DNA from: Myxococcus stipitatus DSM 14675
Lineage (GTDB): Bacteria; Myxococcota; Myxococcia; Myxococcales; Myxococcaceae
NCBI RefSeq assembly: GCF_000331735.1
Contig: NC_020126.1
Location: forward strand, 5,412,501 to 5,476,500
Length of the DNA: 64,000 bases
Direction: 5' to 3'
Position numbers and translations under genes: made by a program. Shown piece after piece: positions 1-64,000 of the stretch (position 1 is its first letter; the number at the start of each line of letters is the position of its first letter). Below the pieces are notes generated by a model. The model was given only the letters and a program-made list of their open reading frames with translations. It had not been told where the DNA came from and ran no database searches.

Positions 1-1
1 A

Positions 2-442
2 CTCCAGCTCCTGGACGCCTACACCAGCCAGCGCGGCGCCACCGGCCGCGTGGGGTGGGCGCTGGGCGTGAGCCCTCCGGAGCTGCAGCGGCTCGTCTCC
101 GCCGCGGGGCTGACCGAAGAGGTGGAGGCCCTGCGCGAGCGCTTCCGCCGCGAGGCCCTGGCCACTTCTCACCTGACGCACCGGTTGGATCTGCTCGGCC
201 GCGAGAAGTACCTGGCGGACCTGGGCATCCAACGCAAGTTCAACGACTCGCTGCGCAAGGAGCTGGAGCGGCTGCTGCGGGACGACCTCCCGGGCGCCAC
301 GGACCTGCACGGACTCTGCGAAGCCGTGGGCCGCAAGTACGGCTCCCCCAGCGAGCTCATCTTCCGCGCCATCGAGCGCCTGGGACTCGCGGAGGGACTG
401 CGCAAGCAGATCCACTCCGGCGTCCCTCCCACCAATCCCTGA
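2..442 (+). CDS. C-terminal part of an unrecognised, possibly DNA-binding protein
   Basis: The reading frame is open from base 2 through the stop at 440-442, so this is the 3' part of a gene that begins before the window. The GTG at 50 is probably internal, because the residues upstream of it (LLDAYTSQRGATGRVGWALG) read on smoothly. That stretch followed by VSPPELQRLV has the spacing of a Fis-like helix-turn-helix. The rest is charged and helical, with the ending KQIHSGVPPTNP. It lies 15 bp before the FmdB gene and may share its transcript. I cannot name a family; a regulator is an inference from the helix-turn-helix look. Confidence 0.6.
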   Translation, partial: LQLLDAYTSQRGATGRVGWALGVSPPELQRLVSAAGLTEEVEALRERFRREALATSHLTHRLDLLGREKYLADLGIQRKFNDSLRKELERLLRDDLPGATDLHGLCEAVGRKYGSPSELIFRAIERLGLAEGLRKQIHSGVPPTNP

Positions 443-457
443 AGAGGCACCGCAACC

Positions 458-793
458 ATGCCCATCTACGAGTACGCCTGCCAGAACTGCCAGAAGATCA
501 TCGACGTCCTCCAGAAGATCTCCGACCCGACGCCGGCCGCCTGCACCGCCTGCGGCACGGAGGGCTCGCTGACCAAGGTCGTCAGCCGCTCCAGCTTCGT
601 CCTCAAGGGCGGCGGCTGGTACTCCGACCTGTACAGCTCCACCAAGAAGGACGGGAGCACGTCCTCCTCGAGCTCGAGCAGCGGCTCGTCGTCCTCGCCG
701 AGCACGAGCGCGAGCAGCACGTCCTCCTCCGCGCCGGCGAGCGCCCCCAGCAGCACCCCGGCGCCCGCCGCGGCGTCGGGCGACAAGAGCTAG
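458..793 (+). CDS. FmdB-family zinc-ribbon protein
   Basis: This 111-residue protein begins MPIYEYACQNC and has a second Cys pair, CTAC, about 30 residues on, giving the CxxC-CxxC zinc ribbon of the FmdB/CxxC_CXXC_SSSS family. The segment KVVSRSSFVLKGGGWY is also typical of that family. From about residue 65 to the end it is a low-complexity tail of Ser, Ala, Pro and Thr, probably disordered. FmdB proteins were first described as regulators of amide/formamidase genes, but most are of unknown function and no amidase gene is nearby. Family assignment is firm; the role is not. Confidence 0.9.
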   Translation: MPIYEYACQNCQKIIDVLQKISDPTPAACTACGTEGSLTKVVSRSSFVLKGGGWYSDLYSSTKKDGSTSSSSSSSGSSSSPSTSASSTSSSAPASAPSSTPAPAAASGDKS

Positions 794-854
794 AGGCAGG
801 GCGGAGGGGCTGAAAATTCGCGCGGGGTCCGGGAGCGACGCACACTCGCCCCCC

Positions 855-1064
855 GTGCCCTTCCCTCCTTCCAAGCGCCCTCCCCGCTGCTGTGCCCTGT
901 GTGGCCACCCGGAGCTCACGGATACGCGCGGGTTCGGTCGCTTCCTGCTCGTGCCGGATCCCCACGGCCGAGGCCCCGTCTGCCCCGCGCAGCGAGGCTG
1001 TCGCGGTGGCAAGCGAGAGGCGACGGGCGCCGCGGCGTCCACGCTGACGCAGGCCTCGCGCTGA
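855..1064 (+). CDS. Small putative zinc-binding protein
   Basis: This 69-residue frame starts at GTG. It carries CCALCGHPELTD near residue 12 and CPAQRGC near residue 43, four Cys in a CxxC...C...C arrangement like a small zinc ribbon. The central segment GFGRFLLVPDPHGRGPVCP looks like a folded core, and the C-terminal 20 residues look disordered. There is no strong ribosome-binding site, and the upstream gap of about 60 bp shows no clear promoter. It could be a chance frame in GC-rich DNA, but the ordered Cys pattern argues for a gene. Confidence 0.5.
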   Translation: MPFPPSKRPPRCCALCGHPELTDTRGFGRFLLVPDPHGRGPVCPAQRGCRGGKREATGAAASTLTQASR

Positions 1065-1109
1065 GCTAAGCAGGGGCCTCCCGCGCGATTGCGCCGCGGA
1101 GGTGCCCTG

Positions 1110-1856
1110 ATGCTCGCTCGACGACTGCTCCCCTCTCTGACCTTCCTTGGCCTGGCCGTGCTCGCGGCCGGCTGTGGCAACTACACGCGCATGGCGCCGG
1201 ACACCCGGGCGTCCCTCCAGCGCACCTTCACGGGTCCGGAGGCGGTGCAGTACCTGCGCATCTCCGGGAACGTCACGCCCTTCTTCGGCGACGGCTCCAA
1301 GCGCCTGCTGACGCCCTATGCGCCCGAGGACGTGCGCATGCTGGACGACAGCAGCGGCAAGCCCATCAACCCCGGGGCCGTGGAGCGCACCCTGCCGGTG
1401 GGCACGAAGCTGCGCATCACCAAGGTGGAGTTCCCCACCGCATGGGTGGTGGCCGAGCGCGTCCTCTACACGCCCCGCACCTGGCCCTGGGTCTACCTGT
1501 CCGAGGAAGGCTCCGCCAACGCGCCCCCGCTCATCCTGGTGCTGCCGCCCAACCTGGAGCAGCCCAACGACTTCCGGGCGGAGCTGGAGAAGTACCTCTC
1601 GCCCCAGAACCCGAAGGCCCAGGTCGACGCGCTGGCGCCGCCCGTGCGCGACGCCGTGAGCGCCAAGCGCCTGCTGACGAACATGACGGCGGAGGCCGTG
1701 CGCATGGCGTGGGGCCCGCCGGAGCTGGTGCGGCGCTCGCTGGAGGGCACGTCGAAGAACGAGGAGTGGACGTACCCGGGCGGACGCCGCAAGGCCTTCT
1801 TCACCGATGGCCGACTGGCGCGCGCCGAAGAGTCGGGAGCGCCCATCCTGCCCTGA
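1110..1856 (+). CDS. Lipoprotein of unknown function, SmpA/BamE-like C-terminus
   Basis: The ATG at 1110 is preceded by GGAGG about 7 bases upstream and is preferred over the in-frame TTG at 1089. The product begins with a lipoprotein signal peptide (MLARRLLPSLTFLGLAVLAAGC), with the lipobox LAAGC placing a lipidated Cys near residue 22. The C-terminal part (AEAVRMAWGPPELVRR ... EEWTYPGGRRKAFFTDGRL) resembles the short alpha-beta repeat of SmpA/OmlA/BamE-type domains, where a W-GxP motif precedes strands that end in FxxGRL. It is probably outer-membrane or periplasmic. No partner gene is adjacent; the gene on the other strand converges with it 7 bp downstream. Confidence 0.75.
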   Translation: MLARRLLPSLTFLGLAVLAAGCGNYTRMAPDTRASLQRTFTGPEAVQYLRISGNVTPFFGDGSKRLLTPYAPEDVRMLDDSSGKPINPGAVERTLPVGTKLRITKVEFPTAWVVAERVLYTPRTWPWVYLSEEGSANAPPLILVLPPNLEQPNDFRAELEKYLSPQNPKAQVDALAPPVRDAVSAKRLLTNMTAEAVRMAWGPPELVRRSLEGTSKNEEWTYPGGRRKAFFTDGRLARAEESGAPILP

Positions 1857-1863
1857 GGAGGGA

Positions 1864-2586
1864 CTACCGGCGGCCGCGACGACGCTTGTTGCCGCCGCCG
1901 CCCTGCTTCCGAGCCGCCTGGGCCTCCCCCGGGCGCGTCAGCCGGGGCAGCTCTCCGGCCATCACCGGCCAGAAGTCGCCCTTGAGCAGCTCCGCCACCA
2001 ACTGGGCCTGCGTCGCCACCGGGTTCTTGAAGAACGTGGCGCCCCGGCCCACTTCATCCAGGGAGCTGCGCGCGTCGCTGCCGCCCGTGCAGGGGAGCTT
2101 CAGCGCCTCCGCGGCCTCCACGGCCAGGTCATTGGCGGTCTGCTTCACGCGGGCGTTGTAGCCCTCCACCGCGCTCAGCACGTTGAGCGAGCGGACATAG
2201 TCCATGGCCGGGTGGACGGAGTCCCGGTCGAAAGGCCGGGCCGCGATGATGGCGGCGCCCAGGGCCTTCACCTTGGGCAGGCACTCCGCGGCGCTCCAGG
2301 GCTTCTCGCGGTTGCTGCCCCACATCTGCACGGGCTCCGGGGCCAGCTCCGGCTTGGGGAAGAAGCAGAGGTACTGCCCCCGGTCCGTCAGCAGCTCCAA
2401 CCCGACGAAGACCTTCACCTTCGACTTCGCGCCAATCTCGAACAGCTCATCACAGCCGTCCTGGGTGTTGGTCTCGGTGAAGGCCACCCCGTCCAGGCCG
2501 AACAGCGCGGCCCGTTCCAACACGGCGCGAGGGTCCAACTCGCACCCCTTGGACAGGTGGGAATGGGCGTGCAGGTCGATGAGCAT
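1864..2586 (-). CDS. PHP-domain metal-dependent phosphoesterase
   Basis: This 240-residue protein begins MLIDLHAHSHLSKG, the HxH metal motif of PHP phosphoesterases. GLDGVAFTETNT follows (family usually TDH, here TETN), then a Glu in GLELLTDRG and a late GGSDAR segment supplying further metal ligands. The fold is the TrpH-like PHP barrel that hydrolyses phosphodiesters or phosphomonoesters. The C-terminal tail (RKQGGGGNKRRRGRR) is strongly basic and may bind nucleic acid. It converges with the lipoprotein gene, and no operon partner is evident. The exact substrate cannot be read from the sequence. Confidence 0.85.
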   Translation of the reverse strand: MLIDLHAHSHLSKGCELDPRAVLERAALFGLDGVAFTETNTQDGCDELFEIGAKSKVKVFVGLELLTDRGQYLCFFPKPELAPEPVQMWGSNREKPWSAAECLPKVKALGAAIIAARPFDRDSVHPAMDYVRSLNVLSAVEGYNARVKQTANDLAVEAAEALKLPCTGGSDARSSLDEVGRGATFFKNPVATQAQLVAELLKGDFWPVMAGELPRLTRPGEAQAARKQGGGGNKRRRGRR

Positions 2587-2646
2587 GGGCGCCGCTCCCT
2601 AACAGGCTCCCCCGGGCCTGTCGAGCCCGCGCTGCCCGAGTGGCCC

Positions 2647-2922
2647 TCAGGCGAACGCGTACGACTGGAAGGCGCCCTGCTTGGACTGGGTGTTCTTCTC
2701 CTCGTAGGTGCGGATGAGGTAGCCCATCAACATCAGCGAGGACGTGTTCTCCAGCACCCGGGATGGGTCCTTGGAGATGAGGTTGGCGCTGTAGTTGAGG
2801 AAGAACTGCGCCAGTTCCTCCCCCGCCTCCTTGACGATGAGCGCATTCAGCGCGGTGGGCTCCATCGTCCGGATGGTGTTGATGAAATCAACAGCCAAGT
2901 CCTTCTTGGTCTTCACGTCCAC
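2647..2922 (-). CDS. Small conserved hypothetical protein
   Basis: The product is 91 residues, soluble and mostly helical: MDVKTKKDLAVDFINTIRTM, then FFLNYSANLISKDPSRVLEN and SLMLMGYLIRTYEEKN. There is no Cys, signal peptide or membrane segment. Amino-acid composition and third-position GC are those of a real gene rather than a shadow frame. It lies 60 bp upstream of the PHP gene on the same strand and may be cotranscribed with it. I do not recognise a family. Confidence 0.7.
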   Translation of the reverse strand: MDVKTKKDLAVDFINTIRTMEPTALNALIVKEAGEELAQFFLNYSANLISKDPSRVLENTSSLMLMGYLIRTYEEKNTQSKQGAFQSYAFA

Positions 2923-3149
2923 GGGCCTTCCCCCTTCCCCAACTCACGCCGCCACTCGCGGCCCCCTGCCCCGAGCGCCCCTACCGGGTGCGACCTGAGC
3001 AATCTAGGCATGCGCCCACCCCTGCAAACCCCCGCCTGGAGGCCAGCCACGGCCTACCCTCCAGGAAGCCGGGTTTTTGACACCTCTGAACACCCCGTGC
3101 GATAACGCCCCCTTGTCCTGTGTCGGGACCGCACAAGGAGTGGCAGGCG

Positions 3150-3356
3150 ATGTTCACGGGCGTGAAGGTCTTCTCCGCCACCAAGGCGAAGGAGCGCGAG
3201 GAGCTGGGTGAGAACGTCACCCGTTGGATGAAGAGCAACGCGGATCTGGAGATCGTCGACCGCGTGGTGTGCCAGTCATCCGATAATGAATTCCACTGCT
3301 ACACCCTCGTGCTGTTCTACCGGCACGGGAAGCAGCAAGCGCCGCAGCAGCCGTAG
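3150..3356 (+). CDS. Small conserved hypothetical protein
   Basis: The ATG at 3150 has AGGAG about 10 bases upstream and is preferred over the GTG at 3120. The 68-residue product begins MFTGVKVFSATKAKEREELG and contains TRWMKSNADLEIVDRVV and the strand-like HCYTLVLFYR. It looks like a compact alpha/beta protein with a short Gln/Pro tail. It is divergent from the 2647-2922 gene and convergent with the amylase gene. I cannot assign a family or function. Confidence 0.7.
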   Translation: MFTGVKVFSATKAKEREELGENVTRWMKSNADLEIVDRVVCQSSDNEFHCYTLVLFYRHGKQQAPQQP

Positions 3357-3366
3357 TCTTTCCACC

Positions 3367-3389
3367 GAAGGGGACGGCCCCTCCCCTTC
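3367..3389. terminator. Possible bidirectional hairpin between convergent genes
   Basis: GAAGGGG (3367-3373) and CCCCTTC (3383-3389) form a 7-bp stem with a 9-base loop between the stops of two converging genes. There is no clear T-run on either side, so this is only a plausible terminator. Confidence 0.3.
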
Positions 3390-3407
3390 CCCCAGCCTCC
3401 TGGCGGC

Positions 3408-5564
3408 CTAGTTGGCGCGAGGCACGTACACAGCCACGCTGCGCGGGGAGATCCTCACCAGGGTCTCCATCCCAGCGAGCTGAAGCGTCCCGCCACTGAA
3501 GACGTCATCGTACGTCGCCCGGCTCGCCGCCAGGCTGCCCAGCGGCTCCACCACCACCGCGCGCTCCAGCTCGCCGCGGTTGATGGCGATGATGGCCCCC
3601 TGCCCCCCCGGCAGCGAGCGCTGGAACACGTACAGGTCCTTCTCCACCCGCAACGTGTGACGTGCTCCCGACTGGAGCGCGGGGTGCGCCAGCCGCGTCT
3701 GCCCCAGCGTCTGGACGGTGGTCAGCAGCCTCGACTCCAGCGGCGTCAGCGTGGAGCCGAAGCGCATGAGCCGGCGGTTGTCGGGGTCCCCCGCGCCGGG
3801 CAGGCCCACCTCGTCGCCGTAGTAGATGAGCGGCACGCCCGGCTGGGTCAGCACGAAGGCGAAGGCATACCGGGCCTTGTCGAAGGCCGCCTCGTCCGTC
3901 ACCGTCGCCGGAGGCCGGGCGTTGCTCCACGGGTCTCCCCCCGAGCCCCCCAGCTGCTTCGCCGCCTGCGAGATGAAGCGCGCCACGTCGTGGTTGCCCA
4001 GGAAGGGCGAGTTGAGGGTGCCCGGCGCGTAGAAGACCTCGTTCTCGCGCACGGCCTGGTCCACGCGCTCCAGTCCCTGGCCATCCGCGAAGGACTCGCG
4101 CAGCGGCCAGTAGAGGGGGAAGTCGAACTGTCCATCCAGCTCCCGGGGCCCGATGTACCGCGCAATCTGCGCACGCCCGTCCGCGCCGACGTAGGTCTCT
4201 CCCACCAGATAGAACTCGGTGCCCGTCATCGCGGTGATGTCCCGCAGGCGCCCGCGCAACGTGCGCCCCGCCACCTGGTCCATGTGCTTCACCGCGTCCA
4301 GGCGGAAGCCGTCGAAGTCCGCCGCCTCCAGCCACCACAGGGCATCCGAGGTGAACTGGTCCACCATGTCCGCCGAGCGCCAGTTGAAGTCCGGCAGGTA
4401 GTCGGTGAACTTGCACGTCAGCCGCTTCTCCTCCCAATCACAGTCCTGGGTGCCGCACACGCAACTGGCGGCGGTGTTGAACCAGTCCTCCGCGCGGTGC
4501 GCCGTCCAGTAGGGATGCTCCTGGTGGACGTGGTTGAGCACCAGGTCGGCGATGACGCGGATGCCTCGGCGGTGGGCGGCGGACGTCAGCGCGCGCAGCT
4601 CCTCGAGCGAGCCGAAGCGGCGCTGCGTCGTGCGCGGCTGAGAAGGCCAGTAGCCGTGGTAGCCCGAGTAGTACTTGCCCCCGGTGCCGATGAAGCGACC
4701 CTCCGGGTTCTGGTCCACCGGGGAGATCCACAGCGTCCGGACCCCCAGCGCGTCGAAGTAGCCCTCCTCGAGCTTCTCGGTGATGCCGGCGAAGTCGCCG
4801 CCCGCGTAGTTGGCGATGGGGTCCACGTCCGCCACGGGTCCGTCGTTCTCCGGACGCGCGTTGCGGAAGCGGTCCGTGAAGGCGAAGTACATCGGCCCCG
4901 CCTCCCACCGGAAGCGCTCGGACTCCACCCAGAACGGCAGGTAGAGCGGATCGGCGACGCGGCCGGTGGCGTCCATGGCCACCACCTTCACGTGGTGCTT
5001 GCCCTTCGCCAGCCCTTCCCTGCGCAGCCGCAGCCGGCCCGTGCCCCGCTCGCGGGCCTCCGGCACCGGGCTGCCATCCAACGACAGGAGGACCTTGTCC
5101 CAGTCGGGCCCCGCCTCGTCCGTGCCGTCGAGGTAGGCCACCTCCACGTCCAGCGCCCCCTCGGGCGTCACCGCGAAGCGGCGCAACTCCAACACGGGCC
5201 GCCGGCAGTCCGGCACCGTCAGCTTCGAGTACTCCTCCGCGCGCACCCAGCGGGAGTACGGATTCTGCGGGTCCATCACCTCCTGCTTGGCCACCACGAA
5301 GCGATAGCCGTAGTCGCGCGGCTCCAAGCCCTCCAGGCGCGCGGTGAAGACCCCATCGCCGCGCTCCTCCATGCGCAAGCCTGTCGTGGCAAAGCCATTC
5401 CATTCCCCCGCGACGTAAACGGGCCCCGACAGGGATTGCTGGGGTGCGTACGTCAGCACCACCTCGCACTTCCGCAGGGGAATGGAGTCTTCGGAATCAC
5501 CACACGCCGCCGACAGCAGCAGCACCGGAGCGGCGAGCGAACGGACGAGTCGGGAGCGCGTCAT
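3408..5564 (-). CDS. Secreted GH13 alpha-amylase-family lipoprotein
   Basis: This 718-residue protein has a lipoprotein signal (RSLAAPVLLLSAACGD). An N-terminal Ig/CBM48-like region follows (VYVAGEWNGF ... YRFVVAKQEVMDPQNPYSRW), then a GH13 barrel. The conserved regions are visible: DLVLNHVHQEH (region I), FDGFRLDAVKHM with the nucleophile Asp (II), YLVGETYVG with the acid/base Glu (III) and FLGNHDVARF (IV). It should cut alpha-glucans such as starch or glycogen, outside the cytoplasm. Four Cys (SCVCGTQDCDWEEKRLTC) in one loop suggest disulfides or a metal site. It lies 114 bp downstream of the kinase array on the same strand. The precise specificity is uncertain. Confidence 0.9.
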   Translation of the reverse strand: MTRSRLVRSLAAPVLLLSAACGDSEDSIPLRKCEVVLTYAPQQSLSGPVYVAGEWNGFATTGLRMEERGDGVFTARLEGLEPRDYGYRFVVAKQEVMDPQNPYSRWVRAEEYSKLTVPDCRRPVLELRRFAVTPEGALDVEVAYLDGTDEAGPDWDKVLLSLDGSPVPEARERGTGRLRLRREGLAKGKHHVKVVAMDATGRVADPLYLPFWVESERFRWEAGPMYFAFTDRFRNARPENDGPVADVDPIANYAGGDFAGITEKLEEGYFDALGVRTLWISPVDQNPEGRFIGTGGKYYSGYHGYWPSQPRTTQRRFGSLEELRALTSAAHRRGIRVIADLVLNHVHQEHPYWTAHRAEDWFNTAASCVCGTQDCDWEEKRLTCKFTDYLPDFNWRSADMVDQFTSDALWWLEAADFDGFRLDAVKHMDQVAGRTLRGRLRDITAMTGTEFYLVGETYVGADGRAQIARYIGPRELDGQFDFPLYWPLRESFADGQGLERVDQAVRENEVFYAPGTLNSPFLGNHDVARFISQAAKQLGGSGGDPWSNARPPATVTDEAAFDKARYAFAFVLTQPGVPLIYYGDEVGLPGAGDPDNRRLMRFGSTLTPLESRLLTTVQTLGQTRLAHPALQSGARHTLRVEKDLYVFQRSLPGGQGAIIAINRGELERAVVVEPLGSLAASRATYDDVFSGGTLQLAGMETLVRISPRSVAVYVPRAN

Positions 5565-5678
5565 GCGGATGACTTTCTATGAGAGCGCTCCTGGCTTTTC
5601 AAAGCCCCCGGCGCTCGCTTCGGGAATCAGCGCATTGCGTCGAGGGGTTGACCGACACTGGACAGTCGAGCCCCCGCG

Positions 5679-8285
5679 CTAGGGTTCAGCCGGCGCGGCT
5701 TGGATGGACTCGTACTCCTGAAGGACTCGCAACACCTTGCTCGCCTGCGGATGGTTGGACGGGGCCAGGTCCAGGAAGCGGCGATAGTGCTTCGCGCCCT
5801 CCTCCAGGCGATTCAGCTGCGCCGCCACCGAGCCGAGGAGCAGGTGGCACTCGAAGTTCTCCGGCTCCATGGCGACACACTCCCGCGCCCGGGTCCGCGC
5901 GGCCTCGAACCGCTTCGACTTGTACAGCTCGCGAGCCTGGCCCAGCGCCCGACCCCCTCGGGTTTCCTCTTGGGGGGCCTCGACCTCCAGCACCTGGGGC
6001 TGGGCCTGCCTCGCGGGCGGCGGGGTCTTGCTTCCACCCCCTGGTCGCGAACCCGACTCCTGCGTGGGTGGCGCCAAGGCCGTCACCGCGTTGGCCGCTT
6101 CGGCCTCGCGCTCCGCGGCGGCGCGCTCCGCGGCGACCTGGGTGGCGGAGCGGATGCGAATCTCCACGGCGCCCTGGTTGTCGGAGGAATCCTCATCCAC
6201 GAAGCCACAGTTCAAGCCATGGACGCTGGTGACCTTGGTCTCCGTGCCCTGCGAGACGAGGAACCGCTGCGCCCGGGCCGGAGGCACGCCTGGGCCGTCA
6301 CGCTCCAGGCTCACCTGCTGGACACACGCCACCGTCACCACCGGGCCCTGGTCCCGCCCTCGGGTGAAGGCGCCACCGTCCACGGAGGTCAGCGACAGCG
6401 TGTACGTCTCCGCCGGGTCCAGGCCGTCCAGGAAGAGGCTCTTCTTCAAGTCCGTCGTCATCCACTCCAGGTGGATGGTGTGGCGCCGCTCCTCTCCAGT
6501 CCGCGTGTTCGTCACGGAGACGATGCGCTCGGGCAGGTCATCCTGCGGCGTGGGGGCGCCCACGGTGAAGAAGCTCACCGCCGTGGCGCCTCGGATGGAC
6601 TCCTCCTTCCGAGTCACGATGCCCACCGCGGCATCGGCCGCGACCTTCTGCCCCGCCAGCAGGAAGAAGATGGTCGGCAGGGGCTTGCCACGGTCGGGCG
6701 AGGCCAGCGTGCCCGTCTCCGCGATGCGGTACGACACCTGTGGCTCCAACGTCGCCAGCGCCGCGCGCCCGGAGGACACGCCCAACAGGTGGCGTCGCGC
6801 CTCCAGTCGGAAGGACTCCACGGGCATGCGGACCAGGTCCGGGCCCACGGGCTGCTGGCCCGGAGTGGCTGGAGCAGACCTCGGCGCGCCCACCGGCTCC
6901 GGCGCGCGCCGGGCATCCGCGTCCTTGAGCGGCGGCGTGGGCAGCGGCGGCGTGGGCAGCGGCGGCCGGGCTGGATGGGCGCTGCTGTTCTCCCGCGGCG
7001 TCCACTCCGGTGTGAGCTTGTCGAAGGCCGACCAGATCAACCCGAACAGCACCAGCACCACGCCCGCCACCACGAGGTGATGCGTGGAGAGTCGGAAGTT
7101 CGTCTCGAAGAAGCCGCCTCGGTCCGGGGAGTTGCCGCCCCCCTCCTCGTCCTCCTCCAGATCCAACGCGCCGCCGCCCCCACCATCGGGCAGCTCCCCC
7201 GGATGGCTCTCGAGGGTCTGAGGCTCCGTGGTCAGCTCGGGGGCGGAGATCTCCGTGGGCTTCGGGAGGAGGTTGGTCGTCGCGCGCCAGACGGACAGCT
7301 CCTCCACGAACCGGGCGGGCACCTTCGTGTCCTTGCCCATCTCCGTCATGTCCGGGCGGAACAGCTCCCGCAGCAGGTACGCGACGGACATCGACGAGAA
7401 GCGCGGCGCGGCCTTGAAGAGGAACCCGGCCAGCGCGTCTCCGAACTCGTGCGCGGACTCGAAGCGGTCTTCCTTCCGCACCGCGAGCGCCTTCTGGAGG
7501 ATGGCGTCCAGCCGCACCGGCAGGTCCGGCCGGAGGTCTCGAGGACGCGGCAGCGGCTGGCGGGAATGCAGCTTGTGCATCACCACGTACTCGGGCCCCT
7601 CCAACGGGAGCCGCCCGCAGACCATCTCGAAGAGCACCACCGCCGAAGCCCAGACATCCGTCCGGGCATCCACCTCTTCCCCCCGCGCCTGCTCCGGCGA
7701 GAAGAACAGGTACTTGCCCTTCACGATGCCCGGCGCCGTGTCGAAGCTGCGCAGCGAGCGCGCCTTGGCGATGCCGAAGTCGACGATCTTGACCTGACCC
7801 TCGTAGCTGACGAGCACGTTGTCCGGGGAGATATCCCGGTGGACGATGCCCAGCGGCATCCCCTTGTCATCCGCGCGCGTGTGCGCGTAGTGCAGCCCCC
7901 GGCACATCTCCAGCGCGATGTACGTGGCGATGGGGACCGGCAGGCTGTTGAAGTTGGAGCGCAGCGCCCGCTTGATGATGCGGTTGAGCGGCTGCCCATC
8001 CACGTACTCCATCGCCAGGAAGTACTCGCCCCCCACCTGTCCGAAGTCGAAGACCTGCGCGATGGACCCATGCGACAGCGAGGCGGAGATGCGCGCCTCG
8101 CTGATGAACATGGAGATGAACGCCTCGTCGTTGGCGTACTCCGGCAACACCTTCTTGATCAGCACGGGCTTCGTGACTCCGGCAGCCCCCAGCAGCTGGG
8201 CCCTCCACGTCTCCGCCATCCCGCCCCGACCAATCCTGGAGTGGAGCTCGTACCGACCGAACTGTTCGTGCTGCTCATTCGCCAT
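5679..8285 (-). CDS. Membrane Ser/Thr protein kinase with sensor and TPR regions
   Basis: This 868-residue protein is the last and longest of four tandem kinases. The kinase domain covers residues 10-290: glycine loop GRGGMAETW (19-27), VLIKK Lys (44), HRDISPDN (149-156), DFG (169-171) and SPEQ in place of APE. One membrane helix lies near 402-421. The C-terminal region shares a conserved segment with the next two kinases, ending GLNCGFVDEDSSDNQGAVEIRI. It then ends with tetratricopeptide-type helices (ALGQARELYKSKRFEAARTRAREC...). HRD and DFG are intact, so activity is expected. The HRDIS form replaces the usual HRDLK. It lies 48 bp after the neighbouring kinase gene. Confidence 0.92.
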   Translation of the reverse strand: MANEQHEQFGRYELHSRIGRGGMAETWRAQLLGAAGVTKPVLIKKVLPEYANDEAFISMFISEARISASLSHGSIAQVFDFGQVGGEYFLAMEYVDGQPLNRIIKRALRSNFNSLPVPIATYIALEMCRGLHYAHTRADDKGMPLGIVHRDISPDNVLVSYEGQVKIVDFGIAKARSLRSFDTAPGIVKGKYLFFSPEQARGEEVDARTDVWASAVVLFEMVCGRLPLEGPEYVVMHKLHSRQPLPRPRDLRPDLPVRLDAILQKALAVRKEDRFESAHEFGDALAGFLFKAAPRFSSMSVAYLLRELFRPDMTEMGKDTKVPARFVEELSVWRATTNLLPKPTEISAPELTTEPQTLESHPGELPDGGGGGALDLEEDEEGGGNSPDRGGFFETNFRLSTHHLVVAGVVLVLFGLIWSAFDKLTPEWTPRENSSAHPARPPLPTPPLPTPPLKDADARRAPEPVGAPRSAPATPGQQPVGPDLVRMPVESFRLEARRHLLGVSSGRAALATLEPQVSYRIAETGTLASPDRGKPLPTIFFLLAGQKVAADAAVGIVTRKEESIRGATAVSFFTVGAPTPQDDLPERIVSVTNTRTGEERRHTIHLEWMTTDLKKSLFLDGLDPAETYTLSLTSVDGGAFTRGRDQGPVVTVACVQQVSLERDGPGVPPARAQRFLVSQGTETKVTSVHGLNCGFVDEDSSDNQGAVEIRIRSATQVAAERAAAEREAEAANAVTALAPPTQESGSRPGGGSKTPPPARQAQPQVLEVEAPQEETRGGRALGQARELYKSKRFEAARTRARECVAMEPENFECHLLLGSVAAQLNRLEEGAKHYRRFLDLAPSNHPQASKVLRVLQEYESIQAAPAEP

Positions 8286-8333
8286 TGAGGCGTAACGTAT
8301 CGCGCGGCATCCCGTTCAAAAAGGGTCGTCAGT

Positions 8334-10751
8334 CTATTCTGGATTTCGACTGGACGCAGACGCGGGAGACGAAAGGACGCCGGTCCTCGAGTGCTCGGAG
8401 ATGAGCTGCTTCACCGAGGGGCTCATCGGGTGGGTCGGATAGACCTGGAGGAAGGTCCGGTAGCGCTCCAGGGCCCCGTGCACCTTGCCGAGCCGGGCCT
8501 GCATGTCCCCTGACAGCAGGAGGCAGTTGGCCTTGTGCGGGTCATGAGAAAGGCAGTCCTCGGCGAGCAGGTATGCGTCCTGGTGTTGCCCCGCGCGAGC
8601 CAGGCGCAGCGCCCTCGAGGCCAGTCGCTCCGCCTCCTCGGCGGGAGTGCCCTTCGGCCGCTCCGGCTCCTTGGGGCGCTTGGGGTCCCACGGGGAGATG
8701 CGCAGCTCGGCCTCCCCTTCGTTGTCGAAGGGGGAATCGTCGAGGAAGCCACAACGCAAACCTTGGATGCCGCGCACCTTCACCTCGCGCCACTCCGAGA
8801 GGAGGAACTGGAGGGGCTGCACGGCGTAGGGCTGCGTGGGGTCGCGGCCGCCCGGGGTCGCGCCCTCGGGACTCCACTCGAGGCAGGCCACCTGGGCCGC
8901 GGGGTCCTGCGTGCGTCCGCGCAGGAAGACCCCGTCCCCCAGGCCCAGCAATGACAGGACATAGGTCTGCCGAGGCTCCAGTCCCCGGACCAGATACCCC
9001 TTCGCCGGCGAGATGCGCATGGGCTCGGGGTGGAAGGTGAATCGCCGCTCGGCGTCCACCTGGATGTCCTTGAGGTACACCTGCTCGGGATGGAGGTCCT
9101 CCTCGGTGGGCTCTCCCAAGGTGAAGAGCGAGATGGCCCGCGCGCCCTGGATCTTGAGCGGCTGCCGCCCGACGATTCCCTCTCGGGCCTCCGGCCGCAC
9201 GGCTTCGCCTGAAATCAAATAGTAGACAGGCGGCGCCCACCGAGGCTGCGGCTCCACGACGGCCGTCGAGCCCGCCCCCTCCGCGGGTGAGGTGCTCCAG
9301 AACTGATAGGTGACGGCCGAGTCCAGCCGGGAGAACGCCACCAGGTCCAACGGCACGCGAAAGACATGCCGCCGCGAGTCCAGCCGAATGGACGTGACGT
9401 CTGGATAGTCCGCGATGGACTCAGTGCCGGTGACCTCGGGAGACGACGGCGTCGTGGGAAGGGCCGTCTCGGGCGCACGGGCAAGGGACGGTGCCCCCGC
9501 GTCACGACGCACACCCGCGCTCCCCGCGTCCTCCACGGTGCGGACCGGCGTCAGGGGCGACGGAGGGGCGACGCGCGACTCGGGAACCTTCGACGATGGC
9601 AGCCACGGGATGGCCGCCGCCGCGAGGGCGAGCACCCCCACTCCCGCGAGCAGGGCCCATCGCCCCTTCCCCGGTGACGCCTTGGGGACCGCGCTCGGCG
9701 AGACGGAGGGGACCCGGATCGTGGGCGCATTCGGCGCCGCCTCATCGCTCCCGCGCCAGACCCGCAGCTCCTCGGCGAACGTGGCCGGGACGGGCAGCTC
9801 TCGTCCGTCCTGGAGCAGATCCTCCCGGTACAAGGAGCGCAGCAGGTACGCCAGGTTCATCGTCGAGAAGCGCGGGGCGTAGGAATAGAGGAACGAGCCC
9901 AGCGCCTCGGCGAAGGCATTCGCGGACTCGTAGCGCAGCGACGTGTCCACCGACAGCGCCTTCATGACCACTTCATTCAGCGCGGACGGCAGGTCCTTGC
10001 GCAGCTGCTTGGGGGCGGGGAACTCCCCATGCGCCATCCTGGACAGCACGACGGCTTGATTGCCGGTGACGGGAGGCTGACCGCAGAGCATCTCGTACAG
10101 CACCAGCCCCGTGGCCCAGACGTCGGTGCGCGCATCCACCTGCTGCCCTCGGGCCTGCTCGGGCGAGAAGTACAGGTACTTGCCGCGGATGACGCCGGGC
10201 TCGGTGTCGAAGTTGCGCAGCATGCGCGCCTTGGCGATGCCGAAGTCGACGATCTTGACCTGCCCCTCGTAGCTGATGAGCACGTTGTCCGGGGAGATGT
10301 CCCGGTGGACGATGCCCAGGGGCGTGCCCTTCTCGTCCGTGCGCAGGTGCGCGTAGTGCAGGCCCCGGCACATCTCCAACGCGATGTAGGTGGCCAGCGG
10401 AATGGGCAGCTGCGGCAGGCCCGTCCTCGCGGCGCGCTTCAGGATGCGATGGAGCGGCTGCCCATCCACCAGCTCCATGGCCAGGAAGTACTGGCCCTCC
10501 ACCCGGCCGAAGTCGAAGACCTGCGCGATGTTCCCGTGGGACAACGAAGCGGAGATGCGCGCCTCGCTGATGAACATGGAGATGAACGCCTCGTCGTTGG
10601 CGAACTCGGGGAGCACCTTCTTGATGAGCACGAGCTTGGTGACCCCCGCCGCGGCCACCAGCCTCGCGCGCCAGGTCTCCGCCATGCCGCCGCGCCCCAT
10701 CTGAGCGAGCAGCTCATAGCGGCCGAAGTGCTCATGGGGATCTTGGGACAT
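8334..10751 (-). CDS. Membrane Ser/Thr protein kinase with sensor and TPR regions
   Basis: The product is 805 residues from the ATG at 10751, giving MSQDPHEHFGRYELL, which aligns with its paralogues. An in-frame start at 10856 would add 35 unrelated residues inside the upstream gene. The kinase motifs are GRGGMAETW, VLIKKVLPEF, HRDISPDNVLI and DFGIAKA. The membrane helix is WALLAGVGVLALAAAAIPWL. The conserved outer segment reads VTSIRLDSRRHVFRVP ... GLRCGFLDDSPFDNEG. TPR-like helices close the protein (RLARAGQHQDAYLLAEDCLS). The start overlaps the upstream kinase gene by 20 bases, consistent with translational coupling. Substrates are unknown. Confidence 0.9.
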   Translation of the reverse strand: MSQDPHEHFGRYELLAQMGRGGMAETWRARLVAAAGVTKLVLIKKVLPEFANDEAFISMFISEARISASLSHGNIAQVFDFGRVEGQYFLAMELVDGQPLHRILKRAARTGLPQLPIPLATYIALEMCRGLHYAHLRTDEKGTPLGIVHRDISPDNVLISYEGQVKIVDFGIAKARMLRNFDTEPGVIRGKYLYFSPEQARGQQVDARTDVWATGLVLYEMLCGQPPVTGNQAVVLSRMAHGEFPAPKQLRKDLPSALNEVVMKALSVDTSLRYESANAFAEALGSFLYSYAPRFSTMNLAYLLRSLYREDLLQDGRELPVPATFAEELRVWRGSDEAAPNAPTIRVPSVSPSAVPKASPGKGRWALLAGVGVLALAAAAIPWLPSSKVPESRVAPPSPLTPVRTVEDAGSAGVRRDAGAPSLARAPETALPTTPSSPEVTGTESIADYPDVTSIRLDSRRHVFRVPLDLVAFSRLDSAVTYQFWSTSPAEGAGSTAVVEPQPRWAPPVYYLISGEAVRPEAREGIVGRQPLKIQGARAISLFTLGEPTEEDLHPEQVYLKDIQVDAERRFTFHPEPMRISPAKGYLVRGLEPRQTYVLSLLGLGDGVFLRGRTQDPAAQVACLEWSPEGATPGGRDPTQPYAVQPLQFLLSEWREVKVRGIQGLRCGFLDDSPFDNEGEAELRISPWDPKRPKEPERPKGTPAEEAERLASRALRLARAGQHQDAYLLAEDCLSHDPHKANCLLLSGDMQARLGKVHGALERYRTFLQVYPTHPMSPSVKQLISEHSRTGVLSSPASASSRNPE

Positions 10752-12978
10752 ACGATCCACTCGCGGAGGGTTTGGGACGTTTGACGGGTGGCGCCTCGTC
10801 GATGCGGACCTCGAGCGCCCCGGAGTTTCCTTCCGGCCCGTCATCGACGAATGCACACAGGAGGCCGGGGACGCCCTGCACCCGGCGCTGGGTCCCCACC
10901 TCGAGGAGGAACTGGACCCTCGGGAGGACCTTGGCGGTGTCGGGCTTGGGCGGCTCCTCGGGGCGCCACTCCACGCACGCCACCCGAGTGGCCGGCCCCG
11001 CGCCCGCGCCGTGGAGCAGTGCCTCTCGACTCGTTGTCGCCAGGTTCAGCGTGTACGTCGCGAGGGGATCAAGCCCCTTGAGCACCAGCGCATGGTTGAG
11101 CCGAGGCCCCTCCACCTCCGGCCGGAAGTGGAACGAGCGCGAGGGCTCCGGGGTCGGGCCATTCAGGCGGATGTGTCGCTCGGGCATCGCGCCGGAGGGC
11201 GTGGGGCCGAAGCGGAAGATGGCGACCTCCTGGGCCCCCACGATGACCTTGGGCGACGTGGGGACCTCGCCCAGGCGCGCCTTCTGCGGGAGCTGCCCCG
11301 AGTCACCCGACAGCAGGAAGAAGACATTCAGGGGCTCCATGTCGGTGGGGAGGACACTCGGGTCTTCTCCCCTGCCCTGCGTGCTGACATCGACGAGCGA
11401 GTACGCCTCTGCGGGGTTCAGCGCACCAAAGGCCCTGAAGCTGGACGGGATGAGGATGACGTCTCGATCCGCCTCGAGCAGGAACCCCTTCACGGGATAC
11501 TCGACGACGTGCTGCGGGCGGAGGCCCTCGGACGGAGGGACGGCTTCGGCTTGTGGGGGGCCTGGACTGGCGGGTGTCTCGGAGGGCTGCGACCGGAACA
11601 CGGCCACCCAGGGGATGGCGATGCCCAGCAGGACGAACAGGACCATCGCGGTGGTGCCCACCACGCGCTTCCAGCGAGGGGGCTCGCGAGGCATCAGCAC
11701 CGTGCGCCGCTCCGACAGCGGAACATTCTCGATGCGGATGCGCGACAGGTGCTCGGGGGCGGAGATGGTGGTGGGCTCGAGATAGACGGTGGGGACGTCG
11801 TCCTCGTCCAGCGCGATGCTCGGGGGCGGCTTGGGCGCGGGCCGGGCATCCAACACCATCGTCATCGGGTTGGTGGGGCGCAGGTGCTCGGACGTCGTCG
11901 CCTCGGCCTGGCTGGCGCCAAGCGCCATCGTCTGAGGCGCGGCCGCGCGAGACGGCGCGCGGGAGATGGGCGTGGCGCCACACCACGCGGAGAACTCCTG
12001 GAGGAAGGCCTTCGGAACCGGTAGCTCCCGGCCATCCGCGACCAACTCCTGCTGGAACAACGCACGGACCAGGTGCGTGAGGTCCATGGAGGAGAACGGC
12101 GGCGAGAGGGAATACAGATACGAGGCCAGGGCGTCGGCGAAGGCGTTCGCGGAGGCGTAGCGGAGCGGCACCTCCACGGACAGGGCCTTCATGACCAGGG
12201 ATTCGAGCTCGACGGGCACGACGCCGCAGACCTGTCGGGGCGTGGGGAACTCGCCGTAGGCCATGCGCGACATCACCGACTCCGCGGTGCCGGTGACGGG
12301 GAGCTGCCCGCACAGCATCTCGTAGAGCACCAGGCCGATGGTCCAGATGTCGGTGCGGGCATCGACCTCCTGGCCTCGCGCCTGCTCCGGGGAGAAGTAG
12401 AGGTACTTGCCCCGCACGATGCCCGGCTCGGTCTCGAAGTTGCGCGACAGGCGCGCCTTGGCGATGCCGAAGTCGACGATCTTGACCTGTCCCTCGTAGC
12501 TGATGATGACGTTGTCGGGAGAGACGTCCCGGTGGACGATGCCCAGCGGCGCGCCCTTCTCGTCCGTGCGCGTGTGCGCGTAGTGCAGGCCCCGGCACAT
12601 CTCCAGCGCGATGAACGTGGCCAGGGGCACCGGCAGTCGCGTCATGCCCAGCCGAGCCGCGCGCTTCATCACGCGGTGGAGCGGCTGGCCCTCCACCAGC
12701 TCCATGGCCAGGAAGTACTCCTGGTCCACGCGGCCGAACTCGAAGACCTGCGCGATGTTCCCGTGGGACAGCGTGGACGAGATGCGCGCCTCGCTGATGA
12801 AGAGCGAGATGAACTCCGCGTTGTTCGCGTACTCGGGCAGGACCTTCTTGATGAGGATGGGCTTGGTGACGCCCGCCGCGCCGACCAGCCGCGCACGCCA
12901 CGTCTCCGCCATCCCGCCCCGCCCCAACAGGGCCAGGAGCTCGTAGCGACCTAGACGTGGATACCGTTCCTGGGCCAT
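10732..12978 (-). CDS. Membrane Ser/Thr protein kinase with sensor domain, no TPR
   Basis: This 748-residue paralogue has an intact kinase domain (GRGGMAETW, ILIKKVLPEY, HRDVSPDNVII, DFGIAKA) and a long Pro/Ala linker. The membrane helix is VVGTTAMVLFVLLGIAIPW. The outer segment begins VKGFLLEADRDVILIPSSFR and ends GLLCAFVDDGPEGNSGALEVRI. Unlike its two downstream neighbours it stops soon after that segment and lacks the TPR tail, ending KPSASGSYVPRSP. It lies 47 bp after the first kinase gene of the array. The shared outer segment suggests three kinases sensing related signals; the ligand is unknown. Confidence 0.9.
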   Translation of the reverse strand: MAQERYPRLGRYELLALLGRGGMAETWRARLVGAAGVTKPILIKKVLPEYANNAEFISLFISEARISSTLSHGNIAQVFEFGRVDQEYFLAMELVEGQPLHRVMKRAARLGMTRLPVPLATFIALEMCRGLHYAHTRTDEKGAPLGIVHRDVSPDNVIISYEGQVKIVDFGIAKARLSRNFETEPGIVRGKYLYFSPEQARGQEVDARTDIWTIGLVLYEMLCGQLPVTGTAESVMSRMAYGEFPTPRQVCGVVPVELESLVMKALSVEVPLRYASANAFADALASYLYSLSPPFSSMDLTHLVRALFQQELVADGRELPVPKAFLQEFSAWCGATPISRAPSRAAAPQTMALGASQAEATTSEHLRPTNPMTMVLDARPAPKPPPSIALDEDDVPTVYLEPTTISAPEHLSRIRIENVPLSERRTVLMPREPPRWKRVVGTTAMVLFVLLGIAIPWVAVFRSQPSETPASPGPPQAEAVPPSEGLRPQHVVEYPVKGFLLEADRDVILIPSSFRAFGALNPAEAYSLVDVSTQGRGEDPSVLPTDMEPLNVFFLLSGDSGQLPQKARLGEVPTSPKVIVGAQEVAIFRFGPTPSGAMPERHIRLNGPTPEPSRSFHFRPEVEGPRLNHALVLKGLDPLATYTLNLATTSREALLHGAGAGPATRVACVEWRPEEPPKPDTAKVLPRVQFLLEVGTQRRVQGVPGLLCAFVDDGPEGNSGALEVRIDEAPPVKRPKPSASGSYVPRSP

Positions 12979-13025
12979 GAGGAATGCGCGCGGAGTGGGG
13001 GGTAGGAAGGGTCAGGTCAGCGGAT

Positions 13026-15056
13026 TCAGCGCCGGGATGCGTCGTACGCCTCGAGCTGGGTTTCAACACCCCTGCGAAAGGCATGGTCCGCAGGCGCGAG
13101 TTCAAGAAAGCGCCGGTAGAACTGGGCCCCCTCGTCAATCCTGCCCAATCGCGCAGCCGTGATTCCCAAGATCAATTGACAGTCAGCCTCCTTTGGGAAC
13201 TCAGCCGCGCATTTCTCAGCGGCCTCGTTCGCTTCGACGTACTTCCCCCCCTTGATCAGGGTGCGCGCGCGCTCCAACAGCTCGCTTGAGCGCGCGTCGT
13301 CCCGCACCTCGAACACAGGCACCCCTCTGGTGGGCGAGGGGCGTCTGGCTGACTCAGCAGGCGGCCTGGCCACTTCGTCGGGCCGGGCCGAAGTCACGGG
13401 CTTCTCGGGCTCGACGCTGGGAGGGAGCGGAGGCAGCGGCACCTTCCGGGCATACTCATCCCGCATCGTGCGCGCGGTCGACACATGGGGATGGTCCGCG
13501 TGCTTGTCCATGAAGCGCTGGTACTGTTTGACGGCCTCTTCAAACCGCTCCAGACGCGCCAGGCTCGCGCCGGAGATCATCAGGCAATCCGGATGATCTG
13601 GCCTGGCGGCGAGGCACGACTCCGTCGAGGCCACCGCCTTCGCGAACAAACCCTTGTCAAAATGGGCCCGGGCCTGCCGGAGGTCCGACTCGTGGCGACT
13701 CTCGGGCGTCGCCGAGAGGATTGGAGTCACGGGCGACAGGTCCACCTGCTTCCCCTTCTCCACCACCGGGGGCGCCCCGCCGTGGAACACGACCACGCCG
13801 ACCACCAGCACCGCCGCAGCGGCAAGGACCGCGACCCATTTCCGCCCGCCCCCTCGAAGCACCAGCGCCTTCGCCGTGTGCGGCTCCACTTCCTCGGGCG
13901 GCTCGACGACGGGCGCGGGCAGCCTCGCCGTGGAGGGAGGCAACAGCTTGCGCCCCGCCGGCGTCTGGAGCTTCCGCGTGCCCCTCGGCTCCGTGGTGAC
14001 CCGGGCAATCTCCTCCTGCGTCAGCGCCCTCTTCGGAGCCTCCGGCGCCCCGCCAGCCCGCCACATCGCCAGCTCGTCGATGAAGGACTGCGGCACCGTC
14101 AGCTCGCGGCCCTCCGCCGCCATGTCCGCGCGGAACAACTCCCGGACCAGATACGCCACGTTCATCGTCGAGAAGCGAGGCGCGAAGGAATACAGGAACC
14201 CCGCCAGCGCATCCGCGAACGCATTCGCGGACTCGTAGCGCTTGTTCACGTCCACCGACAACGCACGCATGACCAGCGCGTCCAACTCCACCGGCAGCTC
14301 GGCGCGAGCCTGCCGAGGCGACGGGAACTCTCCATTCGCCAGCCGCATCATCACCGACGCCTGGCCCCCCGTGACGGGCGGCTGGCCACAGAGCATCTCG
14401 TACAACACCAACCCCGTGGCCCAGACATCCGTGCGGGCATCCACCTCGTGGCCTCGCGCCTGCTCGGGAGAGAAGAACAGATACTTGCCCTTCACCACCC
14501 CCGGCTCCGTCTTGAAGTTGCGCGCCATGCGCGCCTTCGCGATGCCGAAATCGACGATCTTGACCTGGCCCTCGTAGCTGATCAGCACATTGTCCGGGGA
14601 GATGTCCCGGTGGACGATGCTCAAGGGAGCCCCCTTGTCGTCCAAGCGCGTGTGCGCGTAGTGCAGGCCCCGGCACATCTCCAACGCGATGTACGTGGCC
14701 AGCGGAATGGGCAGACGCGGCAGGCCCGTCGTCGCCGCGCGCTTCAGCACGCGGTGCAGCGGCTGCCCATCCACCAACTCCATGGCCAGGTAGTACTGCC
14801 CTTCCACCCGGCCGAAGTCGAAGACCTGGGCGATGTTCCCGTGGGACAACGACGCGGAGATCCGCGCCTCGTTGATGAACATCGACACGAGCGCCTCGTC
14901 CGAGTCGAACTCGGGAAGCACCCGCTTGATCAGGACGGACTTGGTGACGCCAGCGTCGCCTCTCCATCGGGCGCGCCACGTCTCCGCCATTCCCCCCCGA
15001 CCAAGCCAAGACACCAGCTCGTATCGGCCGAATCTGTCGCCGGGCTGCAAGGCCAT
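13026..15056 (-). CDS. Membrane Ser/Thr protein kinase with TPR tail, first of the array
   Basis: The product is 676 residues. The kinase domain is canonical for the array (GRGGMAETWRA, VLIKRVLPEF, HRDISPDNVLI, DFGIAKA). The membrane helix is WVAVLAAAAVLVVGVVVF. The region beyond it has two TPR blocks (ARAHFDKGLFAKAVASTESC ... LERFEEAVKQYQRFMD and RARTLIKGGKYVEANEAAEKC ... DEGAQFYRRFLE). The sensor segment shared by the other three kinases is missing. It diverges from the FHA-sigma-54 gene across 60 bp, so both promoters must overlap in that gap. FHA domains bind phosphothreonine, so the kinases may signal to that activator; this is inference from position. Confidence 0.92.
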   Translation of the reverse strand: MALQPGDRFGRYELVSWLGRGGMAETWRARWRGDAGVTKSVLIKRVLPEFDSDEALVSMFINEARISASLSHGNIAQVFDFGRVEGQYYLAMELVDGQPLHRVLKRAATTGLPRLPIPLATYIALEMCRGLHYAHTRLDDKGAPLSIVHRDISPDNVLISYEGQVKIVDFGIAKARMARNFKTEPGVVKGKYLFFSPEQARGHEVDARTDVWATGLVLYEMLCGQPPVTGGQASVMMRLANGEFPSPRQARAELPVELDALVMRALSVDVNKRYESANAFADALAGFLYSFAPRFSTMNVAYLVRELFRADMAAEGRELTVPQSFIDELAMWRAGGAPEAPKRALTQEEIARVTTEPRGTRKLQTPAGRKLLPPSTARLPAPVVEPPEEVEPHTAKALVLRGGGRKWVAVLAAAAVLVVGVVVFHGGAPPVVEKGKQVDLSPVTPILSATPESRHESDLRQARAHFDKGLFAKAVASTESCLAARPDHPDCLMISGASLARLERFEEAVKQYQRFMDKHADHPHVSTARTMRDEYARKVPLPPLPPSVEPEKPVTSARPDEVARPPAESARRPSPTRGVPVFEVRDDARSSELLERARTLIKGGKYVEANEAAEKCAAEFPKEADCQLILGITAARLGRIDEGAQFYRRFLELAPADHAFRRGVETQLEAYDASRR

Positions 15057-15116
15057 AGCAGATCGGAACCTACCGCATATTCCGGAGAGTCCGAACTTCC
15101 CAGGTCCCCCCGTGCT

Positions 15117-16496
<1,380 letters not shown>

Positions 16497-16512
16497 AGCC
16501 AGGTCGCCCTCG

Positions 16513-16541
16513 CCCACCGTGAGGACTGATTCCACGGTGGG
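16513..16541 (+). terminator. Hairpin after the sigma-54 activator gene
   Basis: CCCACCGTG (16513-16521) pairs perfectly with CACGGTGGG (16533-16541) around an 11-base loop, 17 bases after the stop codon. No T-run follows, so termination may be weak or factor-dependent. Confidence 0.5.
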
Positions 16542-16658
16542 TCGCCCTTCAAGAGCGGCGCCGCATCAAGTGCGTGGCCGATGATTTCCATGGCGAGTCC
16601 CTAGGGACGAACGGCCAGCCCTCTTCGTGGCCCCCCTCATCGCGGAGCAACGCCCACC

Positions 16659-17591
16659 ATGTCGTTCACCGGACTTCGTCGTTCGAGCTTTGTCTCGATT
16701 GCTGCCATTGCATTGCTGCTGCCATTGATTGGCTGTGGCGATGACAAGGGCAAGGTCTCCATCCTCCTGACGGACGCGCCGGGAGATGGCATTGAAAAGG
16801 CCGTGGTCACCATCTCCTCCATCTATCTCCAGGGGGGTGATGACAAGGGTGGCCGCGTCGTCCTGCGCGACGAGCCGGTCACCGTGAGCCTGCTCGACCT
16901 GGCCAACTCCACGTCGGAGCTCGTCTCCGAGGCCGAGGTCCCGGACGGGCAGTACCACCAGCTTCGCTTCGTCATCTCCGGCGGATATCTGGAGGCGCGC
17001 AACGCGGATGGCACCACGTCCATCTACGCCACCACGAACAACTACGAGGGCCTTCCGGCGGGGGCGGTCGTCGCGGGCCAGCTCCACATGCCCAGCTATG
17101 ACTCGTCCGGCCTGAAGGTGAAGTTCGACGAGACGCTGACCATCGAGGGCGAGCAGAAGATCCTCCTGGTCGACTTCGACGTGGCGCAGAGCTTCGGCAA
17201 GCAGGCCGGTGGCTCGGGCCGCTGGGTGATGAGCCCCGTCATCAAGGCCGCCGAGGTGACCGCCTCCGCGAGCGTCAACGTCGAGGTGAAGCTGGGCACG
17301 GGCGTCACGCTGCCCACCATCGAGGGCAAGGCGCTGACCCTGGCGGACTTCCAGGCGGTGCTCATCAACGCCGAGGGCACCCAGGAGCGCCTGTCCCTGA
17401 CGGACGCCAACGTGGATGGCACCTACGAAGCCAGCTTCAAGTTCCTCTTCCCCGGCAGCTTCCAGGTCGAGCTCGCGGCCCCCGCGGGCGTGGCCATCAC
17501 CACCACCCCCGGGCAGCCGGTGACGTTCAAGCTGGAGTCTGGCCGGGACAACACGCTCACCCTGGTCGTGAGCAGCGCCCTGCCCCAGTAG
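16659..17591 (+). CDS. DUF4382 lipoprotein
   Basis: This 310-residue protein has a lipoprotein signal ending LLLPLIGCGDD, Cys near residue 26. The first domain (KVSILLTDAPGDGIEKAVVTISSIYL ... VSLLDLANSTSELVSEAEVPDGQYHQLRFVI) matches the DUF4382 pattern of a transthyretin-like fold with a conserved LTDAPxD start. The C-terminal half (ADFQAVLINAEGTQERLSL ... YEASFKFLFPGSFQVEL) is a second beta-sandwich. It should sit in the cell envelope, and its function is unknown. The sigma-54 activator gene lies 160 bp upstream on the same strand behind a hairpin, so cotranscription is uncertain. Confidence 0.85.
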   Translation: MSFTGLRRSSFVSIAAIALLLPLIGCGDDKGKVSILLTDAPGDGIEKAVVTISSIYLQGGDDKGGRVVLRDEPVTVSLLDLANSTSELVSEAEVPDGQYHQLRFVISGGYLEARNADGTTSIYATTNNYEGLPAGAVVAGQLHMPSYDSSGLKVKFDETLTIEGEQKILLVDFDVAQSFGKQAGGSGRWVMSPVIKAAEVTASASVNVEVKLGTGVTLPTIEGKALTLADFQAVLINAEGTQERLSLTDANVDGTYEASFKFLFPGSFQVELAAPAGVAITTTPGQPVTFKLESGRDNTLTLVVSSALPQ

Positions 17592-17675
17592 GACACCCTG
17601 GAGCACAAGGGCCTACCCGCCCGGTGACTCGGTCGGGCCGGAAAAAATCCCGGGCCGATGTGGCCGGAGGGAAGG

Positions 17676-17797
17676 ACCGGAGGTCTCCCCCCTGAGGCCT
17701 CCAGGATTTTTCCCGGAGTGAACTACTCAGGTGGAGTTGGCGCGGGGCCAGCTCCCCAGACGAGGCGTCGGGACGCGGTTCCGGCGCCTCGTTTTTT
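17676..17797 (+). ncRNA. Three-hairpin small RNA candidate, resembling Pxr
   Basis: Between converging genes lie three stable hairpins. The first has a 9-bp stem, GGAGGTCTC (17679-17687) with GAGGCCTCC (17694-17702), and a loop CCCCCT. The second is GGAGTTGGC (17733-17741) with GCCAGCTCC (17747-17755). The third is a 12-bp terminator stem followed by a T-run. A longer inverted repeat (17638-17650 with 17704-17716, CCGGAAAAAATCC against GGATTTTTCCCGG) encloses the first hairpin, so the true 5' end may be near 17635. From memory, the Myxococcus sRNA Pxr is of similar length, has three stem-loops with a C-run in the first, and lies near a sigma-54 activator gene. A structured 3' UTR of the DUF4382 gene is the alternative. 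Confidence 0.65.
17760..17797 (+). terminator. Strong intrinsic terminator
   Basis: ACGAGGCGTCGG (17760-17771) pairs with CCGGCGCCTCGT (17781-17792), 12 bp with one G-T wobble and a 9-base loop. It runs directly into six T residues (17792-17797). It is correctly oriented for plus-strand transcripts only. Confidence 0.85.
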
Positions 17798-17827
17798 ATG
17801 TCCCGCGTCCACCCCGCAGCGCCGCCC

Positions 17828-18781
17828 TCAGTAGACGACCAGCTCCTGGGGTGTGTGGTAGCTGACGATGGTGAGGACCGGGATGCGAGGCGCCTCGGAG
17901 TCATCGTCCGCCCCGCCCGACGTGAGCCGCACCCCGTCGAACCGCGCCAGGATGACGTAGTCCCGGCGAGCCTCCAGGAACGGGTCCGCGTTGGGCAGCC
18001 GGCCCAGGGCCTCGCGGCCCGTCTCATCCGAGATGTTGTCGTAGTGCTTGCGCGTCGTGGAGGCGAAGCTCTCCTCCCGCGTGCTCACGCTGCCGCCCAG
18101 CTGTCCGGGCCCGGTGAGCTGCGTCTGCCCGTCCAGGTCTCCAGTCGTGGTGGTCGTGGTGTCGAAGCGCTCGCCCACCCCGACCGCCAGGTTCGTCTCC
18201 ACCGAGGACAGGGCGTGCTCCACCAGCCACACGGTGGGCTTCTCCCCTTCCGACCGCTGGTCCGCGACCTGGGCGCGCAGCAGCACGTAGCGCCCCTTGT
18301 AGGTGTCGGGCCGGTCCACCGCGGAGGCCAGGGAGAAGATGGGAATCTTCTGCTCCTGGAGATACTGGAGCTCGCCCCGCACGCTGCCACCGCGCTGCGC
18401 GACGACGCGGGCGATGAGCGAGGCCGCCTCGGGGCGCATGCGCAGGTCCTCGTTCCAGGGCCCTGACAGCAGCGCGCGCATCTGCGTGAAGGGCGTCAGC
18501 TCGATGCAGGCCTTGATGGCGGCCCAGCCCTCCTCGCGGGACTCCGCCTGGAGCCTGCGCGCGGCGGCTTCACACACCGCGGGGTTGGGGAAGCGCGCGA
18601 CAAACCCCTGGGGGTCCTCCTTCGCTCCGGGCGGAGGCGCCTCCGGGGCGCGCGTGACGATGGGCGCGGGCTCGCGGGACGGCACGTCCGACCACGTCAC
18701 GTGGGAATGAGACGCGGCGCAGCCCGCGGTGAGCGAGCCCAGCAGGGCCCAGGTGGGAAGTGACCGGGATGGGTGGTGCAT
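17828..18781 (-). CDS. Exported lipoprotein of unknown function
   Basis: The ATG at 18781 gives 317 residues beginning with a lipoprotein signal (MHHPSRSLPTWALLGSLTAGC). Upstream in-frame starts would lie inside the neighbouring gene. The mature part has a helical region with NPAVCEAAARRLQAES and ACIELTP, where two Cys may pair. An OB-like or beta-rich part follows (YKGRYVLLRAQVADQRSEGEKPTVWLVEHALSSVETN), then YVILARFDGVRLTSGG and VLTIVSYHTP near the end. Repeated Thr (DTTTTTTGDLDG) marks a flexible loop. It lies 17 bp after the Cys-rich gene on the same strand, so the two probably form an operon. Function is not recognised. Confidence 0.75.
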   Translation of the reverse strand: MHHPSRSLPTWALLGSLTAGCAASHSHVTWSDVPSREPAPIVTRAPEAPPPGAKEDPQGFVARFPNPAVCEAAARRLQAESREEGWAAIKACIELTPFTQMRALLSGPWNEDLRMRPEAASLIARVVAQRGGSVRGELQYLQEQKIPIFSLASAVDRPDTYKGRYVLLRAQVADQRSEGEKPTVWLVEHALSSVETNLAVGVGERFDTTTTTTGDLDGQTQLTGPGQLGGSVSTREESFASTTRKHYDNISDETGREALGRLPNADPFLEARRDYVILARFDGVRLTSGGADDDSEAPRIPVLTIVSYHTPQELVVY

Positions 18782-18798
18782 GAAACGAACTCCTACTC

Positions 18799-19491
18799 CT
18801 ACAGCGAGGCGGAACCAGAGCGGGGAGACCGCTCCTTCACAGGGGACTTGGGGGCGGAGCGGGCACCGGCCCCCGTCGTGGGCAGCACGACGGAGCACAC
18901 GTCCTCGCAGCGCTCGCTCAAGCACGCGAGCGTCGCGGGGCTGGACAGCTGCTGGGACACATCCGCGTAGCAGCGGTCTCCCGTGCCCGGACAGCCCCGG
19001 CGCGCGGCGCACTCACAGCAGGACGAGGCCACCGTCGCCATGAGCTGCGTCTCCTGGAGGACGGTGGCCAGCCCTCGGTAACAGCCGCGCGCCTCCGCGG
19101 CGAAGCGGCCCTTCGCATCCACCACCGGCGTGCCCCCGCCCAGGCCGCACTGCTCGGTGGCGGAGACGTAGCGGCGCTCACACAAGGAGACCAGCGTCGC
19201 GTCGGAGAGCCCGTCCCGGGCGGTGGCGACGACCTCCGTGCACAGCACCCGCGACAGGTCCTTCATCGTCTTGCGGTTGGCGGCATCCTGCTCCGCGTCG
19301 GGCGCCCCGCGGCTGTCATCGGATTCAAAGACACACTCCTTGCCCGCGCGAAGGGTGTCGATGGTGCAGGACCAGGCCGTCGGAGAATCATCGGAGACCG
19401 GCGGCGCGGAGAGCGCCTCCGGAGGCATCGCCGGCGGCGCTTCTCGAGGAGCCGCGCCCAGCATGAAAAGGGAGACAAGGATCGCCTTCAT
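18799..19491 (-). CDS. Secreted Cys-rich protein of unknown function
   Basis: The product is 230 residues with a short hydrophobic start (MKAILVSLFMLGAAP) that should act as a signal peptide. The mature protein has about 13 Cys, spaced WSCTID, KECVFES, VLCTEV, LCERRY, EQCGLG, GCYRGL, SCCECAARRGC, RCYADV, ACLSERCEDVCSVV. This implies several disulfides and a periplasmic or extracellular location. The C-terminal tail is basic and Ser/Pro-rich. It is probably the first gene of an operon with the lipoprotein gene downstream. I do not recognise the family. Confidence 0.75.
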   Translation of the reverse strand: MKAILVSLFMLGAAPREAPPAMPPEALSAPPVSDDSPTAWSCTIDTLRAGKECVFESDDSRGAPDAEQDAANRKTMKDLSRVLCTEVVATARDGLSDATLVSLCERRYVSATEQCGLGGGTPVVDAKGRFAAEARGCYRGLATVLQETQLMATVASSCCECAARRGCPGTGDRCYADVSQQLSSPATLACLSERCEDVCSVVLPTTGAGARSAPKSPVKERSPRSGSASL

Positions 19492-19720
19492 GGACGCGGC
19501 AGGTTAGGCCCAAGGCTCGCGCCACACAAACCACGCAAGGGCGCACTGTTCCCCCGAACACCGCGCACACGCGCGGCCGCCAGATTCGTGACACCCTGCA
19601 TCCACCGTCGACAACGGGGGCTCCGTTGCCCCGGAGACGCGGGGTCGCGCACCAAGGTGAGGGCATGTCGAACGCACGTCTCTTGTTCCTGTCACCCACG
19701 CTCGGACCGAGGCGAGAGCC

Positions 19721-20059
19721 ATGACGGGCTGGGTGTCTTTTGACGCGGGCAGCACCCTGGGCGGAATGGGCTCACAGGGAGGAGTCATCGCGCGTGACGA
19801 GGACTTCGCGGGCCACCTGCGGCTCACCTACGAAGTGGACGCGTCGCGCTCCTTCCATGCCGTCTCCTGCTCCGTGACGGGGTGGCTCCTGCATCACCGT
19901 TTCTTCGACCAGGAGGCACAAGCCCTCGCGGAGTTCGAGGCGATGAAGCCCGCGCTCGAGGCACTGCGGGCACAGCTCCGCGAAGGCGGCCCCGCGTCGA
20001 CCGAGGAGGCCCGACGCGGAGGCCCCCTACTCGCGGCGTTCCTCGCGCGCTTCTCCTGA
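19721..20059 (+). CDS. Small hypothetical protein
   Basis: The product is 112 residues: MTGWVSFDAGSTLGGMGSQG, DFAGHLRLTYEVDASRSFHA and CSVTGWLLHHRFFDQE, then a long helix rich in Ala and Glu. Composition and the ordered hydrophobic pattern support a real gene. It is divergent from the Cys-rich secreted protein gene across 229 bp, and its 3' end overlaps the 3' end of the histidine-kinase gene by 33 bases. Similar modules may occur as stand-alone immunity-type or adaptor proteins, but I cannot assign one. Confidence 0.65.
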   Translation: MTGWVSFDAGSTLGGMGSQGGVIARDEDFAGHLRLTYEVDASRSFHAVSCSVTGWLLHHRFFDQEAQALAEFEAMKPALEALRAQLREGGPASTEEARRGGPLLAAFLARFS

Positions 20060-21547
20060 TGACACCAGGAGCGGCTCCTCGCTCGAGAAGCACACCTCGA
20101 GCCCGCCGTGCTCCGACGGGTACAGCGTCAGGCTCCAGCCATGGACCCGGGCCACGTCCCGCGCGATGTGCAGCCCCAGGCCCTGACCTTCGGGTGCGCG
20201 GGTGCGCGCGGCATTGCCTCGGAAGCCCCGCTCCAGGATGCGCGCCCGCTCCGCTTCGGGAATCCCAGGCCCGTCGTCGATGACGCGGAGCTGGAAGCCG
20301 CCGACCTGCCGGTTCTCCAGCACCACCGCCACGTGCCCACCGTCATGACCATGGCGCACGCCGTTGGCCACCACGTTGCTCACGGCCTGCTCGATGAGCG
20401 TCACATCCCCCATGACGCACACGGGCTCCGCGGGCACACCGCTCTCCAGCTCGATTCGCCGCTGCCGGGCGATGGGCCGATGCCGCCCCAGCACCCGAGC
20501 CACCACGTCGTTCAAGTCCACGGGCGCGCGCTGCACATGGGGCGCGCCCGCTTCCAGCCGCGTCGCCGCGGCGAGGTTGTGGACCAGGGAGGCCATGTAG
20601 TGTGACTCGCTCATGGCGGAGCGCACCTCGCCCGCGCCCACGTGCTCGCCTCGAGCCAACCGCTGCTGCATCGCGGACAGGTGCCCCTGGAGCACCGTGA
20701 GCGGCGTCATCACGTCGTGGGTGGTGTTCGCGAGGAAGTCCCGCAGCCCCTGCTCACGCGCCTCCTGATGCGCCATGCGCGCTTGAATCTCCGCGCGGGC
20801 CTCCTGGAAGGCCCTCGCCAGGTCCGCGATTTCATCCTGGCCCCGCACCGACACCGGCTGCGCGTAGCCACTGCGCGCCGACGCGCGGACTTCTTCGGTC
20901 AGCACGCGGACCCGCCGCACCACGGAGCCCAGCGCCAGCACCACCGCCGCCACGACGGTGAACACCAGCAAGGTCCAGTCCTGGAGCGGCACCAGCACCA
21001 GGCGCGACGGCCGAGGCGGGTCGAAGCTCCGCGCCAGGACGAAGGCACAGGGCCCCTCCTCCCAGGGCATGCGCACCCACAGGTCGAGCACATCCCGGCC
21101 GTCCTGCTCGAAGCGACGGGCGACCATCCCCGCGCGCAAGGACTCCCGCATGTCGTCCGTGAGGCCGGGCGCGAGCGCGTTCCGGGACGCCAGCCGGGAG
21201 TCATAGGGGAAGAGCGTGACAAACGTCGGCTCCCGCCCCGGCTTCTTCGGGCGAGGGCCCTCGGGCCCCTCGGTGACCTCGGGGCGCGGCCTCCGGAGGC
21301 GCCTCGACTCGCCGCTCTCGAACACGACGCGGCCCGGCAGCGCCCCTTCCTCGGAGGGCCGGGGGCGCCAGGTCTCGGGCGTCTCCTCACAGCGCCCGCG
21401 CTCCACCTGCATGCGCGCGAGCACCGCGGCCTCGAGCGCGTCCTCCTGCGAGTACTCCCAGAGCGACCGCTGAAGCACCAGCATGGCCACCACGACGGGA
21501 ATCACCGCCACCACCGCGGTGAGCGCCAGTCGAGTGCGCAGCTTCAC
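20027..21547 (-). CDS. Sensor histidine kinase
   Basis: The GTG start at 21547 overlaps the response-regulator stop by four bases (GTGA), giving 506 residues that begin VKLRTRLALTAVVAVIP. Two membrane helices flank a periplasmic region of about 150 residues. A HAMP-like linker follows (ARSGYAQPVSVRGQDEIADLARAF). The dimerisation domain carries the phospho-acceptor His in FLANTTHDVMTPLTVL, and the ATPase domain shows NVVANGVRHG (N box), DDGPGIP and GQGLGLHIARD. It should phosphorylate the regulator encoded just upstream. The periplasmic signal is unknown. Confidence 0.93.
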   Translation of the reverse strand: MKLRTRLALTAVVAVIPVVVAMLVLQRSLWEYSQEDALEAAVLARMQVERGRCEETPETWRPRPSEEGALPGRVVFESGESRRLRRPRPEVTEGPEGPRPKKPGREPTFVTLFPYDSRLASRNALAPGLTDDMRESLRAGMVARRFEQDGRDVLDLWVRMPWEEGPCAFVLARSFDPPRPSRLVLVPLQDWTLLVFTVVAAVVLALGSVVRRVRVLTEEVRASARSGYAQPVSVRGQDEIADLARAFQEARAEIQARMAHQEAREQGLRDFLANTTHDVMTPLTVLQGHLSAMQQRLARGEHVGAGEVRSAMSESHYMASLVHNLAAATRLEAGAPHVQRAPVDLNDVVARVLGRHRPIARQRRIELESGVPAEPVCVMGDVTLIEQAVSNVVANGVRHGHDGGHVAVVLENRQVGGFQLRVIDDGPGIPEAERARILERGFRGNAARTRAPEGQGLGLHIARDVARVHGWSLTLYPSEHGGLEVCFSSEEPLLVSSGEAREERRE

Positions 21548-22218
21548 GCGCGCGTCCTCGGCGTCAGGCGATAGCCCACGCCCCACACCGTCTCCACGCA
21601 CTGCGTCGGCGCCAGCTTCCGCCGCAGCCGGGAGACATGGACATCCAGCGTGCGCTCCGTCCCCTCTCGCGTCGGGTCCAGCACGTGCTCCGCCAGCCAC
21701 TGCCGCGTCACCGCTTCACTGGGACGGCGGGCCAGGGCCGCGAGCACCTCGAACTCCACCCGCGTCAGCTCCACCACGCGCCCCTCCACCTGCACCGCGC
21801 GGCCATGCAGGTCGACGCGCAGGGGGCCCAATTCCAGCACCGCGCCCTCCTTGCAGAGCGCGGGACGCCGCAGCCGCGCGCGCACCCGCTCGATGAGCTC
21901 CTCCGGCCAGAAGGGCTTCGTCAGGTAGTCGTCCGCGCCCAGCTTGAGCGCGCGCACCTTGTCCAGCGTGTCATTGCGCGCGCTGAGAATCAGGACTGGC
22001 ACCTCCGAGAAACCTCGGAGCGCCTTGAGCATGTCCAGCCCGTACGTCCCGGGCAGCATCAGGTCGAGCACCACCAGCCGCACGTCGGGCAGCGCCCCCG
22101 GCATGAGGCTGCGCCCCTCCGTCCACCACGTGGCCTCGAAGCCCGCGCTTCGCAGGTGCTCGACAATCTGCGTGCCGAGCCGGGAATCGTCTTCCACCAC
22201 CAGGATGCGCTCTCGCAT
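21544..22218 (-). CDS. OmpR-family response regulator
   Basis: This 224-residue protein has a receiver domain with the acidic pair in LVVEDD, the phospho-acceptor Asp in LVVLDLMLPG, the Ser switch in LILSARND and Lys in YLTKPFWP. The C-terminal winged helix (LTRVEFEVLAALARRPSEAVTRQWL ... RTLDVHVSRLRRKL ... VWGVGYRL) is typical OmpR/PhoB DNA binding. It is preceded by the ECF sigma gene with a 12-base gap and overlaps the kinase gene, so all three should be one transcript. Confidence 0.95.
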   Translation of the reverse strand: MRERILVVEDDSRLGTQIVEHLRSAGFEATWWTEGRSLMPGALPDVRLVVLDLMLPGTYGLDMLKALRGFSEVPVLILSARNDTLDKVRALKLGADDYLTKPFWPEELIERVRARLRRPALCKEGAVLELGPLRVDLHGRAVQVEGRVVELTRVEFEVLAALARRPSEAVTRQWLAEHVLDPTREGTERTLDVHVSRLRRKLAPTQCVETVWGVGYRLTPRTRA

Positions 22219-22231
22219 GTACCGCGCTCCC

Positions 22232-22819
22232 TCACTCGCGCCCCAGCAGGTCCGCGAGCTTCTCCAGCGCGAGCCTCGCGCGGGTCTTCACCGTGCCCAG
22301 CGGGTCCCCGGTGCGCTCTGCAATCTCCCGCTGGGACAGCCCTTCGAAGTAGGCCAGCTCCACCACTTCCCGCTGCTCGGAAGGCAGCGTCACCATCGCC
22401 GCGCGCACCCTCGCGCGGTCCTGCCCGTGCGACGTGGCGTCGTCGGGAGACACCGGCGTCGCGCTCGAGGGCGGCGGCTGATGCGCCGCGCCCTCCGCGA
22501 CCCGGGCCGCCGTCCCCAGGGAGCGCAGCCGGTCGATGGCCCGCGTGCGGGCAATCGTCGTCACCCACGGCTCCAGCCCCCCGCGCCCCGGGTCGAAGTC
22601 GCGCGCGCGCCGCCACACCTCGAGGAACGTCTCCTGGAGGACCTCCTCCGCGTCCGCTCGCGTGGGCAACAGCCGCACCACCACCGCGAAGGCCTTCGCC
22701 CCACAGCGGGAATAGACCGCCCGCATCGCCGCGCCGCTGCCCAGGGCCACCTGCTGAAGCAGGTCCCTGTCGGCCGGCACGTCGCTCGTCCGCTGAGCAG
22801 TGAGAGGGGGCGGAACCAT
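22232..22819 (-). CDS. ECF-type RNA polymerase sigma factor
   Basis: The product is 195 residues. The sigma-2 region is about 25-95 (MRAVYSRCGAKAFAVVVRLL, ADAEEVLQETFLEVWRRARDFDPGRGG, WVTTIARTRAIDRLRS). The sigma-4 region is about 135-190 (LPSEQREVVELAYFEGLSQREIAERTGDPLGTVKTRARLALEKL). This is the SigK-like ECF pattern. Such factors are usually followed by a zinc-binding anti-sigma gene; here a two-component pair follows instead. It is divergent from the glgE operon across about 220 bp. Control by phosphorylation-linked cotranscription rather than an anti-sigma factor is inference. Confidence 0.93.
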   Translation of the reverse strand: MVPPPLTAQRTSDVPADRDLLQQVALGSGAAMRAVYSRCGAKAFAVVVRLLPTRADAEEVLQETFLEVWRRARDFDPGRGGLEPWVTTIARTRAIDRLRSLGTAARVAEGAAHQPPPSSATPVSPDDATSHGQDRARVRAAMVTLPSEQREVVELAYFEGLSQREIAERTGDPLGTVKTRARLALEKLADLLGRE

Positions 22820-23040
22820 GCTTTTCCCGGATACCGCAGATTATGGGGCGGTTCCCAGCGGCAAATATGGGCAGCCGGGCACTCGGCCCCATCTGGCCCG
22901 GTGGCTGGGCACCCTGGGGCGTCGTCCCTAACGTTCACGAGCCAACGCGGCCCACGCCTTCGCCGTCCGTCATCAACGCCTCCGCGCGACACGCCGCCCG
23001 GCTTCCCACAACCTCAGACCTATAAGGGCCGCGAGCCGAC

Positions 23041-25035
23041 ATGAGAGACCGAATCGGGAGCGTGTTCATCGAGGGAGTCCAGCCCCAAGTCGACGGTGGC
23101 CGACACGCCGTCAAGCGCATCGCCGGCGAGCACCTCACCGTCCGCGCGGACATCTTCAAGGAGGGCCATGACGTCCTCGCGGCCATCGTCCGCTGGAGGC
23201 AGCGCACCCCGCCCGAGGCACAGGGTGAGTGGCACGAAGTCCCCATGCGTCCACTCGGCAACGACGCGTGGGAAGCTCGCTTCCCCCTGGCCCGCAACGG
23301 CCGCTACGAGTTCACGATTGAAGCCTGGCCGGACCTCTTCCGCACCTGGACGTCCGAGCTGAAGCGCAAGGTGGACGCGGGCCGGGACGTGCGCAGCGAG
23401 TTGCTGGAGGGCGCCGCGCTGCTGGAAGGCGCCGCGGCCCGCGCCAGGCCCGTGGATGAAGGGGACGCGCGAGTGCTCGCCGAGGCCGCGGTGAGGTTGC
23501 GGCAGACCCCGAGTCCGGACCTGCTCGCGGTGGCGCTGTCGCCGGAACTGGCGGAGGTGGCCTCGGCGCATCCGGACCGCTCCCTGGCGCGGCGCTACGA
23601 GCCGGTGCTGGAGGTCTTCGCGGACCGCGAGAGGGCGCGCTTCGGTGCGTGGTACGAGTTCTTCCCCCGCTCCGCGAAGCGCGACGGCGTCACGCACGGC
23701 ACCTTCCAGGACGCGGAGGCGTGGCTGCCGTACATCCAGGGCCTGGGCTTCGACGTCGTCTACCTGCCGCCCATCCACCCCATCGGCCGCACCGCGCGCA
23801 AGGGGAAGAACAACAGCCTGAAGGCGGGGCCGGACGACGTGGGGAGCCCGTGGGCCATCGGCGCCACGGAGGGTGGACACAAGGCGGTGCATCCGAAGCT
23901 GGGCACCCTGGAGGACTTCCGTCACTTCGTCCAGGCCGCGAGCACGCACGGCATCGAGGTGGCGCTGGACCTGGCCTTCCAATGCTCCCCGGACCACCCC
24001 TACGTGAAGGAGCATCCGGAGTGGTTCCAGCTCCGGCCGGACGGCACCATCAAGACGGCGGAGAACCCGCCGAAGCGCTACGAGGACATCGTCAACTTCG
24101 ACTGGATGGGCCCCGCGCGCGAGGCGCTGTGGGCGGAGCTGGAGTCGGTGGTGCTCCACTGGGTGGAGCAAGGCGTGCGGACGTTCCGCGTGGACAACCC
24201 CCACACCAAGCCCATCCAGTTCTGGGAGTGGCTCATCCGCCGCGTGCAGGAGCGCCACCCCGACGTGCTGTTCCTCTCCGAGGCCTTCACGCGGCCCAAG
24301 GTGATGAAGGCCCTGGGCAAGGTGGGCTTCACGCAGTCGTACACGTACTTCACGTGGCGCAACTTCAAGGCGGAGCTTCAAGAGTACCTGGAGGAGCTCA
24401 CCCAGCCCCCCGTGTCCGACTACTTCCGGGGCAACCTCTGGCCCAACACGCCGGACATCCTCCCGGAGGCGCTGCAGAACGCGGGGCCCGGAGCGTTCCG
24501 GGTGCGCGCGGCGCTTGCCGCGACGCTCTCCTCGGTCTACGGGATGTACTGTGGCTTCGAGCTGTGTGAGGGCCGCCCGCTGCCGGGCAAGGAGGAGTAC
24601 CTGGACTCGGAGAAGTACCAGCTGGTGGCGTGGGACCTGGATCGCCCGGGGAACATCCGGGACTGGATTGCGAGCCTCAACGCCGCGCGTCGCACGCAGC
24701 CCGCGCTGCATGCCTACGACAGCCTGCGCTTCTTCGAGTCGAACAACGAGCGGGTCCTCTTCTACGGCAAGCGCTCCGCGGATGGAGCCAGCACCGTGCT
24801 CATCGCGGTGAGCCTGGACCCGTACGCGCCCCAGGAGGCCCTCTTGAGGCTGCCGCTGGACTGGCTGGGAACCCGTCCGGACGAGACGTACCAGGTGCAC
24901 GAGCTGATGACGGACCAGCGCTCGCTATGGCAAGGCCCTCATGTGCAGGTGCGCCTGACTCCCGAGCAACCCGCGGCCCTGTGGGCCGTGTATCGCTACC
25001 GTCGCACCGAGCACGCATTCGACTACTACGAGTGA
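23041..25035 (+). CDS. glgE: Alpha-1,4-glucan:maltose-1-phosphate maltosyltransferase
   Basis: This 664-residue GH13_3 enzyme adds maltosyl units from maltose-1-phosphate to the non-reducing end of alpha-1,4-glucan. The N-terminal domain (VFIEGVQPQVDGGRHAVKRI) leads into the barrel with YLPPIHPIG, ALDLAFQCSPDHP, FRVDNPHTKP holding the nucleophile Asp and LFLSEAFTRP holding the acid/base Glu. The phosphate-binding surroundings (GKNNSLKAGPDD, KTAENPPKRYEDIVNFDW) are those of GlgE, not of amylases. Length matches the family. It is the first gene of a four-gene operon, 15 bp before treS. Confidence 0.97.
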   Translation: MRDRIGSVFIEGVQPQVDGGRHAVKRIAGEHLTVRADIFKEGHDVLAAIVRWRQRTPPEAQGEWHEVPMRPLGNDAWEARFPLARNGRYEFTIEAWPDLFRTWTSELKRKVDAGRDVRSELLEGAALLEGAAARARPVDEGDARVLAEAAVRLRQTPSPDLLAVALSPELAEVASAHPDRSLARRYEPVLEVFADRERARFGAWYEFFPRSAKRDGVTHGTFQDAEAWLPYIQGLGFDVVYLPPIHPIGRTARKGKNNSLKAGPDDVGSPWAIGATEGGHKAVHPKLGTLEDFRHFVQAASTHGIEVALDLAFQCSPDHPYVKEHPEWFQLRPDGTIKTAENPPKRYEDIVNFDWMGPAREALWAELESVVLHWVEQGVRTFRVDNPHTKPIQFWEWLIRRVQERHPDVLFLSEAFTRPKVMKALGKVGFTQSYTYFTWRNFKAELQEYLEELTQPPVSDYFRGNLWPNTPDILPEALQNAGPGAFRVRAALAATLSSVYGMYCGFELCEGRPLPGKEEYLDSEKYQLVAWDLDRPGNIRDWIASLNAARRTQPALHAYDSLRFFESNNERVLFYGKRSADGASTVLIAVSLDPYAPQEALLRLPLDWLGTRPDETYQVHELMTDQRSLWQGPHVQVRLTPEQPAALWAVYRYRRTEHAFDYYE

Positions 25036-25050
25036 CAACCCGAGAGGCGT

Positions 25051-26702
<1,652 letters not shown>

Positions 26703-26706
<4 letters not shown>

Positions 26707-28037
26707 CGACCTTGGACCTGACGAAGCTGCCGGAGTACCTCAAGAGCCAGCGCTGGTTCGCGGGCAAGGCCTGGCCCATCAAACACGTCACCGTGGTGGA
26801 CCACGCCAACGTGTCGGCCGGGCCGTGCAGCATGTCCCTGGCCGTCGTCGAGGTCATGTACGAGCTGGGCCAGCCCGAGCGCTACCTCCTGCCGGTGAAG
26901 CCCTCCGTGGATGGCGTGCGGGACGCGCTCGAGGACGACGACTGCCTGCGCGCGCTGTTCGACCTCATCCGCGATGGCGCCCAGCTCCCCTCCGCGTCGG
27001 GCCGCATCGTCGGCGAGTGGATTGGCGGACCGGAGGGACTGCTGGGCCTGCCCTCGCCGCTCGCGGTGCGCCGGCTGATGGTGGAGCAGAGCAACACCTC
27101 CATCGTGCTGGGTGAGAAGGTCATCGTGAAGATCATCCGCAAGCTGGAGGCGGGGGTGAATCCGGAGCACGAGGTGGGGCGCTTCCTGGCCACGCGCACG
27201 TCCTTCCGCGCCACGCCCGCGCTGCTCGGCGCGCTGCGACTGGAGGGCGCCGCGGGGGCGACGCTGGCCCTGGCCCACCGCTTCATCCCCAACGCGGTGG
27301 ATGGCTGGAAGTACACGTTGGATCGGCTGCGCGTGGAGCGGCCGCTGGGCGACACCTTCCTCGACGAGATGGCGGACCTGGGCGCGCGGCTGGGAGACCT
27401 GCACCGGGCCTTCGGCTCCGCGCCTCCGGACGACGCGGCCTTCGTGCCCGAGCCCCTGCTCCAGGAGGACCTGCAGCGTTGGAGCGCGTCCATCGTCGGC
27501 GAGCTGGGGGTGACGCTGGCGGAGGCGGGCCGGCTGCACACGGACCTGGAGGGCCGGCGTGAGCGGCTCATCGACTACGCGAAGCGGCTCGCGCAGGTGA
27601 GCCCGTCCGGCCAGAAGATCCGCATCCACGGGGACATGCACCTGGGCCAGGTGCTGCGAGCCAATGACCAGTGGCTCATCTTCGACTTCGAGGGCGAGCC
27701 GGCGCGCAGCTTCACGGCCCGCCGCGAGAAGTACAGCCCGCTGCGGGACGTGGCGGGGATGCTGCGCTCGTTCGACTACGCGGAGGCCACGGTGGCGCTG
27801 GAGGGAGGCGCGCCTCGCGGACGCGTGGGCCCCAGCCGCGACGCGTTCCTGGAGGGCTACCGCAAGGCGACGCTGGGCGCGGCCTTCCTTCCCGCGGACG
27901 CGGCGTCCTTCGACGCGATGCTGCGCGCGTTCGAGCTGGAGAAGCTCCTGTACGAAGTGCGGTATGAGATGCAGAACCGGCCTGACTGGGTGCGAATCCC
28001 CGTCGAGGCCCTCTTGCGGATGGAGGAGTCCCCGTGA
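26703..28037 (+). CDS. mak: Maltokinase
   Basis: The ATG at 26703 overlaps the treS stop and gives 444 residues. The protein begins [16 protein letters not shown], a hallmark of the Mak/Pep2 N-terminal cap. The kinase core has [23 protein letters not shown], the catalytic motif [12 protein letters not shown] and the metal-binding IFDFEGEP. It phosphorylates maltose at C1 with ATP to make maltose-1-phosphate for GlgE. Its stop overlaps the glgB start (GTGA at 28034-28037). In many actinobacteria this domain is fused to TreS; here the two remain separate genes. Confidence 0.96.
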
Positions 28038-30238
28038 GGAAGCCCGCGGACAAGGCGCACGTCGACACGGAAGTCCGACGCGTGGTGGAGCTGCGGCACC
28101 CGGAGCCTCACTCGGTGCTCGGCATCCACCCGGACGGCGACGGCGTGGTGGTGCGCGCCTATCGCCCGGACGCGGTGAGCATCCACGTCCTGCGCGACGG
28201 CGGAGACCGAATCCCCATGCAGCACCGCGACGACGGTGTCTTCGAGGCCCGCGTCAACAACTGCAAGTCGACCTTCAGCTACCTGCTGGAGGTGGAGTAC
28301 CCCGGCAAGCGCGTCTTCAAGCTGAGAGACCCGTACAGCTTCCTACCCACCCTGGGGGAGATGGACCTGTACTACGCGGGGGAAGGCCGCCATGAGCGGC
28401 TCTGGGAGCGGATGGGCGCGCACCTCATCCACCACAACGGCACCAAGGGGGTGTCGTTCGCCGTCTGGGCCCCCACCGCCGCGGGCGTCTCCGTGGTGGG
28501 CGACTTCAACAGCTGGGACGGGCGACTGCATGCGATGCGCCGCATGGGCGCCTCCGGCATCTGGGAGCTGTTCATCCCCGAGGTGGGCGAAGGCACCCGC
28601 TACAAGTTCGAGATCCGCCCCGGCCAAGGCGGCCCGCGCCTGCTGAAGGCGGACCCGTTCGCGTTCCGCACGGAGGTGCCGCCCTCCACCGCGTCCGTGG
28701 TGCATGACCTGGGACACCACCGCTGGGAGGACGCCGCGTGGCTGGAGGCGCGGAGCCAGCGAGGCGACGTCGCGCGCCATCCGTGGAGCGTGTACGAGGT
28801 GCACCTGGGGAGCTGGCGCCACGTGGTGGAGGATGGCGACCGGCCCATGACGTACCGCGAGCTGGCGCCCGCGCTGGCCGAGTACGTCAAGCACATGGGC
28901 TTCACCCACGTGGAATTGCTCCCCGTCGCGGAGTACCCCTACGGCGGCTCCTGGGGCTATCAGGTCAGCGGCTACTACGCGCCCACGGCCCGCTACGGCC
29001 ATCCGGATGACTTCCGGTTCCTGGTGGACCACCTGCACAAGGAAGGCATCGGCGTCATCATCGACTGGGTGCCCGGCCACTTCCCCCGGGACTCCCACGC
29101 GCTGGGCGAGTTCGATGGCACGTCGCTGTACGAGCACTCGGACCCGCGCAAGGGCGCGCAGCCGGACTGGGGCACGCTGGTCTTCAACTTCGGCCGCAAC
29201 GAGGTGCGCAACTTCCTCATCGCCAACGCGCTGTTCTGGATCGAGGAGTACCACGTCGATGGGCTGCGCGTGGACGCGGTCGCGTCGATGCTCTACCTCG
29301 ACTACAGCCGCAAGCAGGGCGAGTGGATTCCCAACCGCTGGGGCGGCCGGGAGAACGAAGAGGCCATCCAGTTCCTGCGCGAGCTCAACGACACCGTGCG
29401 CCGCAAGCACCCGGGCGTCGTCGTCATCGCCGAGGAGTCCACCGCGTGGCCCAAGGTCTCCTCCCCCACGAGCGAGGGCGGCCTGGGCTTCCACTTCAAG
29501 TGGAACATGGGATGGATGCACGACACGCTGTCGTACTTCTCCAAGGACCCCATCTACCGGCAGTACCACCACAACCAGCTCACCTTCGGGCTGCTGTATG
29601 CGTTCAGCGAGCACTTCATGTTGCCGCTGAGCCATGACGAGGTGGTGCACGGCAAGGGCAGCCTCTACGGCCGCATGCCGGGGGACCCGTGGCAGAAGCG
29701 GGCCAACCTGCGCGCGCTGTTCGCGTGGATGTGGGCCCACCCGGGCAAGAAGCTGCTCTTCATGGGCGGCGAGTTCGGCCAGCCCGCGGAGTGGAACCAC
29801 GACAAGAGCCTGGACTGGCACCTGACGAAGGACCCGGGACACCAGGGCATCCAGCGCCTCGTCGCGACGCTGAACCGCATCTACAAGGAGCTGCCGGCGC
29901 TCCACGACGCGGACAACGAGCCCGTGGGCTTCCAGTGGCTCCAGCCCGACGCCGCGTCGGACAACGTGCTCGCGTTCGTCCGCCGCTCGCGCCAGCCCGG
30001 GCGCCATGTCGTGTGCGTGGCCAACCTCTCCCCCGCCGTGCGCGAGAACTTCCGCGTGGGCTTCCCGCTGCACGGCAGCTACGTGGAGGTGCTCAACACC
30101 GACGCGAGCGAGTACGGCGGCTCCAACGTGGGCAACCTCGGCCAGCTCCGCACGGAAGCCACGGGCTGGGATGGGCAACCCGCGTCGGCGCTGCTCACCC
30201 TGCCCCCGCTGTCCGTGATGTGGTTCACGCCGGGCTGA
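28034..30238 (+). CDS. glgB: 1,4-alpha-glucan branching enzyme
   Basis: This 734-residue GH13_9 enzyme introduces alpha-1,6 branches. Two N-terminal CBM48-like modules are visible (HPEPHSVLGIHPDG and GVSFAVWAPTAAGVSVVGDFNSWDG). The catalytic barrel has VELLPVAEYPYGGSWGYQ, IIDWVPGHFP, GLRVDAVASML with the nucleophile Asp, VVIAEESTAWP with the acid Glu and LPLSHDEVVHGKGSL. It starts at a GTG overlapping the maltokinase stop. With GlgE, TreS and Mak it completes the GlgE pathway to branched alpha-glucan. Its 3' end overlaps the converging nucleoside-hydrolase gene by 14 bases. Confidence 0.97.
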   Translation: MRKPADKAHVDTEVRRVVELRHPEPHSVLGIHPDGDGVVVRAYRPDAVSIHVLRDGGDRIPMQHRDDGVFEARVNNCKSTFSYLLEVEYPGKRVFKLRDPYSFLPTLGEMDLYYAGEGRHERLWERMGAHLIHHNGTKGVSFAVWAPTAAGVSVVGDFNSWDGRLHAMRRMGASGIWELFIPEVGEGTRYKFEIRPGQGGPRLLKADPFAFRTEVPPSTASVVHDLGHHRWEDAAWLEARSQRGDVARHPWSVYEVHLGSWRHVVEDGDRPMTYRELAPALAEYVKHMGFTHVELLPVAEYPYGGSWGYQVSGYYAPTARYGHPDDFRFLVDHLHKEGIGVIIDWVPGHFPRDSHALGEFDGTSLYEHSDPRKGAQPDWGTLVFNFGRNEVRNFLIANALFWIEEYHVDGLRVDAVASMLYLDYSRKQGEWIPNRWGGRENEEAIQFLRELNDTVRRKHPGVVVIAEESTAWPKVSSPTSEGGLGFHFKWNMGWMHDTLSYFSKDPIYRQYHHNQLTFGLLYAFSEHFMLPLSHDEVVHGKGSLYGRMPGDPWQKRANLRALFAWMWAHPGKKLLFMGGEFGQPAEWNHDKSLDWHLTKDPGHQGIQRLVATLNRIYKELPALHDADNEPVGFQWLQPDAASDNVLAFVRRSRQPGRHVVCVANLSPAVRENFRVGFPLHGSYVEVLNTDASEYGGSNVGNLGQLRTEATGWDGQPASALLTLPPLSVMWFTPG

Positions 30239-31139
30239 CGGCTCCCGTGTCCAGGCCGGGAGCGTCTCCCACGAAGGTGTGGAAGAAGCGCTCCCGGTCC
30301 AGCGCCACGGAGATGAACGTCTGGGTTCCGTGTGCGGGCTCGGCGCCCCACTCCCCGCGCGCGCGGTACATCTCCACCTCGGCCCACGTGACGATGCCCG
30401 GGTCGATGGCCGCACACGCCGCGATGGGGTCGTGCAGGAGCTTTCCCTCGGGCTTCGCCTTCAGGTAGTGCTCCATCGCCTCGAAGACGAGGGCCAGGCC
30501 CGCGGTCCTGGTGTGATGGGGCCGCACGCGCTCGTGGAAGGCCTCGTCGTATGCCACGCCATGCGTGACATTCTTGGACACCAGCTCGCGCCGCTCCACG
30601 CGCTCCGAGGACAGGGCCAGCAGCGCGCCCTTCGGGTCACCGTTGAAGTTGAAGGTCGGGCACGTGCGCTTCCCCTCGAACTTGGCCAGGCGATGCTCCG
30701 GGGCCACGAGGTTGTCTCCCGCGAAGCCGCCCTGCGCCACCCACCTTCGCAGACGTGCCTCGGGGTGCTGCTCCAGCAGCAGCCGCAGGTTCTGGAGGGG
30801 CGCGCCCGTCACCAGCGTCGTCTCCGGATACTGCTGGAGCGTGGCCGCGAGCACCTCGTGCGCCAGCGCGTCCGGAGCCGCCGGAGCCAAGGCCCCCAAC
30901 CACTTGGTGTGGAACGCGGACAGGCTCTCCTTCTCCGACTCCGGATTGCGCGCACCGACGGGGACCTCGCTTCTCCCCGCTCGCGCGAGCAGATGCCTCA
31001 CCATCCCCACCTGCGCCCGAGTGCCTGGCGTCACCGTGACGGCCCGAAGGACAACCGCGGGATGGGTTGCCAACAGGCACAGCGTGAGCGCATCGTCTGG
31101 ATCGCCCGTCTCCATGTCAAAGACAATATCTTGTCGCAT
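30225..31139 (-). CDS. Nucleoside hydrolase family protein
   Basis: This 304-residue protein begins MRQDIVFDMETGDPDDALTL. This keeps the acidic calcium-binding cluster of inosine-uridine nucleoside hydrolases, but the first Asp of the usual DxDxxxDD is displaced (DMETGDPDD). Other family features are TLVTGAPLQNLRLLLEQ, a glycine-rich strand (WVAQGGFAGDN) and a late HDPIAACAAIDP segment that holds the distal Asp. Expected reaction: hydrolysis of the N-glycosidic bond of ribonucleosides. GAGGGG lies upstream of the ATG. The variant N-terminal motif leaves the substrate open. Confidence 0.85.
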   Translation of the reverse strand: MRQDIVFDMETGDPDDALTLCLLATHPAVVLRAVTVTPGTRAQVGMVRHLLARAGRSEVPVGARNPESEKESLSAFHTKWLGALAPAAPDALAHEVLAATLQQYPETTLVTGAPLQNLRLLLEQHPEARLRRWVAQGGFAGDNLVAPEHRLAKFEGKRTCPTFNFNGDPKGALLALSSERVERRELVSKNVTHGVAYDEAFHERVRPHHTRTAGLALVFEAMEHYLKAKPEGKLLHDPIAACAAIDPGIVTWAEVEMYRARGEWGAEPAHGTQTFISVALDRERFFHTFVGDAPGLDTGAVSPA

Positions 31140-31683
31140 CGAAGCCGCCCCTCAATCACAACCCAAACACCAATCAATCACAAGCAAGACACGAACATGA
31201 CTGTCTTTGATTGTGTCTCACCTGGGCCACCCATGAAAGTGGGTGTGAAAAATGCCTGCTCATGTGAGCATGTAGGCACGGCCCCGCATCCGGCCTCCTG
31301 ACGAGCCGCCGAGCCCCGCCTGAAAACCACTGAATGTTCGAACATGTAGGCACGGCCCGGTTTGATCCACGATGGCGGCCGCATTGACGTCCTGGAAATG
31401 ACTGAGGAGGTGTTCAGTGTCTGAGGCACCTTCGTGGCGCCAGGGAACAGGGCTCAACCCCTGAAGACTCCTCGACAATTCACGGGATTCGGGACTCTCG
31501 AAACCACTGATATTCCATTCATGTAGGCACGGCCATTCTGATCCTGGGTGATCCACCCGCGCGAGAGCGCCCGTCTCGCCCTCCAGCCAGGGAGGACTCG
31601 AGCCCCACCCGGCCCGGCGGATTGCGACTCCAGGGAGGTGCCCCCAGCGTAGGGAGACCCAACCCGCGTCGAAGGAACAGACC
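31140..31683. other. 544-bp intergenic region with short dispersed repeats
   Basis: No convincing gene lies here. The first 120 bp are unusually AT-rich for the window, with several CAATCA/TGATTG elements (31154-31212), and probably hold the promoter of the nucleoside-hydrolase gene. The rest contains three copies of a shared element described in a separate entry. Minus-strand frames crossing it (for example 31260-31838) are open but do not look like folded protein. Confidence 0.6.
31255..31545 (-). repeat. Three degenerate direct repeats with invariant 15-bp core
   Basis: The core CATGTAGGCACGGCC (plus strand) occurs exactly at 31269-31283, 31343-31357 and 31520-31534. Copies 2 and 3 extend the match: AAACCACTGA before the core and TGATCC after it, giving a unit of about 45 bp. 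Just before the core, copy 1 has the dyad GCTCATGTGAGC and copy 2 the palindrome TGTTCGAACA. Copy 3 has no perfect dyad. Spacings are 74 and 177 bp. On the minus strand each unit reads GGCCGTGCCTACATG, then about 10 variable bases, then TCAGTGGTTT in copies 2 and 3. The role is unknown; a family of small mobile or regulatory elements is possible. Confidence 0.7.
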
Positions 31684-31893
31684 ATGGCCCGAAAGAAGAT
31701 CGCCGAGGGGTACGGTGGCACCAGCGAGCAACGCCAGCGCCACCTCCAGGGGGATGACTTCTCCGAGCGTGCACCCCGCACCCCGGCCGAAGCCGAAGCC
31801 GCGCGGAGCACTCCGGACAAGGACGGCGTCCTGGTCACCCTCCACCCGCTGCAGGACGAGGACGAAGACGACCTCTGGCGTGGAGAGCCTTGA
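31684..31893 (+). CDS. Small hypothetical protein
   Basis: The product is 69 residues, MARKKIAEGYGGTSEQRQRH onward, highly charged with an acidic end (LQDEDEDDLWRGEP). GAAGGA lies about 7 bases before the ATG, a reasonable ribosome-binding site. It is probably soluble and largely disordered. It converges with the short membrane-protein gene 17 bp downstream. Function is unknown. Confidence 0.6.
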   Translation: MARKKIAEGYGGTSEQRQRHLQGDDFSERAPRTPAEAEAARSTPDKDGVLVTLHPLQDEDEDDLWRGEP

Positions 31894-31909
31894 CGCCCCC
31901 TCCCCTCGC

Positions 31910-32005
31910 TCAGCTCCTGAGCAGGAGGTAGAGCAGGAGGCTCAGCCCCACCGAGACGAGGACGCTGCCCAGACAGCCCAGCCGGTTCGAGAAGAAGAAG
32001 AACAT
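31910..32005 (-). CDS. 31-residue single-pass membrane protein
   Basis: The ATG at 32005 gives MFFFFSNRLGCLGSVLVSVG followed by LSLLLYLLLRS, one strongly hydrophobic helix with a short charged start. Very short proteins of the type MFF(I/F)FSNRxGCLGS are recurrent across bacteria from memory, which is why I call it a gene despite its size. Longer upstream starts would add Arg- and Gly-rich shadow sequence. There is no clear ribosome-binding site. Function is unknown. Confidence 0.55.
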   Translation of the reverse strand: MFFFFSNRLGCLGSVLVSVGLSLLLYLLLRS

Positions 32006-32051
32006 GGTGGCGGAAGAAACCTGGGCATCCCCCCGCGGTCCGGCACGCCCG

Positions 32052-32552
32052 CTACCCGCCGAGGACTCCGACCTCGGGGGGCCCCTCGACCACCGCCCCC
32101 GTGTAGCCCAGGGTGACCAGCTCCAGCGTGTTGCCGAACGGGTCCGCGAAGTACACCGACGCCTGCCCCGGTGGGCCCAGCCGTCGCGGCCCATCCAGCG
32201 GGACACCCGCCGCGCGGAGCCGCTGGACGAACGTGTCCAAGGCCTCCGGAGCGACCTGCATCGCCAGGTGGGGATGCGGCGGAGGCACCGGCTTGCGGCG
32301 CTCTCGCTGGAGGAACAAGTGGAGCTCGGGAGGGGCCCCCCACCTCACGGCGAGGTGGAGCGGACTGTTGCTCGCATCCACCTCCGAGGCCCGGTCGGGA
32401 CGCACACGCAGGAAGGTCGCCCGGTCGAGCCTCCGCACGAGCACTGCGCCGAGGAGGCCCACGTAGAAGCGCTCGGCGACCTCGAGGTCGTCGACGGGGG
32501 CGGTGAGGTGGTGGAAGCCCGCAATGCGAGGAGCAGGAGTGGAGGTGTCCAT
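32052..32552 (-). CDS. VOC-family (glyoxalase/bleomycin-resistance-like) protein
   Basis: This 166-residue protein has the VOC fold. The first betaalphabetabetabeta module begins AGFHHLTAPVDDLEVAERFYVGLLGA, with a potential metal His in FHHL. The second ends SVYFADPFGNTLELVTLGY, carrying the conserved DPxGNxxEL motif with a metal-ligand Glu. HLAMQVAPEALDTFVQRL supplies another possible ligand. Such enzymes act on small molecules (lactoylglutathione, dioxygenation, drug binding). It is divergent from a LysR gene across 67 bp with two dyads, so LysR control is likely. Confidence 0.88.
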   Translation of the reverse strand: MDTSTPAPRIAGFHHLTAPVDDLEVAERFYVGLLGAVLVRRLDRATFLRVRPDRASEVDASNSPLHLAVRWGAPPELHLFLQRERRKPVPPPHPHLAMQVAPEALDTFVQRLRAAGVPLDGPRRLGPPGQASVYFADPFGNTLELVTLGYTGAVVEGPPEVGVLGG

Positions 32553-32579
32553 GCGACAAGGAATGCAGCGCCGCCCCCT

Positions 32580-32612
32580 TCACTGGAAGTGATACCTCGT
32601 GTTCTGAGATAT
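32580..32612. promoter_or_regulatory. Probable LysR operator between VOC and LysR genes
   Basis: Two adjacent dyads fill the 67-bp divergent gap. TCACT-gga-AGTGA (32580-32592) is perfect. ATACCTC-gtgttct-GAGATAT (32592-32612) has one mismatch. The second has the size and T-N11-A content of a LysR box. Confidence 0.5.
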
Positions 32613-32619
32613 TCCTCCC

Positions 32620-33582
32620 GTGAATCTCGGAAGCATCGACCTCAACCTGTTGCACCTGCTCTCCACCGTCCTGGAGGAGCGGAGTGCGACGCGCGCGGCG
32701 CGAAAGCTCCACGTCACGCAGTCGGCGGTGAGCAACGCGCTCCGGAGGGCCCGCGACCTGTTCGGAGATCCGCTGGTCGTGCGTCGCTCCCACGGCGTCG
32801 AGCCGACACCGCGAGGTCTGGCCCTTCAGCCCGCGCTCCGGGAGTGGGTCGAGACCACGCGCCGCCTCCTCGTGGAGACGCCCACGTTCGACCCGTCGAA
32901 ATCAACGCGCGTGTTTCGAATCGCCTGCGTGGATGCCATCGCGGCGACGCTCCTCCAGCCCATCCTCCGCCTCCTGAAGGAGCGGGCCCCCTCCGCGCGG
33001 CTCCAACTGCTGACGCTCGACCGGTTCATCGCGGAGGATGGCCTCGTGCGAGGCGAGGTGGATCTGCTCATCGGCATGCCGCCTGTCCTCGCGGACGAGC
33101 ACGACGCCGAGACGGTGTACCTGGACCCGATGGAGTGCTTCGTGCGTGCCGACCATCCGAAGGTCCGCGAGAAGCTCACGCTCGACGCCTACGCGAAGCT
33201 CCCGCACGTCGAGCTGGCGCTGTTCAACACCATTCACACCGAAGTGGACCAGGCGCTGGCGAAGCAGGGGCGCACTCGCACGGTGCAGGTCGCGCTCCCC
33301 TACTTCTCCTCCATCCCGCTGGCCGTCCTGGAGACCGACTGCATCGCCACCCTGTCCAGCCGGCTGGTGCGGTCCTTCGCGGAGCGGTGGCCGCTGCGGG
33401 TCTTCCAGCCACCCATCCCCCTCGACGCCATCGAGGTCCGCCAGGTCTGGCACCGCCGCGCCGACGTGGATGGTGCCGTCCGCTTCCTGCGGGACGTCGT
33501 CCGCGACGCCGCCAGACTCAGCGCGCCGTCGCGGCGGAAATCCCAGCCCCGTCAGGGACCGCGCTTGAGGCGCTCCACGTAG
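32620..33582 (+). CDS. LysR-family transcriptional regulator
   Basis: The product is 320 residues from a GTG start. The N-terminal winged helix-turn-helix is canonical: DLNLLHLLSTVLEERSATRA, then KLHVTQSAVSNALRRARDLFGDPLVVRRSHG and PTPRGLAL. The effector domain (STRVFRIACVDAIAATLLQP ... IAEDGLVRGEVDLLIGMPP ... PHVELALFNTIHTEVDQAL) resembles NodD/PcpR-type LysR proteins. It probably controls the divergent VOC gene and itself through the dyads between them. Its 3' end overlaps the converging gene by 31 bases. Confidence 0.93.
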   Translation: MNLGSIDLNLLHLLSTVLEERSATRAARKLHVTQSAVSNALRRARDLFGDPLVVRRSHGVEPTPRGLALQPALREWVETTRRLLVETPTFDPSKSTRVFRIACVDAIAATLLQPILRLLKERAPSARLQLLTLDRFIAEDGLVRGEVDLLIGMPPVLADEHDAETVYLDPMECFVRADHPKVREKLTLDAYAKLPHVELALFNTIHTEVDQALAKQGRTRTVQVALPYFSSIPLAVLETDCIATLSSRLVRSFAERWPLRVFQPPIPLDAIEVRQVWHRRADVDGAVRFLRDVVRDAARLSAPSRRKSQPRQGPRLRRST

Positions 33583-34073
33583 TCCGCGGGGAGCCCCGCG
33601 GCCTGCGCGCCCCGGACCAGCGCCTCCACGAAGCGAGGGCTCACCGGGCCGTCCTGCGAGGCACGCCGGGGGTTGGTGACGAACGCGGTGGCCTCCACCG
33701 TCTGCCCGTCCACGAGCACCTTTACCGGACGCTCGACGCACATCCCCGTCACGAAGCCTTCCTTGTGCTGGACGATGGGCCAGTCCTGGCCGCGAATCTC
33801 GAACAGGCGCCCGAAGATGCGCCCACCCGGCGCGTCCGCCAGCCCCGCCACCCGGCCGCCCCACCAGCGCGACGGGAAGTCGTAGACCAGGTCCACGTCC
33901 ACCGCCTCGGCGAGCCGGCCCTCGGGCAGGTCGAAGAAGCCGTAGGAGTGCTGCTGCCGCCACTCCTCGAACGCGGCCCGGTCCAGGATGGTGGAGTACG
34001 CGAAGTACAGCCGCGTCACGCTCGGGTCCGCGCCCTCGCGGGCCTTCATCACCATGTCGTAGTGCGAATCCAT
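33552..34073 (-). CDS. Gamma-glutamylcyclotransferase-like protein
   Basis: The ATG at 34073 is preceded by GAGGGG and gives 173 residues; the GTG at 34094 lies inside the upstream gene. TRLYFAYSTILDRAAFEEW resembles the YFAYGSNL substrate loop of the gamma-glutamylcyclotransferase fold, though with STI where GSN is usual. Further on are VDVDLVYDFPSRWWGGRVAGL and RIFGRLFEIRGQDW. The late part (VKVLVDGQTVEATAFV) is a typical closing strand pair. It is the third gene after the polyprenyl synthetase and GbsR-type genes. Altered loop residues make the catalytic role uncertain. Confidence 0.75.
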   Translation of the reverse strand: MDSHYDMVMKAREGADPSVTRLYFAYSTILDRAAFEEWRQQHSYGFFDLPEGRLAEAVDVDLVYDFPSRWWGGRVAGLADAPGGRIFGRLFEIRGQDWPIVQHKEGFVTGMCVERPVKVLVDGQTVEATAFVTNPRRASQDGPVSPRFVEALVRGAQAAGLPADYVERLKRGP

Positions 34074-34083
34074 GTGTGCCCCT

Positions 34084-34674
34084 CTACCTGTCACCCCGGC
34101 GCGCCGCGCCGTCGCGAAACACCGCCAGCACTCCGGACACGTCCAGCCGTGAGGTCTTGATGAACAACCGCAGCGCGCGCTCCACGTGCTCCGCCAGGGT
34201 GGCCATCTTCTCCAACCGCTCCAGCCGCTCCAGGGGGATTCCGCCCGCCGCCTCCGCCAACCGTCGCGCCTCCGACAGGTCCGCGCGGATGCGCGCCACG
34301 AAGCCCGCCTCCCGCTCCTCGATGACGTGGCGGACCATGCGCACCAGGTCCGTCTCCGCGCCGTAGCGCCAGACGGTGTCCTGCGGCAGCCGCACCCGCT
34401 GGATGACGCCCCAGCGCTCCAGGTCCCGGAGCAGCATGGACACGCCCCCCTTCGACAGGTCCAGCTCGCGCTCGATCTCGCCCGCCGTCAGCGGCTCACC
34501 GCGCAGGTACAGCAACGCCCACACGCGGCCCTGGTTGCGCTTGAAGCCCCAGAACTCGATGACGTTGCCCACCGCGTCCACGGCGATGGCTTCCCACGCC
34601 GCCAGCCGCCCCTCCACCACCGGCGGCGCGCCGCCTTGACTCCCGTGTCCCCCCGTCCACAGGTAGCCCTTCAT
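34084..34674 (-). CDS. GbsR/MarR-type transcriptional regulator
   Basis: The product is 196 residues. The winged helix is clear: NQGRVWALLYLRGEPLTAGE followed by IERELDLSKGGVSMLLRDLERWGVI and a wing (RLPQDTVWRYGAETD). The preamble DAVGNVIEFWGFKRNQGRVW is characteristic of the GbsR branch of MarR proteins. The C-terminal half is a long helical region for dimerisation. Its ATG overlaps the polyprenyl-synthetase stop by four bases, so it is cotranscribed. A palindrome in the operon promoter (35698-35717) is a candidate autoregulatory site. Confidence 0.88.
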   Translation of the reverse strand: MKGYLWTGGHGSQGGAPPVVEGRLAAWEAIAVDAVGNVIEFWGFKRNQGRVWALLYLRGEPLTAGEIERELDLSKGGVSMLLRDLERWGVIQRVRLPQDTVWRYGAETDLVRMVRHVIEEREAGFVARIRADLSEARRLAEAAGGIPLERLERLEKMATLAEHVERALRLFIKTSRLDVSGVLAVFRDGAARRGDR

Positions 34675-35669
34675 GCGGCTCGCCCTTGGACCTGCTCGGC
34701 GATTCCCGCGGAGAGCTTGCGCGCCCAGCTCACCAATTCCTCGCCCGCGGGCTCCTGGGCGAAGTGGCCCAGCTTGTCGAGCGCCGCTTCAATCTCCGCG
34801 TTCATCCGCGCCATGGACGCCTCCACCGCGCCCGTCGCCTCGATGGCCGCGCCAATCTCCTTCGTGCGGTCCGGGGTGATGGTGGAGAACGCCCACGCAT
34901 CCTTCAGCTTGCGGCGCAGGCTCTCATCCTTCGCCACCGCCAGCAGGATGGGCATCGACGGCGTGCGCGAGTGCACGTCCGCGTAGCGCGGCTTGCCCAC
35001 GTCCGTGCCCAGGATGTCCCGGATGTCGTCGGCGATCTGGAAGGCCACGCCCAGGTGACGGCCGAACCCGTCGAAGCGCTCCACCGCCTCCGGCCGGTTC
35101 GCCAGCGTCGCCGCGGCGTGCCCGCACCAGCCGAAGAGCGAGCCCGTCTTGCCCTCGGCGATGAAGCGCAGCCGGTTGAGCGGCAGGTCCAGGTCTCCGC
35201 GCGCCTCCACCTCCGCGATGGCCGCGCGGGTCATCTCCGAGACGACCGACAGCGCGGACAGCGTCAGCCGCGAGTCCAGCTGCGCCAGGTGGTACAGGCC
35301 CGTGGAGAGGATGAGGTCGCCGCTCATCACCGCGACGATGTTGCCCCAGCGCGCGTTCACCGTCGGCCGGCCCCGGCGGAACATGCCCGCGTCCACCACG
35401 TCGTCGTGCAGGAGGCTGGCCGAGTGGATGAACTCCGCGGCCACCGCCACGTCCACCAGGCGCTCCGGCGCCACACCCACCGCGCCGCCGAACAGCCGGA
35501 CCAGCATGGGACGCGCGCGCTTGCCACCCGTCCCCACGCACAGGTGACGGGCCGCCTCCATCAGCGTGTCGCCCTTCACGCCCGGACCGGCGTTTCCATC
35601 CACCAGCATGCCGCTGAGCCGCTGCTCCACCGCCGCCAGAAAGTCCGTGAGCTCCCGAGCCAGTTCCAT
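34671..35669 (-). CDS. Trans-isoprenyl diphosphate (polyprenyl) synthetase
   Basis: The ATG at 35669 has GGAGGAGAT just upstream and gives 332 residues. The first Asp-rich motif is SLLHDDVVDAG and the second is FQIADDIRDI, with GGKRARPMLVRL and GKTGSLFGWC between and around them. This is the all-alpha isoprenyl synthase fold. It condenses isopentenyl diphosphate with an allylic diphosphate to make longer all-trans chains, C20 to C40 or quinone side chains. The chain length cannot be read safely. It is the first gene of an operon with a GbsR-type regulator. Confidence 0.93.
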   Translation of the reverse strand: MELARELTDFLAAVEQRLSGMLVDGNAGPGVKGDTLMEAARHLCVGTGGKRARPMLVRLFGGAVGVAPERLVDVAVAAEFIHSASLLHDDVVDAGMFRRGRPTVNARWGNIVAVMSGDLILSTGLYHLAQLDSRLTLSALSVVSEMTRAAIAEVEARGDLDLPLNRLRFIAEGKTGSLFGWCGHAAATLANRPEAVERFDGFGRHLGVAFQIADDIRDILGTDVGKPRYADVHSRTPSMPILLAVAKDESLRRKLKDAWAFSTITPDRTKEIGAAIEATGAVEASMARMNAEIEAALDKLGHFAQEPAGEELVSWARKLSAGIAEQVQGRAA

Positions 35670-35697
35670 GTGCGCCGATCTCCTCCGACGTTCATAT

Positions 35698-35717
35698 AGT
35701 TCAAGACCGCTTGAACT
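35698..35717 (-). promoter_or_regulatory. Palindromic operator in the polyprenyl-synthetase promoter
   Basis: AGTTCAAG-accg-CTTGAACT is a perfect 8-bp inverted repeat, 29 bases before the start codon. On the minus strand it is followed directly by TATATGAA, a possible -10 element. A dimeric regulator such as the GbsR-type protein of this operon could bind here. Confidence 0.6.
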
Positions 35718-35830
35718 GCACCTGATTCCAGCGCCCCCCTCCGGCCGGGCGGACGGGGGGAGCGGCCGCCCCCGGTCCGAGCAGGCGGCCAGGAGGGCGC
35801 GGAGGTCGGATTGAGACACCCGCCCGAGCC

Positions 35831-37417
35831 ATGCGACAGACGCAAGGCCCCGCATTCCATGTCTCAAGCCCCGCGTTGAGCTTCGCCGCCTTCCGCCGCC
35901 ATCTCCTGAGCAGCTTCGCCTCGCTCGCCACGGCCGTCCCCCTGTTCCGACCGGGCTCGTCCCTGCCGGGCTCCGCCGCGCCCCTGCTCGGAGCGCCCCC
36001 CGCGGACTCCGGGGCCCTGGACGCGACGCGGCAAGCCCCCTCCAGCCGGCTGCGCTCGACGCTGGGAGCGTCCGTCGTGGAGGGCATGTTCGCGGAGGTC
36101 TTCACCGCCTGCGCGGGCGCGACGGTGCTCACCGCGTGGGCCATCGCGCTGGGCCTGGGGCCGTTGCTGGTGGGCGTCATGACGGCGCTGCCGTTCTGCG
36201 CTCAGTTCATCCAGTTCCCCGCCGCGTGGCTGACGTCCACGTTCGGCCACCGCCGCGTGGCGCTGACGGCCGTGTGTCTGTCCCGGCTGGTGATGTTTCC
36301 GCTCGCGGTCCTCCCCTGGCTGGACCTGGACCTTCCGGCGCGTCAGCACCTGCTGCTCGTCGTCGCGGGGGCCTCCGCGGTGCTGGGGGTGGTGGGCAAC
36401 AACGCGTGGGTGGCGTGGATGGGGGAATTGGTGCCGCGCCCGGTGCGAGGGAGGTTCTTCGGCCGGCGCACCGCGCTCACCACGCTGGCCGGCACCGTGG
36501 CCTCACTCGGGGCCGGGGTGCTGCTGGACCGGCTGCGTCCCTTGGAGGGGCTGGGCCTGGCGCTGCCGCTGCTCGCGCTGGGGGCCTGTGTCATGGGCGG
36601 GGTGACGACGCTGCTCATGGCCAGCCAGCATGACCCCGCGCCGCCGGGGAGCGCGCCCCGCCTGGAGCTCAAGAGCGCGCTGGTGCCGCTGAAGGACCCG
36701 CTGGCGAAGCGCGTGTTGACATATCAAATCGCCTGGAACGCGGCGGTGGGCGTGTCCGCGCCGTTCTTCGCGCTGCACAGCATCCAGAACCTCAAGATGA
36801 CCTTCGTCCTCGTCGCGCTGCATGCCGCTGGCGTGGCGGCGGTGCGCATCCTCACCGCGCCGCTGTGGGGACGGCTCATCGACAAGGTCGGCGCGCAGCC
36901 CGTCCTGATGGCGTGCTCGCTGGGCATCGGCGTCATCCCCGCGCTGTGGCTGCTGCCCGCCGAAGGGCGGCTGTGGCCGCTGCTCTTCGACGGAGTGCTC
37001 GCGGGCGCGCTGTGGGGAGGCCATGCCCTGGCCATCTTCGCGCTGCCGCTCACCGTCGCGCCGCGACAGGGTCGCCCGTTCTACCTGGCCGCGTTCTCCA
37101 CCGCGGGAGGCCTGGCGTACGCCGCCGCCGCCGCGCTGGGAGGCACCCTCGCCGCCCTCATCCCCGAGCACTTCATCCTGGGCGGACAGAGCTGGGTGAA
37201 CCTGCATGTCCTCTTCGTGCTGTCCTCCGTCGCGCGCCTGGGCGCGGGCCTGCTCGCCGCGAGGCTCCCGGAGCCCGGGGCCCACCCCACGACCTCGTTC
37301 TCCGCCCTGCTCCTGCGCCTGGGCCCACGCGCGTGGAGTTCGCGGGTGCTGCCCGAGCCGCTGAGCCCGCCGACGACGGACCACTCCGGCCGCCAGCGCG
37401 AGGCTCAGACGCGGTAG
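35831..37417 (+). CDS. MFS transporter
   Basis: The product is 528 residues with about 12 membrane helices starting near residue 85 (GASVVEGMFAEVFTACAGATVLTAWA). Family signs are a helix 2-3 loop FGHRRVALTAVCLSR, RPVRGRFFGRRTALTTLAG, and LWGRLIDKVGAQPVLM after helix 8. The first 75 residues are soluble and Ala/Pro-rich, so the true start may be later; the ATG at 35831 lacks a good ribosome-binding site. It is divergent from the polyprenyl-synthetase operon and overlaps the chemoreceptor gene by 13 bases at the 3' end. The substrate is unknown. Confidence 0.85.
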   Translation: MRQTQGPAFHVSSPALSFAAFRRHLLSSFASLATAVPLFRPGSSLPGSAAPLLGAPPADSGALDATRQAPSSRLRSTLGASVVEGMFAEVFTACAGATVLTAWAIALGLGPLLVGVMTALPFCAQFIQFPAAWLTSTFGHRRVALTAVCLSRLVMFPLAVLPWLDLDLPARQHLLLVVAGASAVLGVVGNNAWVAWMGELVPRPVRGRFFGRRTALTTLAGTVASLGAGVLLDRLRPLEGLGLALPLLALGACVMGGVTTLLMASQHDPAPPGSAPRLELKSALVPLKDPLAKRVLTYQIAWNAAVGVSAPFFALHSIQNLKMTFVLVALHAAGVAAVRILTAPLWGRLIDKVGAQPVLMACSLGIGVIPALWLLPAEGRLWPLLFDGVLAGALWGGHALAIFALPLTVAPRQGRPFYLAAFSTAGGLAYAAAAALGGTLAALIPEHFILGGQSWVNLHVLFVLSSVARLGAGLLAARLPEPGAHPTTSFSALLLRLGPRAWSSRVLPEPLSPPTTDHSGRQREAQTR

Positions 37418-38940
37418 GCGCGCACTACCTCGGCCACGCGCTCGGAGAGCATCTTCAGCGACACCGCCGAGTCGTTCGTCGTGGAGATGCGCTTCACCGT
37501 GTCCCCCATCAGCGCGTTCAGCTCGTTGACGGCGGTGAAGATCTGCTCGATGCCCGTGGCCTGCTGACTCACCGTCCGCGCAATCTGCCGCGCGGAGGCG
37601 GTGCTGTCCTGGACGATGGTGGAGAGCTGGCGCAGCGTGTCTCCGGACGCGCGCGCCTGGGTCAGCCCCGCCTCCATCCGCTGGGTCCCCTCGGCGGTGA
37701 TCTGCACCGTGCTGGAGATGGCCTCCGCGATGTCGGAGAGGATCTTCCGCACCTGGGTGGTGGCGCGGATGGACTGGTCCGCCAGGGCGCGAATCTCCCG
37801 CGCCACCACCGCGAAGCCCTTGCCGTGCTCCCCCGAGCGCGCCGCCTCGATGGCCGCGTTCACCGCCAAGAGGTGCGACTGGTCCGCCAGGTCCTTCACC
37901 GTCTCGGTGATGCCGCCAATCTGCTGCGTGCGCTCGCTCAGCGACATGATGCGCAGGGTGATCTGCTCCACCTGGGAGCGCAGGTCCACCATCCCGTCGA
38001 TGCTCGCGGAGACGGCGTCCTCGCCCGTCTTGCCCAGCGCCTCCGCGCGCTCGGCGACCTCGATGACGGACTGCGCGGAGTTCGACGCCATGAGCGCCGT
38101 CTGGCGAATCTCCTGCGCCGTCACCTGCGTCTCCTGGAGCGCCGCGGCCTGCCGCGACACCATCTGGTTCTGCTCCGTCGCGGAGTCGTTCAGCCCCGTC
38201 ACGGAGTCCGTCAGCAGCTCCGTGGAGGAATGCAGCTGGTGCAGCAGCTCCTTCAGCTTGCCCACCAGGAGCCCCATCGCCTGCGCCAGGTCCCCCACCT
38301 CGTCCTGCGTCGTGACATGCACGGGCTCGCGCAAGTCGCCGTGCTCCGCGATGCGCCGGACCACCCGGGTGAGCGCGGCCAGCGGCGCGACGATGCGCCG
38401 GCTCACCGCCCACGCCAGCGCCAACATCAGCACCAGCATCAACAGCAGGACCACGCGGTGGCTCAGCACCACGCCCTCGATGCGACCGCGCGCCTCCGTG
38501 CGGTTGAACCCGACGTGCACCGTCCCCAATCCACCGGGCACCGCCGCCGCCATGTTCAGGAGCTCCACGCCCTCCGCCATCACCGGGGTGCCCTCCTTCG
38601 TGAGGGTCAGCTCGCCCGCGTGAGCACGCAGCGTCTGCGCATGGGCCCCCGCGACGGCGACGAGCCGCCCCTGCTCATCCGCGAACCCCACATAGGCCAA
38701 CGAGCCATCCTGGATCACGCTGTCCAGCGTCGACTGGATGAGCTGCTGCTCGCGATTGCGCAGCAGGTCCGCCATCGCGGAGGCGAGCGCCGTCGGAACC
38801 GCCGCGCTCATCGCTCGCCCCTGCTCCTCGAAGGCGTCGCGCATGCGCGGGATTGTGTACAGCACCGACAGCAGGGCAAAGGACAGCGCCACGAGCGCGG
38901 GCGCCACGGAGATCTTCAGGTGGAGGGAGTATCGCATCCA
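37405..38940 (-). CDS. Methyl-accepting chemotaxis protein
   Basis: The ATG at 38940 gives 511 residues beginning MRYSLHLKISVAPALVALSF, the first membrane helix. A periplasmic domain of about 120 residues and a second helix (VVLLLMLVLMLALAWAVS) follow. A HAMP domain comes next (RRIVAPLAALTRVVRRIAEHGDL), then a long coiled signalling domain with the tip GGITETVKDLADQSHLLAVNAAIEAARSG. That tip shows the usual E-I-A-x-Q-T motif varied to DLADQSH. No C-terminal pentapeptide for CheR binding is present. No che genes are nearby, so it is an orphan receptor. Confidence 0.95.
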   Translation of the reverse strand, partial: WMRYSLHLKISVAPALVALSFALLSVLYTIPRMRDAFEEQGRAMSAAVPTALASAMADLLRNREQQLIQSTLDSVIQDGSLAYVGFADEQGRLVAVAGAHAQTLRAHAGELTLTKEGTPVMAEGVELLNMAAAVPGGLGTVHVGFNRTEARGRIEGVVLSHRVVLLLMLVLMLALAWAVSRRIVAPLAALTRVVRRIAEHGDLREPVHVTTQDEVGDLAQAMGLLVGKLKELLHQLHSSTELLTDSVTGLNDSATEQNQMVSRQAAALQETQVTAQEIRQTALMASNSAQSVIEVAERAEALGKTGEDAVSASIDGMVDLRSQVEQITLRIMSLSERTQQIGGITETVKDLADQSHLLAVNAAIEAARSGEHGKGFAVVAREIRALADQSIRATTQVRKILSDIAEAISSTVQITAEGTQRMEAGLTQARASGDTLRQLSTIVQDSTASARQIARTVSQQATGIEQIFTAVNELNALMGDTVKRISTTNDSAVSLKMLSERVAEVVRAYRV

Positions 38941-39137
38941 GGCTCGAGGGGGATTCAGGGCGAATGCGGCACCTGCATTCTGTGCAAGTGTCAGGCAATG
39001 ACGCAACCCCACGGCGCGCGCTTGACTCCTTGCATGAATGCAAGGGTCCGTCCGCACCCCAATCCATGCTCATTCACAAAACGTAACGCCGTCTCGCTTT
39101 CACGGCGTCGCACGGCCGGATGAGAAAATTGCACCCT

Positions 39138-39431
39138 TCATGATGCGCGTGTCGTGGAGGGCCTCGCCGGACTCTTCGGGACGCATCCCTTGTCGCGGAT
39201 GATGTCCATCAGCGACACCAGGCGTCGCCGCGTGTCGACGTGGAAGTAGATGGTCAGCTCCTCCAACTGGAAGCAGCCGGACTCCTCCGCCACCGCGCCC
39301 AGGGCCGCGACCTCCTCCAGTCGGGCCTGGATAGCGCGATAGCGCTCTCGCGAGAGCCGGGCGACCTGACTCCAGGCCGCCGCGGCGATCTCCACGGTGA
39401 AGGGTCGGTGGATGTTCCTCTGGGACTTCAT
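39138..39431 (-). CDS. Small hypothetical protein, RelE/ParE-like look
   Basis: From the ATG at 39431 the product is 97 residues: FTVEIAAAAWSQVARLSRER, YRAIQARLEEVAALGAVAEE, then LEELTIYFHVDTRRRLVSLMDII. The order helix-helix-strand-strand with a closing VSLMDI resembles RelE/ParE toxins, but no antitoxin gene is adjacent and catalytic residues cannot be named. There is no strong ribosome-binding site; an earlier start at 39464 is possible. I regard the family as a suggestion only. Confidence 0.55.
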   Translation of the reverse strand: MKSQRNIHRPFTVEIAAAAWSQVARLSRERYRAIQARLEEVAALGAVAEESGCFQLEELTIYFHVDTRRRLVSLMDIIRDKGCVPKSPARPSTTRAS

Positions 39432-39547
39432 GGTGACCGCCGCACAAAGCAGGCCATGTGCCACCCCGCCTTTGAAGAGTTTCGGACGCTTGGCGGCATG
39501 TCCGCTTGCGCCCCTGTAGAAATGTCAGCCGGCCCTCGGGTGCTTTT

Positions 39548-40906
39548 TCAGTGAACCCCTCCCGGTGAAGCGTCCACGCGAGGCTCCTCGCCCAGACACG
39601 CCAGGGCCGCCAGGAGCATGGACTCACAGCCGAAGCGGAGGCTGTCGAGCGAGGGGTCGAACAGCGGAGAGTGGTTCGACGGCAGGCTCTGGAGCTTCTC
39701 CGCGAAGGTCTTGCCTGGAGCCCGTTTCCACGCATCGTGGGACGTGCCTCCGAAGTACCAGTAGACCAGCGGGACCTCCGCGGGAGCGCCGTCCCCGGAC
39801 GGACGACCGTCGAAGTAGGGAAAGTCCTCGCTGCCGCTGAGCATGCCCGTGTCGACGAGGTGGTCCTCGCCGAACCAGGCCGCGTGCGCGGAGCGGACCC
39901 GCGTGAAGTACGAATCGTCGTTCACCATCACTCGCGTGCGGCTCATCACTTCGATTTCGGGCGGCTTGGGCGAGCGTCCCGCCTCGCACTCGGCCTTCGC
40001 CATGCGCGTGATGGACTCCAGCACCTGCTTCTGGAGCGCATCCGTCGGCGTGCGCACCGTCAGCTCCAGCACGGCCTCGTCTGGGATGACATTGGAGCGG
40101 GAGCCCGCGTGAAGACTCCCCACGGATATCACCGCGCCGCCTCCGGCGAGGTCCAGCTCGCGCGAGACGATGGTCTGAAGCCGCGTCACCAGGTAGGCCG
40201 CGATGACCACGGGGTCCACCGCCAGGTGAGGCTCCGAGCCATGCCCGCCCTTGCCGAAGATGCGCACCCGCACGTTCGCCGCGGCCATCATGGACGCGCC
40301 CTTGTGGTGGCCGACGAAGCCCACCTGGAGCGGCCCCACGTGCTGCGCCAGCGCGACATCGGGCTTGCCGAAGCGCTCGTAGAGGTGGTCCCCCAGCATC
40401 GCCTTGGCGCCCTGGAGGGTCTCCTCCGCGGGCTGGGCCACCATCATCAGCGTCCCCCGCCAGTGGTGGCGCGCGGTGGCCAGCAGCTCCGCGACGCCCA
40501 CCAGGCAGGTGACGTGGACGTCGTGTCCACAGGCGTGCATCACCGGCACGCTGCCCCCTCCCGCGTCCTTCGCCCGCGCGTGGCTGGCATCCGGCCGCCC
40601 CGTCTTCTCCTCCACCGGCAGCGCATCCATGTCCGCGCGCAACAACACCGTGGGCCCGGGGCCGTTGCGCAACACCCCGACGACACCGTGCCTCCCGACG
40701 CCCGAGGTGACTTCGTAGCCACACCGCTCCAACCAGCGCGCCACCTTCGCCGCCGTCTGTCCTTCCTGCATGGACAGCTCCGGGTGCGCGTGCAGGTCCC
40801 GATAGAACGCCTCCAACCGTGGAGCGAGCTGCTCATGCGCTGGCGTCAAGTGGGGACGCCACGCCTGTGCTGGCTCGGCTCTCTGCAAGGACTCCGTTAC
40901 TTCCAT
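39548..40906 (-). CDS. M20 peptidase-family amidohydrolase
   Basis: The ATG at 40906 has GGAGG about 8 bases upstream and gives 452 residues. The family features are RDLHAHPELSMQE, LLRADMDALPVEE, the metal site MHACGHDVHVTCLVG, QPAEETLQGAKAML and GTSHDAWKRAPGK near the end. This matches the IAA-amino-acid hydrolase/N-acyl-amino-acid amidohydrolase branch (M20D). It should release an amino acid from an N-acyl or peptide conjugate using two metal ions. There is no signal peptide. It is divergent from an outer-membrane barrel gene. Confidence 0.93.
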   Translation of the reverse strand: MEVTESLQRAEPAQAWRPHLTPAHEQLAPRLEAFYRDLHAHPELSMQEGQTAAKVARWLERCGYEVTSGVGRHGVVGVLRNGPGPTVLLRADMDALPVEEKTGRPDASHARAKDAGGGSVPVMHACGHDVHVTCLVGVAELLATARHHWRGTLMMVAQPAEETLQGAKAMLGDHLYERFGKPDVALAQHVGPLQVGFVGHHKGASMMAAANVRVRIFGKGGHGSEPHLAVDPVVIAAYLVTRLQTIVSRELDLAGGGAVISVGSLHAGSRSNVIPDEAVLELTVRTPTDALQKQVLESITRMAKAECEAGRSPKPPEIEVMSRTRVMVNDDSYFTRVRSAHAAWFGEDHLVDTGMLSGSEDFPYFDGRPSGDGAPAEVPLVYWYFGGTSHDAWKRAPGKTFAEKLQSLPSNHSPLFDPSLDSLRFGCESMLLAALACLGEEPRVDASPGGVH

Positions 40907-40964
40907 TCCGCTTCCTCCCCATCGCAGCGGGAAACATGTCCCTTCCACGCGCGCGAAGAGCGGT

Positions 40965-40984
40965 TGTCACGTGCGCCAGTGACA
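40965..40984. promoter_or_regulatory. Dyad between divergent genes
   Basis: TGTCAC-gtgcgcca-GTGACA is a perfect 6-bp inverted repeat in the 196-bp gap between the M20 and outer-membrane genes. It could be an operator for either or both. Confidence 0.3.
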
Positions 40985-41102
40985 CCAATGTCCGTGGAAC
41001 AACGGCCTTTTCACGGGATGGCGGGCCGCTGTCCTCGCTTCGACGCTCGGTCAGCGCACGGGGCAATGGTCAGGGGTGGCCAGCTTCCCCACGTTCGCCG
41101 AG

Positions 41103-42161
41103 ATGAAGAAGACGCTCCTGAGCCTCGGCCTTGCGTTGTTCCTGGGAACCGGCCCCACCGCGTGGGCCAAAGACACGCGGGTGGACTGCGAAGCGGAGTG
41201 CGGCGCGAAGTCCCGCCGCATCAAGGAACACACCTTCCTGTTCCCCATGCTCCAGCAGAGCGCGTTCGTCACCACCTACTTCGGCATCCGTGAAGGTGTC
41301 GCGCGCTACGACGTCCCGGACGTCCCGGTGGGCAACCTCGAGCCCTTCGACGTCCACCTCACCGGTCTCCAGCAGACGCTGGACCTGAGCCTGGCGCTCA
41401 CCGACTGGCTGGCCCTCGCGGGCTTCGGCCGGGCAACCATCATCACCGGCACCACCCCCAGCGGACTGTTGTCCTCGGGCGCGACGCTCGACCTCGTCGG
41501 ACAGGTGGGCGGTGTCGTCCGGCTCCTGCACAGCGAGCACAGCGGCACGCAGGTCTCCGTGCGCGCCAACGTCGGCTATGATCGGGGCCGGCAGGTCACC
41601 CTGCTCCCCTTCGTCAACGCCATCCTCCAGACCCCGGCCATCACCCTGGAGGAGATCATCCAAGGCCAGGTCGGTCAGCTCCTCTTCGTCCCCAACCGGG
41701 AGACCACGCTCAACGGCGGCGTCTACGCGGCGCAGTCCTTCGGCCCCTTGTTCTCGCTCCAGGGCTCCGCCTCCGTGGAGTACGCCTGGCAGAACCGGCG
41801 CCCGTTCGACCTGGGCCTGGGGCACCGGTTCGACCAGAAGACCCACGCCTTCCGAGTCTTCCTCGCGCTGGCGGCGGCGTTGGACTTCAACGAGCGGTTC
41901 CACGTCCCGCTGGCGGTGCAGGGCGAGTTCGCCTTCCGCACCGGACGCGAGACGCGCGCCGTCCTGGATGACCGGACGTTGAGCGACAGCACGGTGGGCC
42001 TGGGCATCTACTACTCGGGCCGCTCCAACCTGCAGGTCGGCATCGGGGGGACGGTGACGCTCAACGGCGACCCGTACCCCGCGCAGGACTCCGATGGCAC
42101 GCAGGAGTCAGGTGAGCCGACCCTGTCCTACGGCCAGCTCATCCTCCGCTACGTCTGGTGA
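41103..42161 (+). CDS. Predicted outer-membrane beta-barrel protein
   Basis: The ATG at 41103 gives 352 residues with a signal peptide (MKKTLLSLGLALFLGTGPTAWA). The mature protein has two early Cys (VDCEAECGAK), then alternating amphipathic strands through to a terminal LSYGQLILRYVW ending in an aromatic residue, the usual barrel signature. Repeated strand pairs such as TQVSVRANVGYDRGRQV and LSLALTDWLALAGFGR support this. Function is unknown. It faces the guanidinium-exporter gene, with which it converges over 12 bp. Confidence 0.8.
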   Translation: MKKTLLSLGLALFLGTGPTAWAKDTRVDCEAECGAKSRRIKEHTFLFPMLQQSAFVTTYFGIREGVARYDVPDVPVGNLEPFDVHLTGLQQTLDLSLALTDWLALAGFGRATIITGTTPSGLLSSGATLDLVGQVGGVVRLLHSEHSGTQVSVRANVGYDRGRQVTLLPFVNAILQTPAITLEEIIQGQVGQLLFVPNRETTLNGGVYAAQSFGPLFSLQGSASVEYAWQNRRPFDLGLGHRFDQKTHAFRVFLALAAALDFNERFHVPLAVQGEFAFRTGRETRAVLDDRTLSDSTVGLGIYYSGRSNLQVGIGGTVTLNGDPYPAQDSDGTQESGEPTLSYGQLILRYVW

Positions 42162-42164
42162 GCA

Positions 42165-42186
42165 CGCGGGCCGTCAGTGGCCCGCG
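42165..42186. terminator. Hairpin between convergent genes
   Basis: CGCGGGCC (42165-42172) pairs perfectly with GGCCCGCG (42179-42186) around a 6-base loop, 4 bases after the barrel-protein stop and across the exporter stop. The stem is very stable but has no T-run, so it may block transcription from both sides only partly. Confidence 0.45.
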
Positions 42187-42500
42187 CCGCTGGTCGCCTT
42201 CAGGCCGATGATGGACACCAGCAGCATCCCCAGGAAGAGCATGCGCAAGGGCGAGATGGCCTCGTTGAAGAGCACCACGCCCAGCACCGCCGCGCCCAGC
42301 GCGCCGATTCCGACCCACACGGCATAGGCCGTGCCGATGGGCAGCGTCTTCGCCGCGGTGCCCAGCAACACCATGCTGGTGACGATGGCCAGGCCCGTGA
42401 GGACGCTGGGCACCAGACGGGTGAAGCCCTCGGTGTACTTGAGCCCGATGGCCCAACCCACCTCGAGCAGACCCGCCACAATGAGAAGAATCCACGCCAT
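42174..42500 (-). CDS. gdx: SMR-family guanidinium exporter
   Basis: This 108-residue protein has four membrane helices in the small multidrug resistance fold, with the essential Glu in helix 1 (MAWILLIVAGLLEVGWAIGL) and KYTEGFTRLVPS after it. The later helices read AAKTLPIGTAYAVWVGIGALGAA and LFLGMLLVSIIGLKATS. This pattern is the SugE/Gdx branch, which exchanges guanidinium for protons, rather than the EmrE branch. A guanidine-III riboswitch directly upstream supports the substrate. Dual-topology dimers are known for this family. Confidence 0.95.
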   Translation of the reverse strand: MAWILLIVAGLLEVGWAIGLKYTEGFTRLVPSVLTGLAIVTSMVLLGTAAKTLPIGTAYAVWVGIGALGAAVLGVVLFNEAISPLRMLFLGMLLVSIIGLKATSGAGH

Positions 42501-42520
42501 GACGCACGACTCCTGGATGA

Positions 42521-42561
42521 GCGTCGTCTTGTCGAATCCGGGTACGGCGCGTCTCGTCCGG
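42521..42561 (-). promoter_or_regulatory. Guanidine-III (ykkC-III) riboswitch
   Basis: The 41-base segment reads CCGGACGAG at the 5' end, GCGCCGTACCCGG in the middle and GACAAGACGACGC at the 3' end. From memory this matches the guanidine-III class, which keeps GGACGAG, GCCGTACCCGG and GACAAGAC. CCGG pairs with CCGG for the first stem. GCGCCGT pairs with ACGACGC for the pseudoknot, with one C-A mismatch. The 3' strand of the pseudoknot (ACGAC) can instead pair with GTCGT (plus strand 42506-42510), which overlaps the exporter ribosome-binding site AGGAG (42510-42514). Ligand binding should therefore free translation. Confidence 0.9.
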
Positions 42562-42599
42562 GTACGTCACACCCACACCGGGCGCGACGGACGGCGAGG

Positions 42600-42628
42600 T
42601 CTATAGCGCCTCGCACTTCTGGCTTCAA
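42600..42628 (-). promoter_or_regulatory. Promoter of the guanidinium-exporter leader
   Basis: On the minus strand TTGAAG (42623-42628) and TATAGA (42600-42605) are separated by exactly 17 bases, a good housekeeping promoter. A start about 7 bases downstream would give a leader of roughly 93 bases containing the whole riboswitch. Confidence 0.65.
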
Positions 42629-42681
42629 CACTCTCCGCCGCGTTTGGATTCCGCGGCTCGCGCGACACCACCTCGTTCGCG

Positions 42682-44427
42682 TCAATGCAGGGCGGCGGGA
42701 GGCTCGGGAGGTGGTGGCGCGCGCGGGCCGCGGCGCTCGAATCGGGCCACCGCCGCCTCCACCGTGAGGTAGACGTTCTCCTCGCCCAGCCGCTCCGTCA
42801 GCCCCGTCCTGCGCAGCATGCCGCGCAGTGGCGCATTCGCGTCCGCGATGACCAGGACGATTCCGCGCTCCGACAGCTCGCGCCGCAGCTTCTCCAGGCC
42901 CTCCGCCGCGGTGACGTCCAGGTCGAACACGGCGCTCGCGTCCAGCACCACCTCGCGAGGTGTCGGCGTCGCCTCGGCCACCAGCGCGCGGACCTGCTCC
43001 CGGAGGTGGCGCGCGTTGGCGAAGAACATGGGCGCATCGAAGCGGTACACGAGCAGGCCCGGGAGGGTGCGCGTGTCCGCGTGCCGGCGCACGTCATGCC
43101 AGCCGGACACGTCCTCGCGCTGTCCCAGGACGGCGTCATGCGGATGGGCGGCGCGGCGGATGAGATCCCCCAGCGCCAGCGCCACGGCGATGAGGATGCC
43201 TTGGAGGATGCCCAACACCAGCACGCCCAGCGTCGTCACCACCGCCAGCACCGCCTCCACGCGCCGCACCCGCCACAGCGCGACGATGGAGCGCACGTCC
43301 ATCAGATACACCGCCGCGACCATGACGATGGCGCCCAGGGTCACCAGCGGCAGGTTGCGCAGCAGCGGCGTGAGGAAGAGCGCGAACACGGCGACCAGCA
43401 CCGCGGCGACGGCGCCCACGAGCTGGGACTTGCCCCCCATGGCGTCATTGACGGCCGTGCGCGAGTCGCTGCCCGTCACCGGGAAGCCCTGCGTGAAGGC
43501 GTTGGCCAGGTTGGCCGCGGCCTGCCCCAGCAGCTCCTGGTTGCTGTCCAGATGGTAGCGGTGCTTGTCCGCGTAGATGCGGCCCGCGAGCACGGAGCTG
43601 GCGTAGTTGACCAACGCCAGACTCAGTGCCGCGGGCAGCAGCGCGCGCACGTCGGCGAAGCCCACCGAGGGCAGCCCCAGCGACGGCGGCGCGGCGGCGA
43701 CGGTGCCCACCACCTTGACGCCGCCGTGGTGGAGCTCGAACACCTGCGCCACCACGGTGGTCGCCACCACGAGGATGAGCGGGCCGGGCAGCTTCGGCAG
43801 GAAGTGCCGCAAGAGCACCAGCGCCAGGATGATGCCCAGCCCCAGCAGCAGCGTGGGCACATGGGTGTGGCCCAGGTTGCGGCCCACCTCCAGGACCTGC
43901 CCCGGGAAGTCCTCCTCCTTGCGCTCCAGGCCGAACATCCGCGCCAGCTGGCTGCCGATGATGATGAGCGCCGCGCCGTTGGTGTAGCCGATGAGGATGG
44001 GCTTGGAGAGGAAGTCCGCCAGCGCTCCGGTCTTGAACACGCCCGCCACCAGGCTGATGAGCCCCACCATCATCGCGAGCAGCGCCGCGAGCGAGGCATA
44101 CCGCGCGGGCTCCACACCCGCGGCCACGCCTCCCAGCGCGCTCGCGGCGATGATGGCGGCGCCCGCCTCGGGGCCCACCATCAGGTGGCGTGACGGGCCG
44201 AACACCGCGTAGGCCACCATCCCCACCGCGCCCGCGTAGAGCCCCGCCACGGGCCGCACGCCCACGATCTGCGCGTAGGCCAGGCCCTGCGGCACGAGCA
44301 TCGCGGCGATGGTCAGCGCGGAGAGCAGGTCGGGCCGCAGCCACGCCTTCGAATAGCCCCGGACCCAGCTCGCTCCGGGGACGAACCGCCGCACGCTCCG
44401 CCATCCCCTCGCCACCAGGCGCTTCAT
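42682..44427 (-). CDS. SulP-family anion transporter with STAS domain
   Basis: From the ATG at 44427 the product is 581 residues; the longer frame to 44544 lacks family similarity. About 12 membrane helices begin DLLSALTIAAMLVPQGLAYAQIVG, the SulP signature, with VGPEAGAAIIAA and FPVTGSDSRTAVNDAMGGKS further on. The C-terminal STAS domain runs from LPGLLVYRFDAPMFFANARH to VIADANAPLRGMLRR, with REVVLDASAVFDLDVTAAEGL at its core. Transport of sulfate, bicarbonate or another anion is expected; the substrate is not fixed. It is divergent from an outer-membrane protein gene. Confidence 0.94.
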   Translation of the reverse strand: MKRLVARGWRSVRRFVPGASWVRGYSKAWLRPDLLSALTIAAMLVPQGLAYAQIVGVRPVAGLYAGAVGMVAYAVFGPSRHLMVGPEAGAAIIAASALGGVAAGVEPARYASLAALLAMMVGLISLVAGVFKTGALADFLSKPILIGYTNGAALIIIGSQLARMFGLERKEEDFPGQVLEVGRNLGHTHVPTLLLGLGIILALVLLRHFLPKLPGPLILVVATTVVAQVFELHHGGVKVVGTVAAAPPSLGLPSVGFADVRALLPAALSLALVNYASSVLAGRIYADKHRYHLDSNQELLGQAAANLANAFTQGFPVTGSDSRTAVNDAMGGKSQLVGAVAAVLVAVFALFLTPLLRNLPLVTLGAIVMVAAVYLMDVRSIVALWRVRRVEAVLAVVTTLGVLVLGILQGILIAVALALGDLIRRAAHPHDAVLGQREDVSGWHDVRRHADTRTLPGLLVYRFDAPMFFANARHLREQVRALVAEATPTPREVVLDASAVFDLDVTAAEGLEKLRRELSERGIVLVIADANAPLRGMLRRTGLTERLGEENVYLTVEAAVARFERRGPRAPPPPEPPAALH

Positions 44428-44498
44428 CGTCGCGCACCGCTCCGTTGGAAGTTGGAAGTGTGTCCCATCGACGATGGCGCGCCCGTGCGCGCGCGGCA

Positions 44499-44579
44499 CG
44501 GTCCTCGAGGGAGGGGCGGACAGGCGTGACGCACGAGTGCTCACGGTCCAACGGCGATGCGGTCCTCGAGGGAGCGGCG
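44499..44579. repeat. 20-bp direct repeat in a divergent promoter region
   Basis: CGGTCCTCGAGGGAG plus five more bases occurs at 44499-44518 and 44560-44579 with a single mismatch, 61 bp apart, close to six helical turns. Both contain the palindrome CCTCGAGG. They lie between the SulP gene and the barrel gene and may be paired regulator sites. Confidence 0.45.
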
Positions 44580-44650
44580 AGCCACCGGCATCCCCGGCCC
44601 GGCCGCGCCACCGTCCCCAGCTTCACCGGGCCATGACAGGAGGAGGTCCC

Positions 44651-45373
44651 ATGCCTCGTTTCTTCGCCATGCCCTGGATGATGACCGCGATGCTCGTCGC
44701 CACGCCGACGCTGGCGGGGCCGCTGCGGCAGGCAGCCGAGTCCACCTCCACCGAGGCCTTCGTCGACGACGAGCCGCCCATCGCGGGACGCGTCACCTTC
44801 AACCTGGGAGGCGGCTTGCTCGTCCCCATCGGCAAGACGGGCGACCGCTTCGACGCGGGCTGGGGCTTCCTGCTGGGCGCGGGCTACCACTTCACGGACC
44901 GGTTCGGCGCCTTCCTCGAGTACCAGTACAGCGACTTCGACCTGAAGGACCGCATCCTCCAGGACGAGAACGTCGCCGGTGACCACATCATGCAGTACGG
45001 CAACCTCAACTTCCTCTTCGGCCTGCTGCCGAAGGGACGCGTGGGCCTCTACCTCACGGGCGGGCCGGGCCTGTACTACCGCAAGGTGGAGATCACGGAG
45101 CTGGCGGGCGCGACGCTCGTGCCCGTCTGCGACCCGTGGTTGCTCATCTGCTACACCGACGTCGTTCCGGTGAGCAACGTCATCGGCTCGCGCAGCTCCA
45201 CCGACTTCGGCCTGAACGGTGGCGTGGGCATCTCCTACCGCATCTACGCCAACATGCGCGTCTACCTGGAGGCCCGCTACCACTACATCTTCGGCCCCAA
45301 GTTCAACGCCATCGAAGGCACCCAGCGCGCCGATGGCCAGTACCTGCCCATCAACCTGGGGCTGCGCTTCTAG
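44651..45373 (+). CDS. OmpA-like outer-membrane beta-barrel protein
   Basis: AGGAGG lies just before the ATG at 44651. The product is 240 residues with a signal peptide (MMTAMLVATPTLAG). The mature protein is an eight-strand-type barrel: RVTFNLGGGLLVPIGKTGDRF, GWGFLLGAGYHFTDRFGAFLEYQY, LYLTGGPGLYYRKVEI, GGVGISYRIYANMRVYLEARYHYIFG, ending INLGLRF. Two Cys (VPVCDPWLLICYTD) lie in one loop and may pair. It is 32 bp before the AspT-type gene on the same strand and is likely cotranscribed. Confidence 0.85.
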   Translation: MPRFFAMPWMMTAMLVATPTLAGPLRQAAESTSTEAFVDDEPPIAGRVTFNLGGGLLVPIGKTGDRFDAGWGFLLGAGYHFTDRFGAFLEYQYSDFDLKDRILQDENVAGDHIMQYGNLNFLFGLLPKGRVGLYLTGGPGLYYRKVEITELAGATLVPVCDPWLLICYTDVVPVSNVIGSRSSTDFGLNGGVGISYRIYANMRVYLEARYHYIFGPKFNAIEGTQRADGQYLPINLGLRF

Positions 45374-45405
45374 GGCGTGCCCGCGCCGGACAGGAGGACG
45401 CTCGC

Positions 45406-47241
45406 ATGAGAAGCCAAGCGCGCCATGCCATCATTCTCGCGGGGGCCGCCGTCGTCGGCCTCGCGGTCATCGCCTTCGCCCAGGGGCAGCCCCCCGCCGC
45501 CGTGCAGCCGGAGCCGCACGGTGTCTTCGGCGCCCTCCTCAACTACCTGCACAAGCAGCCCTTCATCCTGCTGTTCCTCGTCGTGGCCGCGGGCTTCGCG
45601 CTGGGCGAGGTGAAGGTGAAGGGCGTGGGCATGGGCTCCACGGCGGCCACCCTCCTGCTGGCCCTGGTCGTCAGCTTCTGGGCCTTCCACTCCTACAAGA
45701 TTCAATACGCCCTGCCGGAGTTCACCAGCACGGTGTTCTTCAACCTCTTCATCTTCGCCATCGGCATGAAGGTGGGGCCGCAGTTCCTCGGCGGTATCCA
45801 CCGCGAGGGCAAGCACCTCATCCTCCTCGCGCTGCTGGTGCCGCTGCTGTCGTCCGCGCTGGTGTACGCGTCGCGCTTCGTCACGACGCTGGCGCCGGGA
45901 CTCCTCGCGGGCATCCTCTCGGGCGCCAACACGGCCACGCCCGGCTTCGGCGCGGCGCAGGCGGCCCTCGCCAGCGGCGCCGCGAAGCTCTCACCCGAGC
46001 ACGCGAAGCTGGCGACCGACAACCTCACCACGTCCTACGCGTTCCTCTACTGCATCAGCATGGTGGCCTTCACCGTGATGATGTCGTTCCTGCCCAGGAT
46101 GTTCGGCCGCGACGCGGTGGCGGACGGCAAGGCGATGGAGAAGGAGCTCTCCGGCGAGGACTCCGCGCCGCTGCCCGGCACCGCCGACGCGTTCATCCGG
46201 GGCTACATGCCGTTGGACCTGCGCGTCTTCCGCGTGGAGAACCCGGCGCTGGAGGGCCGCACCGTCGCGGACCTGGACCACGCCCATCCCCGCGTCGCCG
46301 TCGAGCGCGTCTACCACGACGGCAAGGTCTACAACCCACCCCCGGACCTGGTGCTGCACCGAGGCGACGAGGTGGCGATGCTGGGCCCCGTGTCGCTGCT
46401 GCTCGCGGGAGGGCCGCACATCGGCCCGGAGGTGGATGACTCCAAGCTGCGCAACGTGAAGTTCGACACGGTGGAGTTCATCGTCCAGAACAAGGAGGTC
46501 GTCGGCAAGACGCTGGGCGAGCTCGCGCAGCACATGGGCCAGGGCATCTACCTCAACGCCATCTTCCGGGCCGGCGACCAGCTCCCCGTGAGCCGGGACC
46601 GGACGGTCAACAAGGGCGACGTGCTGCGCATCACCGGCAGTGCCCGGCGCGTGGCGGGGCTGAAGCAGGTGCTGGGTCCCGCCGTCAAACCGAGCCTCTC
46701 CACGGACATCATCACCTTGGGGCTCGGGCTCGCCGCGGGCGCGCTGCTGGGCGCCATCACCATCCCGCTCTTCGGCATCCAGTTCAGCCTGGGCTCCGCC
46801 GTCGGTCTGCTCGTCGTCAGCATCGGCCTGAGCATCCTGCGCACCCACAACCCGGCCTTCGGCGGTCCGTTCCCGGAGTCCGCGCGGCAGCTGCTCGAGG
46901 ACCTGGGGCTCAATGTCTTCATCGCCATCCTCGGGTTGAACGCGGGCCCCGGCGTGCAGCACGCCATCGAGCAGGGCCTGTTGGGGCCCACGCTCATCAT
47001 CGGCTCCATCGCGGCCTTCGTCCCGCCCCTCGTCGGCTGGGTCGTGGGTCAGTATGTCTTCAAGATGAACACCGCCGTGCTGATGGGCGCCATCGCGGGT
47101 GCCCGGTGCAACAGCGCGGGCATGCGCGCGGCGCAGGAGGCGTCGAAGAGCATCGTCCCGGCCATCGGCTATCCCGTGACGTTCGCCATCTCCAACCTGC
47201 TGCTCACCCTCATCTGCTACCTGTTCGCCCTGATGGGCTGA
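45406..47241 (+). CDS. AspT/YidE-family antiporter with two TrkA-C domains
   Basis: From the ATG at 45406 (CAGGAGG upstream) the product is 611 residues. Two sets of about five membrane helices flank a cytoplasmic part. The first set includes GFALGEVKVKGVGMGSTAATLLLALVV and LAGILSGANTATPGFGAAQAAL. The cytoplasmic part has two TrkA-C domains (FRVENPALEGRTVADLDHAH and VEFIVQNKEVVGKTLGEL). The second set repeats family glycines (GLNVFIAILGLNAGPG, MGAIAGARCNSAGMRAAQEA). The family includes the aspartate:alanine exchanger. Aspartate 4-decarboxylase lies 12.7 kb away, so aspartate/alanine exchange is plausible but not shown. Confidence 0.88.
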   Translation: MRSQARHAIILAGAAVVGLAVIAFAQGQPPAAVQPEPHGVFGALLNYLHKQPFILLFLVVAAGFALGEVKVKGVGMGSTAATLLLALVVSFWAFHSYKIQYALPEFTSTVFFNLFIFAIGMKVGPQFLGGIHREGKHLILLALLVPLLSSALVYASRFVTTLAPGLLAGILSGANTATPGFGAAQAALASGAAKLSPEHAKLATDNLTTSYAFLYCISMVAFTVMMSFLPRMFGRDAVADGKAMEKELSGEDSAPLPGTADAFIRGYMPLDLRVFRVENPALEGRTVADLDHAHPRVAVERVYHDGKVYNPPPDLVLHRGDEVAMLGPVSLLLAGGPHIGPEVDDSKLRNVKFDTVEFIVQNKEVVGKTLGELAQHMGQGIYLNAIFRAGDQLPVSRDRTVNKGDVLRITGSARRVAGLKQVLGPAVKPSLSTDIITLGLGLAAGALLGAITIPLFGIQFSLGSAVGLLVVSIGLSILRTHNPAFGGPFPESARQLLEDLGLNVFIAILGLNAGPGVQHAIEQGLLGPTLIIGSIAAFVPPLVGWVVGQYVFKMNTAVLMGAIAGARCNSAGMRAAQEASKSIVPAIGYPVTFAISNLLLTLICYLFALMG

Positions 47242-47252
47242 GCGAGGCCACC

Positions 47253-48167
47253 ATGAGTGCTCCCCTCCCCTCCTGGAATGACGGCGCCGCGCGCCAGGCG
47301 TTGCTGGACTTCGTCGACGCCGTCACCACCGAAGGTGCTCCCACCTACGTTCCGCCGGAGGACCGCGTGGCGGTCTTCGACAACGACGGGACGCTCTGGT
47401 CCGAGCAGCCCATGTACGTCCAGGCCCTCTTCGCCGTGGACCGCGTGCGCGCGCTGGCCCCGTCCCACCCCGAGTGGCGCGGACGACAGCCCTTCAAGGC
47501 GCTCATCGAGGGAGACGAAGAAGCCCTCCGCACGCTCACCGAACACGACGCCGCCGCGCTCCTCGCGGCCACGCACGCGGGGATGACCACGGGCGAGTTC
47601 TCCCACACCGTCAAGGAGTGGCTCGCCAAGGCCAGACACCCGCGCTTCCAGCGCCCGTTCACCCACTGCGTCTACCAGCCGATGCTGGAGCTCCTGGACC
47701 ACCTGCGGACGCGTGGGTTCGACCTGCACATCGTCTCGGGCGGGGGCATCGACTTCCTGCGGACCTTCTGCGAGGAGACCTACGGCATCCCCTCCTCGCA
47801 TGTGATTGGCAGCAGCGGGAAGACCCGCATGGAGTGGCGCGAGGGGCAGCCCGTGCTCGTCAAGCTGCCCAGCCTCACCAGCCTCGATGACGGCGAGGGC
47901 AAGCCCATCAACATCCACCTGCACATCGGCAAGCGCCCGGTGCTCGCGTTCGGCAACTCGGACGGGGACCTCCAGATGTTGCAGTACACCGGCGTCCGGG
48001 ACGGGCCTCGGCTGCGCCTGCTCCTGCACCACGACGACGACGCGCGCGAGTATGCCTATGACCGCGAGGCCAAGGCGGGCCGCCTGGACCACGCGCTCGA
48101 GGTCGCCGGCCAGGAGGGGTGGACGGTGGTGAGCATGCGCTCGGACTGGAGCCGCGTGTTCTCGTGA
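47253..48167 (+). CDS. HAD-superfamily phosphatase
   Basis: The product is 304 residues. HAD motif I is VAVFDNDGTLW, with the nucleophile Asp two before the second acid. Motif II is LHIVSGGGIDF. A Lys in VKLPSL and the acidic motif FGNSDGDLQML provide motifs III and IV. The cap between motifs I and II is helical. The layout resembles the phosphoserine-phosphatase-like C1 group. It lies 11 bp after the AspT-type gene, so it may be cotranscribed. The substrate is unknown. Confidence 0.9.
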   Translation: MSAPLPSWNDGAARQALLDFVDAVTTEGAPTYVPPEDRVAVFDNDGTLWSEQPMYVQALFAVDRVRALAPSHPEWRGRQPFKALIEGDEEALRTLTEHDAAALLAATHAGMTTGEFSHTVKEWLAKARHPRFQRPFTHCVYQPMLELLDHLRTRGFDLHIVSGGGIDFLRTFCEETYGIPSSHVIGSSGKTRMEWREGQPVLVKLPSLTSLDDGEGKPINIHLHIGKRPVLAFGNSDGDLQMLQYTGVRDGPRLRLLLHHDDDAREYAYDREAKAGRLDHALEVAGQEGWTVVSMRSDWSRVFS

Positions 48168-48173
48168 GCCGCG

Positions 48174-49037
48174 TCAGTGCTTCTTCCCGAGCGGGAACAG
48201 GAACGCGAGCTGGAAGCGCAGCTGCCAGTCCGCGGCGCCCGGCAGGTCGGGCCGGACGGCGTTGTAGTACGCGGACACGGAGCCGTTCAGCGCCTGCTTG
48301 TGGATGCTGAACACCTTGCCCGCGCCCAGGCCGAAGGGAATCGTCCACCGCTCGCCCTTCGGCCCCTCCCAGTTCGCGGTGAGGATGGGCGCCGACGTCA
48401 CGTACCAGCCCTTCGGCAGGTTGTAGCTGACGAAGTACTGGAGCAGGAGCTGGTTGACGGTGGCCCGGTCATCGTCCCCGAAGACGGAGAACACGTTGTT
48501 GGCCAGCACGCCGATGGACCACGGTGAGGGCTGCACCAGCACCACCGCCGACGGCCCCACGCTCCACTTCCCCGTGCCCAGCGCGTCGTCCGTGGCCGTG
48601 GGCAGGAGGAACGCGGGGCCCACGCCCCAGATGACCGCGCCCGGCTTGGATGGCACCACGAAGAACGTGGCCGACGTGTCCCCCAGCCCGAACGTCCCCG
48701 TGCTGTCCTCGGACAGCCCCGGCTGCGCGACGATGGGGAGGATGACGCGGTTGATGAGATTGAAACGGTGCGTCAGCGGCAGCGGGACGACCGGCTGGAT
48801 GTTGAGCGTGTTGCGCACCCGGTCCTTGGGTTTCACCCCCAGGTCCAGGTTGTCCTGGAGGGGCACGCTGATGAGCGCGGCCACCGGGTTCTGGACCTGC
48901 TTCGCCAGGTCCTGCTCCTGAGAGGACGCCTCGGGGGCCGGCGCGGCGGCGGGGTCCTCGGCGAAGGCGCCCCACGGCGTCGCCAGCAATCCCAGCAGGG
49001 CCCACGCACGCCCCACGCCCCCTCTTCGTGTCGCCAT
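48174..49037 (-). CDS. Predicted outer-membrane or periplasmic beta-rich protein
   Basis: The ATG at 49037 is preceded by AGGAG and gives 287 residues with a signal peptide (GRAWALLGLLATPWGAFA). The mature protein has long beta segments typical of myxobacterial channel-like proteins: NTLNIQPVVPLPLTHRFNLINRVILP, SATFFVVPSKPGAVIWGVGPAFLLPT, VNQLLLQYFVSYNLPKGWYVTSAP, ending WQLRFQLAFLFPLGKKH. The pattern matches the neutral-zinc or transporter-like barrel group seen as hypothetical proteins. Function is unknown. It converges with the HAD gene with 6 bp between stops. Confidence 0.75.
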   Translation of the reverse strand: MATRRGGVGRAWALLGLLATPWGAFAEDPAAAPAPEASSQEQDLAKQVQNPVAALISVPLQDNLDLGVKPKDRVRNTLNIQPVVPLPLTHRFNLINRVILPIVAQPGLSEDSTGTFGLGDTSATFFVVPSKPGAVIWGVGPAFLLPTATDDALGTGKWSVGPSAVVLVQPSPWSIGVLANNVFSVFGDDDRATVNQLLLQYFVSYNLPKGWYVTSAPILTANWEGPKGERWTIPFGLGAGKVFSIHKQALNGSVSAYYNAVRPDLPGAADWQLRFQLAFLFPLGKKH

Positions 49038-49177
49038 TCCCCGCTCCTGGCCCAGACCTGCTCGAGGGGATGTCCATCGACGCTCCGCCCGCCAAGAGGG
49101 CCTCCCCGCGGGGCACGCCTCGGTGCGCTGGCGTGTCTCAACAGTGCTACTCTTGAAAAACGGCATCAGTGAGAACT

Positions 49178-49199
49178 CATCAATCAAGCTGTATTGATG
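49178..49199. promoter_or_regulatory. Palindrome upstream of the patatin-like gene
   Basis: CATCAAT-caagctgt-ATTGATG is a perfect 7-bp inverted repeat ending 28 bases before the lipase start, in an AT-rich patch of the divergent gap. It is a candidate operator. Confidence 0.45.
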
Positions 49200-49227
49200 G
49201 GTTCGCGAGTTCACCGAGGGGGGACCC

Positions 49228-52113
49228 ATGAGCAAGCGACGCTCGAGTCACAAGACCTCCAGCAAGCGGGAATCGGGCAAGGCCCTGTCCTCGGCCCAGG
49301 GGCTGCTGCATGCCGTTGGCGAGCAGGCCCCTCCGCCTCCGCCGCCCCGGTGGGTGAGGTATCTGGAGAAGCGGCTCACGACGGTGGTGGCGTTGCTGGT
49401 GGCCTTCCTGGCGCTCTCGCAGTTGCCCCAGGTCCACAACATCGTCCTCCAGTTGCCGAGCACGGCCTCCCTGCGCGGCGGCGGCTCCGCGCTCCTGGCC
49501 ATCGCCTTCTCGGCGTACGTCATCCTGCTCGGCATCTTCTTCTTCATGAGCGCGCTGTGGGTCTTCGTGCCGAGAGAGGACGACGAGTACCCCGGGTGGA
49601 TGAGACACCCCAATCGCGTCAGCCAAGGAGTGAAGGCCATCTGCAAGCGATTGGTCTCGCTCGCGCGCTTTCCCCTGGCGGAGGGCTCGGCCGGGCGGGT
49701 GTGGCTCCATGGCGCCATCATCGTGGCGGCGGTGACGCTGGGGGTCGTGGGCTGGCTGGGGTTGTTGCCCGCGCCGTGGAAGGCGAGAGACCCGGGCCCG
49801 AGCATCGTCGCGGGCCTGGCGCTGTCGGTGGGCCTGGTGGGGCTCTTCGGCCGGAGGTTCCTCGCGTGGAAGCCCTCGCTGGGCATCCAGGTGGAGGTCG
49901 TCACGCGCGGCCTGGTGATGACGCTGGGCTCGTACTTCCTCGCGGAGCTGCTGTGGGGGGTCTTCATCCCCAACGTCCCCGAGGCCAGCTTCCGGCTCTA
50001 CACCATCTGGGCCATCTACCACCTGCTCTTCGTGATTCTGTGTGTGGCGCGGGCGCTGGACCTGGTGCCGAACGTCGTGCGGCGCACCGTGTTCGCCCTG
50101 GCGGCGTTGGCGTGCATGTTCCTCATCGGCGAGCAGCTCGCGCGCCAGGGCACGCTCACGGCGCTGGCGCGTGAGGAGCCCGTGGACGCCCAGACGGTCT
50201 TCACCGAGTGGATGGAGTCGGCGAACGCGCGGCTGGACCAGATGTGTGACGGGCCTGTCGTCTTCGTCTCCGCCGCGGGGGGCGGCTCGCGGGCGGCCAT
50301 CTTCGCGATGCTGTCGCTGGAGAGCTTGAACCGCATGCGCGTCGACCCGCCGGACACGAGCACGCCTCGCTGCGTGGACCAGCGGCTCTCCGAGCACGTG
50401 CTCTTCATCAGCAGCGTCTCCGGGGGCAGCGTCGCCAGCGCGCACTTCTCCCACCGCCTGGCACAGGGGACCCTGGGGGTGCCCCTGGCGCCTGGGGTGC
50501 CGCTCAAGCATGCGCCGCGAGAGGAGCTGGAGGCGCACCTGATGGACGGGGCCTGTGGCTTGAAGGCGGACCGGCTCTGGCCCTTGAGCAGCGCGGCGCT
50601 GGACGACATGTTCGTGGACTTCAACGCGCCGCTCCTGCGCGGACTGGTGATGCCCGGCGTGAGCCGAGGCGAGGGCCTGGCCTCCTTCTGGTCCGACTAC
50701 CTCACCTGGCCCGCCAGCTTCTCCGAGCGGGGCCGAGCGCCGCTGCTCCTCGTCAACACGGCGAGCGCGAGGACGGGGGCGCGCGTCGTCACGGGCAAGC
50801 CGCCCCTCCCCTCGCTGATGGTCAACGACGGGAAGCAGCCCTCGGCGCCCGCGCGCTCCACGAGTGAGCTGGTCGCCAGCGGAGACATCGCGCTCGCGGA
50901 TGCGGTCCGGGCGTCCGCGAACTTCCCATGGATTGTCGACTTGCCCAGCGTGGTGGATGCGAAGGGCAACAAGGAGCCACTCATCGATGGCGGGGTGTTC
51001 GACAACACGGGGTTGGACACGTTCGTCTTGTTGTTGCGAGGGCTCACGGATTCAGAGCGCTGGAAGGCGAAGCCCGGGGCGCAGGCGGCCATCGACCAGT
51101 TCTTCGCGAAGCTGGAGCGGCGCGGGGTGTTGTTCGTGGAGATCGACTCGGGGGCGAAGCCACCGTCGCTCGACGAGAGCAGCAGCTCGGGAGGCGCTCT
51201 CTCCACGCCGCTGTCCGCGCTGTCTCGTGCGAGCCATGCGTTCGCGCGAGACATGGCGGAGTACCAGAAGGCGGAGATCGGCCGCCTCCTCGCGGGGAGG
51301 AAGGTCACCATGCTCCAGGCCAGCTACGACTATGGCGACGTGGAGCTCTCCGACGACGCGAGTCCGCAGCAGAGGGAGTGCTTCGCGGAGAACCAGGACG
51401 AGGTGATGACTGCGTGGGCGCTGGGACCCAAGGACAAGGGGCGGTTGTTGGGGCAGTTCCTCTGGCAGGAGGAGACCGTGGGCCAGCGCATCGCCAGCCA
51501 CATCAAGAACCTCCGCGGCGCGGCGCTGACGGAGCAGAGCCTCCTCGCGCTGCTGGAGCGAGGACTGGGCTCGAGCCAGACGGAGCCCTTCATCGCGAAG
51601 CTGAGGGACCCGGCGACGCTGGAGCTGGCGAAGCGGGTGACCGGGCGGCTCGCGAGCGACCAGGTGGCCTTGCAGCAGCAGGCCACCTCACGCCTCTATG
51701 ACCGCGACGCGCCGGCGGTGCAGGTGTTCCTCGACACGGAGATGCAGCGGCCCGAGCGGGAGGTCCAGCCCGACGTGGTCGAGAAGCTGGAGGATGGGAG
51801 CAAGGCCGCCTGGGTCTTCCTGGGTCAGTACCTGTCCGCCGGGAGCGCGTGGCGCACCTGCTACTTCTGCAAGCCGACGGACGCGCGGTGGTCCCAGCCT
51901 CCGCAGCAGTTCGTGGGGAGGACGATGGAGAGCACGGTCCCCGCGCTCTTGAGAGACGACCCGCCGACGGGCCAGCCCGCCACCGAGGGACGCACGTTGG
52001 GCGCCCTCAAGGTGGGCCAGAGTGTCACGGTGCTGGAGGTCCAGGACTGGAACAACCTGGGCTTCATCTGGGCGAAGGTGACGCTGGCTCCTCGGGAGAA
52101 GGCCAAGCACTAG
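49228..52113 (+). CDS. Membrane-anchored patatin-like phospholipase
   Basis: This 961-residue protein has about six N-terminal membrane helices (for example TVVALLVAFLALSQLP, LAIAFSAYVILLGIFFFMSALW, VFALAALACMFLIGEQLA). A patatin-like domain follows: oxyanion loop VVFVSAAGGGSRAAIFAML, nucleophile Ser in FISSVSGGSVASAHF, and the catalytic Asp in LIDGGVFDNTG. The Ser elbow lacks the first Gly of GxSxG, reading SVSGG. A C-terminal domain after residue 800 has paired Cys (WRTCYFCKPTDARW) and ends with an SH3-like strand (SVTVLEVQDWNNLGFIWAKVTL). It should act on lipid acyl chains at the inner membrane. The C-terminal role is unknown. Confidence 0.9.
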   Translation: MSKRRSSHKTSSKRESGKALSSAQGLLHAVGEQAPPPPPPRWVRYLEKRLTTVVALLVAFLALSQLPQVHNIVLQLPSTASLRGGGSALLAIAFSAYVILLGIFFFMSALWVFVPREDDEYPGWMRHPNRVSQGVKAICKRLVSLARFPLAEGSAGRVWLHGAIIVAAVTLGVVGWLGLLPAPWKARDPGPSIVAGLALSVGLVGLFGRRFLAWKPSLGIQVEVVTRGLVMTLGSYFLAELLWGVFIPNVPEASFRLYTIWAIYHLLFVILCVARALDLVPNVVRRTVFALAALACMFLIGEQLARQGTLTALAREEPVDAQTVFTEWMESANARLDQMCDGPVVFVSAAGGGSRAAIFAMLSLESLNRMRVDPPDTSTPRCVDQRLSEHVLFISSVSGGSVASAHFSHRLAQGTLGVPLAPGVPLKHAPREELEAHLMDGACGLKADRLWPLSSAALDDMFVDFNAPLLRGLVMPGVSRGEGLASFWSDYLTWPASFSERGRAPLLLVNTASARTGARVVTGKPPLPSLMVNDGKQPSAPARSTSELVASGDIALADAVRASANFPWIVDLPSVVDAKGNKEPLIDGGVFDNTGLDTFVLLLRGLTDSERWKAKPGAQAAIDQFFAKLERRGVLFVEIDSGAKPPSLDESSSSGGALSTPLSALSRASHAFARDMAEYQKAEIGRLLAGRKVTMLQASYDYGDVELSDDASPQQRECFAENQDEVMTAWALGPKDKGRLLGQFLWQEETVGQRIASHIKNLRGAALTEQSLLALLERGLGSSQTEPFIAKLRDPATLELAKRVTGRLASDQVALQQQATSRLYDRDAPAVQVFLDTEMQRPEREVQPDVVEKLEDGSKAAWVFLGQYLSAGSAWRTCYFCKPTDARWSQPPQQFVGRTMESTVPALLRDDPPTGQPATEGRTLGALKVGQSVTVLEVQDWNNLGFIWAKVTLAPREKAKH

Positions 52114-52745
52114 GGAATGTCCCTCGAGAGGCAGGCCATGTCCTCGGCACGGAGGGATTCGCGGATGACACGGGCACACGTCGCGTCGAAGTCGCGCTGG
52201 CGCTCCCGGGAGTAGTCATGCCGCGCGGACTCGGCGCGCAGCGCGTCGTCGAGGGCACGAGCAGTCAGCACGGCGAACTCCGCGTCGCGTTCCTCGCAGG
52301 CGGCCATGGACAGCTGCGCGACGGCGATGGCCGCGTGGACCGCCCCGGGCACGAAGGGAACGTGGCAGTAGCCCTCCAGGCAATCCGCCACATAGGCGGA
52401 GTGGCTCGCCTGGGCGGCCAGCGCGCTCACCTCATCGTGCCCGCGCCCTGGCGTGTCTCGGACCCAAGCCTCCGTGGCCTCCAGCGCGAGCGGCACGCAG
52501 TCCTCCACCGGCTCGTACCCCGGCGCCTTCGTCAAGGCGTGCTCCGTCGCGAGGCGCACGCACGCGCAGAGCGCGCGCAGGAGGAGCCTTCGCTCCAGCC
52601 CCACCGCCGTGGCGAGGCGTATCAACCAGGCTCCCGACGGACTCCCGTGCCACGCCTCGGCCAGCGTCAGGCCCCGGCTCCACGCCAGCAATTCGTCCGA
52701 GGCATTGGCGCGTCGCAGGAGGGCCTCGAGTTCCATCGCGTCCAC
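52110..52745 (-). CDS. Helical hypothetical protein, possibly immunity-like
   Basis: The GTG at 52745 has GGAGG five bases upstream; the ATG at 52736 is an alternative. The product is 211 residues, all helical: LIRLATAVGLERRLLLRALCACV, then TEHALTKAPGYEPVEDCVPLALEATEAWV, HSAYVADCLEGYC and HAAIAVAQLSMAACEERDAEF. Repeated Ala-rich helices with WV at the end of the second resemble the Imm5-type putative immunity fold, but this is a weak likeness. It overlaps the lipase stop by four bases on the opposite strand and diverges from the RiPP-like precursor gene. Confidence 0.65.
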   Translation of the reverse strand: MDAMELEALLRRANASDELLAWSRGLTLAEAWHGSPSGAWLIRLATAVGLERRLLLRALCACVRLATEHALTKAPGYEPVEDCVPLALEATEAWVRDTPGRGHDEVSALAAQASHSAYVADCLEGYCHVPFVPGAVHAAIAVAQLSMAACEERDAEFAVLTARALDDALRAESARHDYSRERQRDFDATCARVIRESLRAEDMACLSRDIP

Positions 52746-52939
52746 ACACACCTCCCCCTGAGGCCCTCGCGCTGGGCAAACCACCAGGGCGGGCCTCAAC
52801 TCAACACGGAGTCGCGGTGCCGCACAACGTCGGCTCATCGTGTGGAGCGAGCTGCCATGGGTGCCTGCTTGTCTCAGGTTCAAAGAATCAAGCAACTCCA
52901 GCTCTGGACGTCGCGATAACCCTGCTCAGAGGAAACAAC

Positions 52940-53620
52940 ATGACCCAGATCAAATCTCCCCAGGGCTTCATCTCGACGCTTCAGACCGCGCTGAAGTCCG
53001 CCAGCACGGGCGGCAAGGCCGTGGGCGTTCCGGCGCTGAAGAAGGCACTCCAGGGCACTGACGTGGGCGGGCTGAGCCCCCAGCAGAAGAACCTGGTGCG
53101 CGACGCCTTCGAGCAGGTGAAGTTGACCCCGAAGGCCCGCGAGCTCGCGGACCGCTTCGTGAGCGGCAAGGACATTGGCTTCAAGCCGCGCGAGAACGGC
53201 GGCATGGTCAAGGTCATGATGGATGACCCGACCCGCGGCTCGAAGATGCCGGACATCAAGCCTCCGCAAGACGGAACCGGCATCGTCAAGGTCATGATGG
53301 ATGACCCGACCCGCGGCTCGAAGCTCCCGGAGCTCAAGCCCTTGCCGGACGGCGGCATGGTCAAGGTCATGATGGATGACCCGACCCGCGGCTCGAAGAT
53401 GCCGGACATCAAGCCCCCTCAGGACGGAACCGGCATCGTCAAGGTCATGATGGATGACCCGACGCGCGGCTCGAAGCTCCCGGAGCTCAAGCCCTTGCAG
53501 GAAGGCGGCATCGTCAAGGTGATGATGGACGACCCGACGCGTGGCTCGAAGATGCCGGACATCAAGCCTCCTCAGGATGGAACGGGCATCCTCAAGGTCC
53601 GGATGGACAGCCCGGTCTGA
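52940..53620 (+). CDS. Multicore RiPP (graspetide-like) precursor peptide
   Basis: AGAGGAAA precedes the ATG at 52940. The 226-residue product has a helical leader of 88 residues (SPQGFISTLQTALKSAS ... RELADRFVSGKDIGF). Five near-identical units follow, then a partial sixth. Each unit has KVMMDDPTRGSK, then alternately MPDIKPPQDGTG or LPELKPLxxGG. Units run at residues 89-114, 115-139, 140-165, 166-190 and 191-216; the last ten residues are ILKVRMDSPV. Thr, Ser and Lys sit at fixed distance from Asp and Glu, as needed for ester or amide cross-links. The next gene is an ATP-grasp ligase. A structural repeat protein is the alternative. Confidence 0.8.
   Translation: MTQIKSPQGFISTLQTALKSASTGGKAVGVPALKKALQGTDVGGLSPQQKNLVRDAFEQVKLTPKARELADRFVSGKDIGFKPRENGGMVKVMMDDPTRGSKMPDIKPPQDGTGIVKVMMDDPTRGSKLPELKPLPDGGMVKVMMDDPTRGSKMPDIKPPQDGTGIVKVMMDDPTRGSKLPELKPLQEGGIVKVMMDDPTRGSKMPDIKPPQDGTGILKVRMDSPV
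53204..53617 (+). repeat. Tandem coding repeat, alternating 78/75-bp units
   Basis: Five full copies start at 53204, 53282, 53360, 53435-53438 and 53510, alternating two unit types so that the true period is 153 bp, with a partial sixth copy. Copies 1 and 3 and copies 2 and 4 are almost identical at the DNA level, so they arose by recent duplication or are kept alike by gene conversion. Confidence 0.85.
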
Positions 53621-53648
53621 AGTACGGGTGGGAGCAGCCTCGGTCCTC

Positions 53649-54587
53649 ATGGCATCGCGTAAGAAGGTCGTGGTCATCGGCTCGCGTTCGGATGACGCCA
53701 CCCGCTTCGTCGCGGAAGCAGTGGAGCGTCGCCGTGCGCGAGCCGTGCTCTTGGAGACGGACCGGGTGCCGGACTCAGCCGCCTTGAGTTGGGAGGACGG
53801 CGATGTGCACTGGGACGGTGAATGTCTCAGCGACTTGCGTTCGTTCTACATCAAGGTCGTGCGGCTCTCGCTCCCTGTCCCCGAAGCCGAGGCCCTGTCC
53901 GAGCGGAACTTCCCTCGGTGGCAGGAGCAATACCTGGCGGAGCGGGAGCGCCAGTCCTTCCTCCATTCCGTCCTGCGCGCGCTCCACCGGCGTGGAGGCT
54001 CGTTCGTCAATCCGCTGGAAGCCGTTGAGCTGCACTACCTGAAGCTCCATCAACTGGCCTTGCTGCGCCGTCACCGAATACCCGTTCCCAACACCCTGGC
54101 CACCACCTCGCCAGAGGCAGTGCGCGAGTTCGTCGCGCGACACCGCGCGGTCATCTACAAGCCGCTGGGAGGCGGTGCGCTGGTGCGCAAGGTGGAGGAG
54201 GCGGACCTCACCGAGGAGCGGCTCCAATTGCTCGCCAACTGTCCCGTGCTGTTCCAGGAGCAGATTGTGGGCGACGAGTACCGCGCCTACGTGCTCGACG
54301 GTGAGCCGGTGGCCGCCTTCCACATTCCCACCGACGGCGTGGTGGACGCGCGACAGAACCTGCATCGGACGAAGCCAGCCCGCCTGCCAAAGGACGCCTG
54401 GGCGCTGTGCATCAAGGGCGCGAAGGCACTGGGCATGGTCTTCACCGCCGTCGACCTGCGGCGCACGCGGGAAGGCGCCTTCGTCGCGCTTGAATTCAAC
54501 CCGACCCCCGCCATTTCCTTCTTCGATGATCCGCACGATGGCAAAGTCATCAGCCGGCTCGCCAGCTACCTCGTCTCCAAGGCCTGA
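53649..54587 (+). CDS. ATP-grasp ligase, graspetide synthetase/RimK type
   Basis: From the ATG at 53649 the product is 312 residues. The N-terminal Rossmann-like part reads KKVVVIGSRSDDATRFVAEA and RAVLLETDRVP, like MvdC/MvdD pre-ATP-grasp domains. SFVNPLEAVELHYLKLHQLALLRRH and IPVPNTLATTSPEAVREFV are typical of the group. ATP-binding residues are in AVIYKPLGGGALV and VLFQEQIVGDEYRAYVLDG. The metal-binding end is LEFNPTPAISFFDD. It probably activates Asp/Glu side chains as acyl phosphates and joins them to Thr/Ser/Lys of the precursor. It lies 28 bp after the precursor gene. A RimK-like tail-adding role is the alternative. Confidence 0.85.
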   Translation: MASRKKVVVIGSRSDDATRFVAEAVERRRARAVLLETDRVPDSAALSWEDGDVHWDGECLSDLRSFYIKVVRLSLPVPEAEALSERNFPRWQEQYLAERERQSFLHSVLRALHRRGGSFVNPLEAVELHYLKLHQLALLRRHRIPVPNTLATTSPEAVREFVARHRAVIYKPLGGGALVRKVEEADLTEERLQLLANCPVLFQEQIVGDEYRAYVLDGEPVAAFHIPTDGVVDARQNLHRTKPARLPKDAWALCIKGAKALGMVFTAVDLRRTREGAFVALEFNPTPAISFFDDPHDGKVISRLASYLVSKA

Positions 54588-55293
54588 GCGCCCGAGCGGG
54601 TTCTTCATCTCGGACTTCGCCGACAGCTATTTCGGCCCTGTCTCCACGCGGGAGATCGAGAAGGACTTCCCCGCGTCCGCGGCGGACTGGACACGCCTCG
54701 CCTCCACATCCGACTCCTTGCGCACCGCCATCCGCCAGGAGTTCATCGAAGGCGGCCGGGTGCCCCATGTGTGCCTCCAGGAGGCCCTCCTTCCAGAGCG
54801 CGCCGAGGCGCTGCACCAGGCCCTGTGCAACGCACGCTTCGTGCGTCATCACCATGGCCCCTATGCGCTGCACGTCGCACCGCTGAATCAGCAGGTGCCG
54901 TCTGCCCTGACGGACTTCTGTGCCTGGCTTCAGAGCAAGGAGGGTGCGGACTTCCACGCGGCGCTGGTGGGCTGGCCCGAACCACTGGAGACACGACAGG
55001 TGCAGGTGTCCCGGATGGACGTGGGAGAGCACTTCCCCGAGCACCGGGACACGGACGAGGAAGGGCTCGCCGTCGTCTACAACTTCACACGGCCCTGGCA
55101 GCCTTCCTTCGGAGGTGTCCTCACCTTCAGGCATCCGGAAGCGGAGTCGGACCTGATGCGTGTCCCGCCTCTCTTCAACTCGGTGTTCATCTTCCGTCCG
55201 AGTGGCGCCCCTCACCGGGTGACGGAGTGGACATCGGCCGCCCAGGGCCACCACCGCTACTCCATCACCGCCTTCATTCTCGCGAAGCGTTGA
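54538..55293 (+). CDS. 2OG-Fe(II) oxygenase family protein
   Basis: The reading frame overlaps the ATP-grasp gene by 50 bases if it starts at the ATG at 54538; the ATG at 54526 is also possible. The product is about 251 residues. The iron site is EHFPEHRDTDEE (HxD) with the distal His in RPSGAPHRVTEW, and an Arg ten residues later (HHRYSITAFIL) can bind the 2-oxoglutarate carboxylate. This matches the prolyl-hydroxylase-like 2OG-FeII_Oxy fold. The overlap implies coupled expression with the ligase. It may hydroxylate the precursor repeats, but no substrate evidence is in the sequence. Confidence 0.85.
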   Translation: MAKSSAGSPATSSPRPERPSGFFISDFADSYFGPVSTREIEKDFPASAADWTRLASTSDSLRTAIRQEFIEGGRVPHVCLQEALLPERAEALHQALCNARFVRHHHGPYALHVAPLNQQVPSALTDFCAWLQSKEGADFHAALVGWPEPLETRQVQVSRMDVGEHFPEHRDTDEEGLAVVYNFTRPWQPSFGGVLTFRHPEAESDLMRVPPLFNSVFIFRPSGAPHRVTEWTSAAQGHHRYSITAFILAKR

Positions 55294-55560
55294 AGGCTTG
55301 AGACCTCACCAAGGCGGGCTTGCATCCGGGCCCGCTGCGCTGACTGAGGATCTGAGACCTCGTCAAGCGCGGCTCCACTGATGCGTGCAGGCTCCATCGC
55401 GGCCTGGATGTCCGCGGAGACAACAAGCACACCAGACCATCCCCAGGGGCGGAAGACCTTGGCGTCTCCCACCTTCATCGGGTCAATCGGCATTCCATTT
55501 CTGTCCAGCACGCCCCCCTGCGCCTCCCTCCGAAGGAAGGCAGCCGGAGCGCAGGCTGGC
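55257..55560 (-). pseudogene. Fragment of an immunity-like (DUF1629/Imm11-type) protein
   Basis: The minus-strand frame encodes VLDRNGMPIDPMKVGDAK, then VFRPWGWSGVLVVSADIQA and ARISGAALDEVSDP, which read like the C-terminal end of an Imm11/DUF1629 protein. Upstream in the same frame the sequence becomes Cys/Ala/Arg-rich and loses protein character, and no good start is near, so the N-terminal part seems to be missing. The end overlaps the oxygenase gene by 37 bases. The family is inferred from memory of the pattern and is not certain. Confidence 0.4.
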
Positions 55561-55839
55561 ACCGATGCCTGACACGCCTGCGAAGAATCGACAGGCTCGC
55601 GGAATCTTACAGCGTCACGCAGACAGCTCCCGCCCCACCCTGCCCAGACTCGGGCGTGTCTCCATCCAACCCCCAAGGGAACTTATCCCATTTGCTACCC
55701 ATGAGGGAGTCTTCTGTTGGACATCATTCCAACCATCGACTTCCGACATTCAACCAGAGTCCTTGAACCTCTGATATTCATGTCCACCACGAAGGTCGTA
55801 TGCTCCCATCCACTCCCACTCCAAATCCGGGGACGTCCC
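55561..55839. other. Intergenic region without recognisable gene
   Basis: About 280 bp of lower GC content than the surroundings, especially 55690-55800. It separates the immunity-like fragment from the XRE gene. I see no stable hairpin with a T-run and no convincing promoter pair. A TGATATTC-ATGT stretch (55776-55789) loosely recalls the 31-kb repeats but lacks their core. Confidence 0.5.
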
Positions 55840-56085
55840 ATGAATGAAGAACTGGCCATCACCATCGGTTCGAGAGCACGAGCGGCGCGCGAGAAGCTCG
55901 GGCTGACACGCGCGGAGGTGGCCGAGCGCGTGGGGCTCGATGAACCCGTGTACGGCCGTCTGGAGCGAGGCAAGATGCTGCCCAAGGCCGTCATCCTCCA
56001 TCGCCTCAGCGAGGCGCTGGGACTCTCCCCACAGGACTTGATGGGCCTGGCGCCCGGCGAGAGCGTCGACACCTTCCTCCACTGA
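55840..56085 (+). CDS. XRE-family helix-turn-helix regulator
   Basis: The ATG at 55840 gives 81 residues; the frame is open further upstream but without family likeness. A single Cro/C1-type domain fills the protein: IGSRARAAREKLGLTRAEVAERVGLDEPVYGRLERGKMLPKAVILHRLSEALGLSPQDLMGL. There is no sensing domain. It stands alone among remnants, with no obvious toxin or phage partner, so its target is unknown. Confidence 0.85.
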   Translation: MNEELAITIGSRARAAREKLGLTRAEVAERVGLDEPVYGRLERGKMLPKAVILHRLSEALGLSPQDLMGLAPGESVDTFLH

Positions 56086-56317
56086 ACCGAGGGTCGTGAT
56101 TCGCGCTCAGGCAGAGGGGCAAGCAGGTCCGGGCGGAGCGGGAAGAGGGAGCAGGGGCACCTCTCGTTCGGCTCTGTGTGCGCAGAAAACCTGAGAGCAA
56201 GAAGGCCCTGCCCGAGGGCAAAGGTAGGCAGTGGTTGAAGAGAAAGCAGAGGCAAGCGCTGCTTCGGTGGGCAGCCAGGAGTGGCTGCCCGCTCAATGAC
56301 CTCGATCAGGGCTGCTT

Positions 56318-56539
56318 GTGGCGTGGAACGGCGTCCACGTCGCCATCTTCTATGCGTGGCTGTCCGTGGCGAACCACTGGGAGTGGAGACACACGTGGTA
56401 CGTCGCCGCGTCCCTGCTGATGGTCGGCGTCGTCGTGCGGTGGGGCATGCCGTCGCGAATGCCCGGGGCCGAGTCGGCGGTGCCGAGCCAGCCAGCCAAA
56501 CCGCTTGCGCCTCAGTCGTCGCGCTCCGCTGGAACGTGA
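56318..56539 (+). CDS. Possible short membrane protein or fragment
   Basis: This GTG-started frame encodes 73 residues with two hydrophobic segments (GVHVAIFYAWLSVA and WYVAASLLMVGVVVRWGM) joined by NHWEWRHT, then a Pro/Ser tail. The frame is open six codons further upstream (PRSGLL), so it may be the tail of a longer, broken gene. There is no ribosome-binding site. The region 56086-56317 before it shows no gene. Confidence 0.35.
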   Translation: MAWNGVHVAIFYAWLSVANHWEWRHTWYVAASLLMVGVVVRWGMPSRMPGAESAVPSQPAKPLAPQSSRSAGT

Positions 56540-56589
56540 GGCACCGAATCGCATCCCACCGTCGTCCGATGACCTGAAAGCTCAATCCC

Positions 56590-57483
56590 TCACGCGGGCA
56601 CGCCGCCGTGAGGGGGAAGCCTCTTCGAGCCCTCGTGCTCTCCCTGTCGCTTCACCCACATCCGATAGGGCGTGAGCGCGAGCAGGCGGATGACGACGAA
56701 AGCACCGACGATGCCCGCGACCTCCAGGGCCCGGTAGTTCGGGTAGCTCTGGATGATGATGGTCATCGACAACACCGGATGCGCGAACGCCGCGGCCAGG
56801 GCCACCGCCTTGCGGTCCTCCATCCTGGGCCCGCCCGCCCAGTGCCCCAGCAGCGCGGACACCGTGACGAGCATCACCAGCGCCACCACCGCGAGCCACG
56901 CGACGTGGATGAGCTTCGGCCCCACGATGAAGAGCAGTCCCACGGACACCGCGATGAGCAGCACGGTGAACACGCGGCTGCACCACGGCGCCACCGCCCG
57001 CGCCACGCGCGGCAGGTAGTGCCGCACGGCAATCCCCACCGCGAGCGGCGGAAGGATCTTCACCGCCAGCAGTCGGAACACCAGGTCCGGGCTGGCCTCG
57101 AACTCCACCCCCAGCAGCCGGTCCAACACCCCCACCCACGCGGGCACGGTGACGAGCGCGCACACGCTGAGCAGCAAGAGCAGGTTGATGGAGGTGGTGG
57201 GATTCGCCCCCAAGGACTTCGCCTGGTTCACCTGCAACGGCGCCCCAGGACACACGGCCATGAGCAGGATCGCGCTCGCCAGCACCGTTGGCAGTCGGAA
57301 CGCGTAGACCACCCCCAGCGCCACCAGCGGAACGAACAGCAGCACCACCACCAGGGCGCGCACGTAGAGCGCGGGGCGCTCGAGGACGTGGCGAATCTCA
57401 CCGGGCTCGCGGGCCAGTCCTTCGCTGAACATGAACAGGGTGACGATGTTGCTCAGCACGAAGGCAATCACGGACCTGAGCAT
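56590..57483 (-). CDS. Bile acid:sodium symporter-family (SBF-like) membrane protein
   Basis: From the ATG at 57483 (GGGGGAG upstream) the product is 297 residues with about nine membrane helices. The family region near helix 3-4 reads AILLMAVCPGAPLQVNQAKSLGANPTTSINLLLLL, containing the crossing-helix CPG and the polar Asn/Thr needed for ions. A second such site is FAHPVLSMTIIIQSYPN. It should carry an organic anion with sodium. It is the last gene of the minus-strand group that includes asparaginase; a gap of 106 bp separates it from its upstream neighbour. Confidence 0.85.
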   Translation of the reverse strand: MLRSVIAFVLSNIVTLFMFSEGLAREPGEIRHVLERPALYVRALVVVLLFVPLVALGVVYAFRLPTVLASAILLMAVCPGAPLQVNQAKSLGANPTTSINLLLLLSVCALVTVPAWVGVLDRLLGVEFEASPDLVFRLLAVKILPPLAVGIAVRHYLPRVARAVAPWCSRVFTVLLIAVSVGLLFIVGPKLIHVAWLAVVALVMLVTVSALLGHWAGGPRMEDRKAVALAAAFAHPVLSMTIIIQSYPNYRALEVAGIVGAFVVIRLLALTPYRMWVKRQGEHEGSKRLPPHGGVPA

Positions 57484-57589
57484 GCTCGCTCCCCCCGGGC
57501 GCCACCCGAGCGGGCTCCCATGACCAACGTCCTCACCCGCGCCCCTTACGAGGAGCCCCGGGCATCCGGCCACGCGAGCGCCCGGGCCA

Positions 57590-58747
57590 TCAGCTCACGC
57601 TCTGGCGAAGCTGGTTCACCACCGCCAGGAACTGCCGGTCCAACACCAACAGGATGACGAGCGGCGACAGGCCCGACAGCCCCACCGCGATGACCGAGCG
57701 CTTGTCCCATGGGAACAGCTTCATCTTGCGCGCCAGGATGAACGACGAGCCCAGGTCCGCCAGGGACGAGAACTCCGGCGCCCCCAGGAGCTTCTCGTCC
57801 CGAGGCTCCTGGGCATGGAACCACTTGTCCTCGAACCGCCGCGAGTGGTGCGCGGCCACCGCGGAGAACCACGCGTCCGCCCGGCGCTTGGAGCGGACCA
57901 TCTGGTGGCAGAAGAACGTCAGCGGCGCGAAGACCGCCACACAGGCCAGCACGGCGAAGAGGACCTGCGGCATCACATACGTGATGGGCGTCTCGGTGAT
58001 GGCCGCGGCGTTCGTGCGGAACGAGTACGCCGCGACGGGGACCGCCGCCGCGAACACCAGGGGCGAGAAACAGGCCTGGTGGATGGACAGGAACCCGAGC
58101 CCGCCGGCCTGGTCCGGATGGGTGGGCACCAGCCGCAGCGGGAGCCGGGACGCGCGCCAGAGGAAGACGGACCACACGGCGCCTCGCCACAGCCAGCGGA
58201 GCATGAGGAAGCGCTCCAGGGGCTGGCTCACGCACAGGTACCAGCCGCCCGCCAGCGAGGGCCGCTGCGACGCGCCCCCTTCGACCATCCAGGACCTGGA
58301 GGCATCCATCGTCGTCAGCACCGCGAACGCGATGGTGAGGCCCAGCAAGGCCAGCTCGACGGACGGAGCATCGCGCCACCGCGCCATCCTCGCGACGGAG
58401 ACCTCATAGGCCCGGCGGTCCTTGTCCTCCACCAGGTCCGCGCGGAGGAACTCGCGCGCCGCTTCACCGACGCGCGCGTCGATGTAGGGCTCCGCGACCA
58501 CCATCACCGGCAGGGACAGGAGGAGCTCCGCGTGGACCTGGAACTCGGAGAACAGCCGCTGCACGGCGCCCTCCCCCTGGAGCAGCGAGAACAGCACCAG
58601 GGGGAGCCAGCTCACCAGCACCAGCAGGAGGGCGGCCCGGCCCGTCATGAAGCGCGGGGGCCTGACGAGTCGAAGCCCGCGCTCCAGGTCGTAGAAGGGG
58701 CCGCCCCGGACCAGCGAGAACTCGGGGAGTGTCCGGGAATCAGCCAT
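57590..58747 (-). CDS. Multi-pass membrane protein of unknown function
   Basis: The product is 385 residues with six or more membrane helices, for example AALLLVLVSWLPLVLFSLL, LALLGLTIAFAVLTTM, ACFSPLVFAAAVPVAAYSF, MPQVLFAVLACVAVFAPLTFF and VIAVGLSGLSPLVILLVL. A conserved-looking loop reads LVPTHPDQAGGLGFLSIHQ, and a charged cytoplasmic part (HHSRRFEDKWFHAQEPRDEKLLG) follows helix 5. No transporter or enzyme family is recognised. It lies 25 bp after the asparaginase gene and is likely cotranscribed. Confidence 0.75.
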   Translation of the reverse strand: MADSRTLPEFSLVRGGPFYDLERGLRLVRPPRFMTGRAALLLVLVSWLPLVLFSLLQGEGAVQRLFSEFQVHAELLLSLPVMVVAEPYIDARVGEAAREFLRADLVEDKDRRAYEVSVARMARWRDAPSVELALLGLTIAFAVLTTMDASRSWMVEGGASQRPSLAGGWYLCVSQPLERFLMLRWLWRGAVWSVFLWRASRLPLRLVPTHPDQAGGLGFLSIHQACFSPLVFAAAVPVAAYSFRTNAAAITETPITYVMPQVLFAVLACVAVFAPLTFFCHQMVRSKRRADAWFSAVAAHHSRRFEDKWFHAQEPRDEKLLGAPEFSSLADLGSSFILARKMKLFPWDKRSVIAVGLSGLSPLVILLVLDRQFLAVVNQLRQSVS

Positions 58748-58772
58748 GGAGGGTCCCGGGCCGCGCGAGCCC

Positions 58773-59915
58773 TCAATACTCCTGGAACATCCGCTGGATG
58801 CGCGCGGGGTCCTTCGTCTCCTGCAGCGCCAGCTGCAACAGCACGCGAGACTTCGCGGGGTTCAACTCACCCGAGGCCACGAAGCCCTTCTCGTCGTCGT
58901 TGATCTCGTTGTTGCGCAGGACCAGGCCGCTGGGAAGCCGCGTGCTGCGGACCACCACCACGCCCTTCTTCGCGTGCTTCGTCAGCGCGTCCAACGCCGG
59001 CTGGGTCATGTTCCCATCGCCCACGCCCGCGATGACCAGCCCCTTGGCGCCGTTCTTCACCGCGGCGTCGATGAGGTCCGGGCTCATGTTCGCGTGGGCG
59101 TAGAGGATGTCCACGCGCGGGAGCGAGTCCTTGCCCACGACGGAGAACTCGGAGTCCACCGTGTGGCGCTTGTCCATCTTCTCGAACCAGCTGATCTTCC
59201 CCGTGTTGACCACGCCGGACGGGCCGCGGTTGAGGCTGCGGAAGGTCTCCACGTTGGTGGTGTTCGTCTTCGTGACGTTGCGGGCCGCGTGGATTTCATC
59301 GTTGATGACCACCAGCACGCCGCGCCCCTTCGCCTCGGGCGAGGCCGCGACGGCCACCGCGTCGTAGAGGTTCCCCGGCCCGTCCGCGCTGATGGCGGTG
59401 GCGGGCCGCATGGAGCCCACGAGCACGACGGGCTTGTTGCTCTTCACCACCAGGTCCAGGAAGTACGACGTCTCCTCCAGCGTGTCGGTGCCGTGGGTGA
59501 TGACCACGGCGTCCACCTCGGGCGAGGCCAGGAGCTCATTGGTCCGCTTCGCCAACTTCAGCCAGACCGCGTCGTTCATGTCCTGGCTGCCGATGTTGAC
59601 CACCTGCTCGCCGGACAGCTTCGCCAGCTTGTCCACGTTGGGGACGCTCTTGATGAGGTCCTCGACCTTGAAGGTCCCGGCCTTGTAGCCGTACCCCTGG
59701 GGATTCCCCTGGGCACCGGCGATGGTGCCTCCCGTGGCGAGGATTCGCACGGACGCCTTGGGCGCCTCCGCCGCCTTCGCCTTCTCCTTCGCGGGCGCCG
59801 CCTGCCCCGTCGCGGGCGGCGACTGGGCGTCTTGCTGGGCGGCGATTCCCGCCCCCGTCATCAGGAGCCCCAGGGCACATACCGCTCCCCACACACTGTT
59901 CTTCGAGCCGTTCAT
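58773..59915 (-). CDS. Type II (periplasmic) L-asparaginase
   Basis: The ATG at 59915 has GGGAGG upstream and gives 380 residues. A signal peptide (SVWGAVCALGLLMTGAGIAA) and an Ala/Lys/Pro linker precede the enzyme. Both active-site motifs are present: ILATGGTIAG with the nucleophile Thr, and VVITHGTDTLEETSYFLDL with the Thr-Asp pair. It hydrolyses asparagine to aspartate and ammonia outside the inner membrane. It starts 11 bp after the aspartate 4-decarboxylase stop, so both are in one operon and act in sequence on asparagine, though in different compartments. Confidence 0.95.
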   Translation of the reverse strand: MNGSKNSVWGAVCALGLLMTGAGIAAQQDAQSPPATGQAAPAKEKAKAAEAPKASVRILATGGTIAGAQGNPQGYGYKAGTFKVEDLIKSVPNVDKLAKLSGEQVVNIGSQDMNDAVWLKLAKRTNELLASPEVDAVVITHGTDTLEETSYFLDLVVKSNKPVVLVGSMRPATAISADGPGNLYDAVAVAASPEAKGRGVLVVINDEIHAARNVTKTNTTNVETFRSLNRGPSGVVNTGKISWFEKMDKRHTVDSEFSVVGKDSLPRVDILYAHANMSPDLIDAAVKNGAKGLVIAGVGDGNMTQPALDALTKHAKKGVVVVRSTRLPSGLVLRNNEINDDEKGFVASGELNPAKSRVLLQLALQETKDPARIQRMFQEY

Positions 59916-59926
59916 GGTCGACCTCC

Positions 59927-61600
59927 CTACGAATCCAGGTCGTGCTGCTGCCACTCCCGGATGGCGCGAATGACGATGTCCTTGAGGCTCTGGCCGATGC
60001 GCGGATAGGCGTCATCGTCCAGGTTCGCCAGGGACACACGGGCGGACCACTCGGGGCCCTCGAAGCCGCTGCCATTGAGGAGCACCACGCCGTGCCGCCG
60101 CGCCAGGGACAGCACGATGTCGAGCGGGTCATGCCGGGCCCGTTCATACTCGACGAACTCCGCGCCGATGTGCTTCCGCGCCCACGCCTCCAGGTCCAGT
60201 GTCTGGTAGTACGCGGTTCGCAGCGGATCCTCGGGCAGGTCGATGCCCATGCCCTCGTACAGCGAGGCCAGCCGCTCGCGGCAGATGCGCCGGCAGCGCT
60301 TCTTGTAGGCGTCGTCCTTGTCCAGGAGCGAGAACATCGAGAAGAGCGTCATCTGGAGCTGCTGGGGCAGCGACAGGCCCGCGGTGTGGTTGAGCGCGAC
60401 GGCGCGGCTGTCCGCCACCATCCGGTCGATGAACTTCAGCTGCTCCGGCTTCAGCGAGATGGAGCCATAGCGCTCGTCCAGCAGCTCGCGCTGCGACGCC
60501 GGAAGCCGCGCCAGCATCGTGTCCAGGATGTTGTCCTCGTGCAGCGCGACCACGCCCAGCCGCCAGCCGGTGCAGCCGAAGTGCTTCGAGTAGGAGTAGA
60601 CCAGGAGCGTGTTGTGCGGCAGCTCCGCCGCCAGCGAGCGGAAGCCCTCCACGAAGGTGCCGTACACATCGTCGGTGAGCAGCAGCAGGTCCGGCCGCTT
60701 CTTCTGGACGATGCTCACCAGCAGGTCCAGCGACTCGCGCCGCATCGCCGTCGCACCCGGGTTGCCGGGGTGCACGACGAAGAACGCCTTGATGCGCGGG
60801 TCCTCCAGCTTGCGCAGCTCCGACTCCGGATACTGCCAGGTGTGTCGGCCCTCCGCGGTCATCTCGCTCTGGCGGATGTCCACCGTGCGCAGGTCGAACT
60901 CCTCCAGCCGGGGAATCTCCAGGTAGGGCGTGAAGATGGGCGTGCCCAGCGCGATGGTGTCGCCCTTCTTGAGCACGCCATTCACCATCAGCGAGCGGAA
61001 GATGTACGCCATCGCGGCGGTGCCGCCCTCGACGGCGAACAGGTCGAACCGGCCCGGAGGCGGACGGCCGTCGCACATCTCTCGAGCCAGGTAGGTCTGC
61101 ACGATGCGCTCGGCGTGGACGAGCATCCGGTCCGGCACCGGGTAGTTGTCGCCGATGGCCGCGTCGGTGAGCTCCCAGACGAAGGCATCCGCGTCGAACC
61201 CCAGCTCGCGGACGCCGTACTCCACCGAGTCGCGCAGCAGTCGGACGGCGGGGCTGTCGTCACACGTCTCCAGGAAGTCGCGCAGCCGCTGGGCGATGTC
61301 CGGTGAGCGAGGCATGCCCGCCAGGCCCACCTCCGGCTCGTTCCACGTGCGGCGGCACTCGCGCAGGGCGAACTGGCCCAGGAGGAAGAACGCCTCGCGC
61401 GGCGTGGTGGCAATCCAGTTGGGGTTGCCGCGCCCCGCGTTGAGCATCACCGCCGCGCGTGTCTTCGCGGACTCATCCGCCAGCTCGATGAGCGTGTCCT
61501 TGAGCTCGAACGGGCTGAGCTTGTGGAGCTCGCGCGTGGAGGCGACATCCTCATCGCTCCGGGTGCCCGTGTCCGCCTCGGTCGTCGTCTCCGTGCTCAT
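59927..61600 (-). CDS. aspD: Aspartate 4-decarboxylase (bifunctional aspartate aminotransferase)
   Basis: This 557-residue PLP enzyme of fold type I is longer than ordinary aminotransferases and matches AspD. Its N-terminal extension reads LSPFELKDTLIELADESAKTRAAVMLNAGRGNPNW. The PLP Lys is in VYSYSKHFGCTGWRLG (near residue 339). KAFFVVHPGNPGATAM and LLLLTDDVYGTF provide cofactor contacts. It converts aspartate to alanine and CO2. In other bacteria it works with the AspT antiporter to build proton motive force; an AspT-family gene lies in this window. It is the first gene of the group with asparaginase. Confidence 0.94.
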   Translation of the reverse strand: MSTETTTEADTGTRSDEDVASTRELHKLSPFELKDTLIELADESAKTRAAVMLNAGRGNPNWIATTPREAFFLLGQFALRECRRTWNEPEVGLAGMPRSPDIAQRLRDFLETCDDSPAVRLLRDSVEYGVRELGFDADAFVWELTDAAIGDNYPVPDRMLVHAERIVQTYLAREMCDGRPPPGRFDLFAVEGGTAAMAYIFRSLMVNGVLKKGDTIALGTPIFTPYLEIPRLEEFDLRTVDIRQSEMTAEGRHTWQYPESELRKLEDPRIKAFFVVHPGNPGATAMRRESLDLLVSIVQKKRPDLLLLTDDVYGTFVEGFRSLAAELPHNTLLVYSYSKHFGCTGWRLGVVALHEDNILDTMLARLPASQRELLDERYGSISLKPEQLKFIDRMVADSRAVALNHTAGLSLPQQLQMTLFSMFSLLDKDDAYKKRCRRICRERLASLYEGMGIDLPEDPLRTAYYQTLDLEAWARKHIGAEFVEYERARHDPLDIVLSLARRHGVVLLNGSGFEGPEWSARVSLANLDDDAYPRIGQSLKDIVIRAIREWQQHDLDS

Positions 61601-61855
61601 GTCTGTCGCGCTCCTCCGGCCTTCTGGAAACAGTCGGCTCGGGTTCCCGCCTTGTTGGCGAACAGACGTTGTTCACGCGTGGACGGGCCGCCAACACACG
61701 CGGAGGCCCCGGGCCGGGCGCTCGCAAGTCCGGGTGCCCGCATGCCGCCCGCCCCACCCGCGAGGCCCGGTTGTCGCCACCGTCGCGGCCCCCCAGCTTG
61801 CCGCCGAGGGCGGTGCCTTTCTGGCGTCCCCGGGCCAAGACGAGCGAGGCGTCGG

Positions 61856-62857
61856 ATGACCATGGATATCGTCGAAGCAGACGCGGCGCGGGACACCCGG
61901 TATCGACGTGACGAAGGCCCGCCCCGGCCAGGCATGGAGTGGATTCCCGGCGGCACGTACTGGATGGGCTCGGACACGCACTATCCCGAGGAGCGGCCCA
62001 CGCACCAGGTGACGGTGACTGGCTTCTGGATGGACCGCTGCACCGTCACCAACGCGGACTTCGCGCGCTTCGTCCAGACCACCGGCTACGTCACTGTCGC
62101 GGAGCGGCCGCTCGACGCGAAGGACTTTCCTGGAGCGAAGCCGGAGCTGCTCGTCCCCGGCTCGCTGGTGTTCCACAAGACACCGGAGCGCGTCGACCTC
62201 AAGGACCTGTCCCAGTGGTGGACCTATACGCCGGGGGCTTGCTGGCACCGCCCCCAGGGCCACGGCAGCACGTGGAAGGGACAGGAGGACCATCCCGTCG
62301 TCCACGTCGCCTTCGAGGACGCGCGGGCCTACGCCACCTGGGCCGGCAAGGACCTCCCCTCCGAGGCCGAGTGGGAGCGCGCCGCTCGCGCGGGCCTGGA
62401 CCGCAAGGTCTACGTCTGGGGTGATGAGTTCTCTCCGGGAAACCAGCAGATGGCGAACATCTGGCAAGGAGAGTTCCCCTGGCAGAACTTGATGACGGAT
62501 GGTTACGAGGGAACCTCGCCAGTCGGCACTTATCCGCCCAACGCGTATGGCCTGTTCGACATGGCGGGCAACGTCTGGGAGTGGACCACGGACTGGTTCC
62601 AGGAACGGCACCAGGGCAACGGCGGGAAGGCGTGCTGCATCCCTGTCAATCCTCGTGGGCCCCCGTCATCCCAGAAGAGCTTCGACCCCTGCACGCCGGA
62701 GGTGCTGATTCCCCGTCGTGTCGTGAAGGGGGGCAGCCACCTCTGCGCCTCCAACTACTGCCTGCGCTACCGCCCCGCGGCACGTTCTCCCCAAGCCGAG
62801 GACAGCGGAACCACGCACATCGGGTTCCGGTGCATCGCCCGTGTTCCAGAGGGGTGA
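61856..62857 (+). CDS. Formylglycine-generating enzyme family protein
   Basis: From the ATG at 61856 the product is 333 residues. It begins the FGE domain with GMEWIPGGTYWMGSDTHYPEE and HQVTVTGFWMDRCTVTNADF. The core has HPVVHVAFEDARAYATWAG, LPSEAEWERAAR and GLFDMAGNVWEWTTDWF. The catalytic Cys pair is intact in GGSHLCASNYCLRYRPAAR, followed by HIGFRCI. Such enzymes oxidise a Cys of sulfatases to formylglycine with a copper cofactor. No sulfatase is in the window, so the target is elsewhere. It is divergent from aspD across 255 bp. Confidence 0.93.
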   Translation: MTMDIVEADAARDTRYRRDEGPPRPGMEWIPGGTYWMGSDTHYPEERPTHQVTVTGFWMDRCTVTNADFARFVQTTGYVTVAERPLDAKDFPGAKPELLVPGSLVFHKTPERVDLKDLSQWWTYTPGACWHRPQGHGSTWKGQEDHPVVHVAFEDARAYATWAGKDLPSEAEWERAARAGLDRKVYVWGDEFSPGNQQMANIWQGEFPWQNLMTDGYEGTSPVGTYPPNAYGLFDMAGNVWEWTTDWFQERHQGNGGKACCIPVNPRGPPSSQKSFDPCTPEVLIPRRVVKGGSHLCASNYCLRYRPAARSPQAEDSGTTHIGFRCIARVPEG

Positions 62858-62888
62858 CGCGGCCTCGTCAACCGCCGAGCCCCCCTGG

Positions 62889-62941
62889 CTGTTAACACGC
62901 AATACCTGCTATTTTCCGCTCCCTCTGTTAACCAGTGCTAT
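62889..62941 (+). promoter_or_regulatory. Paired CTGTTAAC sites upstream of the cyclodeaminase-family gene
   Basis: CTGTTAAC occurs at 62889-62896 and 62925-62932, 36 bp apart, each followed by TGCTAT (62907-62912 and 62936-62941). The first TGC-TATTTT resembles an extended -10 element. The patch is AT-rich for this genome. Confidence 0.35.
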
Positions 62942-63001
62942 CAGCAGGCCCTGTTTCACGCACCATCTCCTGAAACATCGACTGGGCCAGGGGCATCACG
63001 A

Positions 63002-64000
63002 TTGAAGCTCGACGCGACACGTACGCTGTTGGTGACCCGGTCCGACTTGCGCCGCATCGTCGAGGAGGTGGGCACGGACACCCTCATGGACGAGCTCATC
63101 CGCGACCTGACGGACGCGCTGCGGACGTTCGACGGAGACCTCACGGAGGTGCGCAAGCGGGACGGCTTCCTGCTGGAGCACCCGCGCCAGACGGGGTGCC
63201 TGGAGTGGATGCCGGTGATGCGGCGGGGGGACTCGGTGACGGTGAAGATGGTGGGCTACAGCCCGCTCAACCCCGAGGAGCAGGGGCTGCCCACCATCAT
63301 CGCGACGAACAGCCTCTATGACGTGAAGACGGGGCACCTGCTCGCGCTGATGGACGGGGTGTTCGCGACGGCGTTGCGCACGGGCGCGGCCTCGGCGGTC
63401 GCCACGCGCTGCCTGGCCTCGCCCGACAGCCGCGTGCTGGGGCTCGTGGGCTGTGGCGCGCAGGCGGTGACGCAGCTTCACGCCATCAGCCGCGTCTTCC
63501 CGCTCACGGAGGTGCTGGCCTTCGACACGAGCGCGGAGGCGCAGCAGTCGCTGGCGCGGCGCACGCGCTTCCTGGGGCTGGAGGTGAAGGCCGTGTCGCT
63601 CGCGGAGGTGGAGGCGCGCTCGGACATCCTCTGCACGGCGACATCGGTCGTCGTGGGCGGAGGCCCGGTCATTTCAGGGGAGATACTCAAGCCGCATGTC
63701 CACATCAACGCGGTGGGCTCGGACCTGCCCAGCAAGACGGAGCTGCCCAAGGCGGTGCTGGAGCGCAGCCTCGTGTGCCCGGACTTCCTGGCGCAGGCGA
63801 TGGTGGAGGGCGAGTGCCAGCAGTTGCGCCCGGACCAGGTGGGCCCGGACCTCGTCACGCTGGTGAAGAACCCGGACGTGTATGAGCCGTGGCGTCAGCG
63901 AATGACGGTGTTCGACTCCACGGGGTACGCGCTGGAGGATCAGGTCGTCACCGCGCTGCTACTGCGGCACGCGGAGCGGCTGGGACTGGGCACCTCCGTG
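63002..64000 (+). CDS. Ornithine cyclodeaminase/mu-crystallin family protein (3' end outside window)
   Basis: The frame is open from a TTG at 63002, with AGGGG about 8 bases upstream, to the last base, 333 codons with no stop, so the gene continues beyond the window. Family features are MRRGDSVTVKMVGYSPLNP with the substrate-region Lys, LLALMDGVFATALRTGAASAVATRCLA, and the NAD-binding VLGLVGCGAQAVTQLHAI. The later stretch has ILCTATSVVVG and HINAVGSDLPSKTELP, with the catalytic Asp. Members make proline from ornithine or reduce ketimines, so the substrate is open. TTG is a weak start; a later GTG is possible. Confidence 0.9.
   Translation, partial: MKLDATRTLLVTRSDLRRIVEEVGTDTLMDELIRDLTDALRTFDGDLTEVRKRDGFLLEHPRQTGCLEWMPVMRRGDSVTVKMVGYSPLNPEEQGLPTIIATNSLYDVKTGHLLALMDGVFATALRTGAASAVATRCLASPDSRVLGLVGCGAQAVTQLHAISRVFPLTEVLAFDTSAEAQQSLARRTRFLGLEVKAVSLAEVEARSDILCTATSVVVGGGPVISGEILKPHVHINAVGSDLPSKTELPKAVLERSLVCPDFLAQAMVEGECQQLRPDQVGPDLVTLVKNPDVYEPWRQRMTVFDSTGYALEDQVVTALLLRHAERLGLGTSV

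What the first reader, a model, noticed from the sequence alone, without database searches (positions are those of the whole stretch)
52940..55293. Multicore graspetide-like locus: five-repeat precursor, ATP-grasp ligase and 2OG-Fe(II) oxygenase
Seen: a precursor with an 88-residue leader and five and a half copies of a unit built on KVMMDDPTRGSK, followed at once by an ATP-grasp ligase and, overlapping it, a 2OG-Fe(II) oxygenase. Known: graspetides (microviridin, plesiocin) are made by such ligases, which join Asp/Glu to Thr/Ser/Lys in repeated cores. Inference: each unit becomes a small ring system and the oxygenase adds a hydroxyl. The DDPTRGSK core and the oxygenase partner do not match any graspetide class I can recall.
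Basis: partly seen in the sequence, partly recalled or inferred. Interest (0 to 1): 0.88.

Follow-up and report, generated by a model that had tools for sequence, protein, structure and literature searches.

The report
Corallotide-type peptide cluster in Myxococcus
Three neighbouring genes of a soil myxobacterium most likely make a repeated peptide carrying small hydroxylated lysine-to-aspartate rings, a chemistry published in 2026 as corallotide from the related genus Corallococcus, so this is a new host and variant of a known product rather than a new class.

Summary
In detail: a 226-residue precursor with five exact KVMMDDPTRGSK units plus a terminal KVRMDSPV, then an ATP-grasp ligase, then an overlapping 2OG-Fe(II) oxygenase. 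The class is known: corallotide (graspetide group 15; PMC13097080, March 2026). There CorB joins Lys to Asp in KxxxD motifs and CorC hydroxylates that Lys. The window's ligase and oxygenase are 92% and 81% identical to those of Corallococcus exercitus, whose precursor carries the same KVMMDDPTRGSK unit.

New here: the genome is Myxococcus stipitatus by exact length, while the paper restricts the group to Corallococcus. CorD, the paper's beta-lactamase, is missing here and in all 8 non-Corallococcus loci found. Of 195 Myxococcota genomes 23 have the oxygenase, 22 of them beside ligase and KxxxD(D/E)P precursor. One distant relative fuses ligase and oxygenase; another has a precursor with both KxxxDDP and TTxxxxEED motifs and two ligases. 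Chemistry in the window is inferred; product function is unknown.

The parts
52940..53620 (+). CorA-like precursor, 226 aa: helical-type leader about residues 1-88, then the repeat region
   Evidence: 65% to the precursor of C. exercitus locus L039 and 94% to L041
52940..53182 (+). leader domain (residues 1-81)
   Evidence: alignment A2; profile finds it once per genome, in 19 of 195 Myxococcota genomes, each time at this cluster
53210..53230 (+). ring motif 1 KVMMDDP; predicted isopeptide Lys91-Asp95, Lys delta-OH
   Evidence: by analogy with KIVAD of PMC13097080
53288..53308 (+). ring motif 2 KVMMDDP; Lys117-Asp121
53363..53383 (+). ring motif 3 KVMMDDP; Lys142-Asp146
53441..53461 (+). ring motif 4 KVMMDDP; Lys168-Asp172
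53516..53536 (+). ring motif 5 KVMMDDP; Lys193-Asp197
53594..53617 (+). terminal KVRMDSPV, conserved as K(V)(R/K)MD(S)P at the C-terminus of the Corallococcus precursors too; possible sixth ring, Lys219-Asp223, not shown anywhere
   Evidence: a terminal K...D[STV]P in 15 of 19 precursors
53649..54587 (+). CorB-like graspetide synthetase (ATP-grasp), 312 aa
54526..55293 (+). CorC-like 2OG-Fe(II) oxygenase, up to 255 aa if the ATG at 54526 is used; start not settled
   Evidence: HxD, distal His and Arg kept in 19 of 19 aligned rows

Best explanation
The three genes are a corallotide (cor) biosynthetic cluster in Myxococcus stipitatus DSM 14675, without corD. The leader recruits the enzymes; CorB uses ATP to activate the Asp carboxylate of each KVMMD motif and the Lys four residues before it attacks, giving an i to i+4 isopeptide ring (-18 Da); CorC, bound to CorB, then hydroxylates the ring Lys at its delta carbon (+16 Da). 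The product is a large peptide with five, perhaps six, hydroxylated KxxxD rings on Pro/Gly-rich linkers. Shown here: gene content, homology, conservation of motif and catalytic residues. Shown by others for C. exercitus: ring, hydroxylation, order of steps, CorB-CorC complex. Inferred: that the same happens in M. stipitatus. I think the rings act as local rigid turns in a structural or surface-acting peptide; that last step is a guess.
For: Ligase 91.7% and oxygenase 80.7% identical to locus L039 of C. exercitus. L039's precursor contains the tryptic peptide NPDDGVIVKIVADDPLR that the paper solved by NMR, and three copies of the window's DDPTRGSK unit. In 19 precursors (all that I extracted, of 22 genomes with a complete set) 108 of 108 D[DE]P sites have Lys at -4; no E[DE]P and no R...D[DE]P occur. 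The precursor ORFs were chosen for motif number, which cannot by itself make every D[DE]P carry a Lys. Between the window and its nearest relative L041 the motif codons differ by 7 synonymous and 0 non-synonymous changes, other codons by 21 and 14. HxD, distal His and 2OG Arg are kept in 19 of 19 oxygenases. Of 23 Myxococcota genomes with the oxygenase, 22 have the ligase and a K...D[DE]P frame beside it; the other, G070, is an eroded remnant. KxxxD ligases form a clade apart from TT-core ligases (100/98), and 0 of 18 loci of more distant ligases hold a K...D[DE]P frame. One relative, G186, fuses ligase and oxygenase in one 587-aa ORF, which fits the reported CorB-CorC complex.
Against: No mass or expression data for M. 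stipitatus; a term search of the one transcriptome paper held found nothing on it. CorD, present in all group 15 clusters according to the paper, is absent here. The paper says group 15 was only found in Corallococcus, which this contradicts; I could not see its supplementary tables. Ligase scores under the TIGR04187 cut-off. The AlphaFold2 model of the oxygenase failed (mean pLDDT 38.9), so its fold rests on sequence profiles. No promoter-like or terminator-like site was found in 52700-55700.
Confidence: 0.9

Rival explanations
1. A graspetide of another topology: the ligase forms esters or amides within DDPTRGSK (Asp to Thr, Ser or the second Lys).
For: All five window units carry DDPTRGSK exactly; graspetide synthetases can use Thr, Ser and Lys (PMC13097080 introduction).
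Against: PTRGSK is not conserved: Thr or Ser follows the Pro in 60 of 108 sites, DDPTRGSK occurs in 7 of 19 precursors, and in L034, L035, L038, L044 and L045 no site has Thr or Ser there. Already in L041, 96% identical in the ligase, three of five units lack it. C. exercitus, which has the same unit, was shown to use KxxxD.
Confidence: 0.05
2. The ligase cyclises the repeats but the oxygenase does something else, for example Asp or Pro hydroxylation, or acts mainly as an activator of the ligase.
For: CorC activates CorB in vitro. The nearest solved structures by profile are only marginal: OGFOD1, HIF-type prolyl hydroxylase and prolyl 4-hydroxylase (E 0.003 to 0.05). Another graspetide cluster uses oxygenases on Asp (SmaO/SmaX, cited in PMC13097080).
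Against: 81% identity to CorC-type proteins of C. exercitus, and the iron and 2OG residues are intact.
Confidence: 0.06
3. A decayed or silent cluster: corD was lost and the remaining genes no longer make a product.
For: corD is absent; a Corallococcus genome (G070) shows that such clusters do decay, with leader joined to the oxygenase end and no ligase.
Against: All three frames are open; motif codons show only synonymous change against L041; corD is missing in 8 of 8 loci outside Corallococcus and in C. sicarius and was dispensable for CorC in vitro.
Confidence: 0.06

Closest known systems
Corallotide (cor cluster, graspetide group 15), Corallococcus exercitus, PMC13097080
   Same: Gene order precursor, ligase, oxygenase; leader; KxxxD(D/E)P repeats including the identical KVMMDDPTRGSK unit; ligase 92%, oxygenase 81% to locus L039
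   Different: Host genus Myxococcus; no corD; five identical KVMMD motifs rather than a mix of KIVAD, KVMMD and KIRMD as in L039; clusters lie in different flanks
Plesiocin-type graspetides (group 2; ligase PsnB, PDB 7drm by recall)
   Same: Nearest solved ligase, E 1.3e-39; long leader-repeat precursor
   Different: Plesiocin-type cores use TTxxxxEE hairpin esters (motif recalled); the window precursor has no TT pair, and KxxxD ligases form a separate clade
SmaO/SmaX graspetide cluster (group 18)
   Same: Graspetide cluster with oxygenases
   Different: Those modify Asp on the linear peptide, independent of the ligase (as cited in PMC13097080)

Membership tests
Graspetide | ATP-grasp ligase of the graspetide synthetase type beside a precursor | tested here: met
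   best PDB match 7drm 1.3e-39; TIGR04187 1e-25 though under its cut-off; precursor 28 nt upstream
Graspetide | Side-chain ester or amide rings between Asp/Glu and Ser/Thr/Lys | not testable with these tools
   needs mass spectrometry
Corallotide / graspetide group 15 | CorB orthologue (group defined by synthetase similarity) | tested here: met
   91.7% to L039; in an 8-row clade with six Corallococcus ligases, support 98/98
Corallotide / graspetide group 15 | Repeated KxxxD core motif | tested here: met
   5 KVMMDDP plus terminal KVRMDSP
Corallotide / graspetide group 15 | CorC 2OG-Fe(II) oxygenase with intact iron and 2OG residues | tested here: met
   80.7% to L039; residues kept in 19 of 19 rows
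Corallotide / graspetide group 15 | corD beta-lactamase in the cluster (a reported companion; the paper found it nonessential) | tested here: not met
   no tblastn hit in the 64-kb window; best in the genome 38%, elsewhere
Corallotide / graspetide group 15 | 5-hydroxylysine-Asp isopeptide in the product | not testable with these tools
   shown for C. exercitus only
Corallotide / graspetide group 15 | Restricted to Corallococcus (reported distribution, not a defining trait) | tested here: not met
   8 of 23 oxygenase-bearing genomes fall outside genus g26, which is Corallococcus by two matching contig lengths
Plesiocin type (group 2) | TTxxxxEE core (recalled) | tested here: not met
   no TT in the precursor

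The most novel reading that the evidence does not exclude
KxxxD hydroxy-isopeptide formation is a portable ring cassette of Myxococcota rather than a Corallococcus speciality. It works without CorD and, in some lineages, without the usual leader; its two enzymes act as one unit, fused in G186; and it is combined in G183 with plesiocin-like TTxxxxEED motifs on a single precursor served by two ligases. Because i to i+4 Lys-Asp lactams are known to stabilise a helical turn, the M. stipitatus product would be a string of natural lactam-stapled turns, used as a structural or surface-acting peptide.
Probability: 0.3. Interest if true: 0.62.

Novelty: new member of a known kind. Interest (0 to 1): 0.42.

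Why it matters
It moves a chemistry described once, and said to be limited to Corallococcus, into a completely sequenced Myxococcus species and six further genomes outside Corallococcus and this strain's nearest kin (G018, G073, G071, G077, G183, G186). It separates essential parts (leader-core precursor, CorB, CorC, KxxxD(D/E)P) from the accessory CorD. The naturally fused CorB-CorC protein and the two-motif, two-ligase precursor are ready-made substrates for testing how the enzymes cooperate and whether two graspetide ring types can be built on one peptide.

Tried and rejected
Considered and rejected: rings in DDPTRGSK; plesiocin-type membership (no TT in the precursor); CorD hidden elsewhere in the genome (best 38%, generic serine-hydrolase paralogues); a second set of precursors in the genome (leader profile gives one match per genome).

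Led nowhere: AlphaFold2 of the oxygenase on ten rows gave mean pLDDT 38.9, so no fold search was run. Promoter and terminator scan found nothing (it covers sigma-70-type sites only). NCBIfam gave no match for the oxygenase; phmmer against the PDB gave it only E 0.59 and a profile 0.003. Term searches in PMC8939145 and PMC8561891 found none of the terms. I first noted that G183 also fuses ligase and oxygenase; reading its frames showed separate overlapping genes, corrected.

Errors of mine: one search read the precursor one base out of frame; the XRE query was two bases off its ATG (55840), so I use only the DNA match for that gene; one search used the CorD reference one codon early; one search failed for a missing file and was redone.

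Full report
What is there. The precursor (52940-53620, 226 aa) has a leader of about 88 residues, five exact KVMMDDPTRGSK units and a terminal KVRMDSPV. The ligase (53649-54587) follows after 28 nt and the oxygenase overlaps its end. The motif count is far above shuffles of the same core (5 against a mean of 0.04, maximum 2 in 10,000). The ligase is nearest to PDB 7drm (E 1.3e-39), which I recall as PsnB of plesiocin. The oxygenase matches PF13640.

Which genome. The contig holding the window has 10,350,586 bases, exactly the length published for Myxococcus stipitatus DSM 14675 (PMC3622980, text read in part 1 of 2). This is identification by length, not by a named record.

What is known. PMC13097080 (abstract, passages and sections 5, 7, 10, 11, 12 and 13 read; not its figures or supplement) reports corallotide from Corallococcus exercitus: CorB makes a Lys-Asp isopeptide in five KxxxD motifs, CorC then hydroxylates the Lys at the delta carbon, CorC binds and activates CorB, and CorD, a beta-lactamase homologue, is not essential. 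The authors saw the group only in Corallococcus and state that all its clusters carry CorD. It is the only paper in the library with the word corallotide. No paper there holds both 'graspetide' and 'stipitatus'.

Identity of the two systems. Against C. exercitus locus L039 the ligase is 91.7%, the oxygenase 80.7% and the precursor 65% identical. L039's precursor contains the NMR-solved fragment NPDDGVIVKIVADDPLR and three DDPTRGSK units. L039 has six K...D[DE]P motifs plus a terminal KVKMDSPV, one more than the five modified sites in the paper; I do not know whether it is the same strain.

Where the rings are. I extracted precursors from 19 genomes. All 108 D[DE]P sites have Lys at -4; there is no E[DE]P and no R...D[DE]P. 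Thr or Ser follows the Pro in 60 of 108, and DDPTRGSK is found in 7 of 19 precursors. One precursor (L042) has an assembly gap. Between the window and L041 the 42 motif codons show 7 synonymous and 0 non-synonymous changes, the other 185 codons 21 and 14; by hand arithmetic the chance of 0 of 7 is about 0.04, so this is supportive, not strong.

Catalytic residues. In 19 aligned oxygenases the HxD, the distal His and the 2OG-binding Arg (assigned from the family pattern by recall) are invariant.

Distribution. A profile of the oxygenase found it in 23 of 195 Myxococcota genomes held: 15 in genus g26, 3 in the window's genus, 1 in g8, 2 in g17 and 2 in other families. In 22 of 23 the ligase and a frame with at least two K...D[DE]P lie beside it; G070 is a remnant with leader and oxygenase end joined, no ligase, but CorD kept. 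CorD is present in 14 of 15 Corallococcus genomes (not in C. sicarius) and 0 of 8 outside. Other phyla could not be searched by profile; the one named-genome scan was pattern-based and returned 8 Corallococcus loci and one Myxococcaceae MAG.

Specificity control. The more distant ligases (about 33-36% identity) that the search handed out as loci, L014 to L031, hold no K...D[DE]P frame in 18 of 18; 16 of 18 have at least one TT....E[ED], though a single match in any frame can be chance and the flanks are only about 1.5 kb. In a ligase tree the KxxxD and TT-core clades separate with 100/98 support; the program warned of long branches for the two G183 ligases.

Origin in M. stipitatus. Three of 27 genomes of the genus carry the cluster. 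The window and G009 share flanks (patatin, bile-acid-type symporter, asparaginase); 11 other cluster loci tested have none of these flanks. G014, G008 and G013 keep the flanks without the cluster. The window's ligase sits inside a clade with six Corallococcus ligases (98/98), but the oxygenase tree leaves its place open and puts G018 elsewhere than the ligase tree does. Horizontal gain from a Corallococcus-like donor is plausible; loss in the relatives is not excluded.

Leader. The leader profile matches once per genome in 19 of 195 genomes, each time at this cluster; in four Corallococcus-group genomes only its first 36-38 positions match, and the g17 genomes, G183 and G186 have none. The g17 precursors (L044, L045) have no room for an 80-residue leader before the first motif.

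Two unusual relatives. In G186 the ligase and oxygenase form one 587-aa ORF with both Pfam domains, next to a 540-aa ORF with a leader-like start, two KIRADDP motifs and a long C-terminal part without Pfam match. In G183 a precursor cut off by the contig end has eight TTxxxxEED and two KVRADDP motifs, followed by two ligases and a separate oxygenase; one ligase is nearest to a TT-core ligase (43%), the other to the CorB clade (about 38-40%). These support a CorB-CorC unit and suggest one peptide with two ring types; neither has been tested.

Function. Unknown. The authors saw no antibacterial activity and noted collagen-like aggregation and CD. My suggestion that each ring is a natural lactam staple rests on work with designed peptides in which KxxxD, but not KxxxE, lactams stabilised helix (PMC9543606, passages only), in line with the absence of Glu at the acceptor here. 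Against it, CD of corallotide did not change with modification.

Verdict. A real, well-conserved corallotide-type cluster in a new host genus, without CorD: a new member of a known kind.

Noticed in passing
L101:2850-4613 (-) (unnamed Myxococcota genome G186): CorB-type ligase and CorC-type oxygenase fused in one 587-aa ORF, beside a 540-aa ORF with two KIRADDP motifs and a long C-terminal part of unknown family.
   Followed up: partly
L102, minus strand, from the contig end to about 9001 (unnamed Myxococcota genome G183): One precursor with eight TTxxxxEED and two KVRADDP motifs, followed by two different ligases and an oxygenase: apparently two graspetide ring types on one peptide. The precursor start is missing at the contig end.
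   Followed up: partly
L044 and L045 (genus g17): KxxxD(D/E)P precursors of 107 and 167 aa without the usual helical leader; in four Corallococcus-group genomes the leader matches only over its first 36-38 positions.
   Followed up: partly
L103:7144-8004 (+) (G070, Corallococcus): Eroded cluster: leader remnant runs into the end of the oxygenase, ligase gone, CorD still present.
   Followed up: partly
window 49228-61600 with L104, L105, L106: Patatin-like, symporter, asparaginase and aminotransferase-fold genes flank the cluster and are kept without it in three relatives, so the site is occupied in M. stipitatus and G009 only among those compared.
   Followed up: partly
window 58773-61600 (-): An asparaginase gene overlaps an aminotransferase class I/II gene of 557 aa (perhaps an aspartate 4-decarboxylase, by recall), suggesting an asparagine-aspartate degradation pair.
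   Followed up: no
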